Origin: Desulfovibrio sp. 86
Lineage (GTDB): Bacteria; Desulfobacterota; Desulfovibrionia; Desulfovibrionales; Desulfovibrionaceae
DNA length: 64,000 bases
Direction: 5' to 3'
NCBI RefSeq assembly: GCF_902702915.1
Contig: NZ_LR738849.1
Coordinates: 2,744,001 to 2,808,000 of the forward strand
Shown here: positions 1 through 64,000 of the stretch, one piece after another
Layout of the letters: every line of letters starts with the position of its first letter
Position numbering within the stretch: the stretch's first letter is position 1
Notes under the pieces: model-generated
Database searches by the model: none
Told to the model about the DNA's origin: nothing
The model's input: the letters and a program-made list of their open reading frames with translations, nothing else
Translations under genes and position numbers: made by a program

Positions 1-768
1 ATCTTTGTGCTGGGTTTTGCGGCGCTGATGCTGTTCTGGTTCTCCGCCAGCAATCTCGGCAAGGGAAGCCTTACTGCGGCATCGGACACGCAAAGCAGCG
101 CCGACGGCACAGGCCAGACTCACGGTTGCCCGCGCCCCGAACACCATGGCACGAGCGAAAACCGCTGGCTGGCGCTCCTTGTGGACGTGCTGCTGCAACG
201 CCGCCTGTACCGCGAATCGCGCACACGCTGGGCCATACACGCCCTGATCTTCTTCCCCTTCCTCATCCGTTTCAGCTGGGGCATGCTGGCCCTGCTGGGC
301 TCGCATCAGGCGGCCGCAGCGGAATGGCCCTGGCTTATGCTGGCCAAGGACTGGGCCCCCACGGCCTTCATCTATGACGTCAGCGGTCTTGCCTTGCTGG
401 CGGGCCTTGTGTGGGCCGCCCTGTTCTGGCGCAAGGAAAAGCTGGCGGCAGCCAATGCGCCGCGACACGACTGGCCCGCCCTGTGGCTGCTTTTGGCCAT
501 CACCGTCACCGGCTTTGTGCAGGAAGGCATGCGCATCGCCCTTACCGGCATGCCTGACGGCAGTGAGTGGGCCTTGGCGGGCTACGCGCTGGCCAGCCTG
601 TTCGGCCAGATGACTCCTGCGGAACTGGCCCGCGTGTATGGCTGGGGCTGGTACGCGCACGCCATCGTTACGGCGGTCACCGTGGCCTATATGCCCTTCA
701 GCCAGTTGCGCCACATTGTCACTACCCCGGTTTTTCTGCTTGTCCAAACCCTGAGGGGCCGTCACTAG
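1..768 (+). CDS. HdrE/NarI-like membrane cytochrome b subunit (5' end missing)
   Basis: The reading frame is open from base 1, so the start lies outside the window. The visible 255 residues hold several hydrophobic segments (around residues 5-15, 78-100, 120-140, 158-172 and 218-235) and a soluble charged loop near residues 20-55. The architecture resembles the NarI/DsrM/HdrE family of di-haem cytochrome b subunits that pass electrons between menaquinol and a cytoplasmic Fe-S subunit. Candidate haem ligands are histidines within the membrane segments, but I cannot fix which ones. It ends 26 bp before the lipoate-binding protein gene and that gene is followed at once by an HdrD-like protein, so the three probably form one complex. 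The exact subfamily is an inference. Confidence 0.72.
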   Translation: MFVLGFAALMLFWFSASNLGKGSLTAASDTQSSADGTGQTHGCPRPEHHGTSENRWLALLVDVLLQRRLYRESRTRWAIHALIFFPFLIRFSWGMLALLGSHQAAAAEWPWLMLAKDWAPTAFIYDVSGLALLAGLVWAALFWRKEKLAAANAPRHDWPALWLLLAITVTGFVQEGMRIALTGMPDGSEWALAGYALASLFGQMTPAELARVYGWGWYAHAIVTAVTVAYMPFSQLRHIVTTPVFLLVQTLRGRH

Positions 769-794
769 CCCCGGAACCACATAAGGAGACTGTT

Positions 795-1220
795 ATGGAA
801 ATTGCCGGCTACAATATGCCCGAGGAACTGTATTACGACCAATACCACTTCTGGACCCGTGTTGACGGCGACGAACTGGTCATCGGCATGGACGACTTCG
901 CTGAAAAGCTGGCCGGGCAGATAGTGTTTGTGCAGTTGCCCTTTGTGGGCAAGGCCGTCACGGCGGGCAAGAAGTTCGCCAAGGTGGAGTCCGGCAAGTG
1001 GCTGGGCACGGTCTACAGCCCGGCGGACGGCGAAATAAGCGCCGTCAATGAAGAACTGGAGGCCAACCCCTCCCTCATCAACAGCGACTGCTATGGCAAG
1101 GGCTGGATGTACAAGATCAAGCCCGTGGACAAGAGCCAGATCAATACCCTCATCCACGGCGGCAAGGACGTTATCGAAGCCTGGCTGCTGGAGGATATCA
1201 AGAAATTCAAGAAGGACTAA
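795..1220 (+). CDS. GcvH-like lipoate-binding protein
   Basis: This 141-residue protein has the glycine-cleavage H-protein fold signature: an N-terminal HFWTRVDGDELVIGM stretch and the lipoylation site ESGKW, with Lys68 as the predicted modified residue. The start at 795 follows an AAGGAG ribosome site. No glycine-cleavage T, P or L gene lies near. Instead it sits between a cytochrome b subunit and an HdrD-like Fe-S subunit (3 bp to the next start), and a lipoate-assembly operon follows. That resembles the LbpA proteins of sulfur-oxidising sHdr systems, which carry lipoate as a redox/sulfur carrier rather than serving glycine breakdown. The redox-carrier role is an inference from context; ordinary GcvH is the alternative. 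Confidence 0.88.
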   Translation: MEIAGYNMPEELYYDQYHFWTRVDGDELVIGMDDFAEKLAGQIVFVQLPFVGKAVTAGKKFAKVESGKWLGTVYSPADGEISAVNEELEANPSLINSDCYGKGWMYKIKPVDKSQINTLIHGGKDVIEAWLLEDIKKFKKD

Positions 1221-1223
1221 ATC

Positions 1224-2495
1224 ATGCGTCAGTCAGCATTCAGCATCAGGCAGCGTATGGCCCTGGACGCCTGCACCGAGTGCGGCCAGTGCCTCACCGT
1301 GTGCCCGGCCGTGGCGGCCTCGGGCGATGCGGACCTCTCGGCCCAGGTGCGCATGCACAATCTGAAAAAACTGCTGCGCGACCGCAACTTCTTCTGGAAG
1401 GCGCTCAACGAAATGCTGGGCCGGGAGCCTCTGGCCACGCCGCAGGTGCTCAAGGACTATGGCCTCTCCGTTTTTCGCTGTTCACTCTGCGGCGATTGCG
1501 AAGAGGTCTGCCCGGCCGGTCTGCCCCTCAAGGACATGTGGCTGTCCCTGCGTGAGGAACTCTCGCGCACCGGCGATGCGCCCGACAAGATCCGCATGAT
1601 CCGCGCCAACCTCGACGGCAGCCACAACGTCTTTGACGAGGATAACGACGAGCGCGGCGACTGGGTGGACGACATGCGCAAGCCCCCCAAGGGCGGTTGC
1701 CTGAAGGATTCGGCCGAGGTGGTGTACTTCACGGGTTGCGTGGGCGCCTACTTTCCGCTGGCCCAGAAGATCCCCATGGCCTTTGTGGAAATACTGGATG
1801 CTGGCGGCGTTGATTTCACCATCATGGCCGGCGACGAGTGGTGCTGCGGCTTTCCTTTGCAGGGTTCTGGCCAGAGCGAAGGGCTGCCCGCCATCATCGC
1901 CCACAACGTGGCGGCGGCCAAAGCTCGCGGTGCGCGCAAGGTGGTGTTCACCTGCCCGTCCTGCTACCAGATCTGGCGCGAAGCCTATCCTCCGGAATTC
2001 GAACTGGTCCACGCCTCTGAAATGGTGGCCCAGCTCGTTCTTGAAGACAGGCTCCCCCTGGGCGAACTGCCCATGACCGTCACGTATCACGACCCTTGCG
2101 ACCTTGGACGCGGCGGGCGTGTTTTTGACGAGCCGCGCGCGATTATGGCCCGCATCCCCGGCCTCACTCTGGTGGAGATGGAGCATAACCGCGAGCATTG
2201 CCTGTGCTGCGGGGGCGGCGGCAACCTCGAGATGATCGATCCCGATCTTTCCGCAGCCATGGCCAAACGCAAGGTCGAGGAGGCCGTGGCCACAGGTGCG
2301 GAGGCCATTATCACCAACTGTCAGCAGTGCGTGCGCACCATGATGACCTACGCCAAGCGTAACAAGGTCAGCATAGATGTCATGGATATGAGTCAGCTTG
2401 TGGCCAAGTCCATAGAGGCTGGCCGCAAGGCTCTGGCTGTGGCCGAAGCCGCCAGGACGGCGCAGCCCGAGAGCGCCGCAGGAACGCAGGGATAA
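1224..2495 (+). CDS. HdrD-like (Fe-S) protein with two CCG domains
   Basis: The 423-residue protein starts with two [4Fe-4S] ferredoxin motifs: Cys17, 20, 23, 27 and Cys86, 89, 92, 96. Two cysteine-rich CCG domains follow, the first with WCCGFP and CPSCY and the second with HDPC, CLCCGGGG and NCQQC. This is the domain order of HdrD, DsrK and GlpC, in which the CCG cysteines hold an unusual catalytic [4Fe-4S] cluster that acts on disulfides or carries electrons. With the upstream cytochrome b it makes an HdrDE-like membrane pair, and the lipoate protein between them is a likely dithiol/disulfide partner. The C-terminus is Ala-rich. It is the last gene before a terminator hairpin. Confidence 0.9.
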   Translation: MRQSAFSIRQRMALDACTECGQCLTVCPAVAASGDADLSAQVRMHNLKKLLRDRNFFWKALNEMLGREPLATPQVLKDYGLSVFRCSLCGDCEEVCPAGLPLKDMWLSLREELSRTGDAPDKIRMIRANLDGSHNVFDEDNDERGDWVDDMRKPPKGGCLKDSAEVVYFTGCVGAYFPLAQKIPMAFVEILDAGGVDFTIMAGDEWCCGFPLQGSGQSEGLPAIIAHNVAAAKARGARKVVFTCPSCYQIWREAYPPEFELVHASEMVAQLVLEDRLPLGELPMTVTYHDPCDLGRGGRVFDEPRAIMARIPGLTLVEMEHNREHCLCCGGGGNLEMIDPDLSAAMAKRKVEEAVATGAEAIITNCQQCVRTMMTYAKRNKVSIDVMDMSQLVAKSIEAGRKALAVAEAARTAQPESAAGTQG

Positions 2496-2498
2496 TAA

Positions 2499-2541
2499 CC
2501 GGGAACTGGGGGGTAGTGGGTGCCCCCCGGCTCCCGTTTTC
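2499..2541 (+). terminator. Probable rho-independent terminator
   Basis: A stem begins with CGGGAACTGGGGGG and is closed by CCCCCCGGCTCCCG, followed by TTTT. It lies 4 bp after the HdrD-like gene and separates it from the lipoate ligase gene. Confidence 0.7.
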
Positions 2542-2806
2542 AGAATTTTCAAGCAGTTTGCCAATAAAATGCATTGATTGCTCTGTGAGGATTTTTCTGA
2601 AAAATCCTTGCCAGAAATGTGAACAGGCAGGCTTTTGCCTGCCGCTTGCAAGCATTTCAGGCGGTTAATGCTCCAGTTGCTTCATGCGACAGCCAGGCGC
2701 GTGCCGCAAATGGAGCCGCACAGGCACTTGATCTCAAAAAGCCGGGGAGAAGGCCCCCGGTCCGCCGGGGACGGTTCTTCCCCGCCAGACTTCAAGGGGT
2801 AGTTTC
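2542..2806 (+). promoter_or_regulatory. Leader and presumed promoter region of the lipoate-assembly operon
   Basis: About 265 bp without a convincing gene. It contains a hairpin-capable GC tract (around 2741-2772, AGCCGGGG / CCCCGG-type pairing) just before the ligase gene. I see no clear -35/-10 pair, but a promoter must lie here if the upstream terminator works. The ribosome site AAGGGG at 2794-2799 precedes the ligase start. Confidence 0.4.
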
Positions 2807-4504
2807 ATGAAAGCGCAGTGGCGACTGTTGGACTTGCCGCCCATGACGGCGGCGGAAAACATGGCTCTGGATGAAGTGCTGGTGGAGGTGCGCGGAAGCG
2901 GACACTCCAGGGATACACTGCGTTTTCTGCAGTTCCGTCCGGCAACGGTGCTGGTGGGTTTTCATCAGTCCCTGCAGGAAGAAGTGCGCCTGTCCTACTG
3001 CCGTGAGCACGGCATTGACGTGAACCGGCGCATCACGGGCGGCGGCGGCCTGCTTTTTGACGAAAACCAGCTCGGCTGGGAAATCATTTGCGCCAAGTCC
3101 TTTTTCGGCGTGGGCATCCCCAACGCCAATTTGTTCCGCCGCCTGTGCGAGCCCACCATCACAGCCCTGCGCGGCATGGGCATTGACGCGGCCTTCAGGC
3201 CCCGCAACGACATTGAGGTGGCGGGCCGCAAAATTTCGGGCACGGGCGGCACGGACTGCGAGTCGGCCTTTTTGTTCCAGGGCACGCTGCTGGTGGATTT
3301 TGACATTGAAACCATGCTCAAATGCCTGCGCGTGCCTGTGGAAAAACTCAAGGCCAAGGAAATAGATTCCATCAAAAAAAGAGTGACCTGCCTTGCCTGG
3401 GAATTGGGCCGCGTGCCCGAAACCAGGGAAGTGAAGCGCAACCTTGTGGAAGCCTTTGAGCAGCACATGGGCATCACGCTCAGGCTTGGCGGCCTCACGG
3501 CCGAAGAAGAGGATCTGCTGTCAAAGAAGCTGCCGCATTTCCAGTCGCAGGAATGGATAGACATGGTGCGCCCCACCTATGAGAAAACAGAGGTGGTGCA
3601 GGGCGCGCGCAAGTCTCCTTTCGGCCTTGTGCGCGTGACCATGCAGTTGAACATACCGCGCAAAACGCTCAAGAATATGTATATCACCGGCGATTTCCTG
3701 TCCTTTCCGTCGCGGGCGCTTTTTGACCTTGAGGCCGCCCTGCGCGGCCAGCCCCTGGACGGCGACCATTTGTGCGGCATTATTACTGATTTTTTCAAGG
3801 CTGGCAAAATTGCCATACCGGACATGGGTGCGGAAGATATCTGCATTCCCCTGCGCATGGCTCTGGAAAAAGCCGCCATCGCCCGTCACGGCATCCCCCT
3901 TGAGCACTGCAACCGCATCTTCACCACCAACGGCAGTTTTGACGAAGTGCTGGCGGCAGGGCCACAGGCGCTGCTTTTGCCGTACTGCGCCAAACTCAAG
4001 GACTGCGACCTGCGCTTTACCCGGGCGTGCCGCGCCTGCGGCGAATGCTCTGTGGGCGACGCCTGGACCTTGGGGCGCGAGCGCAAGTGGCGCACGGTCT
4101 GCATCACCAGCTTCGAGCATCTCATGCAGGAGCTGGAAAAAATGAAGGGGCAGGGCGTGTCCGCCTTTATCGGCTGTTGCTGCCAGCCTTTCTACATCAA
4201 GCATGTGGAGGATTTCGACCGCCTTGGCCTGCCCGGCATTCTCATCGATATCGAAAATACCACCTGCTATGACCTTGACCAGAGCGAAGCCGCCCACAGG
4301 GGAGAATTCTCCAGCCAGACCATGCTGAACATGGCCTTGCTGCATGACATCCTTCGGGTTGCCGGACAGGCCGAGTTAGCCGGACAGGCTGCAGGGGCCG
4401 GGCAGCCAATCATGACGGAAGGCGCGGCAGGCATAGCGCCCGGTGTCACGCCCGGTGTAACGGCTGACGCGGAAAAAGTGGGGGGGACGCATGCTGCATT
4501 ATGA
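2807..4504 (+). CDS. Lipoate--protein ligase-like protein fused to DUF116 domain
   Basis: The N-terminal ~250 residues are a lipoate/octanoate:protein ligase domain: RRITGGGGLLFDE matches the RRxSGGGxVxHD loop, and GRKISG carries the catalytic lysine. Residues ~255-350 resemble the LplB accessory domain, so the protein is of the sLpl(AB) kind. From about residue 385 it continues into a DUF116-like domain with many cysteines (PYCAKLKDCDLRF, CRACGEC near 408, GCCCQPF near 455) that probably binds a metal or cluster. At 565 residues it is far longer than LplA (about 340). It overlaps the next gene by 14 bp, starting a four-gene operon. Predicted role: octanoyl or lipoyl transfer to the H-like protein upstream. 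Confidence 0.88.
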   Translation: MKAQWRLLDLPPMTAAENMALDEVLVEVRGSGHSRDTLRFLQFRPATVLVGFHQSLQEEVRLSYCREHGIDVNRRITGGGGLLFDENQLGWEIICAKSFFGVGIPNANLFRRLCEPTITALRGMGIDAAFRPRNDIEVAGRKISGTGGTDCESAFLFQGTLLVDFDIETMLKCLRVPVEKLKAKEIDSIKKRVTCLAWELGRVPETREVKRNLVEAFEQHMGITLRLGGLTAEEEDLLSKKLPHFQSQEWIDMVRPTYEKTEVVQGARKSPFGLVRVTMQLNIPRKTLKNMYITGDFLSFPSRALFDLEAALRGQPLDGDHLCGIITDFFKAGKIAIPDMGAEDICIPLRMALEKAAIARHGIPLEHCNRIFTTNGSFDEVLAAGPQALLLPYCAKLKDCDLRFTRACRACGECSVGDAWTLGRERKWRTVCITSFEHLMQELEKMKGQGVSAFIGCCCQPFYIKHVEDFDRLGLPGILIDIENTTCYDLDQSEAAHRGEFSSQTMLNMALLHDILRVAGQAELAGQAAGAGQPIMTEGAAGIAPGVTPGVTADAEKVGGTHAAL

Positions 4505-5555
4505 CGTGCTGATTGTGGGCGCTGGCCCCGCCGGTTCCAGCGCCGCCAGAGCCGCCGCGCAGGCCGGAGCTTCCGTGGCCCTTGTGGAGCGCCGCAGTGC
4601 CGTGGGCGTGCCCGTGCGCTGCGCCGAATACATACCTGCCATGCTGGTGGGGCAGGCTGACGTGGGCAAGGACTATATCGCTCAGGCCACGCTTGGCATG
4701 CGCAGTTACCTGCATGGGCACCGTATTCAGGACATGGCGGCTCCGGGCTATGTCATCCACCGTGACAAATTCGATCAGGCGCTGGCCAGCGCCGCTGCGG
4801 ATGCCGGGGCGCATATGCTGCTGGGGCACTGCGTTCTTGGCCGTGAAGGCGGGCAGGGCAGTTGCGTCATGTTGTCCACGCCCGCCGGAGGGATGACCAG
4901 CATAAAGGCCAAGGTGGTCATCGGGGCGGACGGCCCGCATTCGCGCGTGGCCCAATGGGTCGGGCTGCCCAATACCCATTGCCTGCCGTCCATACAGGTG
5001 CGCCTGCCCCTGCGCAAAACCCTGGAACATACCTGCATATATTTTGATGAAAGCATCACTGCCGGCTATGCCTGGCTTTTTCCCAAGGGCGACGTCGCCA
5101 ATGTGGGGCTCGGCATGCTGCGTCAAAGGCATACGCCGGGGCTGCGCCGGGTGCTGCGGCGTTTTGTGCGCGGTCTGTCGGCCCTTGGGCTGGTGCGCGA
5201 CGAACCCCTGGCGTTCACGGGCGGCTGGATACCCGCCGGGCCTCCCAGGCCCTGCGTATCTGGCGACATCCTGCTGGCCGGAGACGCGGCGGGGCATACC
5301 CATCCCATAACAGGGGCGGGCATCTTTCAGGCCGTCATGGGCGGGCAGATGGCTGGCCGCTGGGCGGCCCGCGCCGTTCGGGAGGACCGCCTGGCTGTTT
5401 TGCAGGGCTACGCGGACGAATGGAACGACTTTTACGGCGACGTTCTGTCCCACGCCTACAACCGCAGGCTGGACTGGGAAGGGCATAACGGCGTGCTGGA
5501 CCAGTCCATAAACAGATTCTGGATAGGATTCAGGGAATACTATGCGGCCTCTTGA
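4491..5555 (+). CDS. lipT: FAD-dependent oxidoreductase, LipT/geranylgeranyl-reductase-like
   Basis: A 354-residue flavoprotein. The N-terminus has the FAD dinucleotide fold (GAGPAGSSAARAAAQAG followed by a glutamate), then GADGPHSRV and, near residue 265, LLAGDAAGHTHPITGAGI, the order seen in geranylgeranyl-reductase-type flavoproteins. It overlaps the ligase gene before it and the radical SAM gene after it by 14 bp each, so translation is probably coupled. FAD proteins called LipT accompany the sLpl(AB)/LipS1/LipS2 lipoate pathway, where they may supply electrons to the radical SAM enzymes. The name rests on this gene neighbourhood; the reaction is not shown by the sequence. Confidence 0.8.
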   Translation: MLHYDVLIVGAGPAGSSAARAAAQAGASVALVERRSAVGVPVRCAEYIPAMLVGQADVGKDYIAQATLGMRSYLHGHRIQDMAAPGYVIHRDKFDQALASAAADAGAHMLLGHCVLGREGGQGSCVMLSTPAGGMTSIKAKVVIGADGPHSRVAQWVGLPNTHCLPSIQVRLPLRKTLEHTCIYFDESITAGYAWLFPKGDVANVGLGMLRQRHTPGLRRVLRRFVRGLSALGLVRDEPLAFTGGWIPAGPPRPCVSGDILLAGDAAGHTHPITGAGIFQAVMGGQMAGRWAARAVREDRLAVLQGYADEWNDFYGDVLSHAYNRRLDWEGHNGVLDQSINRFWIGFREYYAAS

Positions 5556-6501
5556 CCACTGGGACGACGTACAGCTGGAGCAGGCCCGTGAGCTTTCGTG
5601 GGCGCGGCACGGCAAAAAAATACTCTTCTACCTGCCAGGCATGTTTGTGCGTGACGGCGTGCAGGGGCAATACCCCGCGCTTTCCGTCACTGGCCGCGAC
5701 TGCGCGCAGCACTGCGCCCACTGCGGCGGCGCGCTGCTGCAGAGCATGCCCGATGTGAGCAAACCCGGCAGCCTGCTGGAAAAGTGCAGGGCGCTTGAGG
5801 CGCAGGGTGTGCAGGGCGTGCTGCTTTCCGGCGGCTGTGACGGCCGGGGGCGGGTTCCGTGGAAGAATTTCATCAACGCCATTGCCGAAGTAAAGCGGCA
5901 GACAGGGCTTTTTGTGTCCGTCCACTGCGGCATGCTAGATGCGGCCACCGCACGAGATCTGAAAAGCGCCGGGGCGGATCAGGCCCTCATTGACATTATC
6001 GGCAGCGCTGAAACGTATTACAAGGTCTATCATCTTGAAGACGGCCCGGAAATGCTGGACAGCAGCCTTGATGCGCTGGCCCGGGCAGGGCTGCCTGTGG
6101 TGCCGCACATTGTGGCCGGACTGCACTTCGGCAAGCTGCTCGGCGAAAGCTGGGCTCTGGAAATCGTTGCCCGGCGTCCGCCAGCCCTGCTGGTCATCGT
6201 GGCCTGCATGAACCTGCCCGGCACGGACATGGCGGGCATGACCCCGCCAGGAGCGCGCGAGGTCTGCGGCGTCATTTTGCGGGCACGGGAACTCATGCCG
6301 GATACGGAAATAAGCCTGGGCTGCGCCCGCCCCCGCAAGGGCGCCGCCGATCTGGAAGAACTGGCCCTGCTGGCCGGGGTCAACCGCATGGCTCTGCCCT
6401 CACAGGAGGCCGTGGCCATGGCCTCCTGCATGGGGCTTGAGACGCAGTTTCGCAAGACCTGCTGCTCGGTGCGTCTGGGCGAGGGCACGGCTGGCTGGTG
6501 A
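5542..6501 (+). CDS. Radical SAM protein, LipS-type lipoyl synthase component
   Basis: The radical SAM cluster motif CAQHCAHC (Cys54, Cys58, Cys61) is present in a 319-residue protein. A glycine-rich GVLLSGGCDGRG follows, as in radical SAM enzymes that bind SAM. It overlaps lipT by 14 bp. Together with the second radical SAM gene 91 bp downstream it matches the LipS1/LipS2 pair, two biotin-synthase-like enzymes that jointly insert sulfur at C6 and C8 of protein-bound octanoate in place of LipA. I cannot decide from sequence alone which of the two is LipS1. A further cluster could be bound by Cys residues near the C-terminus (CC in KTCCSVR). Confidence 0.82.
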   Translation: MRPLDHWDDVQLEQARELSWARHGKKILFYLPGMFVRDGVQGQYPALSVTGRDCAQHCAHCGGALLQSMPDVSKPGSLLEKCRALEAQGVQGVLLSGGCDGRGRVPWKNFINAIAEVKRQTGLFVSVHCGMLDAATARDLKSAGADQALIDIIGSAETYYKVYHLEDGPEMLDSSLDALARAGLPVVPHIVAGLHFGKLLGESWALEIVARRPPALLVIVACMNLPGTDMAGMTPPGAREVCGVILRARELMPDTEISLGCARPRKGAADLEELALLAGVNRMALPSQEAVAMASCMGLETQFRKTCCSVRLGEGTAGW

Positions 6502-6592
6502 AAGGCCGGTACGGGTAGGATATCCGCTCACGTACGCCACGTGACGGGCATATGGAAAAAACGTCTGCTTGAGGGCAGTCAGCGAGGAAAAT

Positions 6593-7687
6593 ATGAGCCA
6601 AGCCACCGAATTGAAAAGTCAATGTTCCCCCAGTCAGGGTCTTTGCGGGCAGGAACCCGCGCCGGAAAGCCCCGATGTCGTGCGCATGAGCCTTGCCGCC
6701 GCCATGACGCTGGACTTCGCGCCGGGCAGCTTTTACCGCAATGCCTGCCTTTCCTGCGTCAATCTTCTTCTGACCTACCGCTCGGGATGCGCGGCCCGCT
6801 GTTCCTACTGCGGCCTTTCAGGGGCCAAGGAAAAGCGCCCCATCAAGAGCTTCATCCGCGTAAGCTGGCCTTCCTTTACCGTGGATGAAATCATTGCGGG
6901 CATTTTGCGGCGTCAGGAGCGCGTCAAGCGCATCTGCATATCCATGCTTACCAACAGCCGCGCCCCGCGCGACGCCACGGACATCTGCCGCCGTTTGCGC
7001 GCGGCCGTGGACATTCCGGTTTCCCTGCTCATCTCGCCGACCATCCTGACGCGCCGCCATCTGGAAGAATTCCGCGACGCCGGAGCGGACAAGATCGGCG
7101 TGGCCATCGACCTCGCCACGCCGGAGCTCTTCGCCCGGTACCGTGGGGCCGGGGTAGGGGGGCCGCACTCCTGGGAGCGCTACTGGCAATGCCTGGAAGA
7201 AAGCCTGGATGTTTTCGGCAAGGGCATGGCCGGTTCGCACTTTATGGTCGGCATGGGCGAAACCGAAGAAGAGATGAGCCGCGCCATGCAGCGTGTGCAT
7301 GACATGGGCGGCAACACGCATCTGTTCTCGTTTTTCCCCGAGGGAGGCTCGCCTCTGGCCGAGCATCTGCCGCCGCCCATTGACCAGTACCGCCGCATCC
7401 AGCTGGCGCGCTGGCTCATCGACCACGATCATGCCCGCGCCGAGAACTTCACCTACAATCAGCGCCGGGCCATCACCGGATACGGGCTTCCAAAGGACGC
7501 GCTGGACGGTTTCATCAACGCTGGCGAGCCCTTCCGCACCTGCGGCTGCACGGGCCGCGACGGCGAGGTGGCCTGCAACCGCCCCTACGCCAATTCGCGC
7601 CCCGGCCCTGGCATACGCAACTATCCTTTCAAACCGGAAGAGGCGGACGTGCGCCATATCCGCCTGCAAATGGGCTTGCCTTTGTAA
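6593..7687 (+). CDS. Radical SAM protein, second LipS-type lipoyl synthase component
   Basis: A 364-residue protein with the radical SAM motif CAARCSYC (Cys66, Cys70, Cys73). The start at 6593 follows a GAGGAA ribosome site. The C-terminal part has TCGCTGRDGEVACNRPYANSRP-type cysteines that may hold an auxiliary Fe-S cluster serving as sulfur donor, as in biotin-synthase-like lipoyl synthases. Gene order (ligase, FAD protein, radical SAM, radical SAM) supports a role in lipoate assembly on the upstream H-like protein. A hairpin terminator follows within 10 bp, so this is the last gene of the operon. Confidence 0.82.
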   Translation: MSQATELKSQCSPSQGLCGQEPAPESPDVVRMSLAAAMTLDFAPGSFYRNACLSCVNLLLTYRSGCAARCSYCGLSGAKEKRPIKSFIRVSWPSFTVDEIIAGILRRQERVKRICISMLTNSRAPRDATDICRRLRAAVDIPVSLLISPTILTRRHLEEFRDAGADKIGVAIDLATPELFARYRGAGVGGPHSWERYWQCLEESLDVFGKGMAGSHFMVGMGETEEEMSRAMQRVHDMGGNTHLFSFFPEGGSPLAEHLPPPIDQYRRIQLARWLIDHDHARAENFTYNQRRAITGYGLPKDALDGFINAGEPFRTCGCTGRDGEVACNRPYANSRPGPGIRNYPFKPEEADVRHIRLQMGLPL

Positions 7688-7695
7688 TTTGCGGC

Positions 7696-7716
7696 AAAGG
7701 CCGCAAGGGCCTTTTT
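7696..7716 (+). terminator. Rho-independent terminator of the lipoate operon
   Basis: Stem AAGGCC / GGCCTT with a GCAAG loop followed by TTT, starting 9 bp after the stop codon of the second radical SAM gene. Confidence 0.75.
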
Positions 7717-7726
7717 CGCAACCTGC

Positions 7727-7767
7727 GAAACTGGAACAGGATCGGGCAGGCATCCTGTTTCAGTTTC
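7727..7767. repeat. 16-bp inverted repeat between lip operon and esterase gene
   Basis: GAAACTGGAACAGGAT is followed after 9 bases by ATCCTGTTTCAGTTTC, which pairs at 15 of 16 positions. It would form a strong hairpin but lacks a T-run, so it may be a second transcription barrier, an RNA-processing site or a dispersed hairpin repeat. Confidence 0.6.
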
Positions 7768-7873
7768 GTAGACAGTGTGCCGCGTTGAGTGGGCGGCACG
7801 GGGCCGCGCCGGTTTACCCCTCCGACGCGGCCCATTCTTTGACGCCGCAAAGGGAGAGGAGTAAAAAACACGC

Positions 7874-8467
7874 ATGACCTTGATCTGCCTGGGCGACAGC
7901 CTCACATATGGCTTCGGTATTCCCCGTCACCGGGTATGGCCTTCATTGCTGGCCAAAACCACAGGCATGAAGGTGCTCAACTGGGGCATCAACGGCGACA
8001 CCACAGGCGGCATGCTGGCCCGTTTTCAGGCCCACAGCGCCGTTAAGGACGCCCATGCGGCCATTCTTATGGGCGGGTTCAACGATCTCGCTCTGGGCGC
8101 GGACCTTGGCGTGGTAAAAGCCAATATGTTCGCCCTGGTGCAGCAATGCTTCAGTGTACGCGTCAAGCCGGTGCTCGGCATTCCCATCCCCGTGCGTCAC
8201 CCCATCACCTTTCCCCTGCTGGCCAGTATGGATGTGGATCGGGCCTGCGCCGCCTATGACGGATTACGGCCCTGGCTGCACAGCCTGGCCGAAGATTTTT
8301 CCTTGCCTGTGGTGGATTTTTATCGGCGCTTTGAAGAGTTTTTAGTCTCTGCGGCCCTCAACGGCAGAGAGTATTTTGACGCCCTGTACACTGACGGCCT
8401 GCACGCCAGCGAAGCCGGGCACGCCCTCATGGCGCAGGAGGCCGCAAGGGCGCTGCACAAGATCTGA
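7874..8467 (+). CDS. SGNH/GDSL-type esterase (TesA/arylesterase-like)
   Basis: The 197-residue protein shows the four SGNH blocks: GDSLTYG with Ser9 as nucleophile, a glycine in NWGINGDTTGG, GGFND with the oxyanion asparagine, and DGLHAS with Asp174 and His177 completing the triad. Length fits single-domain TesA-type lysophospholipase/arylesterases. No signal peptide is visible, so it is probably cytoplasmic, unlike E. coli TesA. The preceding bases AGGGAGAGGAG give a ribosome site. It is a single-gene unit between hairpin-rich spacers; the natural substrate cannot be told. Confidence 0.88.
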   Translation: MTLICLGDSLTYGFGIPRHRVWPSLLAKTTGMKVLNWGINGDTTGGMLARFQAHSAVKDAHAAILMGGFNDLALGADLGVVKANMFALVQQCFSVRVKPVLGIPIPVRHPITFPLLASMDVDRACAAYDGLRPWLHSLAEDFSLPVVDFYRRFEEFLVSAALNGREYFDALYTDGLHASEAGHALMAQEAARALHKI

Positions 8468-8488
8468 TCGCTTCTGCTCCCAGAGTGC

Positions 8489-8582
8489 TGCAAGCCCCGT
8501 CCCTTCGGGGCTCTGGCAATCCCCGATCTTCCATACGCTCAAGCCCCAGACCTTCGGGGCCCTGTCAATCCCTGAACTTCGA
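8489..8582. repeat. Imperfect direct repeat with terminator-like hairpins
   Basis: Two related ~50-bp segments follow the esterase gene. Each holds AAGCCCC...TTCGGGG hairpin halves and the phrase TCAATCCC or GCAATCCC. The first hairpin (AGCCCCG / CGGGGCT) could end transcription of the esterase gene. Confidence 0.45.
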
Positions 8583-8595
8583 TGCGCTGTCCGTT

Positions 8596-8747
8596 CTAGA
8601 GCATTTTCACTTTGAAAAAGTTTAAATGCTCTAACGCTGCACTTTCGTGCAGTGCGCCACAACATGCCGTGGATTCAGCCGAAAATCGCATTTTCGGCTG
8701 AATGAACATTTTGAAATGAGAAGCATTTCAAAGTTAATCTGCTCTAG
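8596..8747 (+). repeat. Dispersed repeat family A, copy A1 (152 bp)
   Basis: The element begins CTAGAGCA and ends TGCTCTAG, so its ends are inverted repeats. Inside are a short hairpin (GCTGCACTTTCGTGCAG) and a second one (TTCAGCCGAAAATCG / CATTTTCGGCTGAA). A full copy in opposite orientation lies at 26135-26286, with partial relatives elsewhere. No coding potential is seen. Confidence 0.8.
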
Positions 8748-9195
8748 GGTCGCGCGTCAGCCGTGCAGCCTTGAGCCGCTCTTCAGCCTTGCAGGCTGCT
8801 GGGCTGAATTTCATTCGTAAATCGATCCAGTATAATTCAATTTTATAAGTGAGTTACTCAAAGTTTCCGCCGGGCGGTTCCTGCCCGAAAGACGTGTCAC
8901 GCGCTCGCTCCTTTTGCATGCCGTAGCGGTATGATGGTATGACAATATGATAAAATGTGTAACATTATTATATAATTAGGTTTACAGTATTACATTTTAT
9001 ATACACTATAATCGTACTCTGTATTGATAGCATTTAAAAATTCAATGATTAATGAAGTATGTATTGCAACTGGCTTTATATAAATTAAAACTATCACGAA
9101 TGGAAAATACACGTGAAAAAAATAATTTAATTGCCCTGATTATTCTTTCTGTGTTTTATTTACCTCATAAGTGAAAATTCTATGAGAGGGTGACA
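8748..9195. other. AT-rich intergenic island
   Basis: From about 8930 to 9185 the sequence turns strongly AT-rich, unlike the rest of the window. It holds TATAAT at 9007-9012 and several AT runs, so it is a probable promoter region for the small secreted protein at 9196. No other gene is visible here. The base composition suggests acquired DNA or a nucleoid-protein-silenced promoter. Confidence 0.5.
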
Positions 9196-9621
9196 ATGCT
9201 CAGAGGGATGGTTTTCTTCATGGCAATTATTGTCGCTATTTTTTGCCTTCAATTGGCAATAAATGGTGGCGTGTTGCAGTCACATGGAGATGTGTCGTCC
9301 TGTGAGTCTGTGATGCAGCAGAAGACCTGTCTTTCTTTGCTTGCAGTAGTTGATATGAATGTGCATGGACCGCCAAACATCAGTGCGGGCAGCGCAAAAG
9401 AGTCTTCAACCAGATCGGAAAGCCTTAAAAATACCATGCCCGGATGGGCAAAGTATGATGTTGAAGACCTGCCTCAGATTAAATATGCTTTTTTAAAGAT
9501 ATTTCACCACGATCCAACTGAAAATTTTGGATTGTCTCCTTTGTCCGAAGCTCCCACGTGGTCGGACAAAAGCAAACTTCGCACCCTGCGTCCCCCTGTG
9601 CGGGCAGCGCCGCACGCCTGA
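9196..9621 (+). CDS. Small hypothetical exported or membrane-anchored protein
   Basis: I do not recognise this 141-residue protein. The ATG at 9196 follows a GAGAGGG ribosome site, which favours it over the GTG two codons upstream. Residues 4-22 form one hydrophobic segment, so the product is probably exported or anchored by its N-terminus. The rest is polar and contains two cysteines close together (SCESVMQQKTC) that could form a disulfide in the periplasm. The gene stands alone between an AT-rich island and the dctA gene and has lower GC than its neighbours, a hint of horizontal origin. Confidence 0.5.
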   Translation: MLRGMVFFMAIIVAIFCLQLAINGGVLQSHGDVSSCESVMQQKTCLSLLAVVDMNVHGPPNISAGSAKESSTRSESLKNTMPGWAKYDVEDLPQIKYAFLKIFHHDPTENFGLSPLSEAPTWSDKSKLRTLRPPVRAAPHA

Positions 9622-9781
9622 CAATAATTCTGCCTAACTTACCACAAGCACACGCAAAACTGAGACAGCACATGTCCCGGTCCGGTTCCGTGGCAAAAGC
9701 TTCCGGCTGTAAAGCCGCGTAGCCTCTGGATGCTGTTTCTAAATAACACGCCTTCAACAGCATTACTTAAAGGTGGAACGT

Positions 9782-11107
9782 ATGCTTAAGTATCTGAGAG
9801 TATTGTATGTACAAGTGTTGATTGCAATTATGATCGGTATTTTGCTGGGGCATTTCTATCCGCAGATGGCGATAAAAATGCAGCCTCTTGGCAAGATGTT
9901 CATCAACCTGATCAAAATGATCATCGCGCCGCTCATTTTTTCCACAGTTGTGACAGGCATCGCGGGCATGAACGACATCAAGGCCGTGGGTAGAACGGGC
10001 GGTCTTGCAATCATCTACTTTACCGGCATAACCCTGCTGGCTCTGATTATCGGCCTTGTGGTCGTAAATCTGGTTCAGCCCGGCGCGGGCATGAATGTTG
10101 ACGTGAGCACCTTTGACGCCGCCGACAAGAGCATTGCCGCCCAATACGCTGGTAAGGCCAAAGACAATAACCTTATTAGCTTCTTCATGAATATCATTCC
10201 GCATACCTTTGTTTCCGCATTTACCAGCGGCGAGATACTGCAGGTTCTGCTTGTGGCCATCATCTTCGCTTTTGCCCTGAATTTCAGCGGCGCCAAGGGC
10301 CAGCTGTGCTTTGACCTCATCAAGAGCCTTTCTGAAGTGCTTTTCAAGGTCATCAATATCATCATGCGCGTCGCGCCCATTGGCGCATTTGGCGCAATGG
10401 CCTTTACCATCGGCAAGGAGGGTATAGGCTCCGTACTGGCGCTGGGTGAACTGATTTTGTGTTTTTACGCCACCAGTATCATGTTTGTAATACTGGTTCT
10501 CGGTGTTGTGGGCCTGTTCAGCGGATTCAGCATCTTCAAGTTCGTCCGGTATATTAAGGAAGAGCTGTTTATCGTTCTTGGCACGTCTTCCTCCGAATCC
10601 GTGCTGCCCAACATGCTGCGCAAGATGGAGAAGGTGGGCTGCAACAAGAGCGTCGTGGACCTGGTTATCCCGGCGGGCTACTCCTTTAACCTGGACGGCA
10701 CGGCCATCTACCTGACCATGGCGGCGGTATTTTTGGCCCAGGCCACCAATACGCCCATGACCATTGGCGAAGAGCTCGTGCTTCTTGGCATCCTGCTGAT
10801 TTCATCCAAGGGCGCTGCGGCAGTCACTGGCGGCGGATTTATCGTGCTGGCGGGCACGCTGAGCTCTGTTGGCAAGATTCCCCCGGAAAGCATCGCCGTT
10901 ATTTTCGGCATTGACCGCTTCATGTCCGAGGCGCGCGCGCTGACCAACCTTGTGGGCAACGGCGTGGCCACCATCTTTGTTTCCAAAATGACCGGCAACC
11001 TTGATTCCGAAAAGCTGCGCCGCGTGCTTAACGGGGACACGTCGGAAATCGAAGAGGATGATGACGTTGTCGAAGCTGAGCTGGCCGCAAGCGAGGCGGA
11101 TCTTTGA
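9782..11107 (+). CDS. dctA: C4-dicarboxylate:cation symporter DctA
   Basis: The 441-residue protein matches the DAACS family nearly throughout: [19 protein letters not shown] at the N-terminus, [18 protein letters not shown], the serine-rich re-entrant loop [12 protein letters not shown], and the substrate/sodium motifs [16 protein letters not shown] and [19 protein letters not shown]. These follow E. coli DctA closely. The ATG at 9782 lies 6 bp after AAGGTGG. It would import succinate, fumarate or malate. Its neighbours downstream are fumarase, fumarate reductase and malic enzyme, which supports a C4-dicarboxylate substrate. The acidic C-terminus ([10 protein letters not shown]) is unusual but not functionally informative. 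Confidence 0.93.
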
Positions 11108-11175
11108 TCCACTTCCGAACTGATGGCGCGCTGGGCGTCAACTGAAGAGGCACAAGCGAACAGACCGGGAGAGTC

Positions 11176-12021
11176 ATGAAAGAAATCCATTGCAACGACA
11201 TAGCGCAGGCAGTGGCGCGTCTGGCCATAGATGCCTGCTACCGTCTGCCTGCGGATATGGTTGAAGCCATGCGGAAAGCCCGCGAGGCCGAACCGTCGCC
11301 CGTGGGCCGCACCATACTGGATCAGTTACTGGAAAATGCGGGCATTGCCGCTGATGGGCAGATTCCTTTGTGTCAGGACACAGGAATCACAGTGGTTTTC
11401 GCCGAGATAGGACAGGATGTACACATAGTGGGCGGCGCTTTTGAAGACGCCGTCAATGAGGGGGTACGCCGGGGGTACACGGACGGTTATTTGCGCAAAT
11501 CCTGTGTGTTCGAGCCTTTGTTTGAGCGCAAAAATACGGGGGACAACACCCCGGCCGTCCTGCACTCCCGCATGGTGCCAGGCGACAGGCTGCGCCTGCG
11601 TCTGGCGCCCAAGGGGGCAGGATCGGAAAATAAAAGCGTGCTCAAAATGCTTGTGCCGGCTGACGGCATCGAGGGGGTTCGCAAGGTGGTTCTGGACGCC
11701 GTTCTGGCGGCTGGCCCCAACTCCTGTCCCCCTCTGGTCGTGGGCGTGGGCATCGGCGGCACAATGGAACTGGCCGCCCTGTGCGCCAAACGCGCTGCGG
11801 CCCGTGACCTTGAAAGCCATAACGCGGATGCGCGTTACGCGGCCTTTGAAGATGAACTGCTTGAAATGGTCAACAGAACTGGCGTCGGCCCACAGGGGCT
11901 TGGCGGCGTGACCACGGCCCTCAAGGTGCATGTGGAGTGGGCACCGACCCACATAGCCTCACTGCCGGTGGCCGTGAACATCAACTGTCACGCGGCGCGC
12001 CACGCCGAAATCGTCCTGTAG
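11176..12021 (+). CDS. Class I fumarate hydratase, alpha subunit
   Basis: A 281-residue protein of the Fe-S-dependent hydro-lyase alpha type. Cluster ligands are expected at Cys66 (PLCQDTG), the cysteine of NSCPP and that of NINCHA. The family covers two-subunit fumarase and L-tartrate dehydratase; placement between dctA and frdCAB favours fumarase (malate to fumarate). The beta subunit gene begins 8 bp after the stop. It starts at an ATG preceded by GGGAGAG. Oxygen-labile class I fumarase suits an anaerobe. Confidence 0.9.
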   Translation: MKEIHCNDIAQAVARLAIDACYRLPADMVEAMRKAREAEPSPVGRTILDQLLENAGIAADGQIPLCQDTGITVVFAEIGQDVHIVGGAFEDAVNEGVRRGYTDGYLRKSCVFEPLFERKNTGDNTPAVLHSRMVPGDRLRLRLAPKGAGSENKSVLKMLVPADGIEGVRKVVLDAVLAAGPNSCPPLVVGVGIGGTMELAALCAKRAAARDLESHNADARYAAFEDELLEMVNRTGVGPQGLGGVTTALKVHVEWAPTHIASLPVAVNINCHAARHAEIVL

Positions 12022-12029
12022 GGGGGGCC

Positions 12030-12590
12030 ATGTCTGACCAAGTCAAAAAAATACGTGCTCCTTTTGACGAAACCACGGCCCGCTCCCTGCGTGCCGGCGA
12101 CAGGGTGCTTATTTCGGGCACCATTCTGGCCGCGCGCGATGCGGCCCATAAAAGGCTGGTGGAAACACTGGACAGGGGCGAGCCCCTGCCGGTGGATCTG
12201 CAAGGGGCTGTCGTCTATTACCTGGGGCCGAGTCCGGCCCGTCCCGGGCATCCCATCGGGGCGGCCGGACCAACGACTTCAGGCCGTATGGACGCCTATA
12301 CGCCCCGCCTGCTCAAGCAGGGCCTCAAGGGCATGATTGGCAAGGGCTATCGCAGCCCTGACGTCATAAAGGCTATGGAAGAACTCGGCGTACCCTATCT
12401 GGCCGCCGTGGGCGGCGCGGGCGCGCTCATTGCCCGCAGCATCAGAAAATATACGGTGCTGGCCTATGAGGATCTGGGGCCCGAAGCCGTCGCCGCCATG
12501 GAGGTGGAGGATTTTCCCGCCATTGTGGTCATCGACAGCATGGGCGGCAATTACTACGAGGCTGGCCAGGCGCCGTACCGACGTATCTGA
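12030..12590 (+). CDS. Class I fumarate hydratase, beta subunit
   Basis: The 186-residue product matches the C-terminal domain family of Fe-S hydro-lyases: LRAGDRVLISGTILAARDAAHKR, YLGPSPARPG, GPTTSGRMDAYTP and KGYRS near the middle. The ATG at 12030 sits directly after a G7 ribosome site and 8 bp after the alpha-subunit stop. In single-chain fumarases this domain is fused to the alpha part; here the two are separate, as common in anaerobes and archaea. It completes the substrate pocket of the alpha subunit. Confidence 0.9.
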   Translation: MSDQVKKIRAPFDETTARSLRAGDRVLISGTILAARDAAHKRLVETLDRGEPLPVDLQGAVVYYLGPSPARPGHPIGAAGPTTSGRMDAYTPRLLKQGLKGMIGKGYRSPDVIKAMEELGVPYLAAVGGAGALIARSIRKYTVLAYEDLGPEAVAAMEVEDFPAIVVIDSMGGNYYEAGQAPYRRI

Positions 12591-12644
12591 TGTGTACGTG
12601 GCGCGTCCATAGACTGTTTACGTATCATTGCACAAGGAGTTCAT

Positions 12645-13274
12645 ATGGCTTTGAGCAGAAATTCCGCTGAGGGCAAAACTCGCCTGGATTTCTGGCAGGC
12701 CGCCACAGGCGCTTTTTTGGCGCTGTTTGTGTGCGTGCACCTGCTGCTGGAAGGGACGGTGGTGATCAGCCCTGCGTTGACCAATGGCATAGCCTGGTTT
12801 CTTGAGGCCACGTGGTTGACCCACCTGGTGGCCCCTATCATTATCCTGATGGTTGTTTTTCATTTTTATATCGCGGCACGCAAGATGCCCTTTCGCGCGC
12901 ATGAGCTTGGCATCTTTGTGCGGCACAGCAAAAGCCTGAAGGATTTTGACACCTGGCTGTGGCTTGTGCAGGTCTTTACGGCCATCGCCATCCTGCTCGG
13001 CGTATTTTTTCACGTATACGCGATCATGACAGACCTTCCCATCAATGTGGCTGGCAGCGCCAAGCGCCTGCACAGCGGCTGGCTGGCCTTTTATGTTGTC
13101 TTTTTGCCCTGCGTCATCCTCCATACGGGCATTGGCGTGTACCGCCTCGCCGTGAAGTACGGCGTCTGCGTCAAGAGCGCCAAGGACATGTGCCGCAAGT
13201 GGATATGGATCGTCATGGGCTGTTATCTGTTGCTCGGCTCGCTGGCCTTGGCCCGCGTCTGGTTTCAGGGATAG
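12645..13274 (+). CDS. frdC: Fumarate reductase cytochrome b subunit FrdC
   Basis: A 209-residue membrane protein with five hydrophobic segments and histidines spaced as in di-haem FrdC of Wolinella: VCVHLLLEG, VVFHFYIAAR, VFFHVYAIM and VILHTGIGVYR. It would take electrons from menaquinol on two haems b and hand them to FrdB. It starts at an ATG after AAGGAG and precedes frdA by 8 bp. The order frdC-frdA-frdB is that of the epsilon-proteobacterial enzyme, not of E. coli. Confidence 0.92.
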   Translation: MALSRNSAEGKTRLDFWQAATGAFLALFVCVHLLLEGTVVISPALTNGIAWFLEATWLTHLVAPIIILMVVFHFYIAARKMPFRAHELGIFVRHSKSLKDFDTWLWLVQVFTAIAILLGVFFHVYAIMTDLPINVAGSAKRLHSGWLAFYVVFLPCVILHTGIGVYRLAVKYGVCVKSAKDMCRKWIWIVMGCYLLLGSLALARVWFQG

Positions 13275-13282
13275 GGGGGCGT

Positions 13283-15139
13283 ATGCGTATTTTTGAAAGT
13301 GACGTTTTGTGCATTGGCGCTGGTCTGGCCGGAGAGCGTGTGGCGGTGGAGGCCGCACAGGAGGGCTTCAGCGTTATCTGTCTTTCCGTGGTGCCGCCCA
13401 AACGCTCGCACTCCTCTGCCGCCATGGGCGGCATGCAGGCGGCTCTGGGCAACTCGATCATGGGCGAGGGCGACTGCCCCGAAATCCATTTTAACGATAC
13501 GGTGAAGGGATCTGATTGGGGCTGCGACCAGGAGGTGGCCCGTCTGTTTGCTGAAACCGGCCCCATAGCCATGCGCGAAATGGCCTGGATGGGCGTGCCC
13601 TGGAGCCGCGTGGTGCCCGGCGAGCACACCTACTACAAGGGCGGCAAGCCATTTCAGGCTACGGAAAAAAAGGAAAATGAGGGGCTTATCCATTCCCGCG
13701 CCTTTGGCGGCACCGCCAAGTGGCGTACCTGCTACACCTCGGACGGCACAGGCCATGCCGTGCTTTTCACCCTGGACAGCCGCCTGCTGCAACTGGGTGT
13801 GGATGTGCACGACCGCATGCAGGCCGAAGTGCTGGTGCACGATGGCCAGCGCTGCATGGGCTGCGTGGCCCGCGACCTGCGCACCGGTGAGCTGGTCGGG
13901 TACTTCGCCAAGGCGACGCTTATCGCCACCGGTGGATATGGCCGTATTTACCGGGCCACCACCAATGCCATCATCTGCGACGGCGGCGGCCAGATAGCGG
14001 CCCTTGAAACGGGCGTGGTGCCTCTGGGAAATATGGAGGCCGTGCAGTTTCACCCCACGGGCACGGTGCCCACGGACATTCTTGTGACCGAAGGCTGCCG
14101 TGGCGACGGCGGCACCCTGCTGGACGTGAATGAATACCGCTTCATGCCGGATTATGAGCCGGACAAGGCCGAGCTTGCCTCGCGTGACGTGGTGTCGCGC
14201 CGCATGACAGAGCATATGCGCAAGGGCTTTGGCGTGCCCAGCCCCTACGGCGAGCACCTCTGGCTGGACATCCGGCACCTGGGCGAAAAGCACATCACCA
14301 CCAATCTGCGCGAAGTGTATGACATCTCCACCCATTTCCTTGGCGTGAACCCCATACACCAACTCATCCCCGTGCGGCCCACCCATCACTACAGCATGGG
14401 CGGCGTGCGCATCAACAAGGACGGCCACGCCTACGGGCTTGAAGGGCTTTTCTCCGCCGGCGAGGCCGCCTGCTGGGATATGCACGGCTTCAACCGCCTG
14501 GGCGGCAACTCCCTGGCCGAAACCATAGTTTCCGGACGTATCGTGGGCAAAAAACTGGTGGAATTCCTGCAAGGATACGAAACCGTGTTTTCCACAGCCG
14601 AAATGAAGGCCGCCGCACTCAAGGTCAAGGATCGCATCGCCGCGCTGCTGCGCGGCACGGGCGACGGCTGCTACACCCTGCGCAACGAGATGCAGGACGT
14701 CATGATGGAGCATGTCGGCATCTTCCGTAATGGCAAGGATCTGGAGGCAGGCGTCGTCAAGCTGCAAAATCTGCTGGAGCGCTGCAAAAACATGCGCCTT
14801 GGCAGCGGCAACATCCCTGGCCCCAATGCGGAGCTTTCTATGGCCCTGCGGGTGCCCGGCATGCTCAAGCTGGCCCTGTGCACGGCCTACGGCGCGCTTA
14901 TGCGCACTGAAAGCCGGGGCGCGCACGCTCGCGAGGATCATCCGGAACGCAACGACAAGGACTGGCTTGTGCGCACCCTGGCCTATTGGAACGAGGGCGA
15001 CAGCCTCCCCACGCTCCGGTATGAGCCTGCCACGCCATTCTTCATTCTGCCTCCGGGCGACCGGGGCTATGGCGGCGGCAAGATCATCCAGGGCGACATC
15101 AAGGAAGACCAGATCGTTCCCTACGACGAGAAAGGTTAA
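13283..15139 (+). CDS. frdA: Fumarate reductase flavoprotein subunit FrdA
   Basis: The 618-residue subunit begins at the ATG at 13283 after a GGGGGG ribosome site; a longer open frame upstream overlaps frdC and is not used. IGAGLAGERVAVEAAQ is the FAD-binding fold, and KRSHSSAAMGGMQAALGN places the covalently flavinylated His at residue 43. VQFHPTG, the HLGEKHITTNLREV region and RPTHHYSMGG mark the dicarboxylate site. It reduces fumarate to succinate with electrons from FrdB. The family also runs as succinate dehydrogenase; the sequence alone does not fix the direction. Confidence 0.94.
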   Translation: MRIFESDVLCIGAGLAGERVAVEAAQEGFSVICLSVVPPKRSHSSAAMGGMQAALGNSIMGEGDCPEIHFNDTVKGSDWGCDQEVARLFAETGPIAMREMAWMGVPWSRVVPGEHTYYKGGKPFQATEKKENEGLIHSRAFGGTAKWRTCYTSDGTGHAVLFTLDSRLLQLGVDVHDRMQAEVLVHDGQRCMGCVARDLRTGELVGYFAKATLIATGGYGRIYRATTNAIICDGGGQIAALETGVVPLGNMEAVQFHPTGTVPTDILVTEGCRGDGGTLLDVNEYRFMPDYEPDKAELASRDVVSRRMTEHMRKGFGVPSPYGEHLWLDIRHLGEKHITTNLREVYDISTHFLGVNPIHQLIPVRPTHHYSMGGVRINKDGHAYGLEGLFSAGEAACWDMHGFNRLGGNSLAETIVSGRIVGKKLVEFLQGYETVFSTAEMKAAALKVKDRIAALLRGTGDGCYTLRNEMQDVMMEHVGIFRNGKDLEAGVVKLQNLLERCKNMRLGSGNIPGPNAELSMALRVPGMLKLALCTAYGALMRTESRGAHAREDHPERNDKDWLVRTLAYWNEGDSLPTLRYEPATPFFILPPGDRGYGGGKIIQGDIKEDQIVPYDEKG

Positions 15140-15153
15140 GGGAGGCAAGCTCA

Positions 15154-15945
15154 ATGGGACGCAATCTTACGTTCGAGATATTCCGCTATAATCCACTGGA
15201 TGCCGGGTCCTACCCGCACATGCAGAAATTCCAGCTTGAAGAGCATCCAAGCATGACGCTCTTTATCGCGCTGAATCTTATCCGCGAAAAGCAGGACCCC
15301 TCCTTGCAGTTTGATTTCTGCTGCCGCGCAGGCATCTGCGGTTCCTGCGGCATGGTGATCAACGGGCGGCCCGGCCTGGCATGCCACACGCAAACCTGTG
15401 ACCTGCCGGACCACATAACCCTGCACCCCCTGCCGGTTTTCAAACTGCTGGGCGATCTCTCCGTGGACACGGGCACGTGGTTTCGCAATGTGGGCCAGAA
15501 GATCGAATCGTGGATACACACCAGCAAGGCCTTTGATCCGGCGGCGCAGGAAGAACGCATGGACAATGAGCTCGCCACCCAGATATTCGAACTGGACAGG
15601 TGCATTGAGTGCGGCTGCTGCGTGGCGGCCTGCGGCACGGCCCGCATGCGTGAAGACTTCATCGGGGCCACGGCCATCAACCGTATGGCGCGCTTCTATA
15701 TCGATCCGAGAGACAACCGCACCCCGGCCGATTATTACGACCTCATCGGCGACGACCAGGGTGTTTTCGGCTGCATGGGCCTGCTGGCCTGCGACAGCGT
15801 GTGCCCCAAGCAACTGCCCCTGCACGACCAGCTGGGCATCATGCGGCGTATGGTGAGTATGGAATCCGTGCGCGGCATACTGCCGGAATTCCTGCGTAAA
15901 AAAATGCAGGGCTGCGGCCATTCGCATTGCGGCGGCAAGGACTAG
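15154..15945 (+). CDS. frdB: Fumarate reductase iron-sulfur subunit FrdB
   Basis: A 263-residue protein with the ligands for three clusters: CCRAGICGSCGMVINGRPGLAC for [2Fe-2S], CIECGCCVAAC for [4Fe-4S], and CMGLLACDSVCPK for the [3Fe-4S] centre and its shared CP motif. It wires FrdC haem to FrdA flavin. The C-terminus CGHSHCGG adds a short His/Cys-rich tail of unknown use. It starts 14 bp after frdA with GGGAGGC as ribosome site, and a family-B repeat follows the gene. Confidence 0.94.
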   Translation: MGRNLTFEIFRYNPLDAGSYPHMQKFQLEEHPSMTLFIALNLIREKQDPSLQFDFCCRAGICGSCGMVINGRPGLACHTQTCDLPDHITLHPLPVFKLLGDLSVDTGTWFRNVGQKIESWIHTSKAFDPAAQEERMDNELATQIFELDRCIECGCCVAACGTARMREDFIGATAINRMARFYIDPRDNRTPADYYDLIGDDQGVFGCMGLLACDSVCPKQLPLHDQLGIMRRMVSMESVRGILPEFLRKKMQGCGHSHCGGKD

Positions 15946-16007
15946 GGCACTTTTACCTTGAAACTGCTCTGTCACCCGCGTGAACGGTGCCCGCCGTGAA
16001 GGCATAA

Positions 16008-16156
16008 GGAAACGCTGATGTATTTTGTTTGCGGCGTTGCTTAACTTTTTTGAAACAGTCGAGGACGGAACAGTCCACTCCTGCTTCAAAAAAAGATCGC
16101 GCCTTGCCAAAGGAAATACCAGCGCGTTTCCGGGAGGCTCTTTAATCAGTGCTTCC
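16008..16156 (+). repeat. Dispersed repeat family B, copy B1 (MITE-like)
   Basis: About 149 bp with inverted ends GGAAACGCTGAT and ATCAGTGCTTCC. An internal imperfect palindrome (TTTTTTGAAACAGTCGAGGA against TCCACTCCTGCTTCAAAAAA) occupies the middle. Near-identical copies lie at 20335-20486 and 53600-53753. It has no gene and looks like a non-autonomous mobile or structural RNA repeat. Confidence 0.85.
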
Positions 16157-16201
16157 ATAAGTACAGCCTGCGCGCTGTTGCGTGCCGTAACGGTCGTGCC
16201 G

Positions 16202-16232
16202 TACCCTTTGGGAATGCATATTCCTAAAGGTA
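16202..16232. promoter_or_regulatory. Operator-like palindrome upstream of malic enzyme
   Basis: TACCCTTTGGGAAT and ATTCCTAAAGGTA surround a GCAT centre, forming a nearly perfect ~30-bp palindrome about 90 bp before the malic enzyme start. Position and symmetry suit a dimeric regulator. Confidence 0.45.
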
Positions 16233-16247
16233 ACCCGTTCTCACTGC

Positions 16248-16280
16248 GCGCCAACAGGAACGAATGGGTCCTGTTGGCGC
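16248..16280 (+). promoter_or_regulatory. Leader hairpin upstream of malic enzyme
   Basis: GCGCCAACAGGA and TCCTGTTGGCGC pair perfectly over 12 bp around a 9-base loop and end 37 bp before the start codon. No T-run follows, so it is more likely an operator or mRNA leader structure than a terminator. Confidence 0.55.
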
Positions 16281-16317
16281 AACTACATAGAATGTCAGAA
16301 TATGCTAGGAGAAATTC

Positions 16318-17571
16318 ATGTCCCGTATAAAGAATCTGCGTGAAGATGCTCTGGCCATGCACAAAAATTTTCAGGGCAAGATTGAAGTGCGCGTTAAGGT
16401 GCCCGTTCGTGATGCCGACGATCTCACTCTTGCGTATTCGCCCGGCGTGGCAGAACCCTGCATGGAAATCAACCGTAATCCTGAAATGCTGGACGTGTAC
16501 ACCAACCACGGCAATTTTGTCTGCGTGGTGTCCAACGGCACAGCGGTGTTGGGCCTGGGCGACATAGGGCCCGCCGCCGCCATGCCGGTGATGGAAGGCA
16601 AAAGTCTGCTGTTCAAGACCTTTGGCGATGTGGATGCTTTTCCCATCTGCGTTGACACCAAGGACACGGCAAAAATCGTCGAGCTTGTGGAACTGATGGC
16701 CCCCACCTTTGGCGGCGTGAACCTTGAAGACATCAAGGCCCCGCAATGCTTTATCATTGAGGACGCCCTCAAGAAAAACGGCGTTTTCAAGGGACCCATC
16801 TTCCACGACGACCAGCACGGCACCGCCGTGGTCACCCTGGCCGGGCTTATCAATGCTCTCAAAGTGGTCAACAAGAAACTGGAAGACGTTACTGTGGTCA
16901 CCAGCGGCGCGGGTGCGGCCGGTATTGCCATCATCAAGCTGCTCATGGCCATGGGTCTCAAAAACGTCATCATGTGCGACACGCGCGGGGCCATCTACGA
17001 AGGCCGCGCCGAAGGCATGAATCCCTATAAGGAAGAAATCGCCCGGCGCACCAATCCGCAGAAGGTCAAGGGCGGTCTGGCCGAGGCCATCAAGGGGGCG
17101 GACGTGTTCATCGGCGTTTCCGCGCCCAACACCCTTACCGAAGACATGATCCGCAGCATGGCCAAGGACCCCATAGTCTTTGCCCAGGCCAACCCCATCC
17201 CCGAAATCTGGCCTATCCAGCGTGCGCTGGACGCCGGTGCGCGGGTGGTGTCCACGGGGCGTTCGGACTGCCCCAACCAGATAAACAATGTGCTGGCCTT
17301 TCCCGGCATCTTCCGCGGTGCTCTGGACGTGGCCGCCACGGACATCAATGACGCCATGAAGATAGCCGCGGCTTACGCCATTGCAGAACTGGTCACGGCC
17401 GATGAACTGCGGTCCGACTATATCATACCTTCAACCCTTAACGCCGATGTGGCCCCGGCCGTGGCTGCCGCCACCGCCCGCGCCGCCATAGAAAGCGGCA
17501 TTGCCCGCAACCCTGTGGATCCGGCCATTGTGGCGAAAAACCTCAAGAACAGGCTTGCTAACCGCAAGTAG
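16318..17571 (+). CDS. NAD(P)-dependent malic enzyme (oxaloacetate-decarboxylating)
   Basis: A 417-residue short-type malic enzyme without the phosphotransacetylase-like tail of MaeB. Motifs include LTLAYSPGVAEPC, GNFVCVVSNGTAVLGLGDIGP, GGVNLEDIKAPQCF, FHDDQHGTAVV (metal and catalytic residues) and the dinucleotide fold VVTSGAGAAGIAI. It converts malate to pyruvate and CO2. The ATG follows AGGAGA. It stands alone after a repeat and two palindromes but completes the local C4 pathway: fumarate to malate to pyruvate for oxidation, with fumarate reductase as electron sink. Confidence 0.93.
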   Translation: MSRIKNLREDALAMHKNFQGKIEVRVKVPVRDADDLTLAYSPGVAEPCMEINRNPEMLDVYTNHGNFVCVVSNGTAVLGLGDIGPAAAMPVMEGKSLLFKTFGDVDAFPICVDTKDTAKIVELVELMAPTFGGVNLEDIKAPQCFIIEDALKKNGVFKGPIFHDDQHGTAVVTLAGLINALKVVNKKLEDVTVVTSGAGAAGIAIIKLLMAMGLKNVIMCDTRGAIYEGRAEGMNPYKEEIARRTNPQKVKGGLAEAIKGADVFIGVSAPNTLTEDMIRSMAKDPIVFAQANPIPEIWPIQRALDAGARVVSTGRSDCPNQINNVLAFPGIFRGALDVAATDINDAMKIAAAYAIAELVTADELRSDYIIPSTLNADVAPAVAAATARAAIESGIARNPVDPAIVAKNLKNRLANRK

Positions 17572-17783
17572 AACCCTGTTGCCCTGAATTGTCCTGGCCG
17601 CTGCGAAAGCCTCGCTAGTGAAATTGCTCAAGGCTCATTGGTTCTCCAGTAGCGTGTAACAGGCAAACAGCGTTGTACCTTCTTCAGCCGTTGCCCCTGC
17701 GGGCAGCGGCTGAAGCCGTGTTTGCCCTTGGCTCAGTCTCACTATTTATCCTCCATGCAGCCACCGGTCTTTGGGTGACCCCG

Positions 17784-17823
17784 GTAAGCAGCCCCGATCA
17801 TATGTCGGGGCTGCTTACGTTTT
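17784..17823 (+). terminator. Probable terminator upstream of the TonB receptor
   Basis: GTAAGCAGCCCCGA and TCGGGGCTGCTTAC form a perfect 14-bp stem with a 7-base loop, followed by GTTTTG. It can end transcription from the malic enzyme side or attenuate the receptor operon. Confidence 0.6.
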
Positions 17824-18057
17824 GAGGCCGCTTATGGAATCTACCGAGCCTGTCTGGCTGTTTTCGGGAGCAGGGCGGTTTTTGCCGGGACGATTGCCCC
17901 GGTGGCGACAGGTTGGGCGGCCCGGTTGCAGCCGGGCAGGCCCACTGCGCCTGCGGGCAAATTTCGGGCGCTGTGGTGAAGACTGCAGAAAATTCTGCTG
18001 GAACTATTACGCGCAATTTTTAAACTCTTACTTCGGATAGTTTCGTACTGATAAATG

Positions 18058-18074
18058 CATAGTTAATGACTATG
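18058..18074. promoter_or_regulatory. Inverted repeat CATAGT-N5-ACTATG
   Basis: A perfect 6-bp inverted repeat with a 5-bp centre in the AT-rich region about 190 bp before the TonB receptor start. It may be an operator; I could not match it to a known regulator. Confidence 0.35.
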
Positions 18075-18262
18075 TTTTGTGAAAAAAAGCCGTGAGTTCA
18101 CGTTTTTAAAAATACCGAGACCAAGTTGCGCCTTACAATCTCCATCTGTACTCAAGTAATACTAAAAATTTTATTCACTGGAGATGTTCTGTTGAAGCGC
18201 ACTGTCCACTGCCTGGGTGCTGACGGTGTTATCTTTCTGTTATCTCAATAACTGGAGGGCAT

Positions 18263-20335
18263 ATGAGATGTAGGGGAGTGGTATTCCTGCTCGCGATACT
18301 GCTGTTGCAGGCAAGTGGAGCATGGGCACAGGAGGAGGGGGCAACAGAGGTCTTATTGACGCCGCTTGAGATGACAGAACCCAAAAACACCATTGACCAT
18401 ATCACCCAGACAGATATGGAAAGAAAGACGGCCATCAATCTGTGGGAAGCCCTCAGGGGAGTGCAGGGCGTATACCTTCAGACATCTGGGGGCCGCAATG
18501 AAGGTACCATTGGCATACGTGGATCAAACCGGTATCAGGTCGGCATGTACGTTGACGACATCCCCATTGCCACAGCGTACCGCAATGAGTGGGATTACAA
18601 TAACACTCTGACCTATGGCCTTGAGTCAGTAGATGTCTCAAAAGGGTACAGTTCACCACTGCTTGCAAGCAACAACAACCTGGCTGGCGTGGTGAACCTG
18701 CGCACTGCAAAACCCAAAAAAGAATTTGAATTCTCAGCGAAATACTTGAATTTTTTTGACCGCAGGATGCACGATCAGGGCCGTATGGCTGCCACCAGCA
18801 TAGGCACGCGGCAGGAGCTTTACTACCTGAAAGGCACCTTTGTGTACGACAACCAGGATTTTTTCACCCTGCCCGAAGGTTTTGACGCCTCCCCCTACCA
18901 GGGTACGGGACGCCGCAAAAATTCCGACCATCAGAATCTGAGCGCCAACATCATTGGCGGCTGGACCCCCAGTGAAGATGTGGACATTATGGTGGGCTAC
19001 ATGCGGCAACACTTTAAAAAGGGCCAACCCTTCGACGCCGCCGAGTATCGCCGCGGGGCGGACGGCAAGCAGGCGTATCCCTTGCAGCGCTGGTGGTACT
19101 GGCCGGAATATGAAACCAGCCGCCTGTATACCAACGCCAATTTTAATCTGAGCCGGCAGGCCCACCTCAAGGCCGTGATGTACTACGACTGGCATCAGGA
19201 CAAGTCCGAAAGCTATACCGACATGACCATGACCAAAAGGGACTCTGCTGATAAAAAGTACGACCAGTACACGGTCGGCGGGCAGTTGACCTTTGACTAT
19301 GCCTTCAACGCGGCCAATAAGCTGGCGCTTTCTGCCGGTTACCGCATCCTGTCACATAAAGAATATAATGATTACGCTGTGTTTGATGATACCGGCCTGA
19401 AGCCAAACCAAAAAAAGAAAAAGGCCGACATAGGCGACAAGCTGGATGAGCATATTTCGGAGGGCTACTGGGACCTTGGCGCGGAATATACCCTCAAGCC
19501 CATTGAGCGCCTGACTCTTGTTTTTGGCACGAGCCTCAGCACCTTGACCCCCATGACGCTCGAAAGCCGCGACCATACCACAGATGCCATGAATTCTTAC
19601 AAAAAAGGGCTGGACGACACCAAGACCCTGTTCAACTATCAGGTGGGCGCGTTCTACGACCTTACCGAAAAGCATGAAATTTTTGCCACCTTTGCCAAAA
19701 AATCCCGGTTCGCCACCATGCGCGAGCGGTTTTTGAGAATTGGCGACGCTCCTGCCAATCCCGATTTGAACCCCGAACACGCCTATCATTACGAGCTTGG
19801 CTACAAGGGCCTTGTCAGCGACTGGCTCAAGCTCAACACCAGCGTGTACTACAGCGACGTCAGCGACATGATCACGTCCAAAGGGATTAAGCCGAACGTG
19901 ACTTTTGAAAACCTCGGCAGGGCCACATTCTATGGCTTTGAGGCAGGGGCAGAAGCCGTTATCAATCAGTACTTCAGCACGGGCGCTGTGTTCAACTACA
20001 TGCGCTGGAATAACTGCACCAATGATGAAAAGATTGCCCAACTTCCCGAAATAACCAGCACCCTTTATGGTGTTATCACTCCTCTGGAAGGGTTATCCAT
20101 CATTCCCCAGCTCAATATCAGCAGCGGCTTTTACTGGAATACCTCCGCTGATAACCTCCCGTACAGAAAGTCTCCCAACTTTGCCACTGCGGATATCAAG
20201 GCGGTGTATGACATCAACAAGAACTTCTCGGTGGAAGCTGGCGTGAAAAACGTGTTTGACCAGGAATATGCGTACAGCGCCTATTATCCGGAACCGGGCC
20301 GGAGTTATTTTGTGGGCGTGAGCGCCAATTTCTAG
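18263..20335 (+). CDS. TonB-dependent outer-membrane receptor (uptake operon 1)
   Basis: A 690-residue receptor with a signal peptide ending at AWA-QE (about residue 22). The plug domain follows (INLWEALRGVQGVYLQ, GIRGSNRYQVGMYVDDIPI, SGYSSPLL-type lipobox-free loops, GVVNLRTAKP) and then a beta-barrel ending in the outer-membrane signature YFVGVSANF. GGAGG precedes the ATG. A family-B repeat begins on the last base of its stop codon. Downstream lie a binding protein, FecCD permease, ATPase and TonB, so it belongs to a metal-chelate importer. Substrate unknown; iron-siderophore or another metal complex are the usual choices. Confidence 0.9.
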   Translation: MRCRGVVFLLAILLLQASGAWAQEEGATEVLLTPLEMTEPKNTIDHITQTDMERKTAINLWEALRGVQGVYLQTSGGRNEGTIGIRGSNRYQVGMYVDDIPIATAYRNEWDYNNTLTYGLESVDVSKGYSSPLLASNNNLAGVVNLRTAKPKKEFEFSAKYLNFFDRRMHDQGRMAATSIGTRQELYYLKGTFVYDNQDFFTLPEGFDASPYQGTGRRKNSDHQNLSANIIGGWTPSEDVDIMVGYMRQHFKKGQPFDAAEYRRGADGKQAYPLQRWWYWPEYETSRLYTNANFNLSRQAHLKAVMYYDWHQDKSESYTDMTMTKRDSADKKYDQYTVGGQLTFDYAFNAANKLALSAGYRILSHKEYNDYAVFDDTGLKPNQKKKKADIGDKLDEHISEGYWDLGAEYTLKPIERLTLVFGTSLSTLTPMTLESRDHTTDAMNSYKKGLDDTKTLFNYQVGAFYDLTEKHEIFATFAKKSRFATMRERFLRIGDAPANPDLNPEHAYHYELGYKGLVSDWLKLNTSVYYSDVSDMITSKGIKPNVTFENLGRATFYGFEAGAEAVINQYFSTGAVFNYMRWNNCTNDEKIAQLPEITSTLYGVITPLEGLSIIPQLNISSGFYWNTSADNLPYRKSPNFATADIKAVYDINKNFSVEAGVKNVFDQEYAYSAYYPEPGRSYFVGVSANF

Positions 20336-20486
20336 GGAAACGCTGATTTATTCCGTTTGGCGGACTTGCTTCACTTTTTTTGAAACAGTCGAGGACGTAA
20401 GAGTCCACTCCTGCTTCAAAAATGATCGCGCCTTGCCAAAGGAAATACCAGCGCGTTTCCAGGAGGCTCTTTAATCAGTGCTTCCC
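20335..20486 (+). repeat. Dispersed repeat family B, copy B2
   Basis: 152 bp with ends GGGAAACGCTGATT and AATCAGTGCTTCCC, inverted at 12 of 14 positions. It is very similar to 16008-16156 and 53600-53753. It begins on the G of the receptor stop codon and separates the receptor from the binding-protein gene. Confidence 0.87.
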
Positions 20487-20693
20487 TGGCGTTGATTCCG
20501 ATATGCTTGACTTACTGTGAACTCTGCCGCTTCAGCCGTTGCCATGCGTGTGACGGCTGAAGCGCATCCTGCGTTCGTAGCGGCAGCCGCAACGTGGGGC
20601 GCAATGCGCAACGTCGAGCGCAACGCGCCGGTCTGGCTCTCCCTTGACCAGAAGGCAGCCGGGCGACATGCCGAAAGGATGGTGACTGTGCAG

Positions 20694-21734
20694 ATGAGAT
20701 TACTTGCCTCAGGGCTGCTTGTGCTGTTTGTCATGCTTGTCATGCCGTGTCGCGTCGGCGCTGCGGCGGGCTCTTCTGCCGTGTCAGAGAGCGGGGCAGA
20801 GGTAAAGGATGCGCGCAGCGTCTATTGCGCCACCCCGCCTTCCACATTCACGCTGTATGCCTTTGCGCCGGAACTGCTGGCTGGCTGGAATACGCCCCTC
20901 AGGGATTATGAAAAAAAATTTATTCCCGCCCGGTACCACAATCTGCCGGTGCTGGGCGGCTGGTACGGCCAGGGCTTCATCCCCGACAGGGAAATGCTGC
21001 TGGCCAGTGGCATCAAAAAAGCCTTTTACCTGTCCATGGGCCCGCACGATCGCCTGCCCATTGAGCAGACCCTGACCAGCCTCGGCATGCAGGTTACCAG
21101 CGTGCCCGGTGCGAGCATGACGGACATGGCCTCCTGTTTTATGGACATGGGCCGGGCCTTTGGCCGTGAGGAACGTGGGGCGGCGTTGGCCGCCTATGCT
21201 GAGCAGGCGCTTGAAAAAGTGTCCCAGGCCATGCGGGATCTGCCCATGGAAAAATGGACAAGGGTGTATGTGGCCCTTGAGGCTGACGGCCTGGCCTCCG
21301 TCTGCCGTAAGTCGCAGCGGGCAGAGGTGTTTGCCGCCGCCGGGGCCCTGAGCGTGCATGACTGTCCGCCCGGAGCGGAGGAAGCCTTTTTGCGCGTGAC
21401 CTTTGAGCAACTGATGGCCTATGACCCTGAAGTCATACTGGTTTTCCATCCGGCGCTCATGCGTCGCATCCCCACAGACCCCAAATGGGCGTCACTGTCC
21501 GCCGTGCGCCAGGGCAAGGTATATTTTATCCCGCGCGGGCCGTTCAGCTGGCTGGAGCGTCCCGCCACCTACATGCGCCTGTTGGGCGTGCAATGGCTTG
21601 CAAACAAACTGCATCCCGACCTCTACCCCGTGGACATCAAGGCGGAGAGCAGGCATTTTATGAAACTTTTTTTCAACCTGGAGCTTGATGACGCTCAGGT
21701 GAACGACTTTTTTGAGCCGTATGGCACATTCTAA
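20694..21734 (+). CDS. FecB-type periplasmic binding protein (uptake operon 1)
   Basis: The 346-residue protein starts with a signal peptide (MRLLASGLLVLFVMLVMPC, cleavage near AAA-GS; the cysteine may also suit a lipoprotein). The rest shows PF01497-type features: VLGGWYGQGFIPDREMLLASGIKKAFYL, YDPEVILVFHP and VYFIPRGPFSWLERP. It captures the chelate delivered by the outer-membrane receptor. An in-frame ATG at 20679 is an alternative start; 20694 gives the cleaner signal peptide and lies after AAGGATGG. It overlaps the permease gene by 14 bp. Confidence 0.85.
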   Translation: MRLLASGLLVLFVMLVMPCRVGAAAGSSAVSESGAEVKDARSVYCATPPSTFTLYAFAPELLAGWNTPLRDYEKKFIPARYHNLPVLGGWYGQGFIPDREMLLASGIKKAFYLSMGPHDRLPIEQTLTSLGMQVTSVPGASMTDMASCFMDMGRAFGREERGAALAAYAEQALEKVSQAMRDLPMEKWTRVYVALEADGLASVCRKSQRAEVFAAAGALSVHDCPPGAEEAFLRVTFEQLMAYDPEVILVFHPALMRRIPTDPKWASLSAVRQGKVYFIPRGPFSWLERPATYMRLLGVQWLANKLHPDLYPVDIKAESRHFMKLFFNLELDDAQVNDFFEPYGTF

Positions 21735-22728
21735 AAAAATCCTGCTCGTACTGAGCCTGCTTTTGCTGGCGGCCATCGTGTTTGCCCTGCCCATGGGCCG
21801 TTACCCGCTGGTCCTGGGCGATCTGTGCCGCAGCCTGCTGGACGCGTGGGCGGGGCGGCCCTTGAATGAAGAACAGAGCCGGCAGCTTTTTTTGTTCTTT
21901 GACCTGAGGCTGCCGCGCATTGGCTCGGCCCTGGTGGTGGGAGCCTGCCTTTCCGCTTCGGGTACGGTGTACCAGAACATGTTTCAAAATCCCCTTGTGT
22001 CGCCGGGCATACTGGGCGTGCAGCACGGGGCCGCTTTTGGCGCGGCCATAGGCATAGTGTTTTTCTCTGCCTGGCCGCTGACGCAGGCCTTTTCCTTTGC
22101 TGGCGGCGCGCTGGGCGTGGGACTTTCGCTTTTTTTCGCCTGGCTCTACCCCAGAGCGCGCTTTTTGGCCCTTGTGGTGGGCGGCCTTGTGAGCAGTTCG
22201 TTTTTTGTGGCCCTGACGTCGCTTGTGCAGTATGTGGCCGACCCCAACCGCCAGCTGCCGGAACTTGTGTACTGGCTTATGGGTACGCTGTCCCGCACGG
22301 AACCGCGCCAACTGGCCTGGAGCGCCCCCCTCATGCTGGCCGGGCTGGCCTATATCTGCCTCAATGGCAAGGCGGTGAACGCGCTGGCCATGGGGGACGA
22401 CGAGGCCCGCGCCCTGGGCGTGCAGAGCATGGGCATGAAGTTGCGCCTTATCGGCGCGGCCACCCTGATCTGTTCGCTTACCGTGGTGCTGGCCGGGGTC
22501 ATCAACTGGGTGGGACTGGTCATCCCGCATGTCATGCGCTTCATAATCGGGCCGGACAACAGGGTGGGGCTCACGGCGTCTGCCCTTGGCGGGGCGCTTT
22601 TTGTGCTGCTTACTGACACGCTCATACGTTCGGTCTGGACAGTGGAACTGCCGCTGGGCATTGCCACATCGCTCATCAGCATGCCGCTTTTTGCCTTCAG
22701 CCTGTGGTACGACTGGAAACGACGATGA
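21721..22728 (+). CDS. FecCD/BtuC-family ABC permease (uptake operon 1)
   Basis: A 335-residue membrane protein with about ten hydrophobic segments. Family marks are LRLPRIGSALVVGACLSASGTVYQNMFQNPLVSPGILGVQHGAAFGAA and, near the C-terminus, GVINWVGLVIPHVMRFIIGPDN, the loop that contacts the ATPase. It overlaps the binding-protein gene before it and the ATPase gene after it (4 bp), so the three are translationally coupled. It forms the homodimeric channel of the importer. Confidence 0.93.
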   Translation: MAHSKKILLVLSLLLLAAIVFALPMGRYPLVLGDLCRSLLDAWAGRPLNEEQSRQLFLFFDLRLPRIGSALVVGACLSASGTVYQNMFQNPLVSPGILGVQHGAAFGAAIGIVFFSAWPLTQAFSFAGGALGVGLSLFFAWLYPRARFLALVVGGLVSSSFFVALTSLVQYVADPNRQLPELVYWLMGTLSRTEPRQLAWSAPLMLAGLAYICLNGKAVNALAMGDDEARALGVQSMGMKLRLIGAATLICSLTVVLAGVINWVGLVIPHVMRFIIGPDNRVGLTASALGGALFVLLTDTLIRSVWTVELPLGIATSLISMPLFAFSLWYDWKRR

Positions 22729-23483
22729 TAGAAGTTCGCAATCTTACCGTCAGCTATCACAGCGCCCCTCCGGTGCTGAAAAATATTTCCCTGCGCGTGG
22801 ACAGGGGCGAGGTGGTCAATGTGCTTGGCCCCAACGGTTGCGGCAAAACGACGCTGCTCCGGGCGCTTCTTGGTCTTTTGCCCTCTCCTCCCGGCAGTAT
22901 CTTGCTGGACGGCCATCCTCTGGAAACAATCCCACGGCGCAGTGTGGCCCGCAGCCTCGCCTATGTGCCGCAACAGCATGCCGGAGTTTTTGGCTTTCAG
23001 GTGCTGGATGTGGTGCTCATGGGCCGCACCGCGCGCAGTCCCTGGTTGCGTTTTTCCGCCGAGGATCGCCAACAGGCCATGGCCGCGCTGGAAAAAGTGC
23101 GCCTGACCCATCTGGCGGACAGGTCGTATCTGGAGCTTTCTGGCGGGCAACGCCAGATGGTGCTGATTGCGCGCGCCCTGGCCCAGGACTGCGGGGCGCT
23201 TGTGATGGATGAACCTGTCACGGGACTGGATTATGGCAATCAGTTTCATCTGCTTGACCTTATTGGCGAACTGGCCGCATCGGGGCCAGCCATCTTGCTC
23301 ACCACGCACCATCCGGAACAGGCCGTCTACCTCGGCGGGCGGGCCGTGCTTTTGAAAGACGGCATACTGGTGGCGGATGGCGCTGTGGCATCGACCATCA
23401 CCGAAGATCAGGTGCGCCAGCTATATGAACTGCCGCCCAGAGCCGAAGCGTGGATGCGCCTGACCGGGACCAGTGCGCCATGA
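22725..23483 (+). CDS. FecE/BtuD-family ABC ATPase (uptake operon 1)
   Basis: The 252-residue ATPase contains Walker A GPNGCGKTT, Q-loop YVPQQH, signature LSGGQRQ, Walker B ALVMDEPVTGLD and the switch histidine in TTHHPEQA. The ATG at 22725 overlaps the permease stop by 4 bp, and its own stop overlaps the TonB gene by 4 bp. It powers the uptake of the chelate across the inner membrane. Confidence 0.94.
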   Translation: MIEVRNLTVSYHSAPPVLKNISLRVDRGEVVNVLGPNGCGKTTLLRALLGLLPSPPGSILLDGHPLETIPRRSVARSLAYVPQQHAGVFGFQVLDVVLMGRTARSPWLRFSAEDRQQAMAALEKVRLTHLADRSYLELSGGQRQMVLIARALAQDCGALVMDEPVTGLDYGNQFHLLDLIGELAASGPAILLTTHHPEQAVYLGGRAVLLKDGILVADGAVASTITEDQVRQLYELPPRAEAWMRLTGTSAP

Positions 23484-24538
23484 GCCATTCAGACGTTGCA
23501 GAAGCCGCCCTCGGCATGCCCCAGGTCGCGCAGGTGCGCGGCAAGTCGGTAATTTTCGGCAATGTGCTGGTGTTTCTGCTTTCTTTGACGCTCCATACGG
23601 TCGTGCTCGCCGCCTTGTGGTTTCTGGCTGTTCCCGCGCTGGGCTCCGGGGAAGGTGCGGGCGGATATATCACGGTCAGCCTGCTGGGCGGGCTGCCGGG
23701 CGATTCGGGCGGCGCTGGTTCCGGGACTGTGTCGCCCCATGCTGGTGATGCCGCAGCCGTTACCGCAGCCACTTCCCCCACCGAATCAGAATCCTCTACT
23801 GATGCCAAGGCCCATGAGCCTCCTTCCGTCACGCCTGCTCAGGAGACTGTGCCTGTTTCTGTGCCTGGCGCTGATCACGTGACGCAGCGCGCAGAGGCCG
23901 ACCCGGCCGGGTCCGCCAAGTCTTCTCTTCCCGTGACGGACGCGGCTATTCCTGTGCGCACGACAAAGCCCGTTCCAAAAGACAAGCCCGCCGCCTCCCA
24001 GCGCACAAGTCCGCAGCCCGCCAACCCTCCCGCAAATCCCGCCGTCAAAAAGTCCTCGCACGAGCAGGCGCGGCCAGCCAGCCATGACACGGCCCAGCAG
24101 GGTGAAAAAGCTTCAGGCCTCGGCCATGAAGGAGGCGGCATGGCAGCGGGGCACAGCGGGCAAGCTGGCGGCCAGGCTGGCGGCCAAAGTGGCGGACAGG
24201 CAGGGCAAAAGGGCGGTGAAAGCGGCGGCGAAAACAGCGCTGCCGGGCAGGGAGGTTCCGTCGGGTATCTGAAGGGAAATTACGAGTATATCAAAAAACG
24301 TGTCAGGCAGTATCTGGTCTACAGTCCGCAGGCCAAGCGCATGGGGATTCAGGGCATGGTGACCGTGTCGTTTACCATCCAGCAGGACGGCAGGGTCAGG
24401 GACGTTGCGGTCAGTAAAAGCAGCGGTTACTCTTTGCTGGACGAATCCGCCCTTGAAGCGGTGCGCAGTGCCGCGCCCTTCGCAGCGCCGCCGGAGTCGG
24501 CGCGCGTGATCATGCCCGTGCAGTTCAGCCTGAGGTAG
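23480..24538 (+). CDS. tonB: TonB energy-transducing protein (uptake operon 1)
   Basis: The 352-residue protein has one N-terminal membrane anchor (about residues 25-50), a long Pro/Lys- and Gly/Gln-rich periplasmic spacer with GGQAGGQSGGQAG repeats, and a C-terminal TonB domain (GMVTVSFTIQQDGRVRDVAVSKSSGYSLLDESALEAVRSA). It overlaps the ATPase gene by 4 bp. A dedicated TonB inside an importer operon suggests it serves this receptor. No exbB/exbD lies near, so those partners must be encoded elsewhere. Confidence 0.9.
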   Translation: MSHSDVAEAALGMPQVAQVRGKSVIFGNVLVFLLSLTLHTVVLAALWFLAVPALGSGEGAGGYITVSLLGGLPGDSGGAGSGTVSPHAGDAAAVTAATSPTESESSTDAKAHEPPSVTPAQETVPVSVPGADHVTQRAEADPAGSAKSSLPVTDAAIPVRTTKPVPKDKPAASQRTSPQPANPPANPAVKKSSHEQARPASHDTAQQGEKASGLGHEGGGMAAGHSGQAGGQAGGQSGGQAGQKGGESGGENSAAGQGGSVGYLKGNYEYIKKRVRQYLVYSPQAKRMGIQGMVTVSFTIQQDGRVRDVAVSKSSGYSLLDESALEAVRSAAPFAAPPESARVIMPVQFSLR

Positions 24539-24548
24539 GGAAGTAGCT

Positions 24549-26138
24549 ATGGTTATCGCAAGAACTCTGCTTTTTCTTTTTCTGCTGGTTTGCTCCGCCG
24601 TTCCCGTTCTGGCGGATGTAAAAATATTTGTTACCAATGATGTTCATGGCTACGTGGCCGACAATCCGGAAAAAAAGAACATCGGCTATGCCAGGCTCAA
24701 GGCAGTGGCCGACGGAGCGCGGGCCGAGGGCCATACGGTGTTTGTCCTGGATGCGGGAGACGCCTTCAGCGGCAGCGCCTTTGCCCTGATAGACCAGGGG
24801 CGCAGCGTGGCAAAGCTTATGGGGCAGGTGGGCTACCGCGTACTCACGCCGGGCAACCACGCCTTTGATTATACCCTGTCTGAAGGCCCATTGTACTACG
24901 GCAATGAGTTGCTGCGCCTGGTGCGCGAAAACAGCCCCGGCAAGGTTGACGCCGTGGCCGAAAACCTCACGTACAAGGGGGCCGATCCTCCCGGCATGGT
25001 CACAAAGCCTGTGGTCATTTATGATGAAACAGCGAAAAATCCACAGGGCATGCGCGTCATCGTCACAGGCGTCATAACGCCATATTCGGTGAAACCCAGT
25101 TTGCGTCAGGCGCTGGCGGACTACGACTTCGACTTGAAGCCAACCCCCGAGGCCACCAAAAAGGCCGTTCTTGACCGGCTGACGCGGTCGCTTGCGCCGT
25201 ATGGCAGGCCTGAGGATGTGGTCATCGTGCTGAGCCACCTTGGCTATGCCGGACCCAAAGGCGACAAGGACGGCCGTATCACCGGGCCTGACGTGGCCGC
25301 CGTGCCCAACGTGGATTTTGTGGCGGACGGGCACAGCCACAAGGCGGTGGCCCCGACCTACGACTACGGGGCAATGTACGCCAACGGCGGACGCTACCTT
25401 GAGCATTTCATGGTGATCACCCTTGACGGCAAGAAGGGCGACATGGCCCTGAAATCGTACGCTGACGTGGCGGACGTCGTGCCGGACAAAGCCATGACGG
25501 ACAGCATACAACAGCTTGACGCCGCGCGGGGCTTTGAGGACGTTGTTTTTACATCCCCTGACGACAGTGTTTTCAAGGACGGGCATTTGCGCAAGGACAG
25601 CACGCCCCTGGGCCGCCTCATTTGCGAGAGCATGGCAAAGGCTGCCGGGGCCGCCATTGCCCTGCACACTCCAGGCGGCATACGCGCGGGGTTGCCCGGT
25701 GGGCCCGTGCACCGGCGCGACCTGCTCGATGTTTTGCCCTTTGACGACAGACTTGTTGCCGTTGACATGACAGGCAAGCAGATTGCCGATGTGTTCACGC
25801 GCGGCATTGGGCACGGCGGGCGTGGTTTGCCGCAGTTTTTCGGGCTTGATGTCTGGGCCTGGCAGGATGAAGACGACAGCCTGCACGTGGCCGGGTTGCG
25901 TCTCACGAACGGGGTTCCGCTCCAGCCGGACAAAAAATACCGGGTGGCCCTTAATGGATTTATGGCCAGAAATATGAATCTGCCCACGAAAAAAGATCGT
26001 GGAAACCTTGTGGATGCTTTGGAAACACAGCTGAAGAAAGGTGTTGATGTGGAGGCTCTGCGGACCGGCAGGAATTTGTTTGTTTTCGCGGACAAGGCAT
26101 CGGCGGAGGCGGCATTCAGTCAGGCTGGGAGTCGCTAG
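24549..26138 (+). CDS. Periplasmic 5'-nucleotidase/UshA-like metallophosphoesterase
   Basis: A 529-residue exported protein with a signal peptide ending near VLA-DV. Metal-binding motifs of the calcineurin-like domain are TNDVHG, LDAGDAF, PGNHAFD, LSHLGY and DGHSH. The C-terminal ~200 residues match the 5'-nucleotidase substrate domain (RLICESMAKAAGAAIALHTPGGIRAGLPGG). It starts 10 bp after tonB, so it is probably part of the importer operon and could remove phosphate from the transported compound. The stop codon TAG lies inside the end of repeat A2. Confidence 0.88.
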   Translation: MVIARTLLFLFLLVCSAVPVLADVKIFVTNDVHGYVADNPEKKNIGYARLKAVADGARAEGHTVFVLDAGDAFSGSAFALIDQGRSVAKLMGQVGYRVLTPGNHAFDYTLSEGPLYYGNELLRLVRENSPGKVDAVAENLTYKGADPPGMVTKPVVIYDETAKNPQGMRVIVTGVITPYSVKPSLRQALADYDFDLKPTPEATKKAVLDRLTRSLAPYGRPEDVVIVLSHLGYAGPKGDKDGRITGPDVAAVPNVDFVADGHSHKAVAPTYDYGAMYANGGRYLEHFMVITLDGKKGDMALKSYADVADVVPDKAMTDSIQQLDAARGFEDVVFTSPDDSVFKDGHLRKDSTPLGRLICESMAKAAGAAIALHTPGGIRAGLPGGPVHRRDLLDVLPFDDRLVAVDMTGKQIADVFTRGIGHGGRGLPQFFGLDVWAWQDEDDSLHVAGLRLTNGVPLQPDKKYRVALNGFMARNMNLPTKKDRGNLVDALETQLKKGVDVEALRTGRNLFVFADKASAEAAFSQAGSR

Positions 26139-26286
26139 AGCAGATTAACTTTGAAATGCTTCACATTCCAAAGTTTTCATTCAGCCGAAAAATGTGATCT
26201 GCGGCTGAATCAACGCCACGTTGTGGCGCGCTGCACGTTCGTGCAGCGTTAGGGCATTTACACTTTTTCAAAGGTTAAATGCTCTA
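26135..26286 (-). repeat. Dispersed repeat family A, copy A2 (inverted)
   Basis: Starts CTAGAGCAGATTAACTTTGA and ends at TGCTCTA, the reverse orientation of the 8596-8747 copy, with the same internal hairpins (TTCAGCCG / CGGCTGAA and GCTGCACGTTCGTGCAGC). It supplies the TAG stop of the upstream phosphoesterase gene. Confidence 0.82.
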
Positions 26287-26492
26287 ACGGCCTCTACCGG
26301 GCTGGGCGGCGCATATCAGGCAGGCCGGAACCGTTCGTGGCGGCTATCGGCAGGACTTTGGCGGAGCCCCGCCAGGTTGCTTTTTTGCCCCGCGCGGTTG
26401 CGGCAGCACGCCGACAGGCGGTGACGCTCACAAACATACTGTCCGCAACTACAGATACGTTGAGCGCATTACAGATATGTGCCCTCAAAGGG

Positions 26493-27833
26493 TTATGGCG
26501 CTTGGCGATGATCGGCAGGATTATCGGGAGCGGGCGTAACGGGCGGGATGCACCGCCAGCCCAAAAGCGGCATCAGAAGCGGAAAAAATATAAAGGGGAT
26601 GCTTGCTGTTGTGGCGCCGAGTATGGAAAGCGGCAAGGTCAGGGCCACGTTCCAGGGGATAAGCACCGGGAGCAATACGGCGGTGTTGGAAATCATTTGG
26701 GCAAAGGCGGTTTTTTCCCGTGGCGTGCGGTAGAATTTTTGCTGAATCTTTGCGGTAAATAATATTGCCAGGGTCTGGTTACAGGCAATGGCCGAAGCCG
26801 CCAGGCTAACCACTGCGTTGGTCAGGTATGCGCCCAGGTGTGGAAACAAAAGGGCGATGCCGCGCTCTGCTCTGGTCAGAAAGGCGGAGCGTATCAGAAT
26901 TTCGATGGTGCTTGCCGAAAGCAGGACGATAATGATGGGTGCGGCCATAGAGCAGATGCCGCCGCCTGCAAAGAGCCGCGCCAGTGAATCGGTACCGTGG
27001 ATTTCGTATCCCCACAGGATGCCGTGCAGTGCTTTGACAGGCGGTATGCCCTGGAGCGTGGTGGCAAGGACAATGGCTGTCAGGGTGCTGCAAAGAAAAA
27101 TATAGCGCGCGCGGATCTTGAACGTTGGCCCGAATATAACCACCAGGGCCGGAACAAGCGTGGCCGGCGTGAGGGCGAAGGCCCCGCCAAGTTGCTCCGC
27201 CAGGTCGGTATGCGGCGAGATTGGCGGCATGAACCACGAAAGCAAGCCGTATGCAAGGCTGCATATGACAATGACCGGCAAGGCGTCACGCATATTGCGG
27301 CGCATATTGTTTTCTACCAGGGTGTCGGTGACGCTTGCCACCAGTTGAGCGCTGGAGGACAGGGGCGAGCCCCTGTCGCCCACATACGCCCCGGCAATGA
27401 TGGCGCCGGCAAGCATGGGCATATCCGTGCCGGAGCTGCTGGCAATGATCATGATGGGTATGCCAAGCACGCTGATGGTGCCCACAGACGTGCCGATGAG
27501 CATGGAGATAATGGCGGAAAGAATGAACGAACCCGGCAAAAGCAGCGGGGGCGAAAGAAAAAGCAGGCCGTGATAGACAAGATAGGCAATGGTGCCCGAT
27601 TCGCGCCATGCCGCTGTGAGCGCGCCCACGTAGAGCAGCGTTTCCGCCACGGCAAATGAATTGCGCGCGCCTTCAAAGGCATGGCGCGCGACTGTGTTGC
27701 ACGGCGTCCCTTGTTTGCAGGCCAGGGCCGCAGAGAAGGCCAGCCCGGCCAGCAGCGGGCAGGCAATCCATATTTCCAGTCGTATGCTGATAAAAAGTAT
27801 GGCTGTAAAAAGTATGGCTGCGCTGTAGATCAT
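26493..27833 (-). CDS. NhaC-family Na+/H+ antiporter
   Basis: A 446-residue membrane protein with about a dozen hydrophobic segments. GTSVGTISVLGIPIMIIA and GAIIAGAYVGDRGSPLSSSAQLVASVT are typical NhaC motifs carrying the ion-binding aspartate. I start it at the ATG at 27833; the frame remains open to 27905, and neither start has a strong ribosome site. A terminator-like hairpin separates it from the GlcF-like gene upstream. It may maintain sodium and pH balance, or exchange organic acids as some relatives (malate/lactate antiporter MleN) do. Confidence 0.83.
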   Translation of the reverse strand: MIYSAAILFTAILFISIRLEIWIACPLLAGLAFSAALACKQGTPCNTVARHAFEGARNSFAVAETLLYVGALTAAWRESGTIAYLVYHGLLFLSPPLLLPGSFILSAIISMLIGTSVGTISVLGIPIMIIASSSGTDMPMLAGAIIAGAYVGDRGSPLSSSAQLVASVTDTLVENNMRRNMRDALPVIVICSLAYGLLSWFMPPISPHTDLAEQLGGAFALTPATLVPALVVIFGPTFKIRARYIFLCSTLTAIVLATTLQGIPPVKALHGILWGYEIHGTDSLARLFAGGGICSMAAPIIIVLLSASTIEILIRSAFLTRAERGIALLFPHLGAYLTNAVVSLAASAIACNQTLAILFTAKIQQKFYRTPREKTAFAQMISNTAVLLPVLIPWNVALTLPLSILGATTASIPFIFFPLLMPLLGWRCIPPVTPAPDNPADHRQAP

Positions 27834-27959
27834 AGTGGTTGGTGCAGGTGTTAAACGGAAAAAGACTTCACCGCAACCAATGCGTGTACGCAGTGGCACA
27901 AACATACTGGCATTAGAACGAAAAAGAATGATGCCTTACTGAAGTCCTGAGGGCAAGTA

Positions 27960-27997
27960 CGCGGGCCGCCCCTGCCATCGGCAGGGGCGGCCCGCGT
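27960..27997 (-). terminator. Hairpin between GlcF-like gene and NhaC gene
   Basis: GCGGGCCGCCCCTGCC and GGCAGGGGCGGCCCGC form a perfect 16-bp stem. It lies just after the stop codon of the minus-strand Fe-S gene. No T-run is present, so termination would rest on the stem alone. Confidence 0.55.
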
Positions 27998-28000
27998 GCA

Positions 28001-29284
28001 TCAATTGGCGCACCCCATCGCCTTGGCGATGATCTGGGCTGTATGCAGAACACGGACGTTGGAGAGTCCGTTGCGGGAAAGGCCGTCTTCTATGTGCATG
28101 CGGCAGGCAGAGCACCCCGTGGCCACAATTTCCGCCTCTGTAGTCCGAATATTGGCTATTTTGTCGTCGTTAATCTCGCGCGAGAGATCATAGTGCACAG
28201 CGCTGAAAGTACCTGCGCAACCGCAGCAGCGGTCGGCATTTTTCATTTCACGCAGCTCAAGGCCGGGAATGGCGGTGAGCAATTGCCGTGGTTGCGCCGA
28301 AACGCCCATGCCCCTGACCAGATGGCAGGGGTCATGATAGGTGACGGACCTCTCCATAATGAGCAGATTTTTGATTTCGCCAAATTTTACAATAAAATCA
28401 GAAAAATCGTAGACATGCTCCTTGAGGCGCTCCCATGATTCGCGGTAGGGGCTGTCATCAAGCACCATGCCGTATTCGTGGTTCAGCGCCGTGCCGCAGG
28501 TAGCGCAGGCGGTGATGACGGCCTCCACGCCCGCGGCCGCCAGAGCTTTAACGTTCATTTCCGCCAGCGTCCGCCCGGCGGCAAAGTCGCCGGAGGTTAT
28601 GGCGGGCGTGCCGCAGCAGCCGATGGCATTGGGCAGCACAACCTCCATGCCCAGGGCCGCCAGCACGTTAACCACGGCACGGCCTGCCTCCGGATAAACA
28701 TAGGTCAGCATGCAGCCTGGAAAAAAGGCCACGCGCATTTTTTTTGCGCCACGCGGGGCCGTCAGGGGAGTGACCCGCGAACGCAGGGGCCGAGAAGAAA
28801 GTTTGGGAATAAGGCGACGTTTGTTCAGTCCTGCCGCAGGGATGGGCAGGCGTGAAAAGCTGCCCGGCCCTTCAAGCGCGTCTTTGAACAGCAATTTTTG
28901 AAACGGTGCTCCCATGCGCAGGCAAAAATCAAAAATACGCCGGTACCCCAGTGCCGTGAAGGCTATGCGTTTGGCAAGGGGCAGGGGGGTATGGTCTGCC
29001 ACAGCGCGACGGAAGCGCATAAACAATTCAGTGGTGCGGATATTGGAGCTGCAGGCTGTTTCGCAGGCTTTGCAAAGGGCGCAGCGGGTTATGGATTCTG
29101 CCAGGTTGGCGTTGGGTTCAATACCCCCTTCAGCCATAATACACAGTTGCAGCAATCTGCCACGCGAGCAGGCCGCCTCTGCTCCGACCTTGTCGAAAAC
29201 AGGGCAGACAGCCTGGCAGGCGCCGCAGTATGTGCATGCCGATGCCGCTTTTCTGATGTTTTCAAGCTCTGATGCGCTAACCAT
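28001..29284 (-). CDS. GlcF/LldE-like (Fe-S) protein of 2-hydroxyacid dehydrogenase
   Basis: A 427-residue protein with two ferredoxin motifs (CTYCGACQAVCP and CALCKACETAC) and two CCG domains (FFPGCM...GCCGTP and YHDPCH...CCGCAG...CSACRMH). It is the electron-accepting partner of FAD-linked GlcD/Dld dehydrogenases. Its start overlaps the stop of the GlcD-like gene by 8 bp. In Desulfovibrio such pairs feed electrons from lactate or other 2-hydroxyacids to the menaquinone pool. Confidence 0.9.
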   Translation of the reverse strand: MVSASELENIRKAASACTYCGACQAVCPVFDKVGAEAACSRGRLLQLCIMAEGGIEPNANLAESITRCALCKACETACSSNIRTTELFMRFRRAVADHTPLPLAKRIAFTALGYRRIFDFCLRMGAPFQKLLFKDALEGPGSFSRLPIPAAGLNKRRLIPKLSSRPLRSRVTPLTAPRGAKKMRVAFFPGCMLTYVYPEAGRAVVNVLAALGMEVVLPNAIGCCGTPAITSGDFAAGRTLAEMNVKALAAAGVEAVITACATCGTALNHEYGMVLDDSPYRESWERLKEHVYDFSDFIVKFGEIKNLLIMERSVTYHDPCHLVRGMGVSAQPRQLLTAIPGLELREMKNADRCCGCAGTFSAVHYDLSREINDDKIANIRTTEAEIVATGCSACRMHIEDGLSRNGLSNVRVLHTAQIIAKAMGCAN

Positions 29285-30671
29285 GAATATACTCCCCGAA
29301 TATACAGCCAGGGTTCATGATGTTTTTGGGGTCAATGGCCTTTTTTATGCTGATGAGGCAATGAAGCTGGGCCTTGCCGAGCTGCCGCTCCAGGTAGTGG
29401 ATTTTTTCGTGCCCGACGCCATGTTCAGCGGAAACGGTGCCGCCGATGGATATGATATATTCGTGGAATTCTCCGCGCAGCTGTACGGCACGCTGGTGCT
29501 CCTCATCGGTGTTGAACAAAATGCAGGGGTGTACGTTGCCGTCGCCAGCGTGCCCATAGCAGCCGGTCACGATGTTGTGCTTCTTTCCCAATTCTTCAAG
29601 CTTGCGCAATACATCCGCCAGACGGTTGATTGGGGCGGCGGGGTCGCCGCTGAGGCGCGAGCGGGCTTTTTTGTACAGGGCGCTCAGACTCATGCGGCGC
29701 GCCGTCCAGATATGTGCGGCCTCTTCTGCGGTGGCGGCAATGCGTATCTGCACAGCGCCCAGGCGTTCGCACACGGTACGGATTTTTTCCGCCTGCGCAT
29801 CCAGGGTATTGTTGTAGCCGTCCACCTCTATAAGCAGCATGGCAGCGGCATCCACGGGAAAGCCCTGATGTGTGGCCTCCTCCACCGCGCGGATGAGCGT
29901 GTTGTCCATAAATTCCATAATGGAAGGCACCACGCCGCTGACCATAATTTCAGAAATGGCGTGGGCGGCCTTGTCCACATCGGCAAACGCGGCCAGCATG
30001 GCTTTTTTGCCTTCAGGCAGCGGGATAAGCTTCAGGATTATTTCCGTAATAACGCCAAGGGTTCCCTCTGAGCCCGTAAAAAGCTGGGTAAGGTTGTATC
30101 CGGTGACGTCCTTGATGCACTTGCTGCCGCAGTGGATGATGTCCCCCGTAGGCAGCACCACCTCAAGCCCTGCCACATAGCTCTTTGTGGTGCCGTATTT
30201 GACGCACTGCAGTCCCCCGGCGTCGGTAGCCACATTGCCGCCAATGGTGGAATAGGCGAAAGAGGCGGGGTCGGGCGGGTAAAACAGGCCATGGGTTGCG
30301 GCGATTTTTTTGATGTCGGCCGTAACTGCGCCCGGCCCTACAACCGCAGTGAGGGTGGCGGGGTCGATGTCAATTTTTTTGAAGTGCGTCAGAGAAAGAA
30401 TGATGGTTCCCGGCATGTCGATGGTGGTGTTGTCGCTGAGGCAAGAGCCCTGACCGCGCGGGATGACGGGTATGGCGTGTTCATAGGCAAGACGCATTAT
30501 CTGCGATACTTCCGCGCTGGTGTGGGGCTGCACTGCCAGAACCGGCAGGTTGGGCGACAGCTCGCGCGAGCGAGCGTTAAAAAGATAACAGACCAGTTCT
30601 TCTTTGTCTGAAACGACATTTTCCGAGCCTACTATATCTGAAACAGCTTTAATAATCTGCGCGTCTTGCAT
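29277..30671 (-). CDS. GlcD/Dld-like FAD-dependent 2-hydroxyacid dehydrogenase
   Basis: A 464-residue FAD-binding oxidase. PRGQGSCLSDNTTIDMPGTIILSL is the PCMH-type FAD domain, with GNVATDAGGLQCVKYGTTKSYVAGLEVVLPTG further on, and the C-terminal oxidase domain holds CYGHAGDGNVHP and SAEHGVGHEK. The ATG at 30671 lies 7 bp after AGGAG. Family substrates are D-lactate, glycolate and other D-2-hydroxyacids. Placement downstream of korABCD suggests that the 2-oxoacid it makes is the next enzyme's substrate. Confidence 0.9.
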   Translation of the reverse strand: MQDAQIIKAVSDIVGSENVVSDKEELVCYLFNARSRELSPNLPVLAVQPHTSAEVSQIMRLAYEHAIPVIPRGQGSCLSDNTTIDMPGTIILSLTHFKKIDIDPATLTAVVGPGAVTADIKKIAATHGLFYPPDPASFAYSTIGGNVATDAGGLQCVKYGTTKSYVAGLEVVLPTGDIIHCGSKCIKDVTGYNLTQLFTGSEGTLGVITEIILKLIPLPEGKKAMLAAFADVDKAAHAISEIMVSGVVPSIMEFMDNTLIRAVEEATHQGFPVDAAAMLLIEVDGYNNTLDAQAEKIRTVCERLGAVQIRIAATAEEAAHIWTARRMSLSALYKKARSRLSGDPAAPINRLADVLRKLEELGKKHNIVTGCYGHAGDGNVHPCILFNTDEEHQRAVQLRGEFHEYIISIGGTVSAEHGVGHEKIHYLERQLGKAQLHCLISIKKAIDPKNIMNPGCIFGEYIHG

Positions 30672-30734
30672 GAACTGCTCCTGCAATATGATGTTATGGC
30701 TGCCGGAGGCATCGACCCCGGCAGCCCGGTTGCG

Positions 30735-30965
30735 TCAGTCGTCAGCTCCAGTCACGCTGATGGCGAATTCGGGGCACAGGGCAATGCAGGTCAGACAGCC
30801 CACACAGTTCTCGGAATGTGCTGCCTGAAAAGGATTGTAACCTTGCTTGTTGAATGCGGCAGCCTGGCTGAAGACTTCCTTGGGGCAGACTTCGGCACAG
30901 TAGCCGCAGGCTTTGCACAGTTCGCCGTTTATGCTGATTGTAAACTCTTTGGTCTTGGCGGGCAC
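30735..30965 (-). CDS. korD: 2-oxoacid:ferredoxin oxidoreductase, ferredoxin-like delta subunit
   Basis: A 76-residue protein with two [4Fe-4S] motifs (CKACGYCAEVCPK and CVGCLTCIALCP). I assign the start to a GTG at 30965 because a strong ribosome site, GGAGGAGG, lies 6 bp upstream; the ATG at 30998 lacks one. It ends before the GlcD-like gene and lies after the gamma subunit, so it receives the electrons released in decarboxylation. Confidence 0.88.
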   Translation of the reverse strand: MPAKTKEFTISINGELCKACGYCAEVCPKEVFSQAAAFNKQGYNPFQAAHSENCVGCLTCIALCPEFAISVTGADD

Positions 30966-31019
30966 GGTAAACCTCCTCCGATTTGTACGGATGCGCAAGT
31001 GCGTCGCATTTCTGCGGCA

Positions 31020-31544
31020 CTAGTTGGCTGTGCGCAGAGCGGCAGCATTGCCGGCGCGGATGGCGGCAATGTTTTTTTCGGCCACTTCCCCGCGAAATTT
31101 TGTTTTGATGACGTTTTCGAGGCTGCCCATCCCCATAAAGGGGTTGAGCGCCAGCATGGCGCCCAGAGCCACAAGATTTGCGGCCTTGGGCACGCCAAGC
31201 TCATTGGCTATGGCTGTGCAGGGAATACCCAGCCAGTTGGGCAGGTCTTTGCTGAACAGTGTGCTGTCATACACCACCGGCGCATCGGAAGCGTCGTAGC
31301 GAGTGCCCACAACGCCATGCAGCGCCATAATGAAGGTGGGTTTGCGCACTTCTTGGAAAAGAATTTCCTCTTTTCCCGCCAGCAGTTCTGTCGAGATAAA
31401 CCCTCCGCGTTGGGCAACGCCATACGACTGGGTTTGGGTGACATTAAAGTTTTCGCTCATGGCCGCCTGGGCGAGCAGGGTGGACATGAGCACCAGACCC
31501 TGACCACCTGTGCCTGCCATGATGATTTCCTGCATTTTGCTCAT
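31020..31544 (-). CDS. korC: 2-oxoacid:ferredoxin oxidoreductase, gamma subunit
   Basis: A 174-residue protein of the POR/KOR gamma family: MAGTGGQGLVLMSTLLAQAA and TQTQSYGVAQRGGFISTELL. The ATG at 31544 follows GGAGGAAAG, and the ribosome site lies inside the end of korB. With KorA, KorB and KorD it forms the CoA-dependent oxidoreductase. Confidence 0.9.
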   Translation of the reverse strand: MSKMQEIIMAGTGGQGLVLMSTLLAQAAMSENFNVTQTQSYGVAQRGGFISTELLAGKEEILFQEVRKPTFIMALHGVVGTRYDASDAPVVYDSTLFSKDLPNWLGIPCTAIANELGVPKAANLVALGAMLALNPFMGMGSLENVIKTKFRGEVAEKNIAAIRAGNAAALRTAN

Positions 31545-31545
31545 C

Positions 31546-32376
31546 CTACTTTCCTCCGGCGGCATCCAAGATGCGCTGGCGCATGGTTTCGTACCGCTGT
31601 GAAAAACTGGGGTTGCTCTTGTCGGCGAAGACGCCAACCTTAAAATAGCCTTGGGCTTCAGGGTCTTCCATGGCGTTGTACTTGGCTTCGGTAAGCGCCT
31701 TTTCCTTTAGCCAGCGGAGCATGATCTGCGGATTTTTCATGCCGTTGCGCGGGCCAAAAAGCGTCGTGCAGGGACTCATGACTTCCAGCAGGGAGAACCC
31801 GGGATTCTGCAGGGCTTCCTTGATTCTTTTTTGCAGTCTGGGGCCTGCCACGGCTGTTTCGCGTGTTACGTAGTTGCCGCCTGCCGCCGTGATGAGCGAG
31901 CAAAGGTCAAACCCGCGTTCCGGGTTGCCCATGAGCGTTGTGCTGGTGCGCGCCTCGGCCGGGGTGGTGCCGGAAGCCTGGCCTCCGGTCATGCCGTAGT
32001 TGTAGTTGTTGACCAGGATGACCGTTATGCCCATGTTGCGGCGGGCCGCATGGATAAGATGGTTGCCGCCTATGGTTGCGCCGTCGCCGTCGCCCACAAA
32101 GGCCACAACGTGCAGATCCGGGTTGGCGGCCTTGATGCCGGTGGCAAAGGCCAGGGCACGCCCGTGCGTGGAGTGGAGATAGTTTGTGTTAAGGTATCTG
32201 TTTATGGTGCCGCTGCAACCGATGCCGGGCACGACGACGATCTTTTCCGGAGGAATGTTCAGTTCTTCAAATGCCCGCATAAGCGCTCCGGCAATAATGC
32301 CGTTGCCGCAACCGGCGCAGCTCAGGTGCGGCAAACCCGAACGCTTGAGATAGGCTTCTCCTGTAGCGTGAGACAT
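31546..32376 (-). CDS. korB: 2-oxoacid:ferredoxin oxidoreductase, beta subunit (TPP)
   Basis: A 276-residue subunit that binds thiamine diphosphate: GDGDGATIGGNHLIHAARRN followed by NNYNYGMTGGQASGTTP. The cluster cysteines are in LSCAGCGNG, with GIGCSG further on. It decarboxylates the 2-oxoacid and passes electrons to the cluster. The substrate (2-oxoglutarate, branched-chain or other 2-oxoacid) is not fixed by sequence; the linked kinase and transacylase genes point to a C3-C5 acyl product. Confidence 0.92.
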   Translation of the reverse strand: MSHATGEAYLKRSGLPHLSCAGCGNGIIAGALMRAFEELNIPPEKIVVVPGIGCSGTINRYLNTNYLHSTHGRALAFATGIKAANPDLHVVAFVGDGDGATIGGNHLIHAARRNMGITVILVNNYNYGMTGGQASGTTPAEARTSTTLMGNPERGFDLCSLITAAGGNYVTRETAVAGPRLQKRIKEALQNPGFSLLEVMSPCTTLFGPRNGMKNPQIMLRWLKEKALTEAKYNAMEDPEAQGYFKVGVFADKSNPSFSQRYETMRQRILDAAGGK

Positions 32377-32395
32377 GTTGTGTCCTCTCTGTTGG

Positions 32396-33520
32396 CTATA
32401 TATGCTTTGCGATGTCTTCAGGTTTGATGATCTGGCCGTTGAAGGTATTGACCTTGATCAGCTTGCCGGGATCATCGATGCACTTCAGAACTTCCCCTGC
32501 CATCTGTCCGGCATAGTTCATTTCCGGCACGATCACCTTGCGGGCTTTTTTCAGGTAAGGGGCGATCTCCTCGTAGGGGAAGGGCCACATGGTCAGGATC
32601 TGAAGCACGCCCACGCGTTTGCCTTCGGCGCGGGCCTCCTTGGCAACGGTGCGGGCACAGCGCACGGGGCTGCCAATGGCCACGATGAGCACATCGCAGT
32701 CGTCAACGTCGTAGGTTTTGATCATGACGATTTCATTGCGCCCGGCTTCAAGCTTGGAGTGCAGCTGGGCCACACGGCGGCTCGCGTTGTCGGGGTCGCT
32801 GTTGGAACAGCCGTCTTCACCGGACATGGATGCCGTCATACGGGTGATGTACCCGTCGCCAAAGGCGGACATGGGGGCGACGGCGCCGGGCTCGAAACAA
32901 AGAGGAACAAAAGCTTCGGGCGCGCACGAGGGCTTTGTGCGGTTGATGACAGGCAGCTCCCCTGGCGCGGGCACAGTGATGTTTTCGCGGACATGCCCGA
33001 CCTGTTCGTCAGGGGCGAGAATGACGGGGACGCGGTATTTTTCGGCAATGTTGAATGCCTTGACCGTCAGCTCAAAGCATTCGGCCACGGTGGCGGGGAT
33101 CAGCGCCACAACGGCCTGGTCGCCGTGCCGGCCCCAGCCAAGCTGGATCAGGTCGGCCTGCTCCGGCTTGGTGGCCAGCCCCACACAGGGGCCTTGGCGC
33201 TGCACGTTTACCACAACCACGGGCGTTTCCATTATGACCGCAGCGGAGATATGCTCCTGCATCAAGGAAAAGCCGGGGCCGCTGGTGGCGGTCAACGCCT
33301 TTGCGCCAGAAGCGGACGCGCCTATGATGGCTGCCATGCTGGCAATCTCATCTTCCAGCTGCATAAAGACGCCGCCGGTTTTGGGCAGTTCCTTGGCGCA
33401 GATTTCCGCGATCTCGCTTGAGGGCGTGATGGGGTATCCCGCGTAAAAGCTCAGTCCGGCATACAGGGCGGCGCTCGCTATGGCCTCATTGCCCTGCATG
33501 AGCTTTTCATTTTCTTTCAT
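32396..33520 (-). CDS. korA: 2-oxoacid:ferredoxin oxidoreductase, alpha subunit
   Basis: A 374-residue alpha subunit: GNEAIASAALYAGLSFYAGYPITPSSEIAE and LEDEIASMAAIIGASASGAKALTATSGPGFSLMQE are the family motifs, with the C-terminal part containing the domain that shapes the substrate pocket. The ATG at 33520 follows AAGGAG. It is the first gene of a korA-B-C-D-glcD-glcF run and has a -24/-12 promoter candidate 78 bp upstream. Confidence 0.92.
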   Translation of the reverse strand: MKENEKLMQGNEAIASAALYAGLSFYAGYPITPSSEIAEICAKELPKTGGVFMQLEDEIASMAAIIGASASGAKALTATSGPGFSLMQEHISAAVIMETPVVVVNVQRQGPCVGLATKPEQADLIQLGWGRHGDQAVVALIPATVAECFELTVKAFNIAEKYRVPVILAPDEQVGHVRENITVPAPGELPVINRTKPSCAPEAFVPLCFEPGAVAPMSAFGDGYITRMTASMSGEDGCSNSDPDNASRRVAQLHSKLEAGRNEIVMIKTYDVDDCDVLIVAIGSPVRCARTVAKEARAEGKRVGVLQILTMWPFPYEEIAPYLKKARKVIVPEMNYAGQMAGEVLKCIDDPGKLIKVNTFNGQIIKPEDIAKHI

Positions 33521-33597
33521 TGCAAAACTCCTTATTCGGTCCTTGCCGCGTAGAGTGAAAACTCGTGGTGGGGCTTGCGGCGCTTGCAAGGGGAAAA

Positions 33598-33612
33598 GCA
33601 AAAAGGATGCCC
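33598..33612 (-). promoter_or_regulatory. Candidate sigma-54 promoter upstream of korA
   Basis: Read on the minus strand the sequence is GGGCATCCTTTTTGC, matching TGGCAC-N5-TTGC with GG-N10-GC spacing and two mismatches. It lies 78 bp before the korA start, close to the spacing at the other two minus-strand promoters of the cluster. Confidence 0.55.
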
Positions 33613-33708
33613 ATATGTTCGTTGTTGCGTAAAATATCTATAATCATATGATATGATTTATTTTTCATGTATATTCCCCAGGTGGGGTGGGGGGAGGGGC
33701 TGGCGTAT

Positions 33709-33748
33709 AACCAGGCTTGCTGTGGCTTCTAACCTGGTTTTAACCAGG
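33709..33748. promoter_or_regulatory. AACCWGGTT motifs upstream of korA
   Basis: AACCAGG occurs at 33709-33715 and a palindrome, CCTGGTTTTAACCAGG, at 33733-33748. They are 100-140 bp upstream of the korA sigma-54 promoter, the usual place for enhancer binding. Confidence 0.5.
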
Positions 33749-33847
33749 CGGCAGTTTGAACAAAGAAACTGGCGTATAGCTGTCGCCGTAGAATGCCATT
33801 ATGAGCTTCCCCTGGAGTGGCGTCGCGCCTGAGCCGTAACTGGGCGC

Positions 33848-33889
33848 AAAAAAAGCGGAACACCCATGCCATGGGCGTTCCGCTTTTTT
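33848..33889. terminator. Bidirectional terminator hairpin downstream of buk
   Basis: AAAAAAGCGGAAC and GTTCCGCTTTTTT form a long stem with A and T runs on opposite sides, around an inner ACCCATGCCATGGGC. It separates the butyrate kinase gene from the korA promoter. Confidence 0.8.
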
Positions 33890-33910
33890 CAACGGCAGGG
33901 AAGTCGTCGC

Positions 33911-33978
33911 GTTGTGGCGCGCTGCACTTTCGTGCAGCGTTAGAGCTTTTTAACTTTGAAAAAGTGTAAATGCTCTAA
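33911..33978 (-). repeat. Dispersed repeat family A, partial copy A3
   Basis: GTTGTGGCGCGCTGCACTTT is followed by a CGTGCAGC hairpin arm and ends in TGCTCTA. This is about half of the family-A element, in the orientation of A2. It overlaps the butyrate kinase 3' end and supplies its TAG stop (33975-33977). Confidence 0.75.
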
Positions 33979-35048
33979 AACAGGTTGGCCTGCTCCTCGC
34001 CCCGCAAAACGCGCAACGCGCCCAGAGCCAGGGCCTTCAATTCATGCTCGCCGGGCAAAACCATGACCGGAGCCACAAAGCGCACGCGCTCGGTGATCCA
34101 ATGGGTAAACATCTGGGAATACGCAACAGCGCCGGTCAGCACCACGGCGTCCACCTTGCCGCATACCACTGAAGCCAATGAGCAGATGTCCTTGGCCGTC
34201 TGATAGGCCATACCTTCGTAGACCAGTCTGGCCTCGGCATCGCCCTTGGCGATGCGGGCCTCCACTTCGAGAGCGCTGGCCGTGCCCAGATAGGCCATCA
34301 GGCCGCCCTGGCCCTTGACCCGGCGGGTCATGGAAAAACGGTCGTGCTTGCCCGAAAAACAAAGGTCGATAAGCTTGCGGCACTGTACGCGTCCGGCACG
34401 TTCCGGCGAGTAGGCGCCCTCATCGTCGGCCACAATGTCCTCCATAACCCCGTGGGTGATTACAGAGGATGTGATGCCGCTGCCCAGGTGGCTTACAATA
34501 ACGTTGCAGTCCGTCAGCTTTTTGCCCAGATTTTTTGCGGCCTCCAAGGCCATGGCGCGCATGTTCAGCACATGGCAGCGCGCCACGCGGGGCAGCTCCG
34601 GCAAGCCTGAAAGGCGGGCGAGGTCGGAGAGCTCATCCACTGCGACGCAGTCGTAGATAAAGGCGGGTATGCCGTCTATCTCGCGGCTGAAGGCGTAGGC
34701 CAGCAGGGCTCCCAGGTTAGAGGCGTGCTCTGAAAAGTTGTGGTTTACCAGCTGATCCACCATCTTTTCGTTGACGAGGTAGGCGCCCTTTTTTACGGGC
34801 GGCAGGCCGCCGCCGCCGCGTCCGGCTACGGCGGTAAGCTGTTTGAGGTCAAAACCTTTTTGCCGCAGGCAGTCCTCAATACTCTTTTTGCGCAGAGGAA
34901 GCTGCTCGGCAATGGTTTTGAATGCGGAAAGCTCCTGCACATCGTGGGGGATGTTGGCGTTGAACAGCTCGGTTTCGTTTTCAAAAACCGCAATCTTGGT
35001 GGTCGTGGAGCCGGGATTGATAACCAGTATGTTTTGTACGTCCGTCAT
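33975..35048 (-). CDS. buk: Butyrate kinase-like acyl kinase
   Basis: A 357-residue protein of the butyrate/acetate kinase family: NILVINPGSTTTKIAVFE (phosphate loop), GRGGGGLPPVKKG, VSHLGSGITSS and AYSPERAG. These match clostridial butyrate kinases more than acetate kinase (length ~400 and different motifs). It would transfer phosphate from an acyl phosphate to ADP. The phosphate butyryltransferase gene lies upstream at 35263. Branched-chain or propionyl phosphate are also possible substrates. AGAGGAACACC precedes the ATG. Confidence 0.92.
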   Translation of the reverse strand: MTDVQNILVINPGSTTTKIAVFENETELFNANIPHDVQELSAFKTIAEQLPLRKKSIEDCLRQKGFDLKQLTAVAGRGGGGLPPVKKGAYLVNEKMVDQLVNHNFSEHASNLGALLAYAFSREIDGIPAFIYDCVAVDELSDLARLSGLPELPRVARCHVLNMRAMALEAAKNLGKKLTDCNVIVSHLGSGITSSVITHGVMEDIVADDEGAYSPERAGRVQCRKLIDLCFSGKHDRFSMTRRVKGQGGLMAYLGTASALEVEARIAKGDAEARLVYEGMAYQTAKDICSLASVVCGKVDAVVLTGAVAYSQMFTHWITERVRFVAPVMVLPGEHELKALALGALRVLRGEEQANLF

Positions 35049-35063
35049 GGTGTTCCTCTGGGG

Positions 35064-35266
35064 TTAGAGCAATTTCTCTAGCGATGCTGCCGCCATCCGT
35101 AAGGCTTCTTCGTCACCCAGCGGCTGCCGCTTGAAGTTGCTCTGGCGGATGCGGGAGCAGGCGCCCGCCGTGGAGGCGTAAGCGCAGTTTATCTGCGCGG
35201 TTAAACGCCGGAGCGGGCGTCCTGAAAGCATTGAGAATAGATATTCTCAATGCGAAAATGCTCTAG
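35064..35266. repeat. Family A-like element between ptb and buk
   Basis: It begins TTAGAGCA and ends TGCTCTAG, like family A, but its interior differs and includes the perfect hairpin GCATTGAGAAT / ATTCTCAATGC at 35228-35253. It supplies the TAG stop of the phosphate butyryltransferase gene. It fills the whole spacer between the two genes. Confidence 0.65.
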
Positions 35267-36168
35267 CCGGCGGCAGCGGCCAAAAGCATGGGCAGATATT
35301 TGTCTTCGGCCACTGCGGCCCGCGAGGGCAGCACCATGGGCACGCGCCCGCCCACCACTATGCCCGCGCGGTGAGCTCCGGCGGAATAGACCAGGGATTT
35401 AAGCAAGATATTGCCTGCCGAAATATTGGGCATGATCATGAGGTCCACATTGCCGGGAACAGGGCTCGTGCATTTTTTGATGGCGGCAACCTTGGGGCTG
35501 ATGGCCAGGTCGTAGGACAGGGGGCCTTCGACCACGCAGTTCTTGATTACGCCATCCTGATTCATGGTCTTGAGCGCGGCGGCGTCAACAGTTTCCGGCA
35601 TTTTTTCACTGACGTGCTCATTGGCGGCAAGCACAGCCACCATGGGTTTGTCAAAGCCCATACGCAGCATGGCGTCAACGGCGTTTTCCAGAATATCACG
35701 CTTTTGTTCCAGGGTAGGAGCGATGTTGAGGGCGATGTCTGAAAGGGCCACTATCTTGTGGTAGCTCGGAATCTGTACAAAGCAGATGTGTGAAATAAGC
35801 TTGCCGGTTCTGAAGTTGCAGCGTTCTTTGAACAGATTTTTCATCAATATGGGCGTTTCAATAAGCCCCTTCATGATGACGTGGGCCTTGCCTTCATTTA
35901 CAAGATCCGCAGCCGTGAACACGGCATCTTCATCAGAATCGGCCGACACAATGGCAAAGCTGTCCGGATCGTGCCCCAGCCCGCGCAGTCCGGCGGCGAT
36001 CTTGTTTTTGTCGCCCACCAGGATGGATTCCAGACCGCCCTTGTTTTTGGCTTCCACAACAGCCTCAAGGGTATTGGGGTCTTCAGGCCGTACCACGGCA
36101 AGGGTGCGTCCGCCGCGTATGTGGGGCGCAGCCTGCGCGAGAAGTTCATCAAAGTTATGGTAGATCAT
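35263..36168 (-). CDS. ptb: Phosphate butyryltransferase-like acyl transferase
   Basis: A 301-residue PTA/PTB family protein: GGRTLAVVRPEDPNTLEAVVEAKNKG near the N-terminus, KGLIETPILMKNL and, near the C-terminus, GNVDLMIMPNISAGNILLKSLVYSAGAHRAGIVVGGRVPMVLPSRA, the phosphate/CoA site. It exchanges CoA for phosphate on an acyl-CoA, probably the product of KorABCD, and passes acyl phosphate to the kinase encoded just downstream. A strong sigma-54 promoter lies 75 bp upstream. Confidence 0.92.
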   Translation of the reverse strand: MIYHNFDELLAQAAPHIRGGRTLAVVRPEDPNTLEAVVEAKNKGGLESILVGDKNKIAAGLRGLGHDPDSFAIVSADSDEDAVFTAADLVNEGKAHVIMKGLIETPILMKNLFKERCNFRTGKLISHICFVQIPSYHKIVALSDIALNIAPTLEQKRDILENAVDAMLRMGFDKPMVAVLAANEHVSEKMPETVDAAALKTMNQDGVIKNCVVEGPLSYDLAISPKVAAIKKCTSPVPGNVDLMIMPNISAGNILLKSLVYSAGAHRAGIVVGGRVPMVLPSRAAVAEDKYLPMLLAAAAG

Positions 36169-36242
36169 GTCTGTCCCTCAGTTGGATTGCAGTTGCGGGC
36201 TGTCGGCTTGGGTCAGCCGCACCCTCCCTGTTTTTCCGTTGT

Positions 36243-36257
36243 GCAATTCCAGGGCCA
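36243..36257 (-). promoter_or_regulatory. Sigma-54 promoter of ptb
   Basis: On the minus strand TGGCCCTGGAATTGC matches TGGCAC-N5-TTGC with one mismatch. The -12 GC lies 75 bp before the ptb start codon. Confidence 0.75.
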
Positions 36258-36342
36258 TCGGTACTAACAGCAAAAAGCCGCGCTCAGTCGGTGATTTGGG
36301 GCGCAAAGGTCTTGTGTGATGGCTGTTGTGCTTGATCTGTTT

Positions 36343-36355
36343 GCAACCAGGTTGT
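36343..36355. promoter_or_regulatory. Palindrome CAACCAGGTTG upstream of ptb and regulator gene
   Basis: CAACCAGGTTG at 36344-36354 is a perfect palindrome with the AACCWGGTT core seen upstream of korA and the transporters. It lies about 95 bp upstream of the ptb sigma-54 promoter and 65 bp before the activator gene start, so it may serve both control of ptb and autoregulation. Confidence 0.5.
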
Positions 36356-36418
36356 ACACGTCTTTTAGACCGTCAGGGGATGACGGCTCTATTCCGACCA
36401 CAGTCAGGGGGCAGACGC

Positions 36419-38473
36419 ATGGCGCTGGAACTGGTTACCGTTTCCGTTGATCCTGAAAACAGGGACAAGATAAACAGTCAGCTTACGGCCCTTATGGGCA
36501 ATGATTTCAAAATTATCAGCTATTCCTGTCAGGAATACGCCCATCTGGCCGAACACCCTGAAAAGGTTGTGCTGCTCTCCGCGCCGGTGGTCAGGGATCT
36601 CATCATTGACCACGTGCCCGAAACCTGCACCGTTTTTATCGCCAAGCGGGTCATCAACCCCAAGGCCCTGCGCAGGATATTTTCCATACCGCCTGGTTCG
36701 GAAGTGCTTGTGGTCAACAATCTTTACAAAAACGCCATTGAGGTGGTGGATGAGCTCAACGCCCTGGGCTTCAGACACCTGCATTTTACCGCCCATATGC
36801 CTGGGACTGTGCCCGACAAGCAGTATGAGTATGCCGTTACGCCCAATGAGGAGGCGCTGGTGCCGCAGGGGATTCCCCAAATTATCAATTTGGGAACGCG
36901 GCTGGTCAGCCTGATGAGCATTGCCCAGGTCATCTTTCATATGACAGGCGGCAGGATGGGCGAATCAATGATCTATGAGCGTTATGTGAAGTACCTGGTG
37001 ACGCTTTCGTCCAATTTGTCCATTAAATTCAAAAAGCGCATGCTCATGCAACGGCAGATGAACATGGTGCTCTCCGCCTTTGAAGATGGGGCCATCATCG
37101 CCAGCAAAAGCGGGCGCATCACGTTTTCCAACAGTGCCGCCCGGCTTATTTTGCATGAAGCGCAGCTCGACGCCAAAAACGTGTGCGATCTCGGCTTGAG
37201 CGCCGATATTCTTGAGCCGGGCAGCAGCTTTATCGTGCGCGGCAATACCACCATATATTTTGAAGTAAAAAAACTCCCGCTGAGCGAGGATGAATATATC
37301 TTTCTGATCACGCTCAAGGACGTAAACCGCGTTGCATCCATAGACAAGGAATACAAAAAATTTAAAAAAGTTCAGGATAACGCTGCCAAGTTCCGCTTTA
37401 AAAACATTTTGTATAAAAGTTCGGCCATGGCCAGAACCATTGCCCTGGCGCAACGTGTGTCGCAACGCGACGCCACGATTTTGATCACAGGCGAATCGGG
37501 CACTGGCAAGGAGTTGCTGGCGCAATCCATTCATAATGCCTCGCTGCGCAAGGCGTATCCCTTTGTGGCCATCAACTGTGCGGCCCTGTCGGAAACGCTG
37601 CTTGAGAGCGAGCTGTTCGGTTACGAGGATGGCGCGTTTACCGGCGCCCGCAAGGGAGGTAAAAAGGGGCTTTTTGAGGCCGCCGACGGGGGTACGCTCT
37701 TTTTGGACGAGCTGGGCGATGCGCCGCTTTCAACGCAAATAAAGCTGCTGCGAGTACTGCAGGAAAGAGAAGTCATGCGCATTGCCGGCAACACCATCAT
37801 TCCCGTAAACGTGCGGGTTATTGCTGCCACCAACAAGGATCTGCACAAAGAAATGACGCTGGGCAATTTTCGTGAGGATTTGTATTACAGGCTTAATGTT
37901 ATCAATATCAGGGTGCCCCCGTTGCGGCACAGAACAGGAGATGTGGACTTGTTGCTCCGCACGTTTCTGGAGCGCAAAAGTGTTCCATCCGATGTTATTA
38001 CGCCTGAAATGCTGTCTCTGCTTGAAGGGTATGACTGGCCGGGCAACATCCGGGAGCTGAAAAACATCGCGGAATATATTTCTGTCATGTACGACAGCAC
38101 CCCCGTACTGGCGGATGAACTGGCCCAAATGTTCAGTCGCCCCGGCAGGGCCGCCCGGCGTGAAGAATTGCCCGCAAGCGTTGCCGCCTCTGAAGCCGGA
38201 GGCACAGCCATCCAGTATTTCCGCAGCAGCGCCATGGGCGGCGACATCCTGCACATTCTGGAAGTGCTGCGCAAGGCGCGGGAGGCGGGGCTGCTCATGG
38301 GCCGCAGCTCCATACAAAAAAGGCTGCGCGATCTGGGCCTTGAATTAAGCGCCCAGCAGATCAAAACACGGTTGGATCGCCTGCGTGAACGGGGGTTTAC
38401 CATTTCAAGCAACGGCCGGGGAACCGTACTGACCGACAAGGGACTGGATTTTTTGCGCCAGGGGGCTGAATGA
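36419..38473 (+). CDS. Sigma-54-dependent transcriptional activator
   Basis: A 684-residue enhancer-binding protein read from the ATG at 36419 (GGGGG ribosome site). The N-terminal ~200 residues are unrecognised and may sense a ligand. A PAS-like region follows near residues 215-320. The AAA+ domain is clear: Walker A GESGTGKE, GAFTGA loop for sigma-54 contact, TLFLDELGD Walker B, RLNVINIRVPPLR. The C-terminus has no Fis-type helix-turn-helix; RSSIQKRLRDLGLELSAQQIKTRLDRL with TDKGLDFL looks like a winged helix. It is divergent from ptb and probably controls the surrounding sigma-54 promoters. Confidence 0.92.
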   Translation: MALELVTVSVDPENRDKINSQLTALMGNDFKIISYSCQEYAHLAEHPEKVVLLSAPVVRDLIIDHVPETCTVFIAKRVINPKALRRIFSIPPGSEVLVVNNLYKNAIEVVDELNALGFRHLHFTAHMPGTVPDKQYEYAVTPNEEALVPQGIPQIINLGTRLVSLMSIAQVIFHMTGGRMGESMIYERYVKYLVTLSSNLSIKFKKRMLMQRQMNMVLSAFEDGAIIASKSGRITFSNSAARLILHEAQLDAKNVCDLGLSADILEPGSSFIVRGNTTIYFEVKKLPLSEDEYIFLITLKDVNRVASIDKEYKKFKKVQDNAAKFRFKNILYKSSAMARTIALAQRVSQRDATILITGESGTGKELLAQSIHNASLRKAYPFVAINCAALSETLLESELFGYEDGAFTGARKGGKKGLFEAADGGTLFLDELGDAPLSTQIKLLRVLQEREVMRIAGNTIIPVNVRVIAATNKDLHKEMTLGNFREDLYYRLNVINIRVPPLRHRTGDVDLLLRTFLERKSVPSDVITPEMLSLLEGYDWPGNIRELKNIAEYISVMYDSTPVLADELAQMFSRPGRAARREELPASVAASEAGGTAIQYFRSSAMGGDILHILEVLRKAREAGLLMGRSSIQKRLRDLGLELSAQQIKTRLDRLRERGFTISSNGRGTVLTDKGLDFLRQGAE

Positions 38474-38562
38474 CAGACGCGAGGGCCTTCGTGTTTTTTG
38501 CGAGGGCGTGGCGCGGGCATATGGCTGGCGCGACTGCGTGCAGCCACTGCGGGGTAAAAGTT

Positions 38563-38595
38563 GCGGGACCCGGCCCTACCTTTGCCGGGCCCCGC
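38563..38595. terminator. Hairpin between convergent activator and MFS genes
   Basis: GCGGGACCCGGC and GCCGGGCCCCGC pair around CCTACCTTT. It sits between the ends of two converging genes and may stop transcription from both sides, though T-runs are weak. Confidence 0.5.
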
Positions 38596-38628
38596 GCCTG
38601 TGGGGTGGGGTGAGGAAAAAGGAAAACG

Positions 38629-39915
38629 TCAGTACTTGCGCAGGACCAGAACCAGCGAGGCTGCGGTTCCAATAAGCGCAATGCACATCAGAACGTAAAG
38701 AGCGCCGGAAAAGCTGCCGCTGGCACTCATGGAAAATCCCATAATCAACGGGCCGCTGGAGGCGCACAAAAAGCTCAGACCGTTCATGATGCCTGCCCCA
38801 AGAGAAATGGCTTTTGCGGGCACCATTTCCTGCAACATGGTAAAGGTCATGGGCGCGCCAAGGGTGAGCACGCCCATGCCAAAGCAGATGCTGATGGCCG
38901 CAAGCATGTTGTTGCTTGTCTGCGCGGACAGGTAGAGCCCCAGCGCCGCGCCCAGCGAGGCCACAATGCAGAAGGGGGCTCGTCTGCCGACAATGTCGGA
39001 GGCCCAACCGGCAAACAGCTTGCAGGCTATGGAAAGGATGAACGGCAGCGAGGCCAGGACGCCCATTTCGCTCCAGGAGAATCCCCTGGCGCTTTTAAGG
39101 TAGGCTGGCAGCCATGTGAGCAGCCCCCAGTATACGATATTGTGGACGGAATAGTAGATGACAAGCATCCAGAACAGCGGGTTGCCCTTGAGCAGGTGCA
39201 GGTTCTCCCGCAGCAGGGTCTTGAAGGCAGGCTTGGGGCCAGGTGTGGTCTCGCCCTCCTGGCCATTCTCGATGTAGGTTATTTCGGCCAAATTGGTGAA
39301 TTTGCACTGTCTGGGCGTATCTGGGGCAAAGCGCCAGATAAGGTACAGGGGCACAAAACCCACAACTGTACAGGTAAAAAAGCTGATGTGCCAACTGGTA
39401 TGCGGCACCAGCCATGAAAAAAAAGGCATGGCGACAGCCGGAGCCAGCGACGTGCCGATAAACCATGAGGCATTGGCCTTGGCGCGCTCCTTTTTGGGAA
39501 ACCAAGCCTTGACGTAGGTGCTCTGCATGGGAAAGTGGATGCCTTCACCAATGCCCAGAAGAAAACGCGACAAGAGCATAACCGCAAGCGTGGGGGCTAT
39601 GCCGCCCATAAACATGGCTATGCCCCAGGTAACAACCGCCAGCAGCATGGCGCGTCGCGGCCCAAGATAGTCACCCAGCGAACTCAAAAAAACATTGCCC
39701 AGTCCGTATGCGATCAGAAAAACAGTCATGAGCAGGCCAGCTTTTGAAGGATGGTCAGCGATGCCCATGGCCTTCAAAAAATGCTCATCGGCGATGAGAA
39801 TAGAAATATTCACCCGATCAAAATACGCCACCATGATGGTGATGAGCAAAACGACGATAAGCACAAACCGTCGCTTGGTCGGGCGCTCGCACATTGCAAC
39901 TGTCTGCGCGCGCAC
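38629..39915 (-). CDS. MFS organic-anion transporter (ACS family-like)
   Basis: A 428-residue transporter with about twelve hydrophobic segments. YFDRVNISILIADEHFL, GLGNVFLSSLGDYLGPRRAML and FLLGIGEGIHFPMQSTYVKAWFPKKERAKAN are typical of the anion:cation symporter branch that carries hexuronates, glucarate, tartrate and similar organic acids. I take the GTG at 39915 as start because AAGGAG precedes it by 6 bp. A near-perfect sigma-54 promoter lies 74 bp upstream, tying it to the local regulon. Confidence 0.88.
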   Translation of the reverse strand: MRAQTVAMCERPTKRRFVLIVVLLITIMVAYFDRVNISILIADEHFLKAMGIADHPSKAGLLMTVFLIAYGLGNVFLSSLGDYLGPRRAMLLAVVTWGIAMFMGGIAPTLAVMLLSRFLLGIGEGIHFPMQSTYVKAWFPKKERAKANASWFIGTSLAPAVAMPFFSWLVPHTSWHISFFTCTVVGFVPLYLIWRFAPDTPRQCKFTNLAEITYIENGQEGETTPGPKPAFKTLLRENLHLLKGNPLFWMLVIYYSVHNIVYWGLLTWLPAYLKSARGFSWSEMGVLASLPFILSIACKLFAGWASDIVGRRAPFCIVASLGAALGLYLSAQTSNNMLAAISICFGMGVLTLGAPMTFTMLQEMVPAKAISLGAGIMNGLSFLCASSGPLIMGFSMSASGSFSGALYVLMCIALIGTAASLVLVLRKY

Positions 39916-39988
39916 TGGGAGCTCCTTGGTTGGCTGTAAGGGGAAACCGCGCGGCCAAACGGCGGCATGTCCGGTTGAGCAGGCAAGA

Positions 39989-40003
39989 GCAAATATAATG
40001 CCA
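39989..40003 (-). promoter_or_regulatory. Sigma-54 promoter of the MFS transporter gene
   Basis: On the minus strand TGGCATTATATTTGC matches TGGCAC-N5-TTGC with one mismatch. The -12 GC lies 74 bp before the GTG start. Confidence 0.78.
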
Positions 40004-40117
40004 TTTTCAGGGAGCCCGCGCCGCGTATATATGTGTTGCCCTGACCAGCGCTGTAAAGGGAACCGGAAAATGCCTGATGTCGCAAGTTATTTTTTGTGGC
40101 CCGCTGTAAAGGGCATT

Positions 40118-40139
40118 AAACCTGGTTAAAATCTGGTTG
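40118..40139. promoter_or_regulatory. AACCWGGTT motif between divergent transporter genes
   Basis: AACCTGGTT at 40119-40127 is followed by a second half-like ATCTGGTT at 40131-40138. It lies about 115-150 bp upstream of the MFS promoter and 150-170 bp upstream of the DASS promoter, so it could serve both. Confidence 0.5.
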
Positions 40140-40288
40140 TGTGCTGATCAGGCGAACAGTGTGGAGGGCCCGTGGGCGCTGTCGGTAAACGCGGATATTG
40201 GCCGCGCGCCAGCAACGGGCTATCCGAGCTTGCGTAATTTCTGTCTGTTTGGCGGCGGCGTCTGGACGGAAACAAGGCGGCCTGCCTG

Positions 40289-40303
40289 TGGTATTCTTTT
40301 TGC
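40289..40303 (+). promoter_or_regulatory. Sigma-54 promoter of the DASS transporter gene
   Basis: TGGTATTCTTTTTGC matches TGGCAC-N5-TTGC with two mismatches (both C to T) and is followed by T, as in TTGCW. It lies 83 bp before the start codon. Confidence 0.7.
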
Positions 40304-40385
40304 TGAATGGGACGCAGTAGAGGGTGCTCCGCACGCCAGTGGCATTGTAGGACGCATTTGGGGTGCCCAGAAATCAGGAGGTCGC

Positions 40386-41795
40386 ATGAGTCCCGCAACA
40401 ACTGTCCGCATCAAACAGGTCTTCGCCGCCATTGGTACCATCCTTGCGCTGGTGACGGCGTTTCAGACCCCGCCGCAGGGCGTCCCTCAACCCACCATGT
40501 ATGCCATAGGCATTTCCATTTGGGCTGTTTTTTGGTGGGCTACCGGGGTTATTCCCGAATATGCCACCGGCCTTATCATGTGCACGCTGTTTGCCAGCGT
40601 TAATGCTGTGCCGTTCAAAGTGGCGTATGGGGCATTTGCCGGCCCGGTGTTCTGGCTTACGGTGACTGCCTTTGTTTTGGGCGCCATGGCGGGCAAGGTG
40701 GGGCTGCTGAAACGCATGGCCCTTTGGGTTCTTAAAATATTTCCCCCCACATTCAACGGGCAGGTCTGGGGGCTTATCGTCTCCGGCCTGGTGATCAGTC
40801 CGCTTGTGCCCAGTACAAACGGCAAGGCCGCCTTGTCCAGCCCCCTTGGCCTGACCATCAGCGACACGCTGGGCCTCAAAAGAGGCGGTAAGGCGGCCAG
40901 CGGTTTGTTTTTGGCCTGTATGACCGGTTTTTATCTGACGAGCACCCTGTTTTTGAGCGGTACGGGCTCCAACTACATGTTCCTTGGCCTTCTTGGAGGC
41001 ACCTCTGGCAACGTGACCTGGATGGCCTGGTTTTTACGGGCCATTGTTTTTACCGTCATTTTGATGGTGGGCCTTGGGACGTACATCTGCCTGTTCTGCA
41101 AACCCGATAAGCAGGTATCCCTGCCGCCCAGCTACATCAAGGAGCAGCTCCAGGCCATCGGCCCCATGACCCGCGACGAACGCTGGACCTTGGGCATCAT
41201 GCTGACCACGCTGCTGCTGTGGATGACGGAATCACTGCACGGCATCAAGTCCGGTGAAGTGGGCGTGCTGGCAATCTGCGCGCTTATGGTTACCAAGGTG
41301 ATGTCGCGGCAAGACTTTAATAACAAGGTCGCCTGGCCTGCTGTTATTTTTATCGGCACACTGCTGAACATGGCTGGCGTTGTGCAGGCCCTCAAGCTGG
41401 ATAAACTGCTTGGCGAAGCCCTCACCCCGATACTCTCGGCAGTGGCGTCCAATCCCTACACGCTGGTGTTGGCCATTATCGCCTCGCTGTTTATTCTCAA
41501 GTTCGCCATCGTGTCGGTGCTGACTTCCGCCGTGATATCGTTCTTCATCTTTTCTTCAGTGGCAGCGGGAATGGGCGTAGACCCCTGGATTGTCGCCTTT
41601 GTGGCATGGACAAGCTCACATATCTATATTTTCCCCTACCAGAACTCGGCATATCTGTGTGGGCATTACGCCGCCGCAAGCGAAATGATTGATCACGGCG
41701 AGGGCAGAAAGCATTCTTTCATCTTTGTATTGCTTTGCGTTGTCGCGGGTATGGCCAGTGTGCCGTTTTGGCGACTGCTGGGTCTGATACAATAG
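40386..41795 (+). CDS. DASS-family (SLC13) di/tricarboxylate transporter
   Basis: A 469-residue membrane protein with about twelve hydrophobic segments and DASS marks: VLGAMAGKVGLLKRMALWVL, SPLVPSTNGKAALSSPLGLTISD in the first half and VAWPAVIFIGTLLNMAGVVQ in the second. The family imports succinate, tartrate, citrate or 2-oxoglutarate with sodium, or exchanges them. The ATG at 40386 follows AGGAGG. Divergent from the MFS gene and with its own sigma-54 promoter, it probably feeds the 2-hydroxy/2-oxoacid pathway. Confidence 0.9.
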   Translation: MSPATTVRIKQVFAAIGTILALVTAFQTPPQGVPQPTMYAIGISIWAVFWWATGVIPEYATGLIMCTLFASVNAVPFKVAYGAFAGPVFWLTVTAFVLGAMAGKVGLLKRMALWVLKIFPPTFNGQVWGLIVSGLVISPLVPSTNGKAALSSPLGLTISDTLGLKRGGKAASGLFLACMTGFYLTSTLFLSGTGSNYMFLGLLGGTSGNVTWMAWFLRAIVFTVILMVGLGTYICLFCKPDKQVSLPPSYIKEQLQAIGPMTRDERWTLGIMLTTLLLWMTESLHGIKSGEVGVLAICALMVTKVMSRQDFNNKVAWPAVIFIGTLLNMAGVVQALKLDKLLGEALTPILSAVASNPYTLVLAIIASLFILKFAIVSVLTSAVISFFIFSSVAAGMGVDPWIVAFVAWTSSHIYIFPYQNSAYLCGHYAAASEMIDHGEGRKHSFIFVLLCVVAGMASVPFWRLLGLIQ

Positions 41796-42120
41796 TTGCG
41801 GCGTAACGCAATCGCAGTGTAACAGGCTTGTGGTGTGACCAGCTTGCGCTGTAAAACAGTTTCTGGCGGATGTACCGATTGTTCCGGTACTCCGCCAGAT
41901 GTTTTGTATCAGGGCCTGTCCAGTTGTGGAGAGCACGGGTGCGTTTGTGTTTCCGCTGTGCTGCGGCTTGTCTCTGCCTGTCGCGCTCTTTCGGCGTCAG
42001 CCGAAGCTGAAGTCCGTGGGGCCGGAGCAGTGGCGCAGTCGCTCTGGGTCAGGCCTGTAATCGTCAGCGGCGTATTCAGGCAGGGTGGTGGGGGTGCTGG
42101 AAGCGGCTGTCAGACTGGGG
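41796..42120. other. Intergenic region, no gene seen
   Basis: About 325 bp between the DASS gene and the tandem repeat. Open frames exist but lack a ribosome site and any recognisable protein. Confidence 0.5.
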
Positions 42121-42516
42121 GGATTTTGGGAGGCGATTATCAGGCAAGGCTGTGGAACAGCGTTTTTTTGAGATGCTTCCTATGCTCTGGTTTGGGCCGC
42201 CTGCGCGGCGGGCGGCAGAGACGGTCTGGCAGACCGGGGTTCGATCGCAGGACTATTGTGCTGGCCGGGATTTTGGGAGGCGATTATCAGGCAAGGCTGT
42301 GGAACAGCATTTTTTTGAGATGCTTCCTATGCTCGGGTTTGGGCCGCCTGCGCGGCGGGCGGCAGAGACGGTCTGGCAGACCGGGGTTCGATCGCAGGAC
42401 TATTGTGCTGGCCGGGATTTTGTAGAGGTGATTATCAGGCAAGGCTGTGGAACAGCATTTTTTTGAGATGCTTCCTTCGCTCTGGTTTGGGCCGCCTGCG
42501 CGGCGGGCGGCAGAGG
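42121..42516 (+). repeat. 147-bp tandem repeat, two full units and one partial
   Basis: Units start at 42121, 42268 and 42415, exactly 147 bp apart. Each starts with GGATTTTG, contains the hairpins GCCGCCTGCGCGGCGGGCGG and CGGTCTGGCAGACCG, and ends in a GTTCGATCGCAGGACTATTG segment. Units 1 and 2 are nearly identical; unit 3 diverges at its start (GTAGAGGTG) and stops after about 100 bp. The period is a multiple of three, but no credible protein is encoded. Confidence 0.88.
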
Positions 42517-42562
42517 GGGCCTGTTAGGGGCTGTGCCCCTCCGAGGCCCCCTCTGCACTCCC
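42511..42562. terminator. Large GC-rich hairpin
   Basis: AGAGGGGGCCT pairs with AGGCCCCCTCT, and an inner AGGGGC/GCCCCT pairs with loop TGT. It caps the tandem repeat and sits between converging genes; no T-run follows. Confidence 0.55.
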
Positions 42563-42954
42563 CCCGGACGACCCCCCAGGTTTTCAATTTCCTTAATCTG
42601 ACGAGGGCTGCGCGGCTTTTGCTCCGGGAGCTTCCTCGCTCCGCTCGGCGATCTCCCTCCGCGCCGCGCAATGCCATCCACAAGTTTGCCTGCGGTTCAG
42701 CCAGACAATCGCTTGCTATCCACAAGATTGCTGCGGTTCAGTGCGGCAGTCGCTTTCATCCAGCGCAATGTACCAACAGGGGTAGCTGCGGGCAGACTGT
42801 CGGGCTGCAAATCACCCGTCGCACTGCCATCAAAGAGGTGGCTGTCCAGAGTCGCGGCGCTCCAAAGTGCGTCACAATAGGACATGGATTCTGCCGAAAA
42901 TCGCTTTTTCGGCAGAATGGCAAATTGAAATACGAAAGTATTTTAAATCTATTC
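42563..42954. other. Intergenic region with internal duplication and family A-like hairpin
   Basis: No gene is seen. The phrase ATCCACAAG...TTGC is duplicated about 50 bp apart (near 42674 and 42719). At 42885-42950 a hairpin GGATTCTGCCGAAAATCG / TTTTCGGCAGAAT resembles the middle of repeat family A, so this may be a decayed copy. Confidence 0.5.
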
Positions 42955-43782
42955 TTATTTAGTCCAGAACATGAGGGCGACCTTTGTCTGCACACTTTCC
43001 TGCACACGGCCGTCACTGCTCAGTTCCGCCAGCCTGCGGGTCAGGCTTTCCTTTTGCTGCGGCGTAAGCGGCCCCATGCTTTCAAAGTAGCGCAGATATA
43101 TGAGTTCCGCTTCTTCCAGGCTGCTGTCGCTCTCCCACGCGCGGTCCATATATTCCACTTCTGGGTAGTATCCCATAAGCCAGAGAAGATTGAAGGCGCA
43201 ATAAAAACTGCGGCTTACTCGCTCCTTGTGCGCGTCCCAGTCCACCAGCGGCTTCAGTTGGTCACGTACCGAGTGACGGGTATCAATCTGGCTTATTATG
43301 CAGCAGGAGCCGCAAGAGGCTGCGACCATTTTTTCCAGGGCAGCCTTGTCATTGACTGCCGGAGTTCTGGAGGCAAGAACCAGTTGAAACCGGTTTCGCC
43401 ACCTCAGAGCATCCAGATCGGCAGTGCCCCAGTCCAGCACCTGAAAATGCGCGTTGGCGCACCCGTCCCGCGCGGCGTTTTCCCTGGCCAGTTCTATCAT
43501 GGCGGGGGCAATGTCAAAGCCCTCCACGCGACCCACCAGAGGGGCCATTTCAAGCGCGTGGCTGCCAGGGCCGCAGCCGATGTCAAGCACGGACGCCGAC
43601 GGATCAAGTCCAGCCTTGCGGGCTATATGCTCCACAAGCAGACGCCGGTGTTCGCGTGAGGCATCACCCCGGATGTGATCGTTGAACGAAGGTGCGCGTT
43701 TGTTCCAAAAATCCGCCATGCCGGTTCGCTCCGGCTGGTAGTCTACCCAAAGCTCTTCAAAGGTACGCATGGTTAGTGGCAT
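42955..43782 (-). CDS. Class I SAM-dependent methyltransferase
   Basis: A 275-residue protein with the SAM-binding motif VLDIGCGPGSHALEMAPL and the acidic loop FDIAPAMIELAREN. It resembles the methyltransferase at 49572 in length and order, so the two may be paralogs. It overlaps the DUF364 gene by 10 bp, forming an FmdE-DUF364-methyltransferase operon. The substrate is unknown; modification of a chelating small molecule is an inference from the neighbourhood. Confidence 0.85.
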   Translation of the reverse strand: MPLTMRTFEELWVDYQPERTGMADFWNKRAPSFNDHIRGDASREHRRLLVEHIARKAGLDPSASVLDIGCGPGSHALEMAPLVGRVEGFDIAPAMIELARENAARDGCANAHFQVLDWGTADLDALRWRNRFQLVLASRTPAVNDKAALEKMVAASCGSCCIISQIDTRHSVRDQLKPLVDWDAHKERVSRSFYCAFNLLWLMGYYPEVEYMDRAWESDSSLEEAELIYLRYFESMGPLTPQQKESLTRRLAELSSDGRVQESVQTKVALMFWTK

Positions 43783-44546
43783 GATTCAGCCACCATATTT
43801 ACCTTTTGCCCACCGTGGCCAAAAATGGCTTCACAGTTGTCGTTCTTGAGGGCTGCACTCATTTTTTCAGCGTCAACCACAACCAGACCCGAAAGGGAGC
43901 GCACACCATGCGAGAAAAGCAGGGGGTTCATGGGCGTGCTGGGGCCCACCATGTACACCTTGGCCTTGGCGCTCAGTTCCAGCAGCCGGGTGATGGTTTT
44001 ATTAATAAAGGTAGTGCCAGTAATAAAAACAAGGTCTTGCTGCGGCAAAACATATTCCGCCGCAGTGTCCGGCAAATCCCCAGGTTGGGGGTGGCGCTCA
44101 AGTATTGAAAGTTCACAGTGCGGGCGCAGCCGCGCAAGACCGGGAAAATGCCCGACAACGGTTACTTTTTTGCCCTTTGCCTCTGAAAGAAAAAAGTCAA
44201 AGGCGTCCCCGTGGCGACTGTCCAGAGCCGTACGCAGGGGGCTTGGCTTTACAAGGGCCAGGGTGTTGTTGGCGGCGTTCAGGGCGGCCAGGCCGATGGC
44301 GGCGGCGTTGAAGTCCCAGGACTTGATCATTTCCGCCACCCGGCGCAGGGGCTGGCCCACCATGTCCTGACAGGACTGGGCAGAGTCGGACGCACCCGGA
44401 GCAGGGGAAAAATACTGCGCCATACCTATGCCGCCGCTGTCTGCTTCCACCATGAGCCAGTGTTTGCCGCATGTGAAGGATTTGACCAGAGCGGTCTCAG
44501 GCACGGAGCCAAGCAGTGCGTCATACAAAAACCAGCGGTCAGTCAT
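43773..44546 (-). CDS. DUF4213/DUF364 putative metal-chelation protein
   Basis: A 257-residue protein with the DUF4213 N-terminal half (GGIGMAQYFSP, AALNAANN) and the DUF364 C-terminal half (VTVVGHFPGLARLR, FITGTTFINKTITRLLELS, VYMVGPSTPMNPLLFSHGV). DUF364 proteins have been proposed to bind heavy metals but the activity is not settled. The ATG at 44546 overlaps the FmdE gene stop by 8 bp. It lies between FmdE and methyltransferase genes and close to the second FecBCD importer, suggesting a role in handling a metal or metal chelate. Confidence 0.82.
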   Translation of the reverse strand: MTDRWFLYDALLGSVPETALVKSFTCGKHWLMVEADSGGIGMAQYFSPAPGASDSAQSCQDMVGQPLRRVAEMIKSWDFNAAAIGLAALNAANNTLALVKPSPLRTALDSRHGDAFDFFLSEAKGKKVTVVGHFPGLARLRPHCELSILERHPQPGDLPDTAAEYVLPQQDLVFITGTTFINKTITRLLELSAKAKVYMVGPSTPMNPLLFSHGVRSLSGLVVVDAEKMSAALKNDNCEAIFGHGGQKVNMVAESCH

Positions 44547-45114
44547 GGCAAACCTCAAGAGGGCGATAGTAAGCGCCATCGGCACAGGCGCGGCAGTATG
44601 TCTTGCCGTCCCGCAAAACTTCCTTGCAGTCCAGCACATCTTCGCCACAGGCGGCACAGGTGCACACGCGAACAGGCGGACCAGGCAGTTCGCCTTCCGG
44701 CATGTCTATGTGCACTTCCTGCCAGGCAAAGATGTCATCATCAGCGTACTTTTCCCAAAAGGCTATCTGCTCCTGTTTGGGAACATCGTGGGGAGGGCGG
44801 TCGGATGTGGTCACGTGTACCCTGACAGCCCGGCCGCTTTTAAGGTCAAGAAAAGACATGGCGGTTTTGCCATATCCATAGACCTTGACCCGCCTGCGTC
44901 CCAGAGTCACGCCTGTGACCACATGGGAGGCATCAGCCACGCATCTGTCTGTTTCCAGAAAAATAACAAGATCCCTCAGGTTGTCTTCGGGTTTCAGGTC
45001 AAGCAGACGCAAGGCCATAAGGGACATGCGTATGCCCAAGACCTGCCCGCTACAAATGTGACCGTGGTACTTCTCAGCCTTTTCAAGGAATGGTGTGATG
45101 TTTGTCATAGCCAT
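44539..45114 (-). CDS. FmdE-family protein (copy 1)
   Basis: A 191-residue protein with the FmdE motif YHGHICSGQVLGIRM (His17, His19, Cys21), a central ETDRCVADA and a C-terminal zinc ribbon (CAACGEDV...CRACADG). FmdE-type proteins were named from the molybdenum formylmethanofuran dehydrogenase operon; their function is unknown and a metal-binding role is likely. Start codon choice is uncertain: 45114 and 45108 both lack a good ribosome site. It is the first gene of a three-gene operon. Confidence 0.86.
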   Translation of the reverse strand: MAMTNITPFLEKAEKYHGHICSGQVLGIRMSLMALRLLDLKPEDNLRDLVIFLETDRCVADASHVVTGVTLGRRRVKVYGYGKTAMSFLDLKSGRAVRVHVTTSDRPPHDVPKQEQIAFWEKYADDDIFAWQEVHIDMPEGELPGPPVRVCTCAACGEDVLDCKEVLRDGKTYCRACADGAYYRPLEVCHD

Positions 45115-45133
45115 ACTGTAGTTGTGGTGTATG
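45112..45133. promoter_or_regulatory. Inverted repeat at the FmdE-1 start
   Basis: CATAC and GTATG are separated by 12 bp and the first arm covers the start codon. It may be an operator, or chance; I do not recognise it. Confidence 0.25.
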
Positions 45134-45573
45134 ATATAGTTGCATAAACCTGACCTGTGACACGAAGCCTGTCAATGTATTGTGGGGGGATAAGTGTATA
45201 CTCTGTATTGTTATAGCATTGTTTGCGACATGTCACGCCTTAGTTAAATTTTAATAGTCACGCTTTTTCAGTAACCGAGACTATTGTGTTGGCGAAAGGT
45301 GTATCCACTCCATTGGCTTTATCAGTGGAGCGAACGCTGCTCTGGCGGGCTGGGGAAGATATGCATTGAAACGGAGCGCTGCCGGCACGAAGGCTGTAGT
45401 TAGAGCCGCCCAGCACAGACACATTTGGAGCGAAGTATGTTGGGGGGCGGGCATTCTCTACGTTCAAGGCATGCCCGTTACGGCGCTTGACTCGCGGATA
45501 ACCAGCGTTGACGTCTATCCGGCGGACACCAGCGGGGAACCGACGTTCTGCGCCATACTAAAATACAAGAAGC
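45134..45573. other. Intergenic region before repeat C1
   Basis: About 440 bp. It begins AT-rich, as expected for a promoter of the FmdE-1 operon, and holds short open frames on both strands without ribosome sites or recognisable products. Confidence 0.4.
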
Positions 45574-45634
45574 GTTTTAGGGGGTGGGGGTGTGGGGGAG
45601 GAGACCCTTTTGCAAAAGGGTCCCTCCCCCACAA
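45574..45634. repeat. Repeat family C, copy C1 (terminator-like hairpin)
   Basis: 61 bp identical to 60333-60393. It contains GTGGGGGAGGAGACCCTTTT against AAAAGGGTCCCTCCCCCAC, a very strong stem, and a G-rich flank (GGGGGTGGGGGTGTGGGGG). It lies just after the minus-strand tonB gene, as the other copy lies after proC, so it probably ends transcription. Confidence 0.85.
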
Positions 45635-45673
45635 GGCATTTCAAGCTATCTGCGGCATGTCGCCATGGGGCGG

Positions 45674-46492
45674 TTACCGCAACCTGAAGATGAAGGGCAG
45701 TTCTACCAGGGTGTTCACCGGCTGGCCCTTGAGTTTGCCGGGGGCAAAGCGCATGCTTTTTGCCGCCTTGAGCGCCGCTTCCTCGAAATACCCGTCCGGC
45801 GTCGCGCTGACGACCTCGCAGTTGCAGGGCTGGCCAGAGGCGTCCACCACCAGGCGCACCTTGACGGAGCCCTGAATATTCATGCGCCGGGCCCTGGGGG
45901 GATATTCCGGCTCAATGCGCCGGGTAATGCTGGGGCGCTGATCCAGGACATCGCAGGCATAGGCGTCGAACCCGCCCACGGTGCGCGGCTGCGGCCCTGC
46001 TGGCCCGGCTGCCCCTGCTGGCCCTGCCCGAACTGCCGTGGTGGCCGTGGCGGCCGGGGCCGAAGCCGCCGGAGTGGCCGGAGCCGGGGCGGCAGGAGAA
46101 GGCTGTGCAGTCGAAAGGGATGGTTGCGCAGGCGTGGCGGCCTCCTTGGGCGCGGCCGTATCGCTCTTTTTGGGACTGACCTTTTTTGCCTCCGGCTTCG
46201 GTGGCGCGGATTTGGCGGGACGGGCATCCGGGTTTTGCTGCGCCAGTTCCGGCGAAGGCAACGGCGGAGGCTGTGGCGCGGGCTTTTCCGCCACAGCGGG
46301 ATCGGCGGGCGCGGCGGGCGCGGCAAGCGGCGATCCGGCGGCCGGAGCAAACTCGGCAAGCGTCACGCGGTACACTCTTTCCGCCTTGATTGGCGCTTCC
46401 CTGCCCGGCAGCAGCAAGCCGCCCAGCAGCAGCGCGTGCATAGCCAGAGAAAGGGCCAGGCCCATGCCACGTTTGTCAGACAGTGTCGTCAT
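45674..46492 (-). CDS. tonB: TonB energy-transducing protein (uptake operon 2)
   Basis: The 272-residue protein has an N-terminal anchor (GLALSLAMHALLLGGLLL), a long Pro/Ala-rich spacer and a C-terminal TonB domain (QGSVKVRLVVDASGQPCNCEVVSATPDGYFEEAALKAAKSMRFAPG). The ATG at 46492 follows AGGAAAGG. It is the last gene of the second importer operon and probably serves the receptor at 50327. Confidence 0.88.
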   Translation of the reverse strand: MTTLSDKRGMGLALSLAMHALLLGGLLLPGREAPIKAERVYRVTLAEFAPAAGSPLAAPAAPADPAVAEKPAPQPPPLPSPELAQQNPDARPAKSAPPKPEAKKVSPKKSDTAAPKEAATPAQPSLSTAQPSPAAPAPATPAASAPAATATTAVRAGPAGAAGPAGPQPRTVGGFDAYACDVLDQRPSITRRIEPEYPPRARRMNIQGSVKVRLVVDASGQPCNCEVVSATPDGYFEEAALKAAKSMRFAPGKLKGQPVNTLVELPFIFRLR

Positions 46493-46585
46493 GAGCGCCT
46501 TTCCTGGTATTTCAGCGTCGAACTTCACCCTGTATTCCACTCGAGCACCATCAGAGTGCACTCCTGCATAACAGGCCCGTTCTCC

Positions 46586-47335
46586 TTAAAAAAGAACATG
46601 GGGCTGACCGTCAATGGTCTGCAAACGGACTGCGATGCCGTATACGCGGCCAAGGTCATGCTCATTCAGCCCCGATGTCGGCCCCTGATATGCCGGGCGT
46701 CCCTGGTGCAGGAGCATGGCATGCTGCGTGTAGCGTAGCGCATAGCTCAGGTGGTGCAGCACAATGCACACGCATATGCGGCGGGTTACACAGATATCTG
46801 TAATTGTTTCAAGTAGTTCAATCTGATTGCGTATGTCCAGGTGGTTGACGGGCTCGTCCAGCAGAAGGACGGGAGCTTCCTGCGCAAGGGCGCGGGCTAT
46901 AAGCGTTTTTTGCAACTCGCCGCCACTGAGGCTGGTGACGCACTGTTTTTCCAGATGGATGAGATGCAGTTCTTCAAGGGCGGCCTGTGTTTTCTGGCGG
47001 TCTTCCATGCCGGGCCGCCAGCCCATGCGCGACCTGCGCCCCAAAAGCACGGCATCAAAAACGCTGCACGGCACGGGCTGGGCTGTCTGCGGCAGGTAGG
47101 CCACGGCTTGCGCGCGCTGGCGGCGGTTCAGGCCGGAAAGGTCGGTTCCTCCGTACAGCACGCGCCCGGATGTGGGGCGTTCAAGCCCGGCCACAATTCT
47201 GGCAAGGGTGCTTTTGCCCGCGCCGTTGGGGCCGATGAGGGCCATGCAGCGTCCCGGCTCAAGGCAAAAGGATATGCCGTCAAGGATGGTTTTGCCGGAG
47301 CGCGCCACCAGGGAGATGTTTTCGGCCTCAAGCAT
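46586..47335 (-). CDS. FecE-family ABC ATPase (uptake operon 2)
   Basis: A 249-residue ATPase with Walker A GPNGAGKST, Q-loop YLPQTAQ, signature LSGGELQ, Walker B VLLLDEPVNHLD and the switch His in LHHLSYAL. It starts at 47335 and overlaps the permease stop by 8 bp. It powers the importer formed with the permease at 47328. Confidence 0.93.
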   Translation of the reverse strand: MLEAENISLVARSGKTILDGISFCLEPGRCMALIGPNGAGKSTLARIVAGLERPTSGRVLYGGTDLSGLNRRQRAQAVAYLPQTAQPVPCSVFDAVLLGRRSRMGWRPGMEDRQKTQAALEELHLIHLEKQCVTSLSGGELQKTLIARALAQEAPVLLLDEPVNHLDIRNQIELLETITDICVTRRICVCIVLHHLSYALRYTQHAMLLHQGRPAYQGPTSGLNEHDLGRVYGIAVRLQTIDGQPHVLF

Positions 47336-48518
47336 GCGCCCTGGCCCCTTTGAAAAGAATGTACAGAAAAATTGGAACCCCGGTGAAGGCGCAGACAATG
47401 CCCACCGGCAACAGGGCGGGATAGATGACGGTCTGGGCCACCAGATCGGCCGCCAGCAGAAAACACGCGCCAAACAGGGCGGAGCAGCCCAGCAGAAAAA
47501 AATGTCCGGCGTGGGGAAAGAGGAGGCGCACCATGTGGGGCGCCACCAGGCCCACAAAGCCGATAACTCCGTAAAAGGCGGTGGCAAAGGCCGCCATAAG
47601 CGAGGCCATGAGCAGGGTAGCGCAGCGCAGCCGCAGTACTGACACGCCCAGAGCCGCCGCCTGGGCATCGCCCCAGCGCAGGGTGTCATAGTCCAGGTTC
47701 CGGCGTAGGGAAAAGACGAGGCCCTCCAGCAGCACGAGGCCCACCAGAGCGACCTCGCGCCAGCTTCCCCTGCCCAGATCGCCAAAGCTCCAGAACACGG
47801 TGGCGGCCACCTGGCTGTCAGAGGCGAAAAACTGCAAGGACATGGTGGCGGCCCCAAAGAGGGTAGACAGGGCCACCCCCGCGAGAATAAGCCCCTGCGG
47901 CCCCATGCCCCGCATCATGCTGAAGGCCAGTATGAGCAGGCCCGCGCTGAGGGAACCTGCCAGCGCGCCCATGGCCACAGTGCTCAGTCCCGCCAGGCCG
48001 CCCGCCAGCCCGCCAGCCATGGGCAGAATGACCATGGAAAAGCTGGCTCCAAAGGCGGCCCCCTGTGAAAGCCCGAGGGTAAAGGACGAAGCCAGCGGAT
48101 TGTTGAGCACATTTTGCAGCATGGTTCCGGCAAGAGCCAGGGACGCGCCGACGGTCAGGGCGGCGCAGACCTTGGGCAAACGCAGGTGGAGGACAAAATA
48201 TCGTAAGGATTCGTCGCCGGAAGCGCTGAACAGGGCGGCCCAGATGTCGGCCCACGAGCGCGAAAGCGCACCCATCTTTATGCCCGCCAGACCCAGCAGC
48301 ACGGCCACAGCCAGCAGTGCCGCCGCTGAAAAGGCGCGCGCGCGGGGGCCATCCCACGGATGGGAGCAGCAGTGCCCTTTTTCGGCCGCAAAAAGCGGGG
48401 CATGGGGGCTGCCGCAAAGGGCATGGGGGCTGATGCTGTGGGCGTGCGGGCTGCCGCAATGTCCGTGGGCCCGCAGGGCCGCGTCGCTCTGGCCGCCAGT
48501 GGGCTCCCTACCGGGCAT
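47328..48518 (-). CDS. FecCD-family permease with His/Cys-rich N-terminal extension
   Basis: A 396-residue permease. From residue ~60 it is a normal FecCD protein with about ten membrane segments (LPKVCAALTVGASLALAGTMLQNVLNNPLASSFTLG; GVIGFVGLVAPHMVRLLFPHAGH). The first ~55 residues are extra: 8 His (18, 20, 25, 27, 32, 39, 49, 53) and 4 Cys (21, 35, 50, 51), with CGSPHA occurring twice. This suggests metal binding at the cytoplasmic face. It overlaps the binding-protein gene by 11 bp. Confidence 0.92.
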   Translation of the reverse strand: MPGREPTGGQSDAALRAHGHCGSPHAHSISPHALCGSPHAPLFAAEKGHCCSHPWDGPRARAFSAAALLAVAVLLGLAGIKMGALSRSWADIWAALFSASGDESLRYFVLHLRLPKVCAALTVGASLALAGTMLQNVLNNPLASSFTLGLSQGAAFGASFSMVILPMAGGLAGGLAGLSTVAMGALAGSLSAGLLILAFSMMRGMGPQGLILAGVALSTLFGAATMSLQFFASDSQVAATVFWSFGDLGRGSWREVALVGLVLLEGLVFSLRRNLDYDTLRWGDAQAAALGVSVLRLRCATLLMASLMAAFATAFYGVIGFVGLVAPHMVRLLFPHAGHFFLLGCSALFGACFLLAADLVAQTVIYPALLPVGIVCAFTGVPIFLYILFKGARAHA

Positions 48519-49587
48519 AGTCCAGCCCCTGGGCGGTCAGTTGCAGTCTGCCCGGCCTGCCGGTAACGCGCACCATGTCTTCGTACAGGGGGCGGCCATT
48601 GAAAAGAATGAATATTTCATCGGCCAGCGCCTCGGGATCAAGGTCGGGATACCTTCGGGGGTAGGCTGCCTTGGCCATGAAAAAGGCATTGATATACAGC
48701 ACTTCAGGATTGTTGAAATAGGCCGTGTGGGGCAGCAGCAGCCAGGTGTTGCCGCTTGTGAGGGCCGTGAGGCGTTCATAATACCCCCGCTCGCTGCCCA
48801 GCGCCTGGCGTATGAGCGGCAGCCCGTTGCCGTCTATGAAGATCAGGGGCGGGTCGGCAGCCAGCAGAAATTCCCTGTTGATGAAAAAATGTCCTGATTG
48901 ACCCATGCCGTCGGCCATGTTTTTTACGCCCGCAAGCGTGAAGGGCAAGAAGTCGGCGGCCGTGCTTTTGATGTCCTGGTTGCCCCTGTAGGAAAGCCCG
49001 CCCACGTAGGCTTGCGCCACTGCTTCTTCGGCCGGGGCGGGCAGGCGTGTGGCCAGGGCGCGAATACCCGTGACCAGCTCATGGGCGCGTTCTTCCCTGC
49101 CCAGGATGTTCCCGGCAAGGAGGATGGACTCAAAAAAAATCTTACTGTCAAAGGCTGGCTGTCCCTGACTCAGGGCAATGACCGGTACGCGCAGCTTGCG
49201 CTGGAGCATGTCCGGCTCTGACGGATCAGTGGAGACGATAAAGACCACATCCGGATTGAGGCCCACAATGCGTTCATAATTGGGCACGCGCACGGCCCCG
49301 GCCTTGCCGACCACGGGCAGGTCCTTGAAGCGCTCGCGGTTGCAGAGCACATAGGGCTTGGCAATGACGCTCTTGTCGATGTCCTCCACGCCCACGATCC
49401 TGTCCTGCTCGCCAAGGTAGGTCACAAAGGCCATGCTGCTGCCAAGGGCGATAACGCGCCGCACGTTTTGCGGTTCCGGCACTTCCACAACGCGGCCCAT
49501 GGCATCGGTGACGGGGCGCGCCCCGGCAGGAGCCGCGCCCGTCAGCAGCGCCAGAGCCAGCAGGAGCAGACTCAGCGTTTTTGCCAT
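48508..49587 (-). CDS. FecB-type periplasmic binding protein (uptake operon 2)
   Basis: A 359-residue exported protein (signal peptide MAKTLSLLLLALALLTGAAP, cleavage near AGA-RP) of the PF01497 type: VTDAMGRVVEVPEPQNVRRVIALGSSMAFVTYL, NYERIVGLNPDVVFIVST and DPPLIFIDGNGLPLI. It overlaps the methyltransferase gene by 16 bp and the permease gene by 11 bp. The captured ligand is unknown. Confidence 0.9.
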   Translation of the reverse strand: MAKTLSLLLLALALLTGAAPAGARPVTDAMGRVVEVPEPQNVRRVIALGSSMAFVTYLGEQDRIVGVEDIDKSVIAKPYVLCNRERFKDLPVVGKAGAVRVPNYERIVGLNPDVVFIVSTDPSEPDMLQRKLRVPVIALSQGQPAFDSKIFFESILLAGNILGREERAHELVTGIRALATRLPAPAEEAVAQAYVGGLSYRGNQDIKSTAADFLPFTLAGVKNMADGMGQSGHFFINREFLLAADPPLIFIDGNGLPLIRQALGSERGYYERLTALTSGNTWLLLPHTAYFNNPEVLYINAFFMAKAAYPRRYPDLDPEALADEIFILFNGRPLYEDMVRVTGRPGRLQLTAQGLDYAR

Positions 49588-50339
49588 ATGATCATCTCGA
49601 TGACATAGTCTGTGCGCTCCACATACTGGCCTTGTTCATCCTTGAAGGCCTCCACGTGCGCTTCCACAAAGCGCGGGTCGGGTTCCGCGCCGTATTCACG
49701 CAGGGTGGTGAGGCAGACGTCCACCAGATCCTCACGGCTTTTTGCCACCACCCACTGGCCCTTGACCGGTATGGCCGTGTAGGGCACGCCATTGTGGTCA
49801 AGCCAGGCGCGCATGTCCTGGGCATTGTTGAAAATTTTTGGGGCAATGTTGTAATGCTCGTGCAGGCCCTGCATGACGTTGGAAAGCATGCGGTCTGAAA
49901 AGCCCATAAAAACCACCTTGTCGGCGGCATACTGCATGAGCTTTTCTCTGCTTGCGTCGCTTTCAATGGCTGGCGTCATTGAGGCGAAAACAACGTCAAA
50001 GCGCTCATGGGCAGAAAAGTCATCCCAGCCGGAGCATACGGTGGTGATGTTGGTGATGTTCATGGCGGCGGCGTCTTCGCGCAGCAGGCGCAGCATCTCG
50101 TCGGAAACGTCCACCGCCGTGACGTGCTCGGCCATGCGCGCCAGGCGCAGGGTGTACATGCCGCTGCCGCAGCCCACGTCCAGAATGCGTTTCTTGGTGA
50201 AATCCACGCCATTTTCCATGGCGTGGCGTAGCATCTTGGCCTCGTAGGTATGGTCGCCTTCCTCAAAACGCGGGAAGGTGCGCGAGCGGGCATTCCAGAA
50301 TTCACGCTGCTTTTGCTGTTTTTCGTCTACAGTTCCCAT
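49572..50339 (-). CDS. Class I SAM-dependent methyltransferase in uptake operon 2
   Basis: A 255-residue protein with the SAM motif ILDVGCGSGMYTLRLARMA and DVSDEMLRLLRED. It lies between the receptor and the binding-protein gene and overlaps both (13 and 16 bp), so it is coupled to uptake. A cytoplasmic methyltransferase inside an importer operon is unusual and suggests that the imported compound, or a chelator of it, is methylated. It resembles the protein at 42955. Confidence 0.86.
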   Translation of the reverse strand: MGTVDEKQQKQREFWNARSRTFPRFEEGDHTYEAKMLRHAMENGVDFTKKRILDVGCGSGMYTLRLARMAEHVTAVDVSDEMLRLLREDAAAMNITNITTVCSGWDDFSAHERFDVVFASMTPAIESDASREKLMQYAADKVVFMGFSDRMLSNVMQGLHEHYNIAPKIFNNAQDMRAWLDHNGVPYTAIPVKGQWVVAKSREDLVDVCLTTLREYGAEPDPRFVEAHVEAFKDEQGQYVERTDYVIEMIIWQKR

Positions 50340-52537
50340 TTGATGCTGACTCCTGCGTTGATTCCCAGTGCCGGGTATCCCCAGGCTTCTTCATACTGGG
50401 TGTTGGTGATGTTGTCTGCATAGGCTTCAAGAGTAAGGTATTCGTCCACCCTGTAGCTGAGGCTTGCGCCAAGGGTAGCGTAGTCGTGCAGCGTGCCCTT
50501 ACGCAACTGCGCCGTATTGACGTAGTAGTTGCGCTGCCCCACATAGGTCAGCACGGCGTCAAGGGTGAACTGCTCGTTGATTTTCCAGGTGGTTCCAAGG
50601 GTTCCCTTCCAGTCCGGGATATATTCCAGCCTGTCCATCACGCCGTCGGGGTCGGCAGGATCGTTGGTTTTTTTACTGTCCTGCCTGGTGACGGCGGCGT
50701 TGACCGTCACAGTGTCCAGCAAGTCATAGCTGCCGCTCAGCGTGGCCCCGTATATTTCGGCGTCGATATTATAGGCGGCCCAGGCCTGATAGCCCGGCGA
50801 CCGGTTCACATAGACGGGTTTGTGAACGATGTAGTCCTGAACGGTGTAGTAAAAGCCGGAAAGCTTGAGAAAGCCCTTGCCTCCGAAGCTGTACTTGTAG
50901 GCAGCGTCAATGCCGCGCGCGGTTTCGGGCTTGATGTCCTTGCCCACCAGATAGGGCACGTTGACCGTGGCGTCCCGCGATGCTGCCTGCGAGTTCCAGT
51001 ACAGCTCCGGGATGGTGGGTGTTCTGTAATTCTGGTACAGCGCAAGGGAGGCGGACTGGTGTTCGGTAAAATCATACGTGAGCATGATCTTTGGGGAAAG
51101 CTGCGAGTTTAAAAGATGTTTGTCCTGCCCTTCAGGGCTGTAGCTGAAACTGTCGTAGCGCAGGCCCACATCAAGACGCAGGCTGTCGGTGACGGAAAAT
51201 TTGTCGGCCAGAAAGGCCCCCGTAACCGTGGCGGGCCTGCCCGCCTCCGAGGAGTCCATCTTGCCGGTCCACTTGTTGGCCCCGGCCTTGTTGTAGTTTT
51301 CATCCACATATTCAACGGTGATGGGACCGGGAGTCAGCCTTTTGTACTCAACGCCCGTCATGAGCTCATGGCCGAGAACGGTGACGCCCGTTTTGAACTT
51401 GAAGCCGTAGGTATTGTCCACGATGACGTTACGGTCCAGCACGAGGTCGCCGTTTCTTGTTTGGGAGGGATTGAAGGTATCGGGTTTTTGCGTCTTTAAC
51501 TGCATGCGGGCGTCAACGTCCGCATAGTTTTTTTCACGGCGGCTTTCGCTGTTCTTGAAACCGGAAACTTCAAAGTAGGCGGTTTCAAGAAACTCCTGCC
51601 GATAGGTGAAGTCCATAAGGTGGCGGTACTTGGTCCAGTGCGCGCCGTCGCCGATAACCGTCATGGAAGGCGTGGGCGATCCGCCGGCAAAGCTTTCGCC
51701 GCTGGCCGTGGGGTAGTTGGAGTCAATGGCGGTATTGTAGCCGGGCACATCCGGATTGGCGTCGCTGGCGGGGTTGCCGTCGTTTCTGTTGCTGCGGATG
51801 AGCCCGCGCCGGGTCTGGCTGTAGTTGTACCCCAGGGCGAGTTCTGCCCGCCACGGCAGATCCACATAGAGCTTGGGGTTGAAGTGGAAGGAGTCGTAGT
51901 CGTTGTTGCGCAGAAAGGGGTCGGCGTGCTGATGGCTCAGGCCCACGCTGAGGCCGACGGCGTTGAACTTCTGGGCATAGCTGCCGCGCACATTGTGAAA
52001 ATCGTAAAAGTCCTTCCAGCCGCCCATGGTGGCGTAGGTGCTGAAATGGGGCTGCTCCGTGGGCCGACGGGTATAGGCGTTGATGACCCCGCCGAGGGCG
52101 CTGTTGCCGTATTCAACCGAGCTGCCGCCCTTGATGACCTCAATCTTTTCGATATTGTCCAGCGGGATGGTGCCAAAGTCAATATAGTTGCCGCCGGACA
52201 TGCCCGTGGAACTGATGTTGCGGCCATCAAGGTTGAGCATGATTCTTTTGGACTCCATGCCGCGTATGGAAATGATGTCGCTGCTGTCTCCCATGGCGGC
52301 CTTGCGTTTGAAGGATATTTCAGGGTCGCGCACAAGATAGTCGGCCACGTTGTTGCTGCGGTTTTTTTCCACAACAATGGCGGTGGTTCTGTCCAGTGTG
52401 TCTTCTTCCATACGTCCGGTAACCTTTATGGGGTCCAGAACAAAGACATCCTGCATGAGGTTGTCGGACCCGGCCGCGATCCCCGCCTGGGGAAGGGACA
52501 CGACTGCCAGCAAGCACAGACTGAGGGGAAGTTTCAT
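50327..52537 (-). CDS. TonB-dependent outer-membrane receptor (uptake operon 2)
   Basis: A 736-residue receptor with signal peptide (cleavage near AGIAA-GS), a TonB box-like VFVLDPIKVTGR, a plug domain (ISIRGMESKRIMLNLDGRNISSTGMSGGNYIDFGTIPLDNIEKIEVIKGGSSVEYGNSALGGVINAYTRRP-type motifs) and a barrel ending in aromatic-rich VSIKWEL. It resembles BtuB/siderophore receptors. It heads an operon of methyltransferase, binding protein, permease, ATPase and TonB. Substrate not predictable from sequence. Confidence 0.92.
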   Translation of the reverse strand: MKLPLSLCLLAVVSLPQAGIAAGSDNLMQDVFVLDPIKVTGRMEEDTLDRTTAIVVEKNRSNNVADYLVRDPEISFKRKAAMGDSSDIISIRGMESKRIMLNLDGRNISSTGMSGGNYIDFGTIPLDNIEKIEVIKGGSSVEYGNSALGGVINAYTRRPTEQPHFSTYATMGGWKDFYDFHNVRGSYAQKFNAVGLSVGLSHQHADPFLRNNDYDSFHFNPKLYVDLPWRAELALGYNYSQTRRGLIRSNRNDGNPASDANPDVPGYNTAIDSNYPTASGESFAGGSPTPSMTVIGDGAHWTKYRHLMDFTYRQEFLETAYFEVSGFKNSESRREKNYADVDARMQLKTQKPDTFNPSQTRNGDLVLDRNVIVDNTYGFKFKTGVTVLGHELMTGVEYKRLTPGPITVEYVDENYNKAGANKWTGKMDSSEAGRPATVTGAFLADKFSVTDSLRLDVGLRYDSFSYSPEGQDKHLLNSQLSPKIMLTYDFTEHQSASLALYQNYRTPTIPELYWNSQAASRDATVNVPYLVGKDIKPETARGIDAAYKYSFGGKGFLKLSGFYYTVQDYIVHKPVYVNRSPGYQAWAAYNIDAEIYGATLSGSYDLLDTVTVNAAVTRQDSKKTNDPADPDGVMDRLEYIPDWKGTLGTTWKINEQFTLDAVLTYVGQRNYYVNTAQLRKGTLHDYATLGASLSYRVDEYLTLEAYADNITNTQYEEAWGYPALGINAGVSIKWEL

Positions 52538-52627
52538 GCATACTCCGAGCCGCGCCTGTGCTGAAGGTTGGTGTCAGTCCTGCGCATGTGATGTTTTTTA
52601 AAAAAGTGCTACCGACACATGGAAAAA

Positions 52628-52652
52628 AGGCTGCGCTCGGCAGCCTGTCCAC
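52628..52652 (-). terminator. Terminator of FmdE-2 gene
   Basis: On the minus strand AGGCTGC and GCAGCCT form a stem with loop CGAGC followed by TTTTTT. It follows the FmdE-2 gene and separates it from the receptor gene. Confidence 0.8.
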
Positions 52653-52664
52653 CCCATATTTTTG

Positions 52665-53201
52665 CTACCAGCGCCGGTGGTACTGATGCTGGCAGTCCAG
52701 GCAGACCTTTTTGCCGTCCTCAAGGCGCAGCATGGGCTCGGCCACGCCCTCGCCGCAGACTTCGCAGGCTATGGTTGCAAAAATGCGGGGAGCTTCCGGG
52801 ATTTCATAGTCCGGGGCGGCCGCGCTGAACATTTTTTCAAGGGGCATGTCCATAAGGGTTTGCTGCCATTCATCCCGGCTGGCCTGCTCGCTTTTGTTGG
52901 CTTGCAGGCACAGGCGCAAGGAAGCGCCGTTTTCACGGTCAAAAAAGGAATAGGCGTGTTTGCCGCGTGGGCGCGCCACAAGATTGCCCTTGCCCGCCGA
53001 ACAGCCGAGCAGGCATTGGATGGCGTCCACGCCGCAGGCGTCGTTTTCCGTAACGCAAATAAGCTTGCCGTATGCGGCCTTGCCAAGCACGGGGTGGGCC
53101 ATCACAGCCTCCACAGCGCGTAAACCGATGACAAGGCCGGGGCAAAGATGCCCGTGAAAGCTCACGGCCCTGTTGAGCCTGTCCGAAGCTGATTGATCCA
53201 T
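52665..53201 (-). CDS. FmdE-family protein (copy 2)
   Basis: A 178-residue protein with FHGHLCPGLVIGLRAVEA (His16, His18, Cys20), ENDACGVDAIQ and a C-terminal zinc ribbon (CEVCGEGV...CLDCQHQYH). The start at 53201 follows GGAGGC; the open frame upstream lacks a ribosome site. It stands just upstream of the receptor of the second importer but has its own terminator. A second FmdE-like protein beside a methyltransferase and a TonB importer repeats the arrangement at 42955-45114. Confidence 0.86.
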   Translation of the reverse strand: MDQSASDRLNRAVSFHGHLCPGLVIGLRAVEAVMAHPVLGKAAYGKLICVTENDACGVDAIQCLLGCSAGKGNLVARPRGKHAYSFFDRENGASLRLCLQANKSEQASRDEWQQTLMDMPLEKMFSAAAPDYEIPEAPRIFATIACEVCGEGVAEPMLRLEDGKKVCLDCQHQYHRRW

Positions 53202-53737
53202 GTTGCCTCCTTGTATGCAGCCCCTGCATGACAGTTTCTGCCTGCAGTTTGCCTTTGCATGGCAGTTTTGCCCACGCCTTTCCCTCTTGCTCGCGCACCC
53301 GGCCATTCCCGCTGCAGCGGCTTTGTGGCTGTGTGGATACGGCGGTACGGGCCTTGAGCAATTCCTAGTAACACAATTTGAATTATCGTAACACGTAAGA
53401 CAAAGCTTGGCAAGAAGTCTGAGCTTCTTTGCCATGCATGCTGGCGGCCCACTCGGGCGGCAGGATTTGGCGGTGGCAGCGGCGGAAATGTCGCCAAAGG
53501 GGCGTGTGCGGGGGGGGGCTTGGCACGAGGACGAAAAAAAGCCCGGAGGAGGCCTCCGGGCTTGTGCGTTGCGCATGAAGAAGAATCAGCAGCAGGTCTG
53601 GGAAACGCAGATTTATTCCGCTTGGCGGCGTTGCTTCACTTTTTTTGAAACAGTCGAGGACGGAAGAGTCCACTCCTGCTTCAAAAAAAGATCGCGCCTT
53701 GCCAAACGAAACAACTGCGCGTTTCCAAAAAGGCTCT
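53202..53737. other. Intergenic region with direct repeats, terminator and repeat B3
   Basis: No gene is seen. Two direct copies of GTAACAC (53368-53374 and 53388-53394) lie 20 bp apart, start to start. At 53540-53562 a hairpin AGCCCGGAGG / CCTCCGGGCT is flanked by A7, acting as a terminator for the minus-strand TPR gene. Repeat B3 begins at 53600. Confidence 0.55.
53534..53563 (-). terminator. Terminator of the TPR gene
   Basis: AGCCCGGAGG and CCTCCGGGCT form a 10-bp stem with loop AGG. On the minus strand it is followed by TTTTTTT. Confidence 0.75.
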
Positions 53738-53753
53738 TTAGTTGGTGTTTTCC
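53600..53753 (+). repeat. Dispersed repeat family B, copy B3
   Basis: Starts GGGAAACGCAGATT and is very similar to 16008-16156 and 20335-20486 through its first ~115 bases; the far end is more divergent (GTTGGTGTTTTCC). Its end overlaps the 3' end of the TPR gene and encodes its last residues. Confidence 0.85.
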
Positions 53754-54364
53754 TTGAGCTCTTGCATGAAACCTTCGGGCACTTCAAAGCCGAGCTTTTG
53801 GGCCGTTTCTGCCGCTTCCTTGGCCTTGGCATGCTCGCCCTGGTCAAAATAGGCCAGCGCAAGGTTGTTCCAGGCAGGGGCAAAGGCGGGTTCTTTTTTG
53901 ATGATGGCCAGGCACTGTTCTTCGCAGGCCTTGAAGTTGCCCTTCATGAAATAGGCCGTGGCCAGGGCGTTTTGCGCCTGCACAAAGTTGGGGTCCCACT
54001 TGAGGGCCTTGTTCAGGGCGGTGATGGCTTTGTCGGGCTCGCCGCGCTGCAGGTGCACAAAGGCGATGTTGCCCCACGGCACGGGGAACTTGGCGCGGCA
54101 GTTGGCGGCTTCTTCATTGTAGCGCAGGCAGCCGTCAAGGTCGCCGCGTTCAAGGCAGATGCCGCCAAGCTGCACGTAAGCCTCGGCCAGGTGCGGCGAA
54201 TTGCGCACGGCCTCCAGAAAGGATTCTTCAGCGGCCACAAAGTCGCGCTTGCTCAAAAGGGCCAGGCCCAGATTATAGTGATGGTTGGCGCATTGCTCGT
54301 TTCCGGCAATTTCCGCCTTGAGGTCTGCGATATACTCGTCCAGATCGTCGTAGCGAGCTTTCAT
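53738..54364 (-). CDS. TPR-repeat protein
   Basis: A 208-residue protein made of about five tetratricopeptide repeats (HYNLGLALLSKRDFVAAEESFLEAV, AEAYVQLGGICLERGDLDGCLRYNE, VPWGNIAFVHLQRGEPDKAITALNKAL, FVQAQNALATAYFMKGNFKACEEQCL, APAWNNLALAYFDQGEHAKAKEAA). Such proteins serve as binding scaffolds. Its start overlaps the stop of the preceding gene by 3 bp, indicating coupled translation. The last four residues (ENTN) and stop codon come from repeat B3. Confidence 0.88.
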   Translation of the reverse strand: MKARYDDLDEYIADLKAEIAGNEQCANHHYNLGLALLSKRDFVAAEESFLEAVRNSPHLAEAYVQLGGICLERGDLDGCLRYNEEAANCRAKFPVPWGNIAFVHLQRGEPDKAITALNKALKWDPNFVQAQNALATAYFMKGNFKACEEQCLAIIKKEPAFAPAWNNLALAYFDQGEHAKAKEAAETAQKLGFEVPEGFMQELKENTN

Positions 54365-54753
54365 TGGATGTGTCCTTCTTTTTTCAAAAGATCATGGTAC
54401 CAGCGGCAAAAGTCGAAAATGCCCATGTATTTTTCGTCTTTATTGATGACGCCCAAGGCGCATTCCATAGCGCCCTTGCTGTAAGCCTTGCCGTACGGGC
54501 CATTTTTGGCCGCATCACGCAGAAATTCGTTGATAAGCTGTTGCGTCGTGCGCTTTGAGATGTCCGTGCGCAGGTCTAGAGGATCATTGGGCTTCTGGAA
54601 AGGATCCCAGTTTTCATAGCCCAAACGGTCCACAAATTTGCGGCGGCGCGGATTCATGCGGTCATAAATCTCGCGCTTGAGCTTTTCCTGCTCTTCGTTC
54701 AGTTCTTGCGGCGTGCCGTCCCGAAAGACGGTGGCGGGTATGCTGCCGTACAT
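54361..54753 (-). CDS. Conserved hypothetical protein upstream of TPR gene
   Basis: A 130-residue soluble, charged protein; I do not recognise a domain. It contains RMNPRRRKFVDRLGYENWDPF and a C-terminal IFDFCRWYHDLLKKEG. The ATG at 54753 follows AAGGAG by 6 bp. It overlaps the TPR gene by 4 bases (ATGA), so the two are likely functional partners. Confidence 0.75.
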   Translation of the reverse strand: MYGSIPATVFRDGTPQELNEEQEKLKREIYDRMNPRRRKFVDRLGYENWDPFQKPNDPLDLRTDISKRTTQQLINEFLRDAAKNGPYGKAYSKGAMECALGVINKDEKYMGIFDFCRWYHDLLKKEGHIQ

Positions 54754-54871
54754 GCCGTACTCCTTGCTGTGCGCCAAAAACGTCAGTGGGCGTGCAGTTC
54801 CGGTTTGCGCCGGATTGGCCGCAGCCACGCCCGCGCGCACGGCGGTTGCGGCTGTGCTTGCCAGCGACTGC

Positions 54872-55540
54872 TTAATCTTCTTTTTTGGCGGGGCCTATGC
54901 CAAGATACGCCTCGTCATAGCGGGTCAGCAGCGCCATGGACAGCGGCACATAGACTTCATGCAGTTCCTTGAAGCGCGACTTCGCGGCAGTGGCGATTTC
55001 CTTGCTCAGAGCTTCAAGTCTGGCCTGCATCTTGTCCATATGCACCGTGGGGTAGGAACGGCCCTTTTCAAACGCCGAGAACCCGCATACGTGCCCCTGA
55101 CCGCCAATGGCCGTGGGCACGCCGTAAAGCCGACAGGTTATGGGCCTGGCTTCATACAAAAGGCAGCGGTCTTCATCGTCCAGCAGCGGACAGCGCATCT
55201 TGACTTTGGCGGCTACGGACATGATGGCTTCGGGGCTTTCGCCGTCCTTCTCAGCGCGGTACAGGTCGCGCTTGAGGCGGGTGATGTGGCGGTCCAGTTC
55301 AGAAGCGCGCTCAAGAATGGCCGAGCGTTCGGGACCGTAATTGAAAGCTTTTTCAAAGGCCCTGTGAATATACATGGCCTCCACCAGCGAAAGGTCGAAC
55401 ATGGCGTGGCAGCAGTCGCTACAGCCTTCCTTGCAGGTCACGCACTGCGGACATGCCTCCCGTACCCGGTCAAAGAGGGTGTCGGCCTCAGCCCGCAGGT
55501 TTTCATAACGGGCGAAAATGTCGGTCAGATCAGGGATCAT
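54872..55540 (-). CDS. YkgJ-type cysteine-cluster protein
   Basis: A 222-residue protein with CPQCVTCKEGCSDCC (Cys30, 33, 36, 40, 43, 44) and the later CPLLDDEDRCLLYEARPITCRLYG that together mark PF03692, a family of Fe-S or zinc cysteine-cluster proteins of unknown function. The start could be 55540 or 55546; AGG precedes both. It lies 119 bp upstream of the hypothetical/TPR pair. Confidence 0.83.
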   Translation of the reverse strand: MIPDLTDIFARYENLRAEADTLFDRVREACPQCVTCKEGCSDCCHAMFDLSLVEAMYIHRAFEKAFNYGPERSAILERASELDRHITRLKRDLYRAEKDGESPEAIMSVAAKVKMRCPLLDDEDRCLLYEARPITCRLYGVPTAIGGQGHVCGFSAFEKGRSYPTVHMDKMQARLEALSKEIATAAKSRFKELHEVYVPLSMALLTRYDEAYLGIGPAKKED

Positions 55541-55847
55541 GGTCATCCTGTGGCTGTGCGGAAGGCGCGTACGGGCCGTCCGGCAGGTGTGCGGCAGGGC
55601 GCAGGCGGAAGATTTGCCCCTTGTTTTTGCAGGCGTTCTGGCCAGGCCTGAACACAAAGCCCACAAGGCGTATCCGGTGGCGCCCGGCGAAGTGTACGGG
55701 ATTTCAAGGCTGGCTGTGACCCGCAGGGAAAAATCCCGCGTTTCGCCTTGTATGTAAGTGCCGCCTGGCGCGCGTGCGTCGGGCGGCACAACACTCAGTC
55801 TGTGACTGGGTCAGCAATGGAATGCCGAACGGCCTTCCACCAGTACC
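55541..55847. other. Intergenic region between cysteine-cluster and ferredoxin genes
   Basis: About 307 bp without a supported gene. Open frames on both strands lack ribosome sites. It presumably holds the promoter of the cysteine-cluster gene, but I see no clear consensus. Confidence 0.4.
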
Positions 55848-56036
55848 TTAGTTTTCTTCAATGGTAATGGCGCTGACTTCACAGACTTCGACACAGGATT
55901 CACAGCCGAGGCATTCTTCAGCGTTCACCGGTTCGGACTTACCGTCCTTGATTTCATAAACTTCAACGGGGCAAACATCCACGCATTCGCCACAGCCGAT
56001 GCACTTGTCCACGTCAACATTCACATTGTAACCCAT
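55848..56036 (-). CDS. 2[4Fe-4S] ferredoxin
   Basis: A 62-residue ferredoxin with both cluster motifs: Cys12, 15, 18, 22 and Cys42, 45, 48, 52 (CIGCGECVDVCP and CLGCESCVEVCE). Glutamate replaces the usual proline after the second motif, giving VCEV. The ATG follows GGAGG by 5 bp. It is monocistronic and probably an electron carrier for ferredoxin-dependent enzymes such as KorABCD. Confidence 0.94.
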   Translation of the reverse strand: MGYNVNVDVDKCIGCGECVDVCPVEVYEIKDGKSEPVNAEECLGCESCVEVCEVSAITIEEN

Positions 56037-56259
56037 GATGTCCTCCCAATAGGTTGTCTTGCTTGATTTCACAAGCGGGTAAAATTAGCTTGTGCAATTG
56101 GATAGCTTTAGCCTACCCCCCTGTCAAGTGCCCTTTGTCCTGCGCCTGAAAAGCCTCGCCATGCGCTGGTTTTCAGGCGTATGGGCTGTAAGGGGCTCAA
56201 AATGGTGAAGCATCGCCATACCCCGCAGGAATATGGCCAAAGGGGCGTAATCCGGCCTC

Positions 56260-57705
56260 TCAGGGCATTATTCTGGCGTAATAGCCCTTGCCGTTGCGCA
56301 TGACCTGCAAAAGCACCTGCCCGGCCATGCGTTCGCGCCGGAATGCCTGCAACAGGTCGTCCATCTCGCGCACAGGGTTGGCCCCCACAGCGGTGATAGC
56401 ATCGCCCTTGCGCAAGAAATTTGAAGGCCCCTGCTTGTTGACGCTGTTCACCACAACGCCGCCGGATGTCTGCACCGCACTGAAACCCCAGCGTTTTTCC
56501 ATGAGGGCGCGGGCGTTTTCGTCCGTAAAGGGCGCGGGAACAACCTCGGCAGTCACGGCCCGGCCGTCCCGGCGCAGGCCCAGGCGCAGCTTTGCGTCTG
56601 GGGTCTGGTTGCGCAAAATATCAAGATAGTCGCGCCGGTCACGCACGGGCGTCGCATTGATGGTGTCCAGGATGTCGCCTGGGCGTATCTGGGCCTTGTC
56701 GGCAGGAGTGCCGGGAAAAACCATATTGACCAGCACGCCGCGCGCGTTCTTGAGCCCCAACGCCATGGCGGTTTGCACGTCCACATCCTGCACGTCAAGC
56801 CCGAGCCACAGGGGAGCGACCTTGCCGCTGTCCACAAGGTCGGCCATAACCCGGCGGGCCTTGTTGACGGGAATGGCAAAGCCTATGCCTTCGGCCCTGG
56901 CGTCCACGGCGGTGTTGATGCCGATAAGCACGCCCTCCAGATTGAGCAGGGGGCCGCCGCTGTTGCCGGGATTGATGGCCGCATCGGTCTGTATGAGGTC
57001 GGTGAAGGCGCTGTTGCGGTTGCGTATGGTGCGCCCCAGCGCGGAAACCACGCCCGTCGTGACCGTATGGCTGAAGCCGAAGGGGTTGCCGATGGCAATG
57101 ACGGTCTCGCCCGGCAGCACGTCGTCAGAATCTCCAAGCTTCACGGCCGGAAGATTTTGCGGGGCCCTGATCTCCAGTACGGCTATGTCGAAATCCGGGT
57201 CAGCCCCCCGCACGATGGCGGGGAACTCACGCCCGTCAAGCAGGCGTACCATGACTTCGTCGCCGCCCGCGATAACGTGGGCATTGGTGAGCACGAGCCC
57301 CTTTTTTCCGTCAACAATGACGCCTGTTCCCAGGCTTTCACGCTTCTGGTTGCGGGGGTAGGGGTTGCCGAAATCCGGGCTCAATCCAAAGCCCGGGCCG
57401 AAAAACTGTTCCAGGGGCGAAAGATATTGCCCCTGAACCATATGGGTGCTGGTGATATTGACCACAGCCGGAGCAACGGCCTGCACAGCGCGGACCACAG
57501 GGGTCATGCGCGGGCTGTTTTCCTGAGGGGCCGCGCCTGCCTGGGCAGGGGCAAGGGTAAGCAGTCCGCCGGAAAGAAGCGTCAGCAAGGTCCAGTAGAG
57601 TGCCCAGGACAAGGTGCGGTGGATGCCGCAAAAATGTCGCTGCCCGCACATGGAGCGGACCTTGGAGGGAACGTGAGCATATAAGGTTGCGAGAGTTTGA
57701 GTCAT
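56260..57705 (-). CDS. HtrA/DegP-type periplasmic serine protease
   Basis: A 481-residue protein with an N-terminal membrane/signal segment (residues ~32-58). The protease triad is His143 (TNAHVI), Asp173 (DFDIAV) and Ser249 (GNSGGP). Two PDZ domains follow: the first around LGLDVQDVDVQTAMALGLKNARGVLV...GTPADKAQIRPGDIL, the second around VNSVNKQGPSNFLRKGDAITAVGANPV. It degrades or refolds misfolded periplasmic proteins. The ATG at 57705 is chosen after GAGG; an in-frame start lies further upstream. It is monocistronic, divergent from cobT. Confidence 0.92.
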   Translation of the reverse strand: MTQTLATLYAHVPSKVRSMCGQRHFCGIHRTLSWALYWTLLTLLSGGLLTLAPAQAGAAPQENSPRMTPVVRAVQAVAPAVVNITSTHMVQGQYLSPLEQFFGPGFGLSPDFGNPYPRNQKRESLGTGVIVDGKKGLVLTNAHVIAGGDEVMVRLLDGREFPAIVRGADPDFDIAVLEIRAPQNLPAVKLGDSDDVLPGETVIAIGNPFGFSHTVTTGVVSALGRTIRNRNSAFTDLIQTDAAINPGNSGGPLLNLEGVLIGINTAVDARAEGIGFAIPVNKARRVMADLVDSGKVAPLWLGLDVQDVDVQTAMALGLKNARGVLVNMVFPGTPADKAQIRPGDILDTINATPVRDRRDYLDILRNQTPDAKLRLGLRRDGRAVTAEVVPAPFTDENARALMEKRWGFSAVQTSGGVVVNSVNKQGPSNFLRKGDAITAVGANPVREMDDLLQAFRRERMAGQVLLQVMRNGKGYYARIMP

Positions 57706-57839
57706 TGGCGAGAGTCCTCGGTTTCGTATGGCCTTACAATAAGCACCCACTGGCGATGGTAAAGGGCGTCCAGGCATATTCTCTCTGTTTGCCGTCTCCC
57801 GCCCTTGCGCACGGAAAGGGGAAAGGCTAGATAAAAATC

Positions 57840-58964
57840 ATGAACGACACCACTTCACAGCTTTTTTCATCCCCACCGGCACTTGAGCGTATTTTCCCCG
57901 ACCTGCATATTGAACCTTTGCGCCAGCAGGACCTGGATGCGGCCCAAGCGCACCTTGACGACCTCACCAAACCCAGAGGCAGCCTCGGCAGGCTTGAAGA
58001 CCTGGCCCGCAGGCTCTACGCCATGCGCAGGGGGCAGTTGCCGCTGCGGGTACATCCTGCACTCATGCTTACCGTTGCGGGCGACCACGGCGTGGCGGCC
58101 CAGGGCGTCTCGCCCTTTCCTCAGGCCGTGACGCGTCAGATGGTGCAGAATTTTTTTGGCGGCGGCGCGGCCATCAACGTGCTGTGCCGCAGCATGGGCA
58201 TGGAACTGCGCGTTGTGGACGCCGGTTGCGCTGGCGGCCCGTTTGCGCCGAATCCCATGCTGCTGGACTGCCGCCTCGGTGACGGCACGGCGGACATGAC
58301 GCTTGGCCCGGCCATGAGTGTGGAAACCTGCCTCAAGGGGTTGCGCGCGGGCGTCAAACTGGCTCATGACGCCGCGGACAAAGGGTATCAGTGTCTTGGC
58401 GTGGGGGAAATGGGCATTGCCAACTCCACTTCGGGCACGGCCCTTTACTGCGCGCTGCTGCACCTTGAACCGGAGGTCATGGCAGGGCCGGGGGCGGGGG
58501 CCGATGCGGCCATGGTGCAACACAAGGCCAAGATAGTGCGCAAGGCCCTGGACGTTAACGGAAAAGCGGTGCGCAGCGGCGATCCTGTGGAAATTCTGGC
58601 CGCCCTTGGGGGCCATGAGATTGTGGTAATGAGCGGCATCATGCTGGGCGCGGCCTCGCGGCGCTTGCCCGTGCTGGTGGACGGCTTTATTTGCAGCGCG
58701 GCCTATGTGGCGGCTTTGCACATCTGTCCGGTTCTGGCCGAGTACGCTGTGCTGTCTCATGCCTCGGCAGAGCAGGGGCACGGGCGGGCGCTGGCCCGGC
58801 TGGAAGAGGCCGCGCCCGAGCACCGGCCCTTGCTGCACCTCGACATGCGGCTGGGCGAGGGCACCGGGGGAGCCGTGGCCTATGGCCTGTTACGCTGCGC
58901 CGCCGATATCTATAATGATATGGCTACATTCAGCGCTGCCGGTGTGGCGGAGCAGACATGCTGA
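57840..58964 (+). CDS. cobT: Nicotinate-nucleotide--dimethylbenzimidazole phosphoribosyltransferase CobT
   Basis: A 374-residue CobT: AGDHGVAAQGVSPFPQAVTRQMVQNFFGGGAAINVL, GEMGIANSTSGTAL and, near the C-terminus, DMRLGEGTGGAVAYGLL with Glu340 in the place of the catalytic glutamate of the Salmonella enzyme. It makes alpha-ribazole phosphate for the lower ligand of cobalamin. The ATG at 57840 is 134 bp from the HtrA gene on the other strand. It overlaps the next gene by 7 bp, an unexpected partner. Confidence 0.95.
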   Translation: MNDTTSQLFSSPPALERIFPDLHIEPLRQQDLDAAQAHLDDLTKPRGSLGRLEDLARRLYAMRRGQLPLRVHPALMLTVAGDHGVAAQGVSPFPQAVTRQMVQNFFGGGAAINVLCRSMGMELRVVDAGCAGGPFAPNPMLLDCRLGDGTADMTLGPAMSVETCLKGLRAGVKLAHDAADKGYQCLGVGEMGIANSTSGTALYCALLHLEPEVMAGPGAGADAAMVQHKAKIVRKALDVNGKAVRSGDPVEILAALGGHEIVVMSGIMLGAASRRLPVLVDGFICSAAYVAALHICPVLAEYAVLSHASAEQGHGRALARLEEAAPEHRPLLHLDMRLGEGTGGAVAYGLLRCAADIYNDMATFSAAGVAEQTC

Positions 58965-60097
58965 CCATGACAGACGGCGCCAGGGGGGACTTGGGCTCGC
59001 CACGCGAGGACGGCGTGACGACAAATTCCGTTGCGTGCACCACCATAGACCCCCCCGAGGGCCTCGCCGCAGACGCTACTGCGGACTCTACCGCGGGCCT
59101 CACCGCAGACGCTGTCACAGCCCCCACCGATGGTTCCGCCGCTGTCCCCGGCGCAGTTCCTCTGCTTGAACTGCGCGAAGTTTCACGGCATTTCGCCGTC
59201 AGACGGGGTTTTTTTGCCGAACAGCGCCTTCTTACGGCCGTGGACGCCGTGAGTCTTCGTCTTTATCCTGGTGAAAGTCTGGGGCTTGTGGGCGAATCGG
59301 GCTGCGGCAAATCGACTCTGGGGCGGCTTGCCTGCGGTCTGCTTGCACCTTCAAAGGGGCAGGCGCTGCTTGGCGGCAGGGATTTGCCCCCGGCCGGGGC
59401 CAACAGTTGGGCTGCCGGGCAGATTCAGATGGTTTTTCAGGATCCCTTTTCTTCGCTTAACCCACGGCTTTCCGCCAGGGCCTCCATTGCCGAACCTCTG
59501 GCCGCACGCAATATCCCTAGGGCCGAACGCCTCCGGCTGGCTGACGAAATGCTTGCCACCGTGGGGCTTGAAGGTATGGGGGGAAGGTACCCTCACGAAT
59601 TTTCGGGCGGCCAGCGTCAGCGCATAGCCGTGGCACGCGCGCTTATCACCCGACCCCAGGTGGTGGTGTGCGATGAGCCCGTGTCCGCTCTGGACGCCTC
59701 GGTGCAGGCGCAGATACTCAACTTGCTGCGCGACGTGCAGGAACACTTTGGCCCGGCCTACCTTTTCATTTCGCACGACCTTTCCGTGGTGGGCTTTTTG
59801 TGCAGGCGTATCGTGGTCATGTATCTGGGGCAGGTGGTGGAGGAAGCTTCAGCGGAGCAGCTTTTTTCCGGCGCGGCCCACCCCTACACGCAAGCGCTCA
59901 TGGCCGCCATGCCCACGGGCGAAGGCGGGGGCTATCTTGCCCCGCCGCTGGAAGGCGAACTGCCAAGCCCTCTGGACCCGCCGACTGGCTGCCGCTTTCA
60001 CCCCCGTTGCCCAAAGGCGCAGGATATTTGCCGCCGTGAGGCTCCGGCCTGGAAGGAGCGCGCCCCGGATTGGCGGGCACGCTGCTGGTTTGCCTGA
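58958..60097 (+). CDS. Opp/Dpp-type ABC transporter ATPase with Ala/Thr-rich N-terminal extension
   Basis: A 379-residue ATPase of the OppF/DppF type: Walker A GESGCGKST, Q-loop VFQDPFSSLNPRL, signature FSGGQRQ, Walker B VVVCDEPVSALD and switch His in ISHDLSVV; the C-terminal oligopeptide-ATPase signature PTGCRFHPRCPKAQDIC follows. The first ~65 residues are a low-complexity Ala/Asp/Thr-rich segment not seen in typical family members. The permease and binding-protein genes are not near. It overlaps cobT by 7 bp, so the two are transcribed together. Confidence 0.88.
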   Translation: MLTMTDGARGDLGSPREDGVTTNSVACTTIDPPEGLAADATADSTAGLTADAVTAPTDGSAAVPGAVPLLELREVSRHFAVRRGFFAEQRLLTAVDAVSLRLYPGESLGLVGESGCGKSTLGRLACGLLAPSKGQALLGGRDLPPAGANSWAAGQIQMVFQDPFSSLNPRLSARASIAEPLAARNIPRAERLRLADEMLATVGLEGMGGRYPHEFSGGQRQRIAVARALITRPQVVVCDEPVSALDASVQAQILNLLRDVQEHFGPAYLFISHDLSVVGFLCRRIVVMYLGQVVEEASAEQLFSGAAHPYTQALMAAMPTGEGGGYLAPPLEGELPSPLDPPTGCRFHPRCPKAQDICRREAPAWKERAPDWRARCWFA

Positions 60098-60168
60098 CAC
60101 GCGCCGGGCAGGGCGCTCGAAGCGCGGGCTGAAAAAACCGTTTTTCCTGTTTTTTCACCGAATGAAAA

Positions 60169-60205
60169 GTCGGCTTTCAGACATGCCTGAAAGCCGACGT
60201 TATTT
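60169..60205 (+). terminator. Terminator after the Opp-type ATPase gene
   Basis: GTCGGCTTTCAG and CTGAAAGCCGAC form a perfect 12-bp stem with a 6-base loop; GTTATTTTT follows. Confidence 0.85.
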
Positions 60206-60332
60206 TTACCGCGCCGGATTGGCCACGGGCTTTAAAGCAGATAAAATTTACGCTGGTATGATGCCCGGCGAATACTGCCTCTGGCCCCTTCAAATCAGAA
60301 AACCTTTTGTGTCATACGTAACCACAATAAGA

Positions 60333-60393
60333 GTTTTAGGGGGTGGGGGTGTGGGGGAGGAGACCCTTTTGCAAAAGGGTCCCTCCCCCACAA
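60333..60393. repeat. Repeat family C, copy C2 (terminator-like hairpin)
   Basis: Identical over 61 bp to 45574-45634. Located just after the minus-strand proC gene, supporting a terminator function. Confidence 0.85.
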
Positions 60394-60413
60394 AGTATTT
60401 CTAACCTAACCGC

Positions 60414-61244
60414 CTAACCACCCTTGCGTTCCATTTCCGCACCGCGCGCGTCAGCGGCCAGTACGGCGTCAACCAGAAGGCCGGTGAGGCCCGCGCGGTC
60501 CAGCACGTTCACTCCGGCAATGGTCAGGCCGCCGGGCGAGCAGACGTTGTCCCGCAGCTGTCCGAGGGGAGAGGCGTCCTGCTCCGCCATGCGGGCCGAT
60601 CCGGCAAAAAGGGCCGTGACCATCTGCCGTGACTGGGCGTGGGTAAAGCCCAGCGTCACCCCGGCCTGCACGAGCCCCTGCATCATGGCAAACACATAGG
60701 CCGGGCCCGCGCCAATGAGCGCGGAAAAGGCCGTGAACTTTTCTTCAGCCAGTTCAACGCACTGCCCCAGAGTGCCGAAAACCTGCAAAAGGCTTTGCTT
60801 GCTGCTTTGGGAGAGTTTGGGGTCTTCAAAGCACAGGGCGAATACGCCCATGCCCACCAAGGCGGGAGTATTGGGCATGCAGCGCACCACGGGGCAGGCG
60901 TTTTCGGCCCATTGGGCAAGGCTGCCGCTGGTGATGCCAGCAGCCACGGACACAAGAACCTTGTTTGCGTCAAGCGCGGGGCGCAGTTGCCCCACCACTT
61001 CGCGCATCTGGTAGGGCTTGACCGCCAGAATGATGATGTCCGCATTTTCGGCCACAGCGAGGGGGCTTGTCATGACCTGCACCCCTGCTTGTTCAAGGGG
61101 ACGCATGCGCGAGGCTGTGCGGTTGTAGCCACACAAAGCGTAAGCGTCCGTCTGGTCCTGGTTATGGCCCGCGCTGCGGGCCAGCCCGGCCAGAATGGCT
61201 CCACCCATATTGCCGCAACCCACACAGCCTATGCGCATTGTCAT
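60414..61244 (-). CDS. proC: Pyrroline-5-carboxylate reductase ProC
   Basis: A 276-residue protein with the N-terminal NAD(P) fold RIGCVGCGNMGGAILAGL and the C-terminal signature NVCSPGGLTIAGVNVLDRAGLTGLLVDAV, matching ProC. It makes proline from pyrroline-5-carboxylate. The start at 61244 follows GGAG; an ATG two codons on is possible. It lies 3 bp after ndk in the same direction, so the two form an operon. Confidence 0.93.
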   Translation of the reverse strand: MTMRIGCVGCGNMGGAILAGLARSAGHNQDQTDAYALCGYNRTASRMRPLEQAGVQVMTSPLAVAENADIIILAVKPYQMREVVGQLRPALDANKVLVSVAAGITSGSLAQWAENACPVVRCMPNTPALVGMGVFALCFEDPKLSQSSKQSLLQVFGTLGQCVELAEEKFTAFSALIGAGPAYVFAMMQGLVQAGVTLGFTHAQSRQMVTALFAGSARMAEQDASPLGQLRDNVCSPGGLTIAGVNVLDRAGLTGLLVDAVLAADARGAEMERKGG

Positions 61245-61247
61245 GAT

Positions 61248-61667
61248 TTACTCCGAAATTTCCAGGCCACTGAAGAAATAGCCAATTTCAAAGGCGGCGG
61301 TTTCCTGAGCGTCCGAGCCATGCACGGCGTTGGCCTCAATGCTCTGGCCGTACTTGGCGCGGATGGTTCCGGGTTCGGCCTGGGCGGGGTTGGTAGCGCC
61401 CATGAGGGCCCGCCAACGGGGCACAGCGTCTTCACCGCGCAGCACCACGCAAACCAGGGGACCGGAGGACATATAGTCCGTCAGGCTGTCGAAAAAGGGA
61501 CGTTCGCGGTGGACGGCGTAAAAACCGGCGGCCTGGGTCTTGGAAAGATGCAACCTTTTGAGGGCCACGATCTTGAGCCCGGACGCCTCCATAGCCGCCA
61601 GTATTTCACCGGTGAACTGGCTTGAAACGGCATCGGGTTTGATAATGGCAAAGGTGGATTGCATCAT
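61248..61667 (-). CDS. ndk: Nucleoside diphosphate kinase
   Basis: A 139-residue kinase with TFAIIKPDAV at the N-terminus and the phosphorylated His116 in NAVHGSDA. Length is typical. AAGGAG precedes the start by 6 bp. It balances nucleoside triphosphate pools; the link with proC is only genomic. Confidence 0.95.
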   Translation of the reverse strand: MMQSTFAIIKPDAVSSQFTGEILAAMEASGLKIVALKRLHLSKTQAAGFYAVHRERPFFDSLTDYMSSGPLVCVVLRGEDAVPRWRALMGATNPAQAEPGTIRAKYGQSIEANAVHGSDAQETAAFEIGYFFSGLEISE

Positions 61668-61801
61668 GACACACTCCTTAATCTGATAGGTAGAAGGCGG
61701 GACGCCGCATACGCCCCGGCGCGCCCCTTGCGGCGCGCTGCCCGTCCGGTGCGGCTCCCCATTGGAGCCAGCGACGGGCAAAGTTGTTTGCATGGCGCTT
61801 G

Positions 61802-61827
61802 GGGGCATCCTCATGATGAGGATGCCC
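61802..61827. repeat. Perfect inverted repeat
   Basis: GGGCATCCTCAT and ATGAGGATGCCC meet in a perfect palindrome with a G centre. It could be a hairpin ending transcription from the upstream deacetylase gene. Confidence 0.5.
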
Positions 61828-61893
61828 GGCGGCTACACGGGCAAAAGCCCGGAATGCGCTGCGCCTGATACTGAAAAATTGTCCTTGCCTGTG

Positions 61894-61943
61894 GCGCGGC
61901 TACTTTTAGCGCGGCTACTTTTAGCGCGGCCACTGTGGCGCGG
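61894..61943. repeat. Short tandem repeat near the deacetylase stop
   Basis: GCGCGGCTACTTTTA occurs twice in tandem and is followed by two decayed copies of GCGCGGC(T)AC. It lies just after the end of the minus-strand deacetylase gene. Confidence 0.5.
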
Positions 61944-63572
61944 CTACCGTGCTGGCGTCTCGGCCGTACCGGCAGCCTTTTCCTGCGCAAGGTGCCAGAC
62001 CAGCCGCCGCAGGGGCACAAGGGCCACTTGCGCCTTGTCCTGCCAGGTTCGCAGGGCGCGCAGGGTTTCTTCATACGGGTGACCGATGGCCACCGCGTAG
62101 CCTCTGGCGCGGGCCTTTGCCGCCGCCTGATCCAGGGCGGACAGGATGGCGGGCGTCTGGCGGCGCGTATCAAGAAAAACGTCCCGCACGGCGCTTACCA
62201 TGCCCAAGGCCCGCGTCTGCACACCCAACTGTGAATCCGGGGTGGTGAGGCTGTCCAGCACAAAAAAACCTCTGCCCTCAAGCCAGACGCACAGGTGGCG
62301 GCAGGAGGCCGCGCTGCTTGTGAAGGCCGATCCCATATGGTTGTTCAGGCCCATGGCCGTGGGCAAGGCTGAAAGATTGTCCTTCAGGGTTGCCCTGATC
62401 TGGCCGGGTTCCATATCCGTACGCAAGGCTCCCGGCCCGGGCTGCGGGCGTTTGCCGTCCGCTCTGGCCAGCGGCTCCATAGGCACATGGGCCATGACGT
62501 CGAGCCGCCGCTGTGCGGCCACATCCGCCGTTACACGCGCGTGCGGCGCGTGCGGCCAAATGGCCAGGGTTACAGGATAGGGCAGGGCGGCCAGGGCTTC
62601 CGCAGCGCTCAGGCTTTGGCCCATATCGTCAATAACCAGTGCAAGGGCGGGCCGGGGCAGAGGTGTTGCCAGGTCAGCCAGTTGCGCCTCGCGTCCAGGA
62701 AAAAGAAAGCGGTGCGTGAGACGGCCATTATCAAATATGTCCAGGCTTCCCGCATCTGTCCAGGCGAGACGGATTGCGCCGTCAGCAAGGTCTGGGCCAG
62801 AACGGTCTGGATCCGGTCGGTCTGGATCAGGCCAGTCAGCTCCTCTGTGGGCCAGGGCCGCGCCGCTTTTGGCGTTGAAAGCGTTTTCGCCATGCGGGCC
62901 GCCGGGGGCGGCCTCTTGAGCCGCGAGCTTTTGTCTTTCCGCCCGAACAGTGGCGTCTGGCCGGGCCAGCTTGTCCAGCAACTCCAGGCCGAGGCGCAGC
63001 GGAGCGCACGGACCTGTCACTGTATAGACGCGAACCGCCGGAGCTTCCGGCCTGGCGGCAGCGGGAAACCCGGTTGCCTGCCCCGACGCGCCAGCGGGTG
63101 CGCCGGTGGGTGCGCCGGAGGAGGCGCTGCGTCGCGCGCTTCCTGTCATGCCCCTGAGGTCGGCAGTGCCGTCAGGGCCATCGCCAGAGCTGCCGCCATA
63201 TCCGCTGTCGGGGCCGCCCGCAACAAGGGGGGGCACAAGTTCCCGCCGCCAGCGGGCGGCAGGCAGCGTTCGCGGCAAAACCTCTTCCACCATCTTGTCC
63301 AGAGCGTCCAGTCTGGCCTGCGGATCGGCGGCATCACTGCCTGCTTGCGGCCTCTGGTCCGGGAGGCCAGCCACGGGGGCGCTGGCGGCATCCGTCACCG
63401 GCTGGTTTTCGGCAAAGGGGTCGGGCGCGCCACGGCCCACCCACAGGGCAAGGGCCAGACTGGCGGCCAGCCAGAGCCCTCCGGCAAGGGCCATGCGCAC
63501 AGACGCGGAAAGCCTCCCGCCCGACCACAAAGGGCCAGTCTGGAGGCTTTCCGTATTATTTTTATGCAGCAT
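61944..63572 (-). CDS. Divergent polysaccharide deacetylase family protein
   Basis: A 542-residue protein. Residues ~25-45 form an N-terminal membrane anchor; the following 250 residues are low-complexity Pro/Gly/Ala-rich with a DPDRPDPDRSGPD repeat. The C-terminal domain matches the divergent polysaccharide deacetylase (YibQ-like) family: ALVIDDMG, PYPVTLAIWPHAPHA, HVPMEP and LNNHMGS. It probably acts in the periplasm. It lies directly downstream of a carboxyl-terminal processing protease, an arrangement common in proteobacteria (with envC). The long linker exceeds usual family length. Confidence 0.85.
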   Translation of the reverse strand: MLHKNNTESLQTGPLWSGGRLSASVRMALAGGLWLAASLALALWVGRGAPDPFAENQPVTDAASAPVAGLPDQRPQAGSDAADPQARLDALDKMVEEVLPRTLPAARWRRELVPPLVAGGPDSGYGGSSGDGPDGTADLRGMTGSARRSASSGAPTGAPAGASGQATGFPAAARPEAPAVRVYTVTGPCAPLRLGLELLDKLARPDATVRAERQKLAAQEAAPGGPHGENAFNAKSGAALAHRGADWPDPDRPDPDRSGPDLADGAIRLAWTDAGSLDIFDNGRLTHRFLFPGREAQLADLATPLPRPALALVIDDMGQSLSAAEALAALPYPVTLAIWPHAPHARVTADVAAQRRLDVMAHVPMEPLARADGKRPQPGPGALRTDMEPGQIRATLKDNLSALPTAMGLNNHMGSAFTSSAASCRHLCVWLEGRGFFVLDSLTTPDSQLGVQTRALGMVSAVRDVFLDTRRQTPAILSALDQAAAKARARGYAVAIGHPYEETLRALRTWQDKAQVALVPLRRLVWHLAQEKAAGTAETPAR

Positions 63573-63595
63573 GTGCTGTCAGGCGACGCCCGGCG

Positions 63596-64000
63596 TCAAT
63601 CGGCCTTGATTTCACGCATCTTGGGCAGGCTTTTGACCATTTGCAGGCCCATGCGCAGCTGATTGTCACGCGCAAGCTGTTCCTGCGCGTCATTGGCCGG
63701 ATTTTTGCCCTTGGCCGCCTTCTTGTCCGGTTTGGTTTCAAGGTGGCGGTTCAGGTCCTGCTCGCGCAGCATCATGCGCGGGTTATCCTTGTCGTCGTTG
63801 CGGGGCGCTTCAAAGGGAATTTCCAGATCAGGCACGATGCCTTCGGCCTGAATGGAACTGCCGTTGGGCGTGTAGTAAAGGGCCACCGTGAGCTTGAGGC
63901 CGGAGCCGTCAGCCAGGGGAATGATGTTCTGCACAGAACCCTTGCCAAAGGAGCGTTCGCCCACGATGAGGGCGCGCTTCTGGTCACGCAGAGCGCCAGC
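63596..64000 (-). CDS. Carboxyl-terminal processing peptidase (S41), C-terminal part
   Basis: Only the last 134 residues are inside the window. [29 protein letters not shown] is the S41 active-site region, with the lysine in FGKGSVQ as the general base; the catalytic serine lies upstream of the window. [19 protein letters not shown] follows. It cleaves the C-termini of periplasmic proteins. The deacetylase gene starts 23 bp downstream. Confidence 0.9.

Follow-up and report, generated by a model that had tools for sequence, protein, structure and literature searches.

Gene content of the locus

The stretch analysed here (the window; 64,000 nucleotides, G000:C1:2744001-2808000) comes from a Desulfovibrio genome that consists of one contig of 3,464,070 bases and carries dsrA (649 bits). 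Its first genes encode a cytochrome fusion, a lipoate-binding protein, and an HdrD-like protein, for which we use the names CytCB, LbpA, and CCG. The initial annotation had placed the lipoate-binding protein between a cytochrome b and an HdrD-like double-CCG protein; the position was borne out, but the cytochrome b turned out to be the C-terminal part of a larger c/b fusion. The window holds only this part, a NarI-like cytochrome b domain (1..768, plus strand; Pfam Nitrate_red_gam), and the DNA obtained upstream of base 1 shows a complete ORF of 661 amino acids (L009:10783-12768) that starts 1217 bases before the window and carries, ahead of the membrane domain, a signal-like helix and 11 CxxCH motifs, with Pfam cytochrome c7/c3 repeats. 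Histidines 486, 626, and 644 of the b domain are kept in 52-53 of 54 rows, predicted to be enough for at least one haem b. Among the 53 CytCB ORFs uncut by a contig end (from the best 80 of 514 relatives), 30 have 11 CxxCH motifs, 11 have six, eight have ten, and four have another number. Structural comparison relied on the AlphaFold model of the L071 homologue (89% identical, mean pLDDT 62), of which the membrane part alone is reliable; Foldseek matched this part to EtfD first (E 5.1e-5) and then to NarI with E values of 0.1 or worse. Because the membrane partner is an 11-haem c/b fusion, a periplasmic cytochrome pool would be at least as likely as quinone to be the partner of CytCB.

LbpA (795..1220, plus strand) is a 141-amino-acid GcvH-like protein (Pfam GCV_H, E 1.2e-36) with the predicted lipoylation site, Lys68 (codon 996-998), intact within an ESGKW motif, just as first proposed. 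The same signature occurs in 20 of 20 LbpAs that were reached via CCG, without LbpA as bait. Of 80 rows, made up of the window protein and 79 loci (from the best 80 of 514 relatives), 78 keep Lys68, a rate that is biased because the scan patterns contained the K68 and Cys99 stretch; the two misses (L075 and L112) come from ORFs read in the wrong frame. As 17 of 20 sequences have Cys99, this residue is not essential. In a plasmid collection, all matches fell below 60% identity.

CCG (1224..2495, plus strand; Pfam CCG and Fer4) is an HdrD-like iron-sulfur protein of 423 amino acids; it has two 4Fe-4S sites and a pair of complete CCG motifs of the noncubane-cluster type. The eight cysteines of the 4Fe-4S sites and the ten of the CCG motifs are kept in 62-63 of 63 rows, the sole exception for the latter being the wrong-frame ORF L104. 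The best Foldseek matches of its AlphaFold model (pLDDT 91.3) include EtfD and HdrB, and EtfD is the solved structure closest to CCG by both sequence and fold. In the parts of PMC13083937 drawn on here, the authors state that Thr539 and His583 leave the clusters of EtfD non-catalytic, unlike those of Hdr. At the aligned places CCG has Cys208 (63 of 63 rows) and Ser246 (61 of 63), and on these grounds we rejected a role for CCG as a non-catalytic wire of the EtfD type. As the blocking histidine is absent and the Hdr-type cysteines are kept, we predict that CCG behaves like Hdr and can react with disulfides. Membership in the DsrMK, Tmc, Hmc, or Qmo complexes was likewise rejected, with scores far under the NCBIfam cut-offs for CCG (DsrK, 88.8 of 400 bits; TmcB, 76.5 of 735; HmcF, 61.8 of 750) and for the cytochrome part in the window (QmoC, 31.1 of 300).

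After a gap of 311 bases, four lipoate-assembly genes follow on the plus strand: an sLpl(AB)-like lipoate-protein ligase fused to DUF116 (2807..4504; Pfam LplA-B_cat and DUF116, with the NCBIfam lipoyltrans/LplAB models below their cut-offs), an FAD protein of the geranylgeranyl reductase family (4491..5555; TIGR02032, 204.7 bits, cut-off 158.8), and radical SAM lipoyl synthase components of the LipS1 type (5542..6501; NF053742, 210.5 bits, under the cut-off of 230) and the LipS2 type (6569..7687, start codon uncertain; NF053743, 213.5 bits, under the cut-off of 270). The FAD protein is named LipT-like by context, LipT being described beside lipS1/S2 in PMC10332631. With ligase, LipT, LipS1, and LipS2 all adjacent, the predicted products of 2807-7687 resemble the sLpl(AB)-LipS1/S2 lipoate-assembly pathway set out there.

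Upstream of CytCB, the same strand encodes E1 alpha, E1 beta, an NAD-kinase-domain protein, an acetoin reductase (364 bits to TIGR02415, cut-off 304), a lipoyl-domain E2, dihydrolipoamide dehydrogenase, and LipB fused to LipA. The NAD-kinase-domain gene we take, by position, to be AcoX. The acetoin reductase and this AcoX-like gene are the reason for an acetoin assignment; by their model scores, the E1 subunits come out as pyruvate dehydrogenase. The cluster is of the acetoin or 2-oxoacid dehydrogenase type. CytCB-LbpA-CCG belongs to a larger set comprising this dehydrogenase cluster and the lipoate-assembly genes. An Rfam search of the window gave no match, and a sigma-70 scan returned 3 sites against 2.5 expected.

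Conservation of the unit and its exchangeable neighbours

Conservation of the gene order, proposed for checking at the outset, was upheld by searches from both sides of the unit, whose counts overlap in that several genomes appear in both. Starting from CCG, close homologues (E <= 1e-60) were found in 5 of 149 family genomes, the window's own included, and the unit is therefore patchy. In G040, G114, and G102 the gene order is unchanged between the E2/E3 genes and LipS2. G027, from another genus, has CytCB-GlcD-CCG_A-LbpA-CCG-sLplAB-LipT-LipS1-LipS2, CCG_A being a second CCG protein. A phylum-wide search gave CCG matches at E <= 1e-70 in 64 of 395 genomes, paralogues included, and LbpA lies beside CCG in 16 of 20 loci chosen from these matches. 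In the remaining four (L058, L034, L067, and L070) CCG is present with no LbpA nearby, two of them having CytCB, and at L118 and L140 LbpA occurs without CCG or CytCB, so the parts are not obligate to one another.

Starting from LbpA, with one genome per species, we took the best 80 of 514 relatives; these 80 loci are not all separate genomes (L142, L143, and L147, for example, are one MAG) and, by their titles, come mostly from Desulfobacterota or Deltaproteobacteria, with one from Bryobacterales. Within this best 80 of 514, 73 loci have CCG no more than 6 kb from LbpA; in 67 of the 75 loci with room, CCG starts no more than 400 bp 3' of LbpA. CytCB lies within 6 kb in 65 (53 of the 62 with at least 3.1 kb upstream). 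For the same 80 of 514, a ligase follows on the 3' side of LbpA in 46 of the 63 loci that have room, and 15 of 80 have LipS1 together with LipS2. The neighbourhood goes beyond chance: outside the closest Desulfovibrio, the same neighbours return with CCGs of 41-66% identity.

What changes around this core is the dehydrogenase. Among the best 80 of 514 relatives, CCG_A is found in 37 loci (30 with GlcD), E1/E2/E3 genes in 22, neither type in 21, partly owing to short contigs, and both in none; the 37 loci of the GlcD class have no E1/E2/E3 gene within 10 kb on the same strand. The CCG tree kept the wrong-frame row L104, and its context labels are affected by where contigs end. Along its well-supported branches the CCG_A context has to change at least four times, and part of this may come from short contigs. 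Changes free of the contig-end effect are seen where L137 (E1-E2-E3) sits beside L134-L136 (CCG_A) and where L109 and L138 (no CCG_A, with 10 kb upstream) sit beside L107 and L139 (CCG_A). Individual copies have further neighbours: a lactate-racemase-type gene beside L117, TRAP transporter genes beside L136, L115, and L118, and a pyruvate:ferredoxin-oxidoreductase domain beside L099.

Proposed role of the lipoate-binding protein

We propose, with confidence a little above even, that CytCB, LbpA, and CCG make up a transmembrane electron-transfer system working by thiol/disulfide chemistry, in which the lipoyl group on Lys68 of LbpA would be the mobile carrier on the cytoplasmic side. The proposal draws on the core gene order, the exchangeable dehydrogenases, the Hdr-type ligands of CCG, the eleven CxxCH motifs of CytCB, the EtfD Foldseek matches of both CCG and CytCB, and the ligase 3' of LbpA. 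The neighbouring ligase, together with LipS1/S2, would lipoylate LbpA, and the lipoyl disulfide would be reduced by the neighbouring dehydrogenase, here E2/E3 of the acetoin/2-oxoacid cluster and elsewhere GlcD with CCG_A. Dihydrolipoyl-LbpA would then be re-oxidised by the noncubane clusters of CCG, and electrons would pass via the 4Fe-4S clusters and the haem b of CytCB to the periplasmic haems (or menaquinone), bypassing NADH. Alternatively, flow could run in reverse, from a periplasmic reductant to lipoyl-LbpA. The lactate/pyruvate couple has a potential of about -0.19 V. Lipoamide, at -0.29 V (PMC6067878, as far as that source was drawn on), lies below it, so outward flow in the GlcD class would be uphill at the lipoyl step, and tight coupling, reversed flow, or a covalent adduct may be required in this class. 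The wider claim, in which lipoyl-LbpA would be a dedicated respiratory carrier from 2-hydroxyacid, 2-oxoacid, and acetoin dehydrogenases through an Hdr-type protein to an undecahaem c/b cytochrome across the membrane, we hold tentatively, judging its chances to fall slightly short of even.

A different use of the same parts would have the LbpA lipoyl arm hold an intermediate, either sulfur or acyl, for CCG (and CCG_A) to process, and beside an E1 it could accept the acyl group directly. There is a precedent in the role proposed for LbpA in sHdr, according to the parts of PMC6067878 consulted; in the GlcD class a pair of HdrCB-type proteins surrounds LbpA, reminiscent of the two HdrCB sets in sHdr; and at L118 the E1 alpha and beta genes directly precede LbpA, with no E2, CCG, or CytCB found there. 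GlcD and E1-E2-E3 are chemically different, however, and a shared electron step fits this exchange better than a shared bound intermediate would; no HdrA is found among the ORFs identified in the window's cluster. We therefore consider a covalent carrier unlikely and favour the dithiol carrier, since electrons are the common currency of the changing dehydrogenases.

GcvH of Bacillus subtilis passes octanoyl/lipoyl groups on to E2 proteins. LbpA could in the same way serve as a lipoate relay or assembly platform, handing such groups to E2 proteins while CCG and CytCB feed electrons to lipoyl synthesis, and both the lipoate genes on either side of the unit and the E2 genes within the same cluster would suit this role. 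The persistence of LbpA-CCG in the 37 of 80 loci of the GlcD class, which lack E1/E2/E3, and across a set of loci in which only 15 of 80 have LipS1 and LipS2 (both from the best 80 of 514 relatives), speaks against it, and we regard it as quite improbable. More improbable still, to the point that we give it almost no credence, is that LbpA is a glycine-cleavage H protein in an unusual place. LbpA does match GCV_H and exceeds the cut-off of the PRK01202 subfamily (132.8 bits against 117), although it stays below that of the gcvH equivalog TIGR00527 (111.8 against 115.85). The genome, however, has a complete gcvT-gcvH-gcvPA-gcvPB set with its own GcvH near G000:C1 2588858-2593556, about 150 kb from LbpA, and no GcvT, GcvP, or GcvH was found on either strand in the 80 LbpA loci (best 80 of 514 relatives). 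The first reading of the window had reported no glycine-cleavage genes nearby, and the DNA upstream of base 1 has none either. In a GcvH tree, a 100/100 branch separates 32 LbpA rows from 16 GCS-linked or other GcvH rows; the tree has 48 rows, 39 of them different, with the LbpA label set by ESGKW, some LbpA genes entered twice via two loci, and 2 of 30 loci without an ORF. The resemblance to the glycine-cleavage H protein thus lies in the GCV_H family and the position of the lipoylated lysine, whereas that protein has ES[VAT]K in place of ESGKW, different neighbours, and a separate clade. A role in glycine cleavage was rejected on this evidence, and the distinction from the H protein drawn at the outset holds.

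Significance and relation to known systems

A limited literature search, which included PMC6067878, PMC2702500, PMC3949148, and PMC13384644 in part, turned up no description of a CytCB-LbpA-CCG unit, and the main text of PMC10332631 contains no word beginning 'desulfo'. In the described lipoate systems compared, so far as their sources were covered, the lipoyl arm carries bound intermediates (acyl, aminomethyl, and, as proposed, sulfur). If the electron-transfer proposal is true, the link from a lipoyl protein to a membrane cytochrome would give lipoate a redox-only, respiratory carrier role, sulfate-reducing bacteria and their relatives would possess a new transmembrane complex, and LipS1/S2-type lipoate assembly would gain a client outside sulfur oxidation. 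The CytCB-LbpA-CCG module offers a concrete candidate for the route by which electrons from lactate, acetoin, and other substrates of this kind, and from organic-acid breakdown in general, reach the membrane in sulfate reducers and syntrophs.

The sHdr-LbpA system, as described in the sections of PMC6067878 and PMC10332631 used here, shares with the window a GcvH-like single lipoyl protein encoded beside Hdr-type proteins and an operon of the sLpl(AB)-LipS1/S2 type, but has a soluble hdrC1B1A-hyp-hdrC2B2 set where the window, from a dsrA-bearing genome, has a membrane cytochrome and a single fused HdrD-like CCG. The window's LbpA is 42.6% identical to its E. coli GcvH-like match, compared with 25.6-34.5% to E. 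coli GcvH for four sHdr LbpAs (PMC6067878, same sections). With one fused HdrD-like CCG and no HdrA among the identified genes, the window's cluster was rejected as a canonical sHdr gene set.

Methanogen HdrDE has in common with the unit a NarI-like membrane cytochrome b and an HdrD-like protein that carries two 4Fe-4S sites and a complete pair of CCG motifs. The HdrDE-like membrane module of the initial annotation accordingly survives in part, as a conserved lipoate-binding, HdrD-like, and membrane cytochrome unit with Hdr-type cysteines in CCG, but its cytochrome b departs from a plain HdrE-like one: it is fused to eleven c-haem sites, and the proposed disulfide substrate is a lipoyl protein. 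The Tmc, Hmc, and DsrMKJOP complexes of sulfate reducers combine a periplasmic multihaem c, a membrane cytochrome b, and a cytoplasmic CCG protein. CytCB-CCG shares that layout, but here c and b form one polypeptide, and the gene of a lipoyl protein lies between those of CytCB and CCG. Mycobacterial EtfD (9ojn; PMC13083937, in the parts cited above), the best Foldseek match of both CCG and the membrane part of CytCB, differs in being a single chain and in having Thr539 and His583 where CCG has Cys208 and Ser246. Taken together, the parts belong to known families, and their combination looks like a new form of transmembrane thiol/disulfide complex of the HdrDE/Tmc kind, for which a lipoyl protein is the proposed partner.

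Lipoyl-domain genes and lipoate assembly around the module

Two E2 acyltransferase genes lie in one cluster upstream of the window (L009:32-883 and L009:5792-7159, in the locus sequence that includes the upstream DNA), and two of the only three places matching Pfam Biotin_lipoyl genome-wide fall inside this cluster. The module itself, composed of genes for CytCB (a cytochrome c/cytochrome b fusion), the GcvH-like lipoate-binding protein LbpA and the HdrD-like double-CCG protein (CCG), is flanked within ~8 kb by two lipoate-assembly routes, a LipB-LipA fusion route (L009:8822-10555) and one of the sLpl(AB)-LipS1/S2 type (window 2807-7687). The lipoate ligase of the latter (window 2807-4504) bears a DUF116 domain at its C-terminal end. 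Between the CCG and ligase genes sits a dispersed repeat of ~125 bases (window 2552-2676), with at least 39 more genomic copies at 77-84% identity (40 matches scored); modelled as RNA, it shows good folding (z -3.0), and a search against Rfam returned no match.

Separate occurrence of module genes in relatives

At L118, a locus of one relative, TRAP transporter genes are followed by E1 alpha and E1 beta and then by LbpA and ligase genes (L118:5208-11492). No E2, CCG or CytCB was found near this LbpA, which might act there in the role of E2. Two other loci carry CytCB followed by CCG (L058:6468-9500 and L034:964-3502), and LbpA was not found in either of them, the second of which is a short contig.

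A second GlcD-CCG pair

Another GlcD-CCG pair is encoded on the minus strand (window 28001-30686), adjoining a Na+/H+-antiporter-family gene (window 26493-27905). Its CCG protein has ~26% identity to the CCG of the LbpA module, and between its GlcD and that of the LbpA module in G027, a relative of another genus, identity is 37%.
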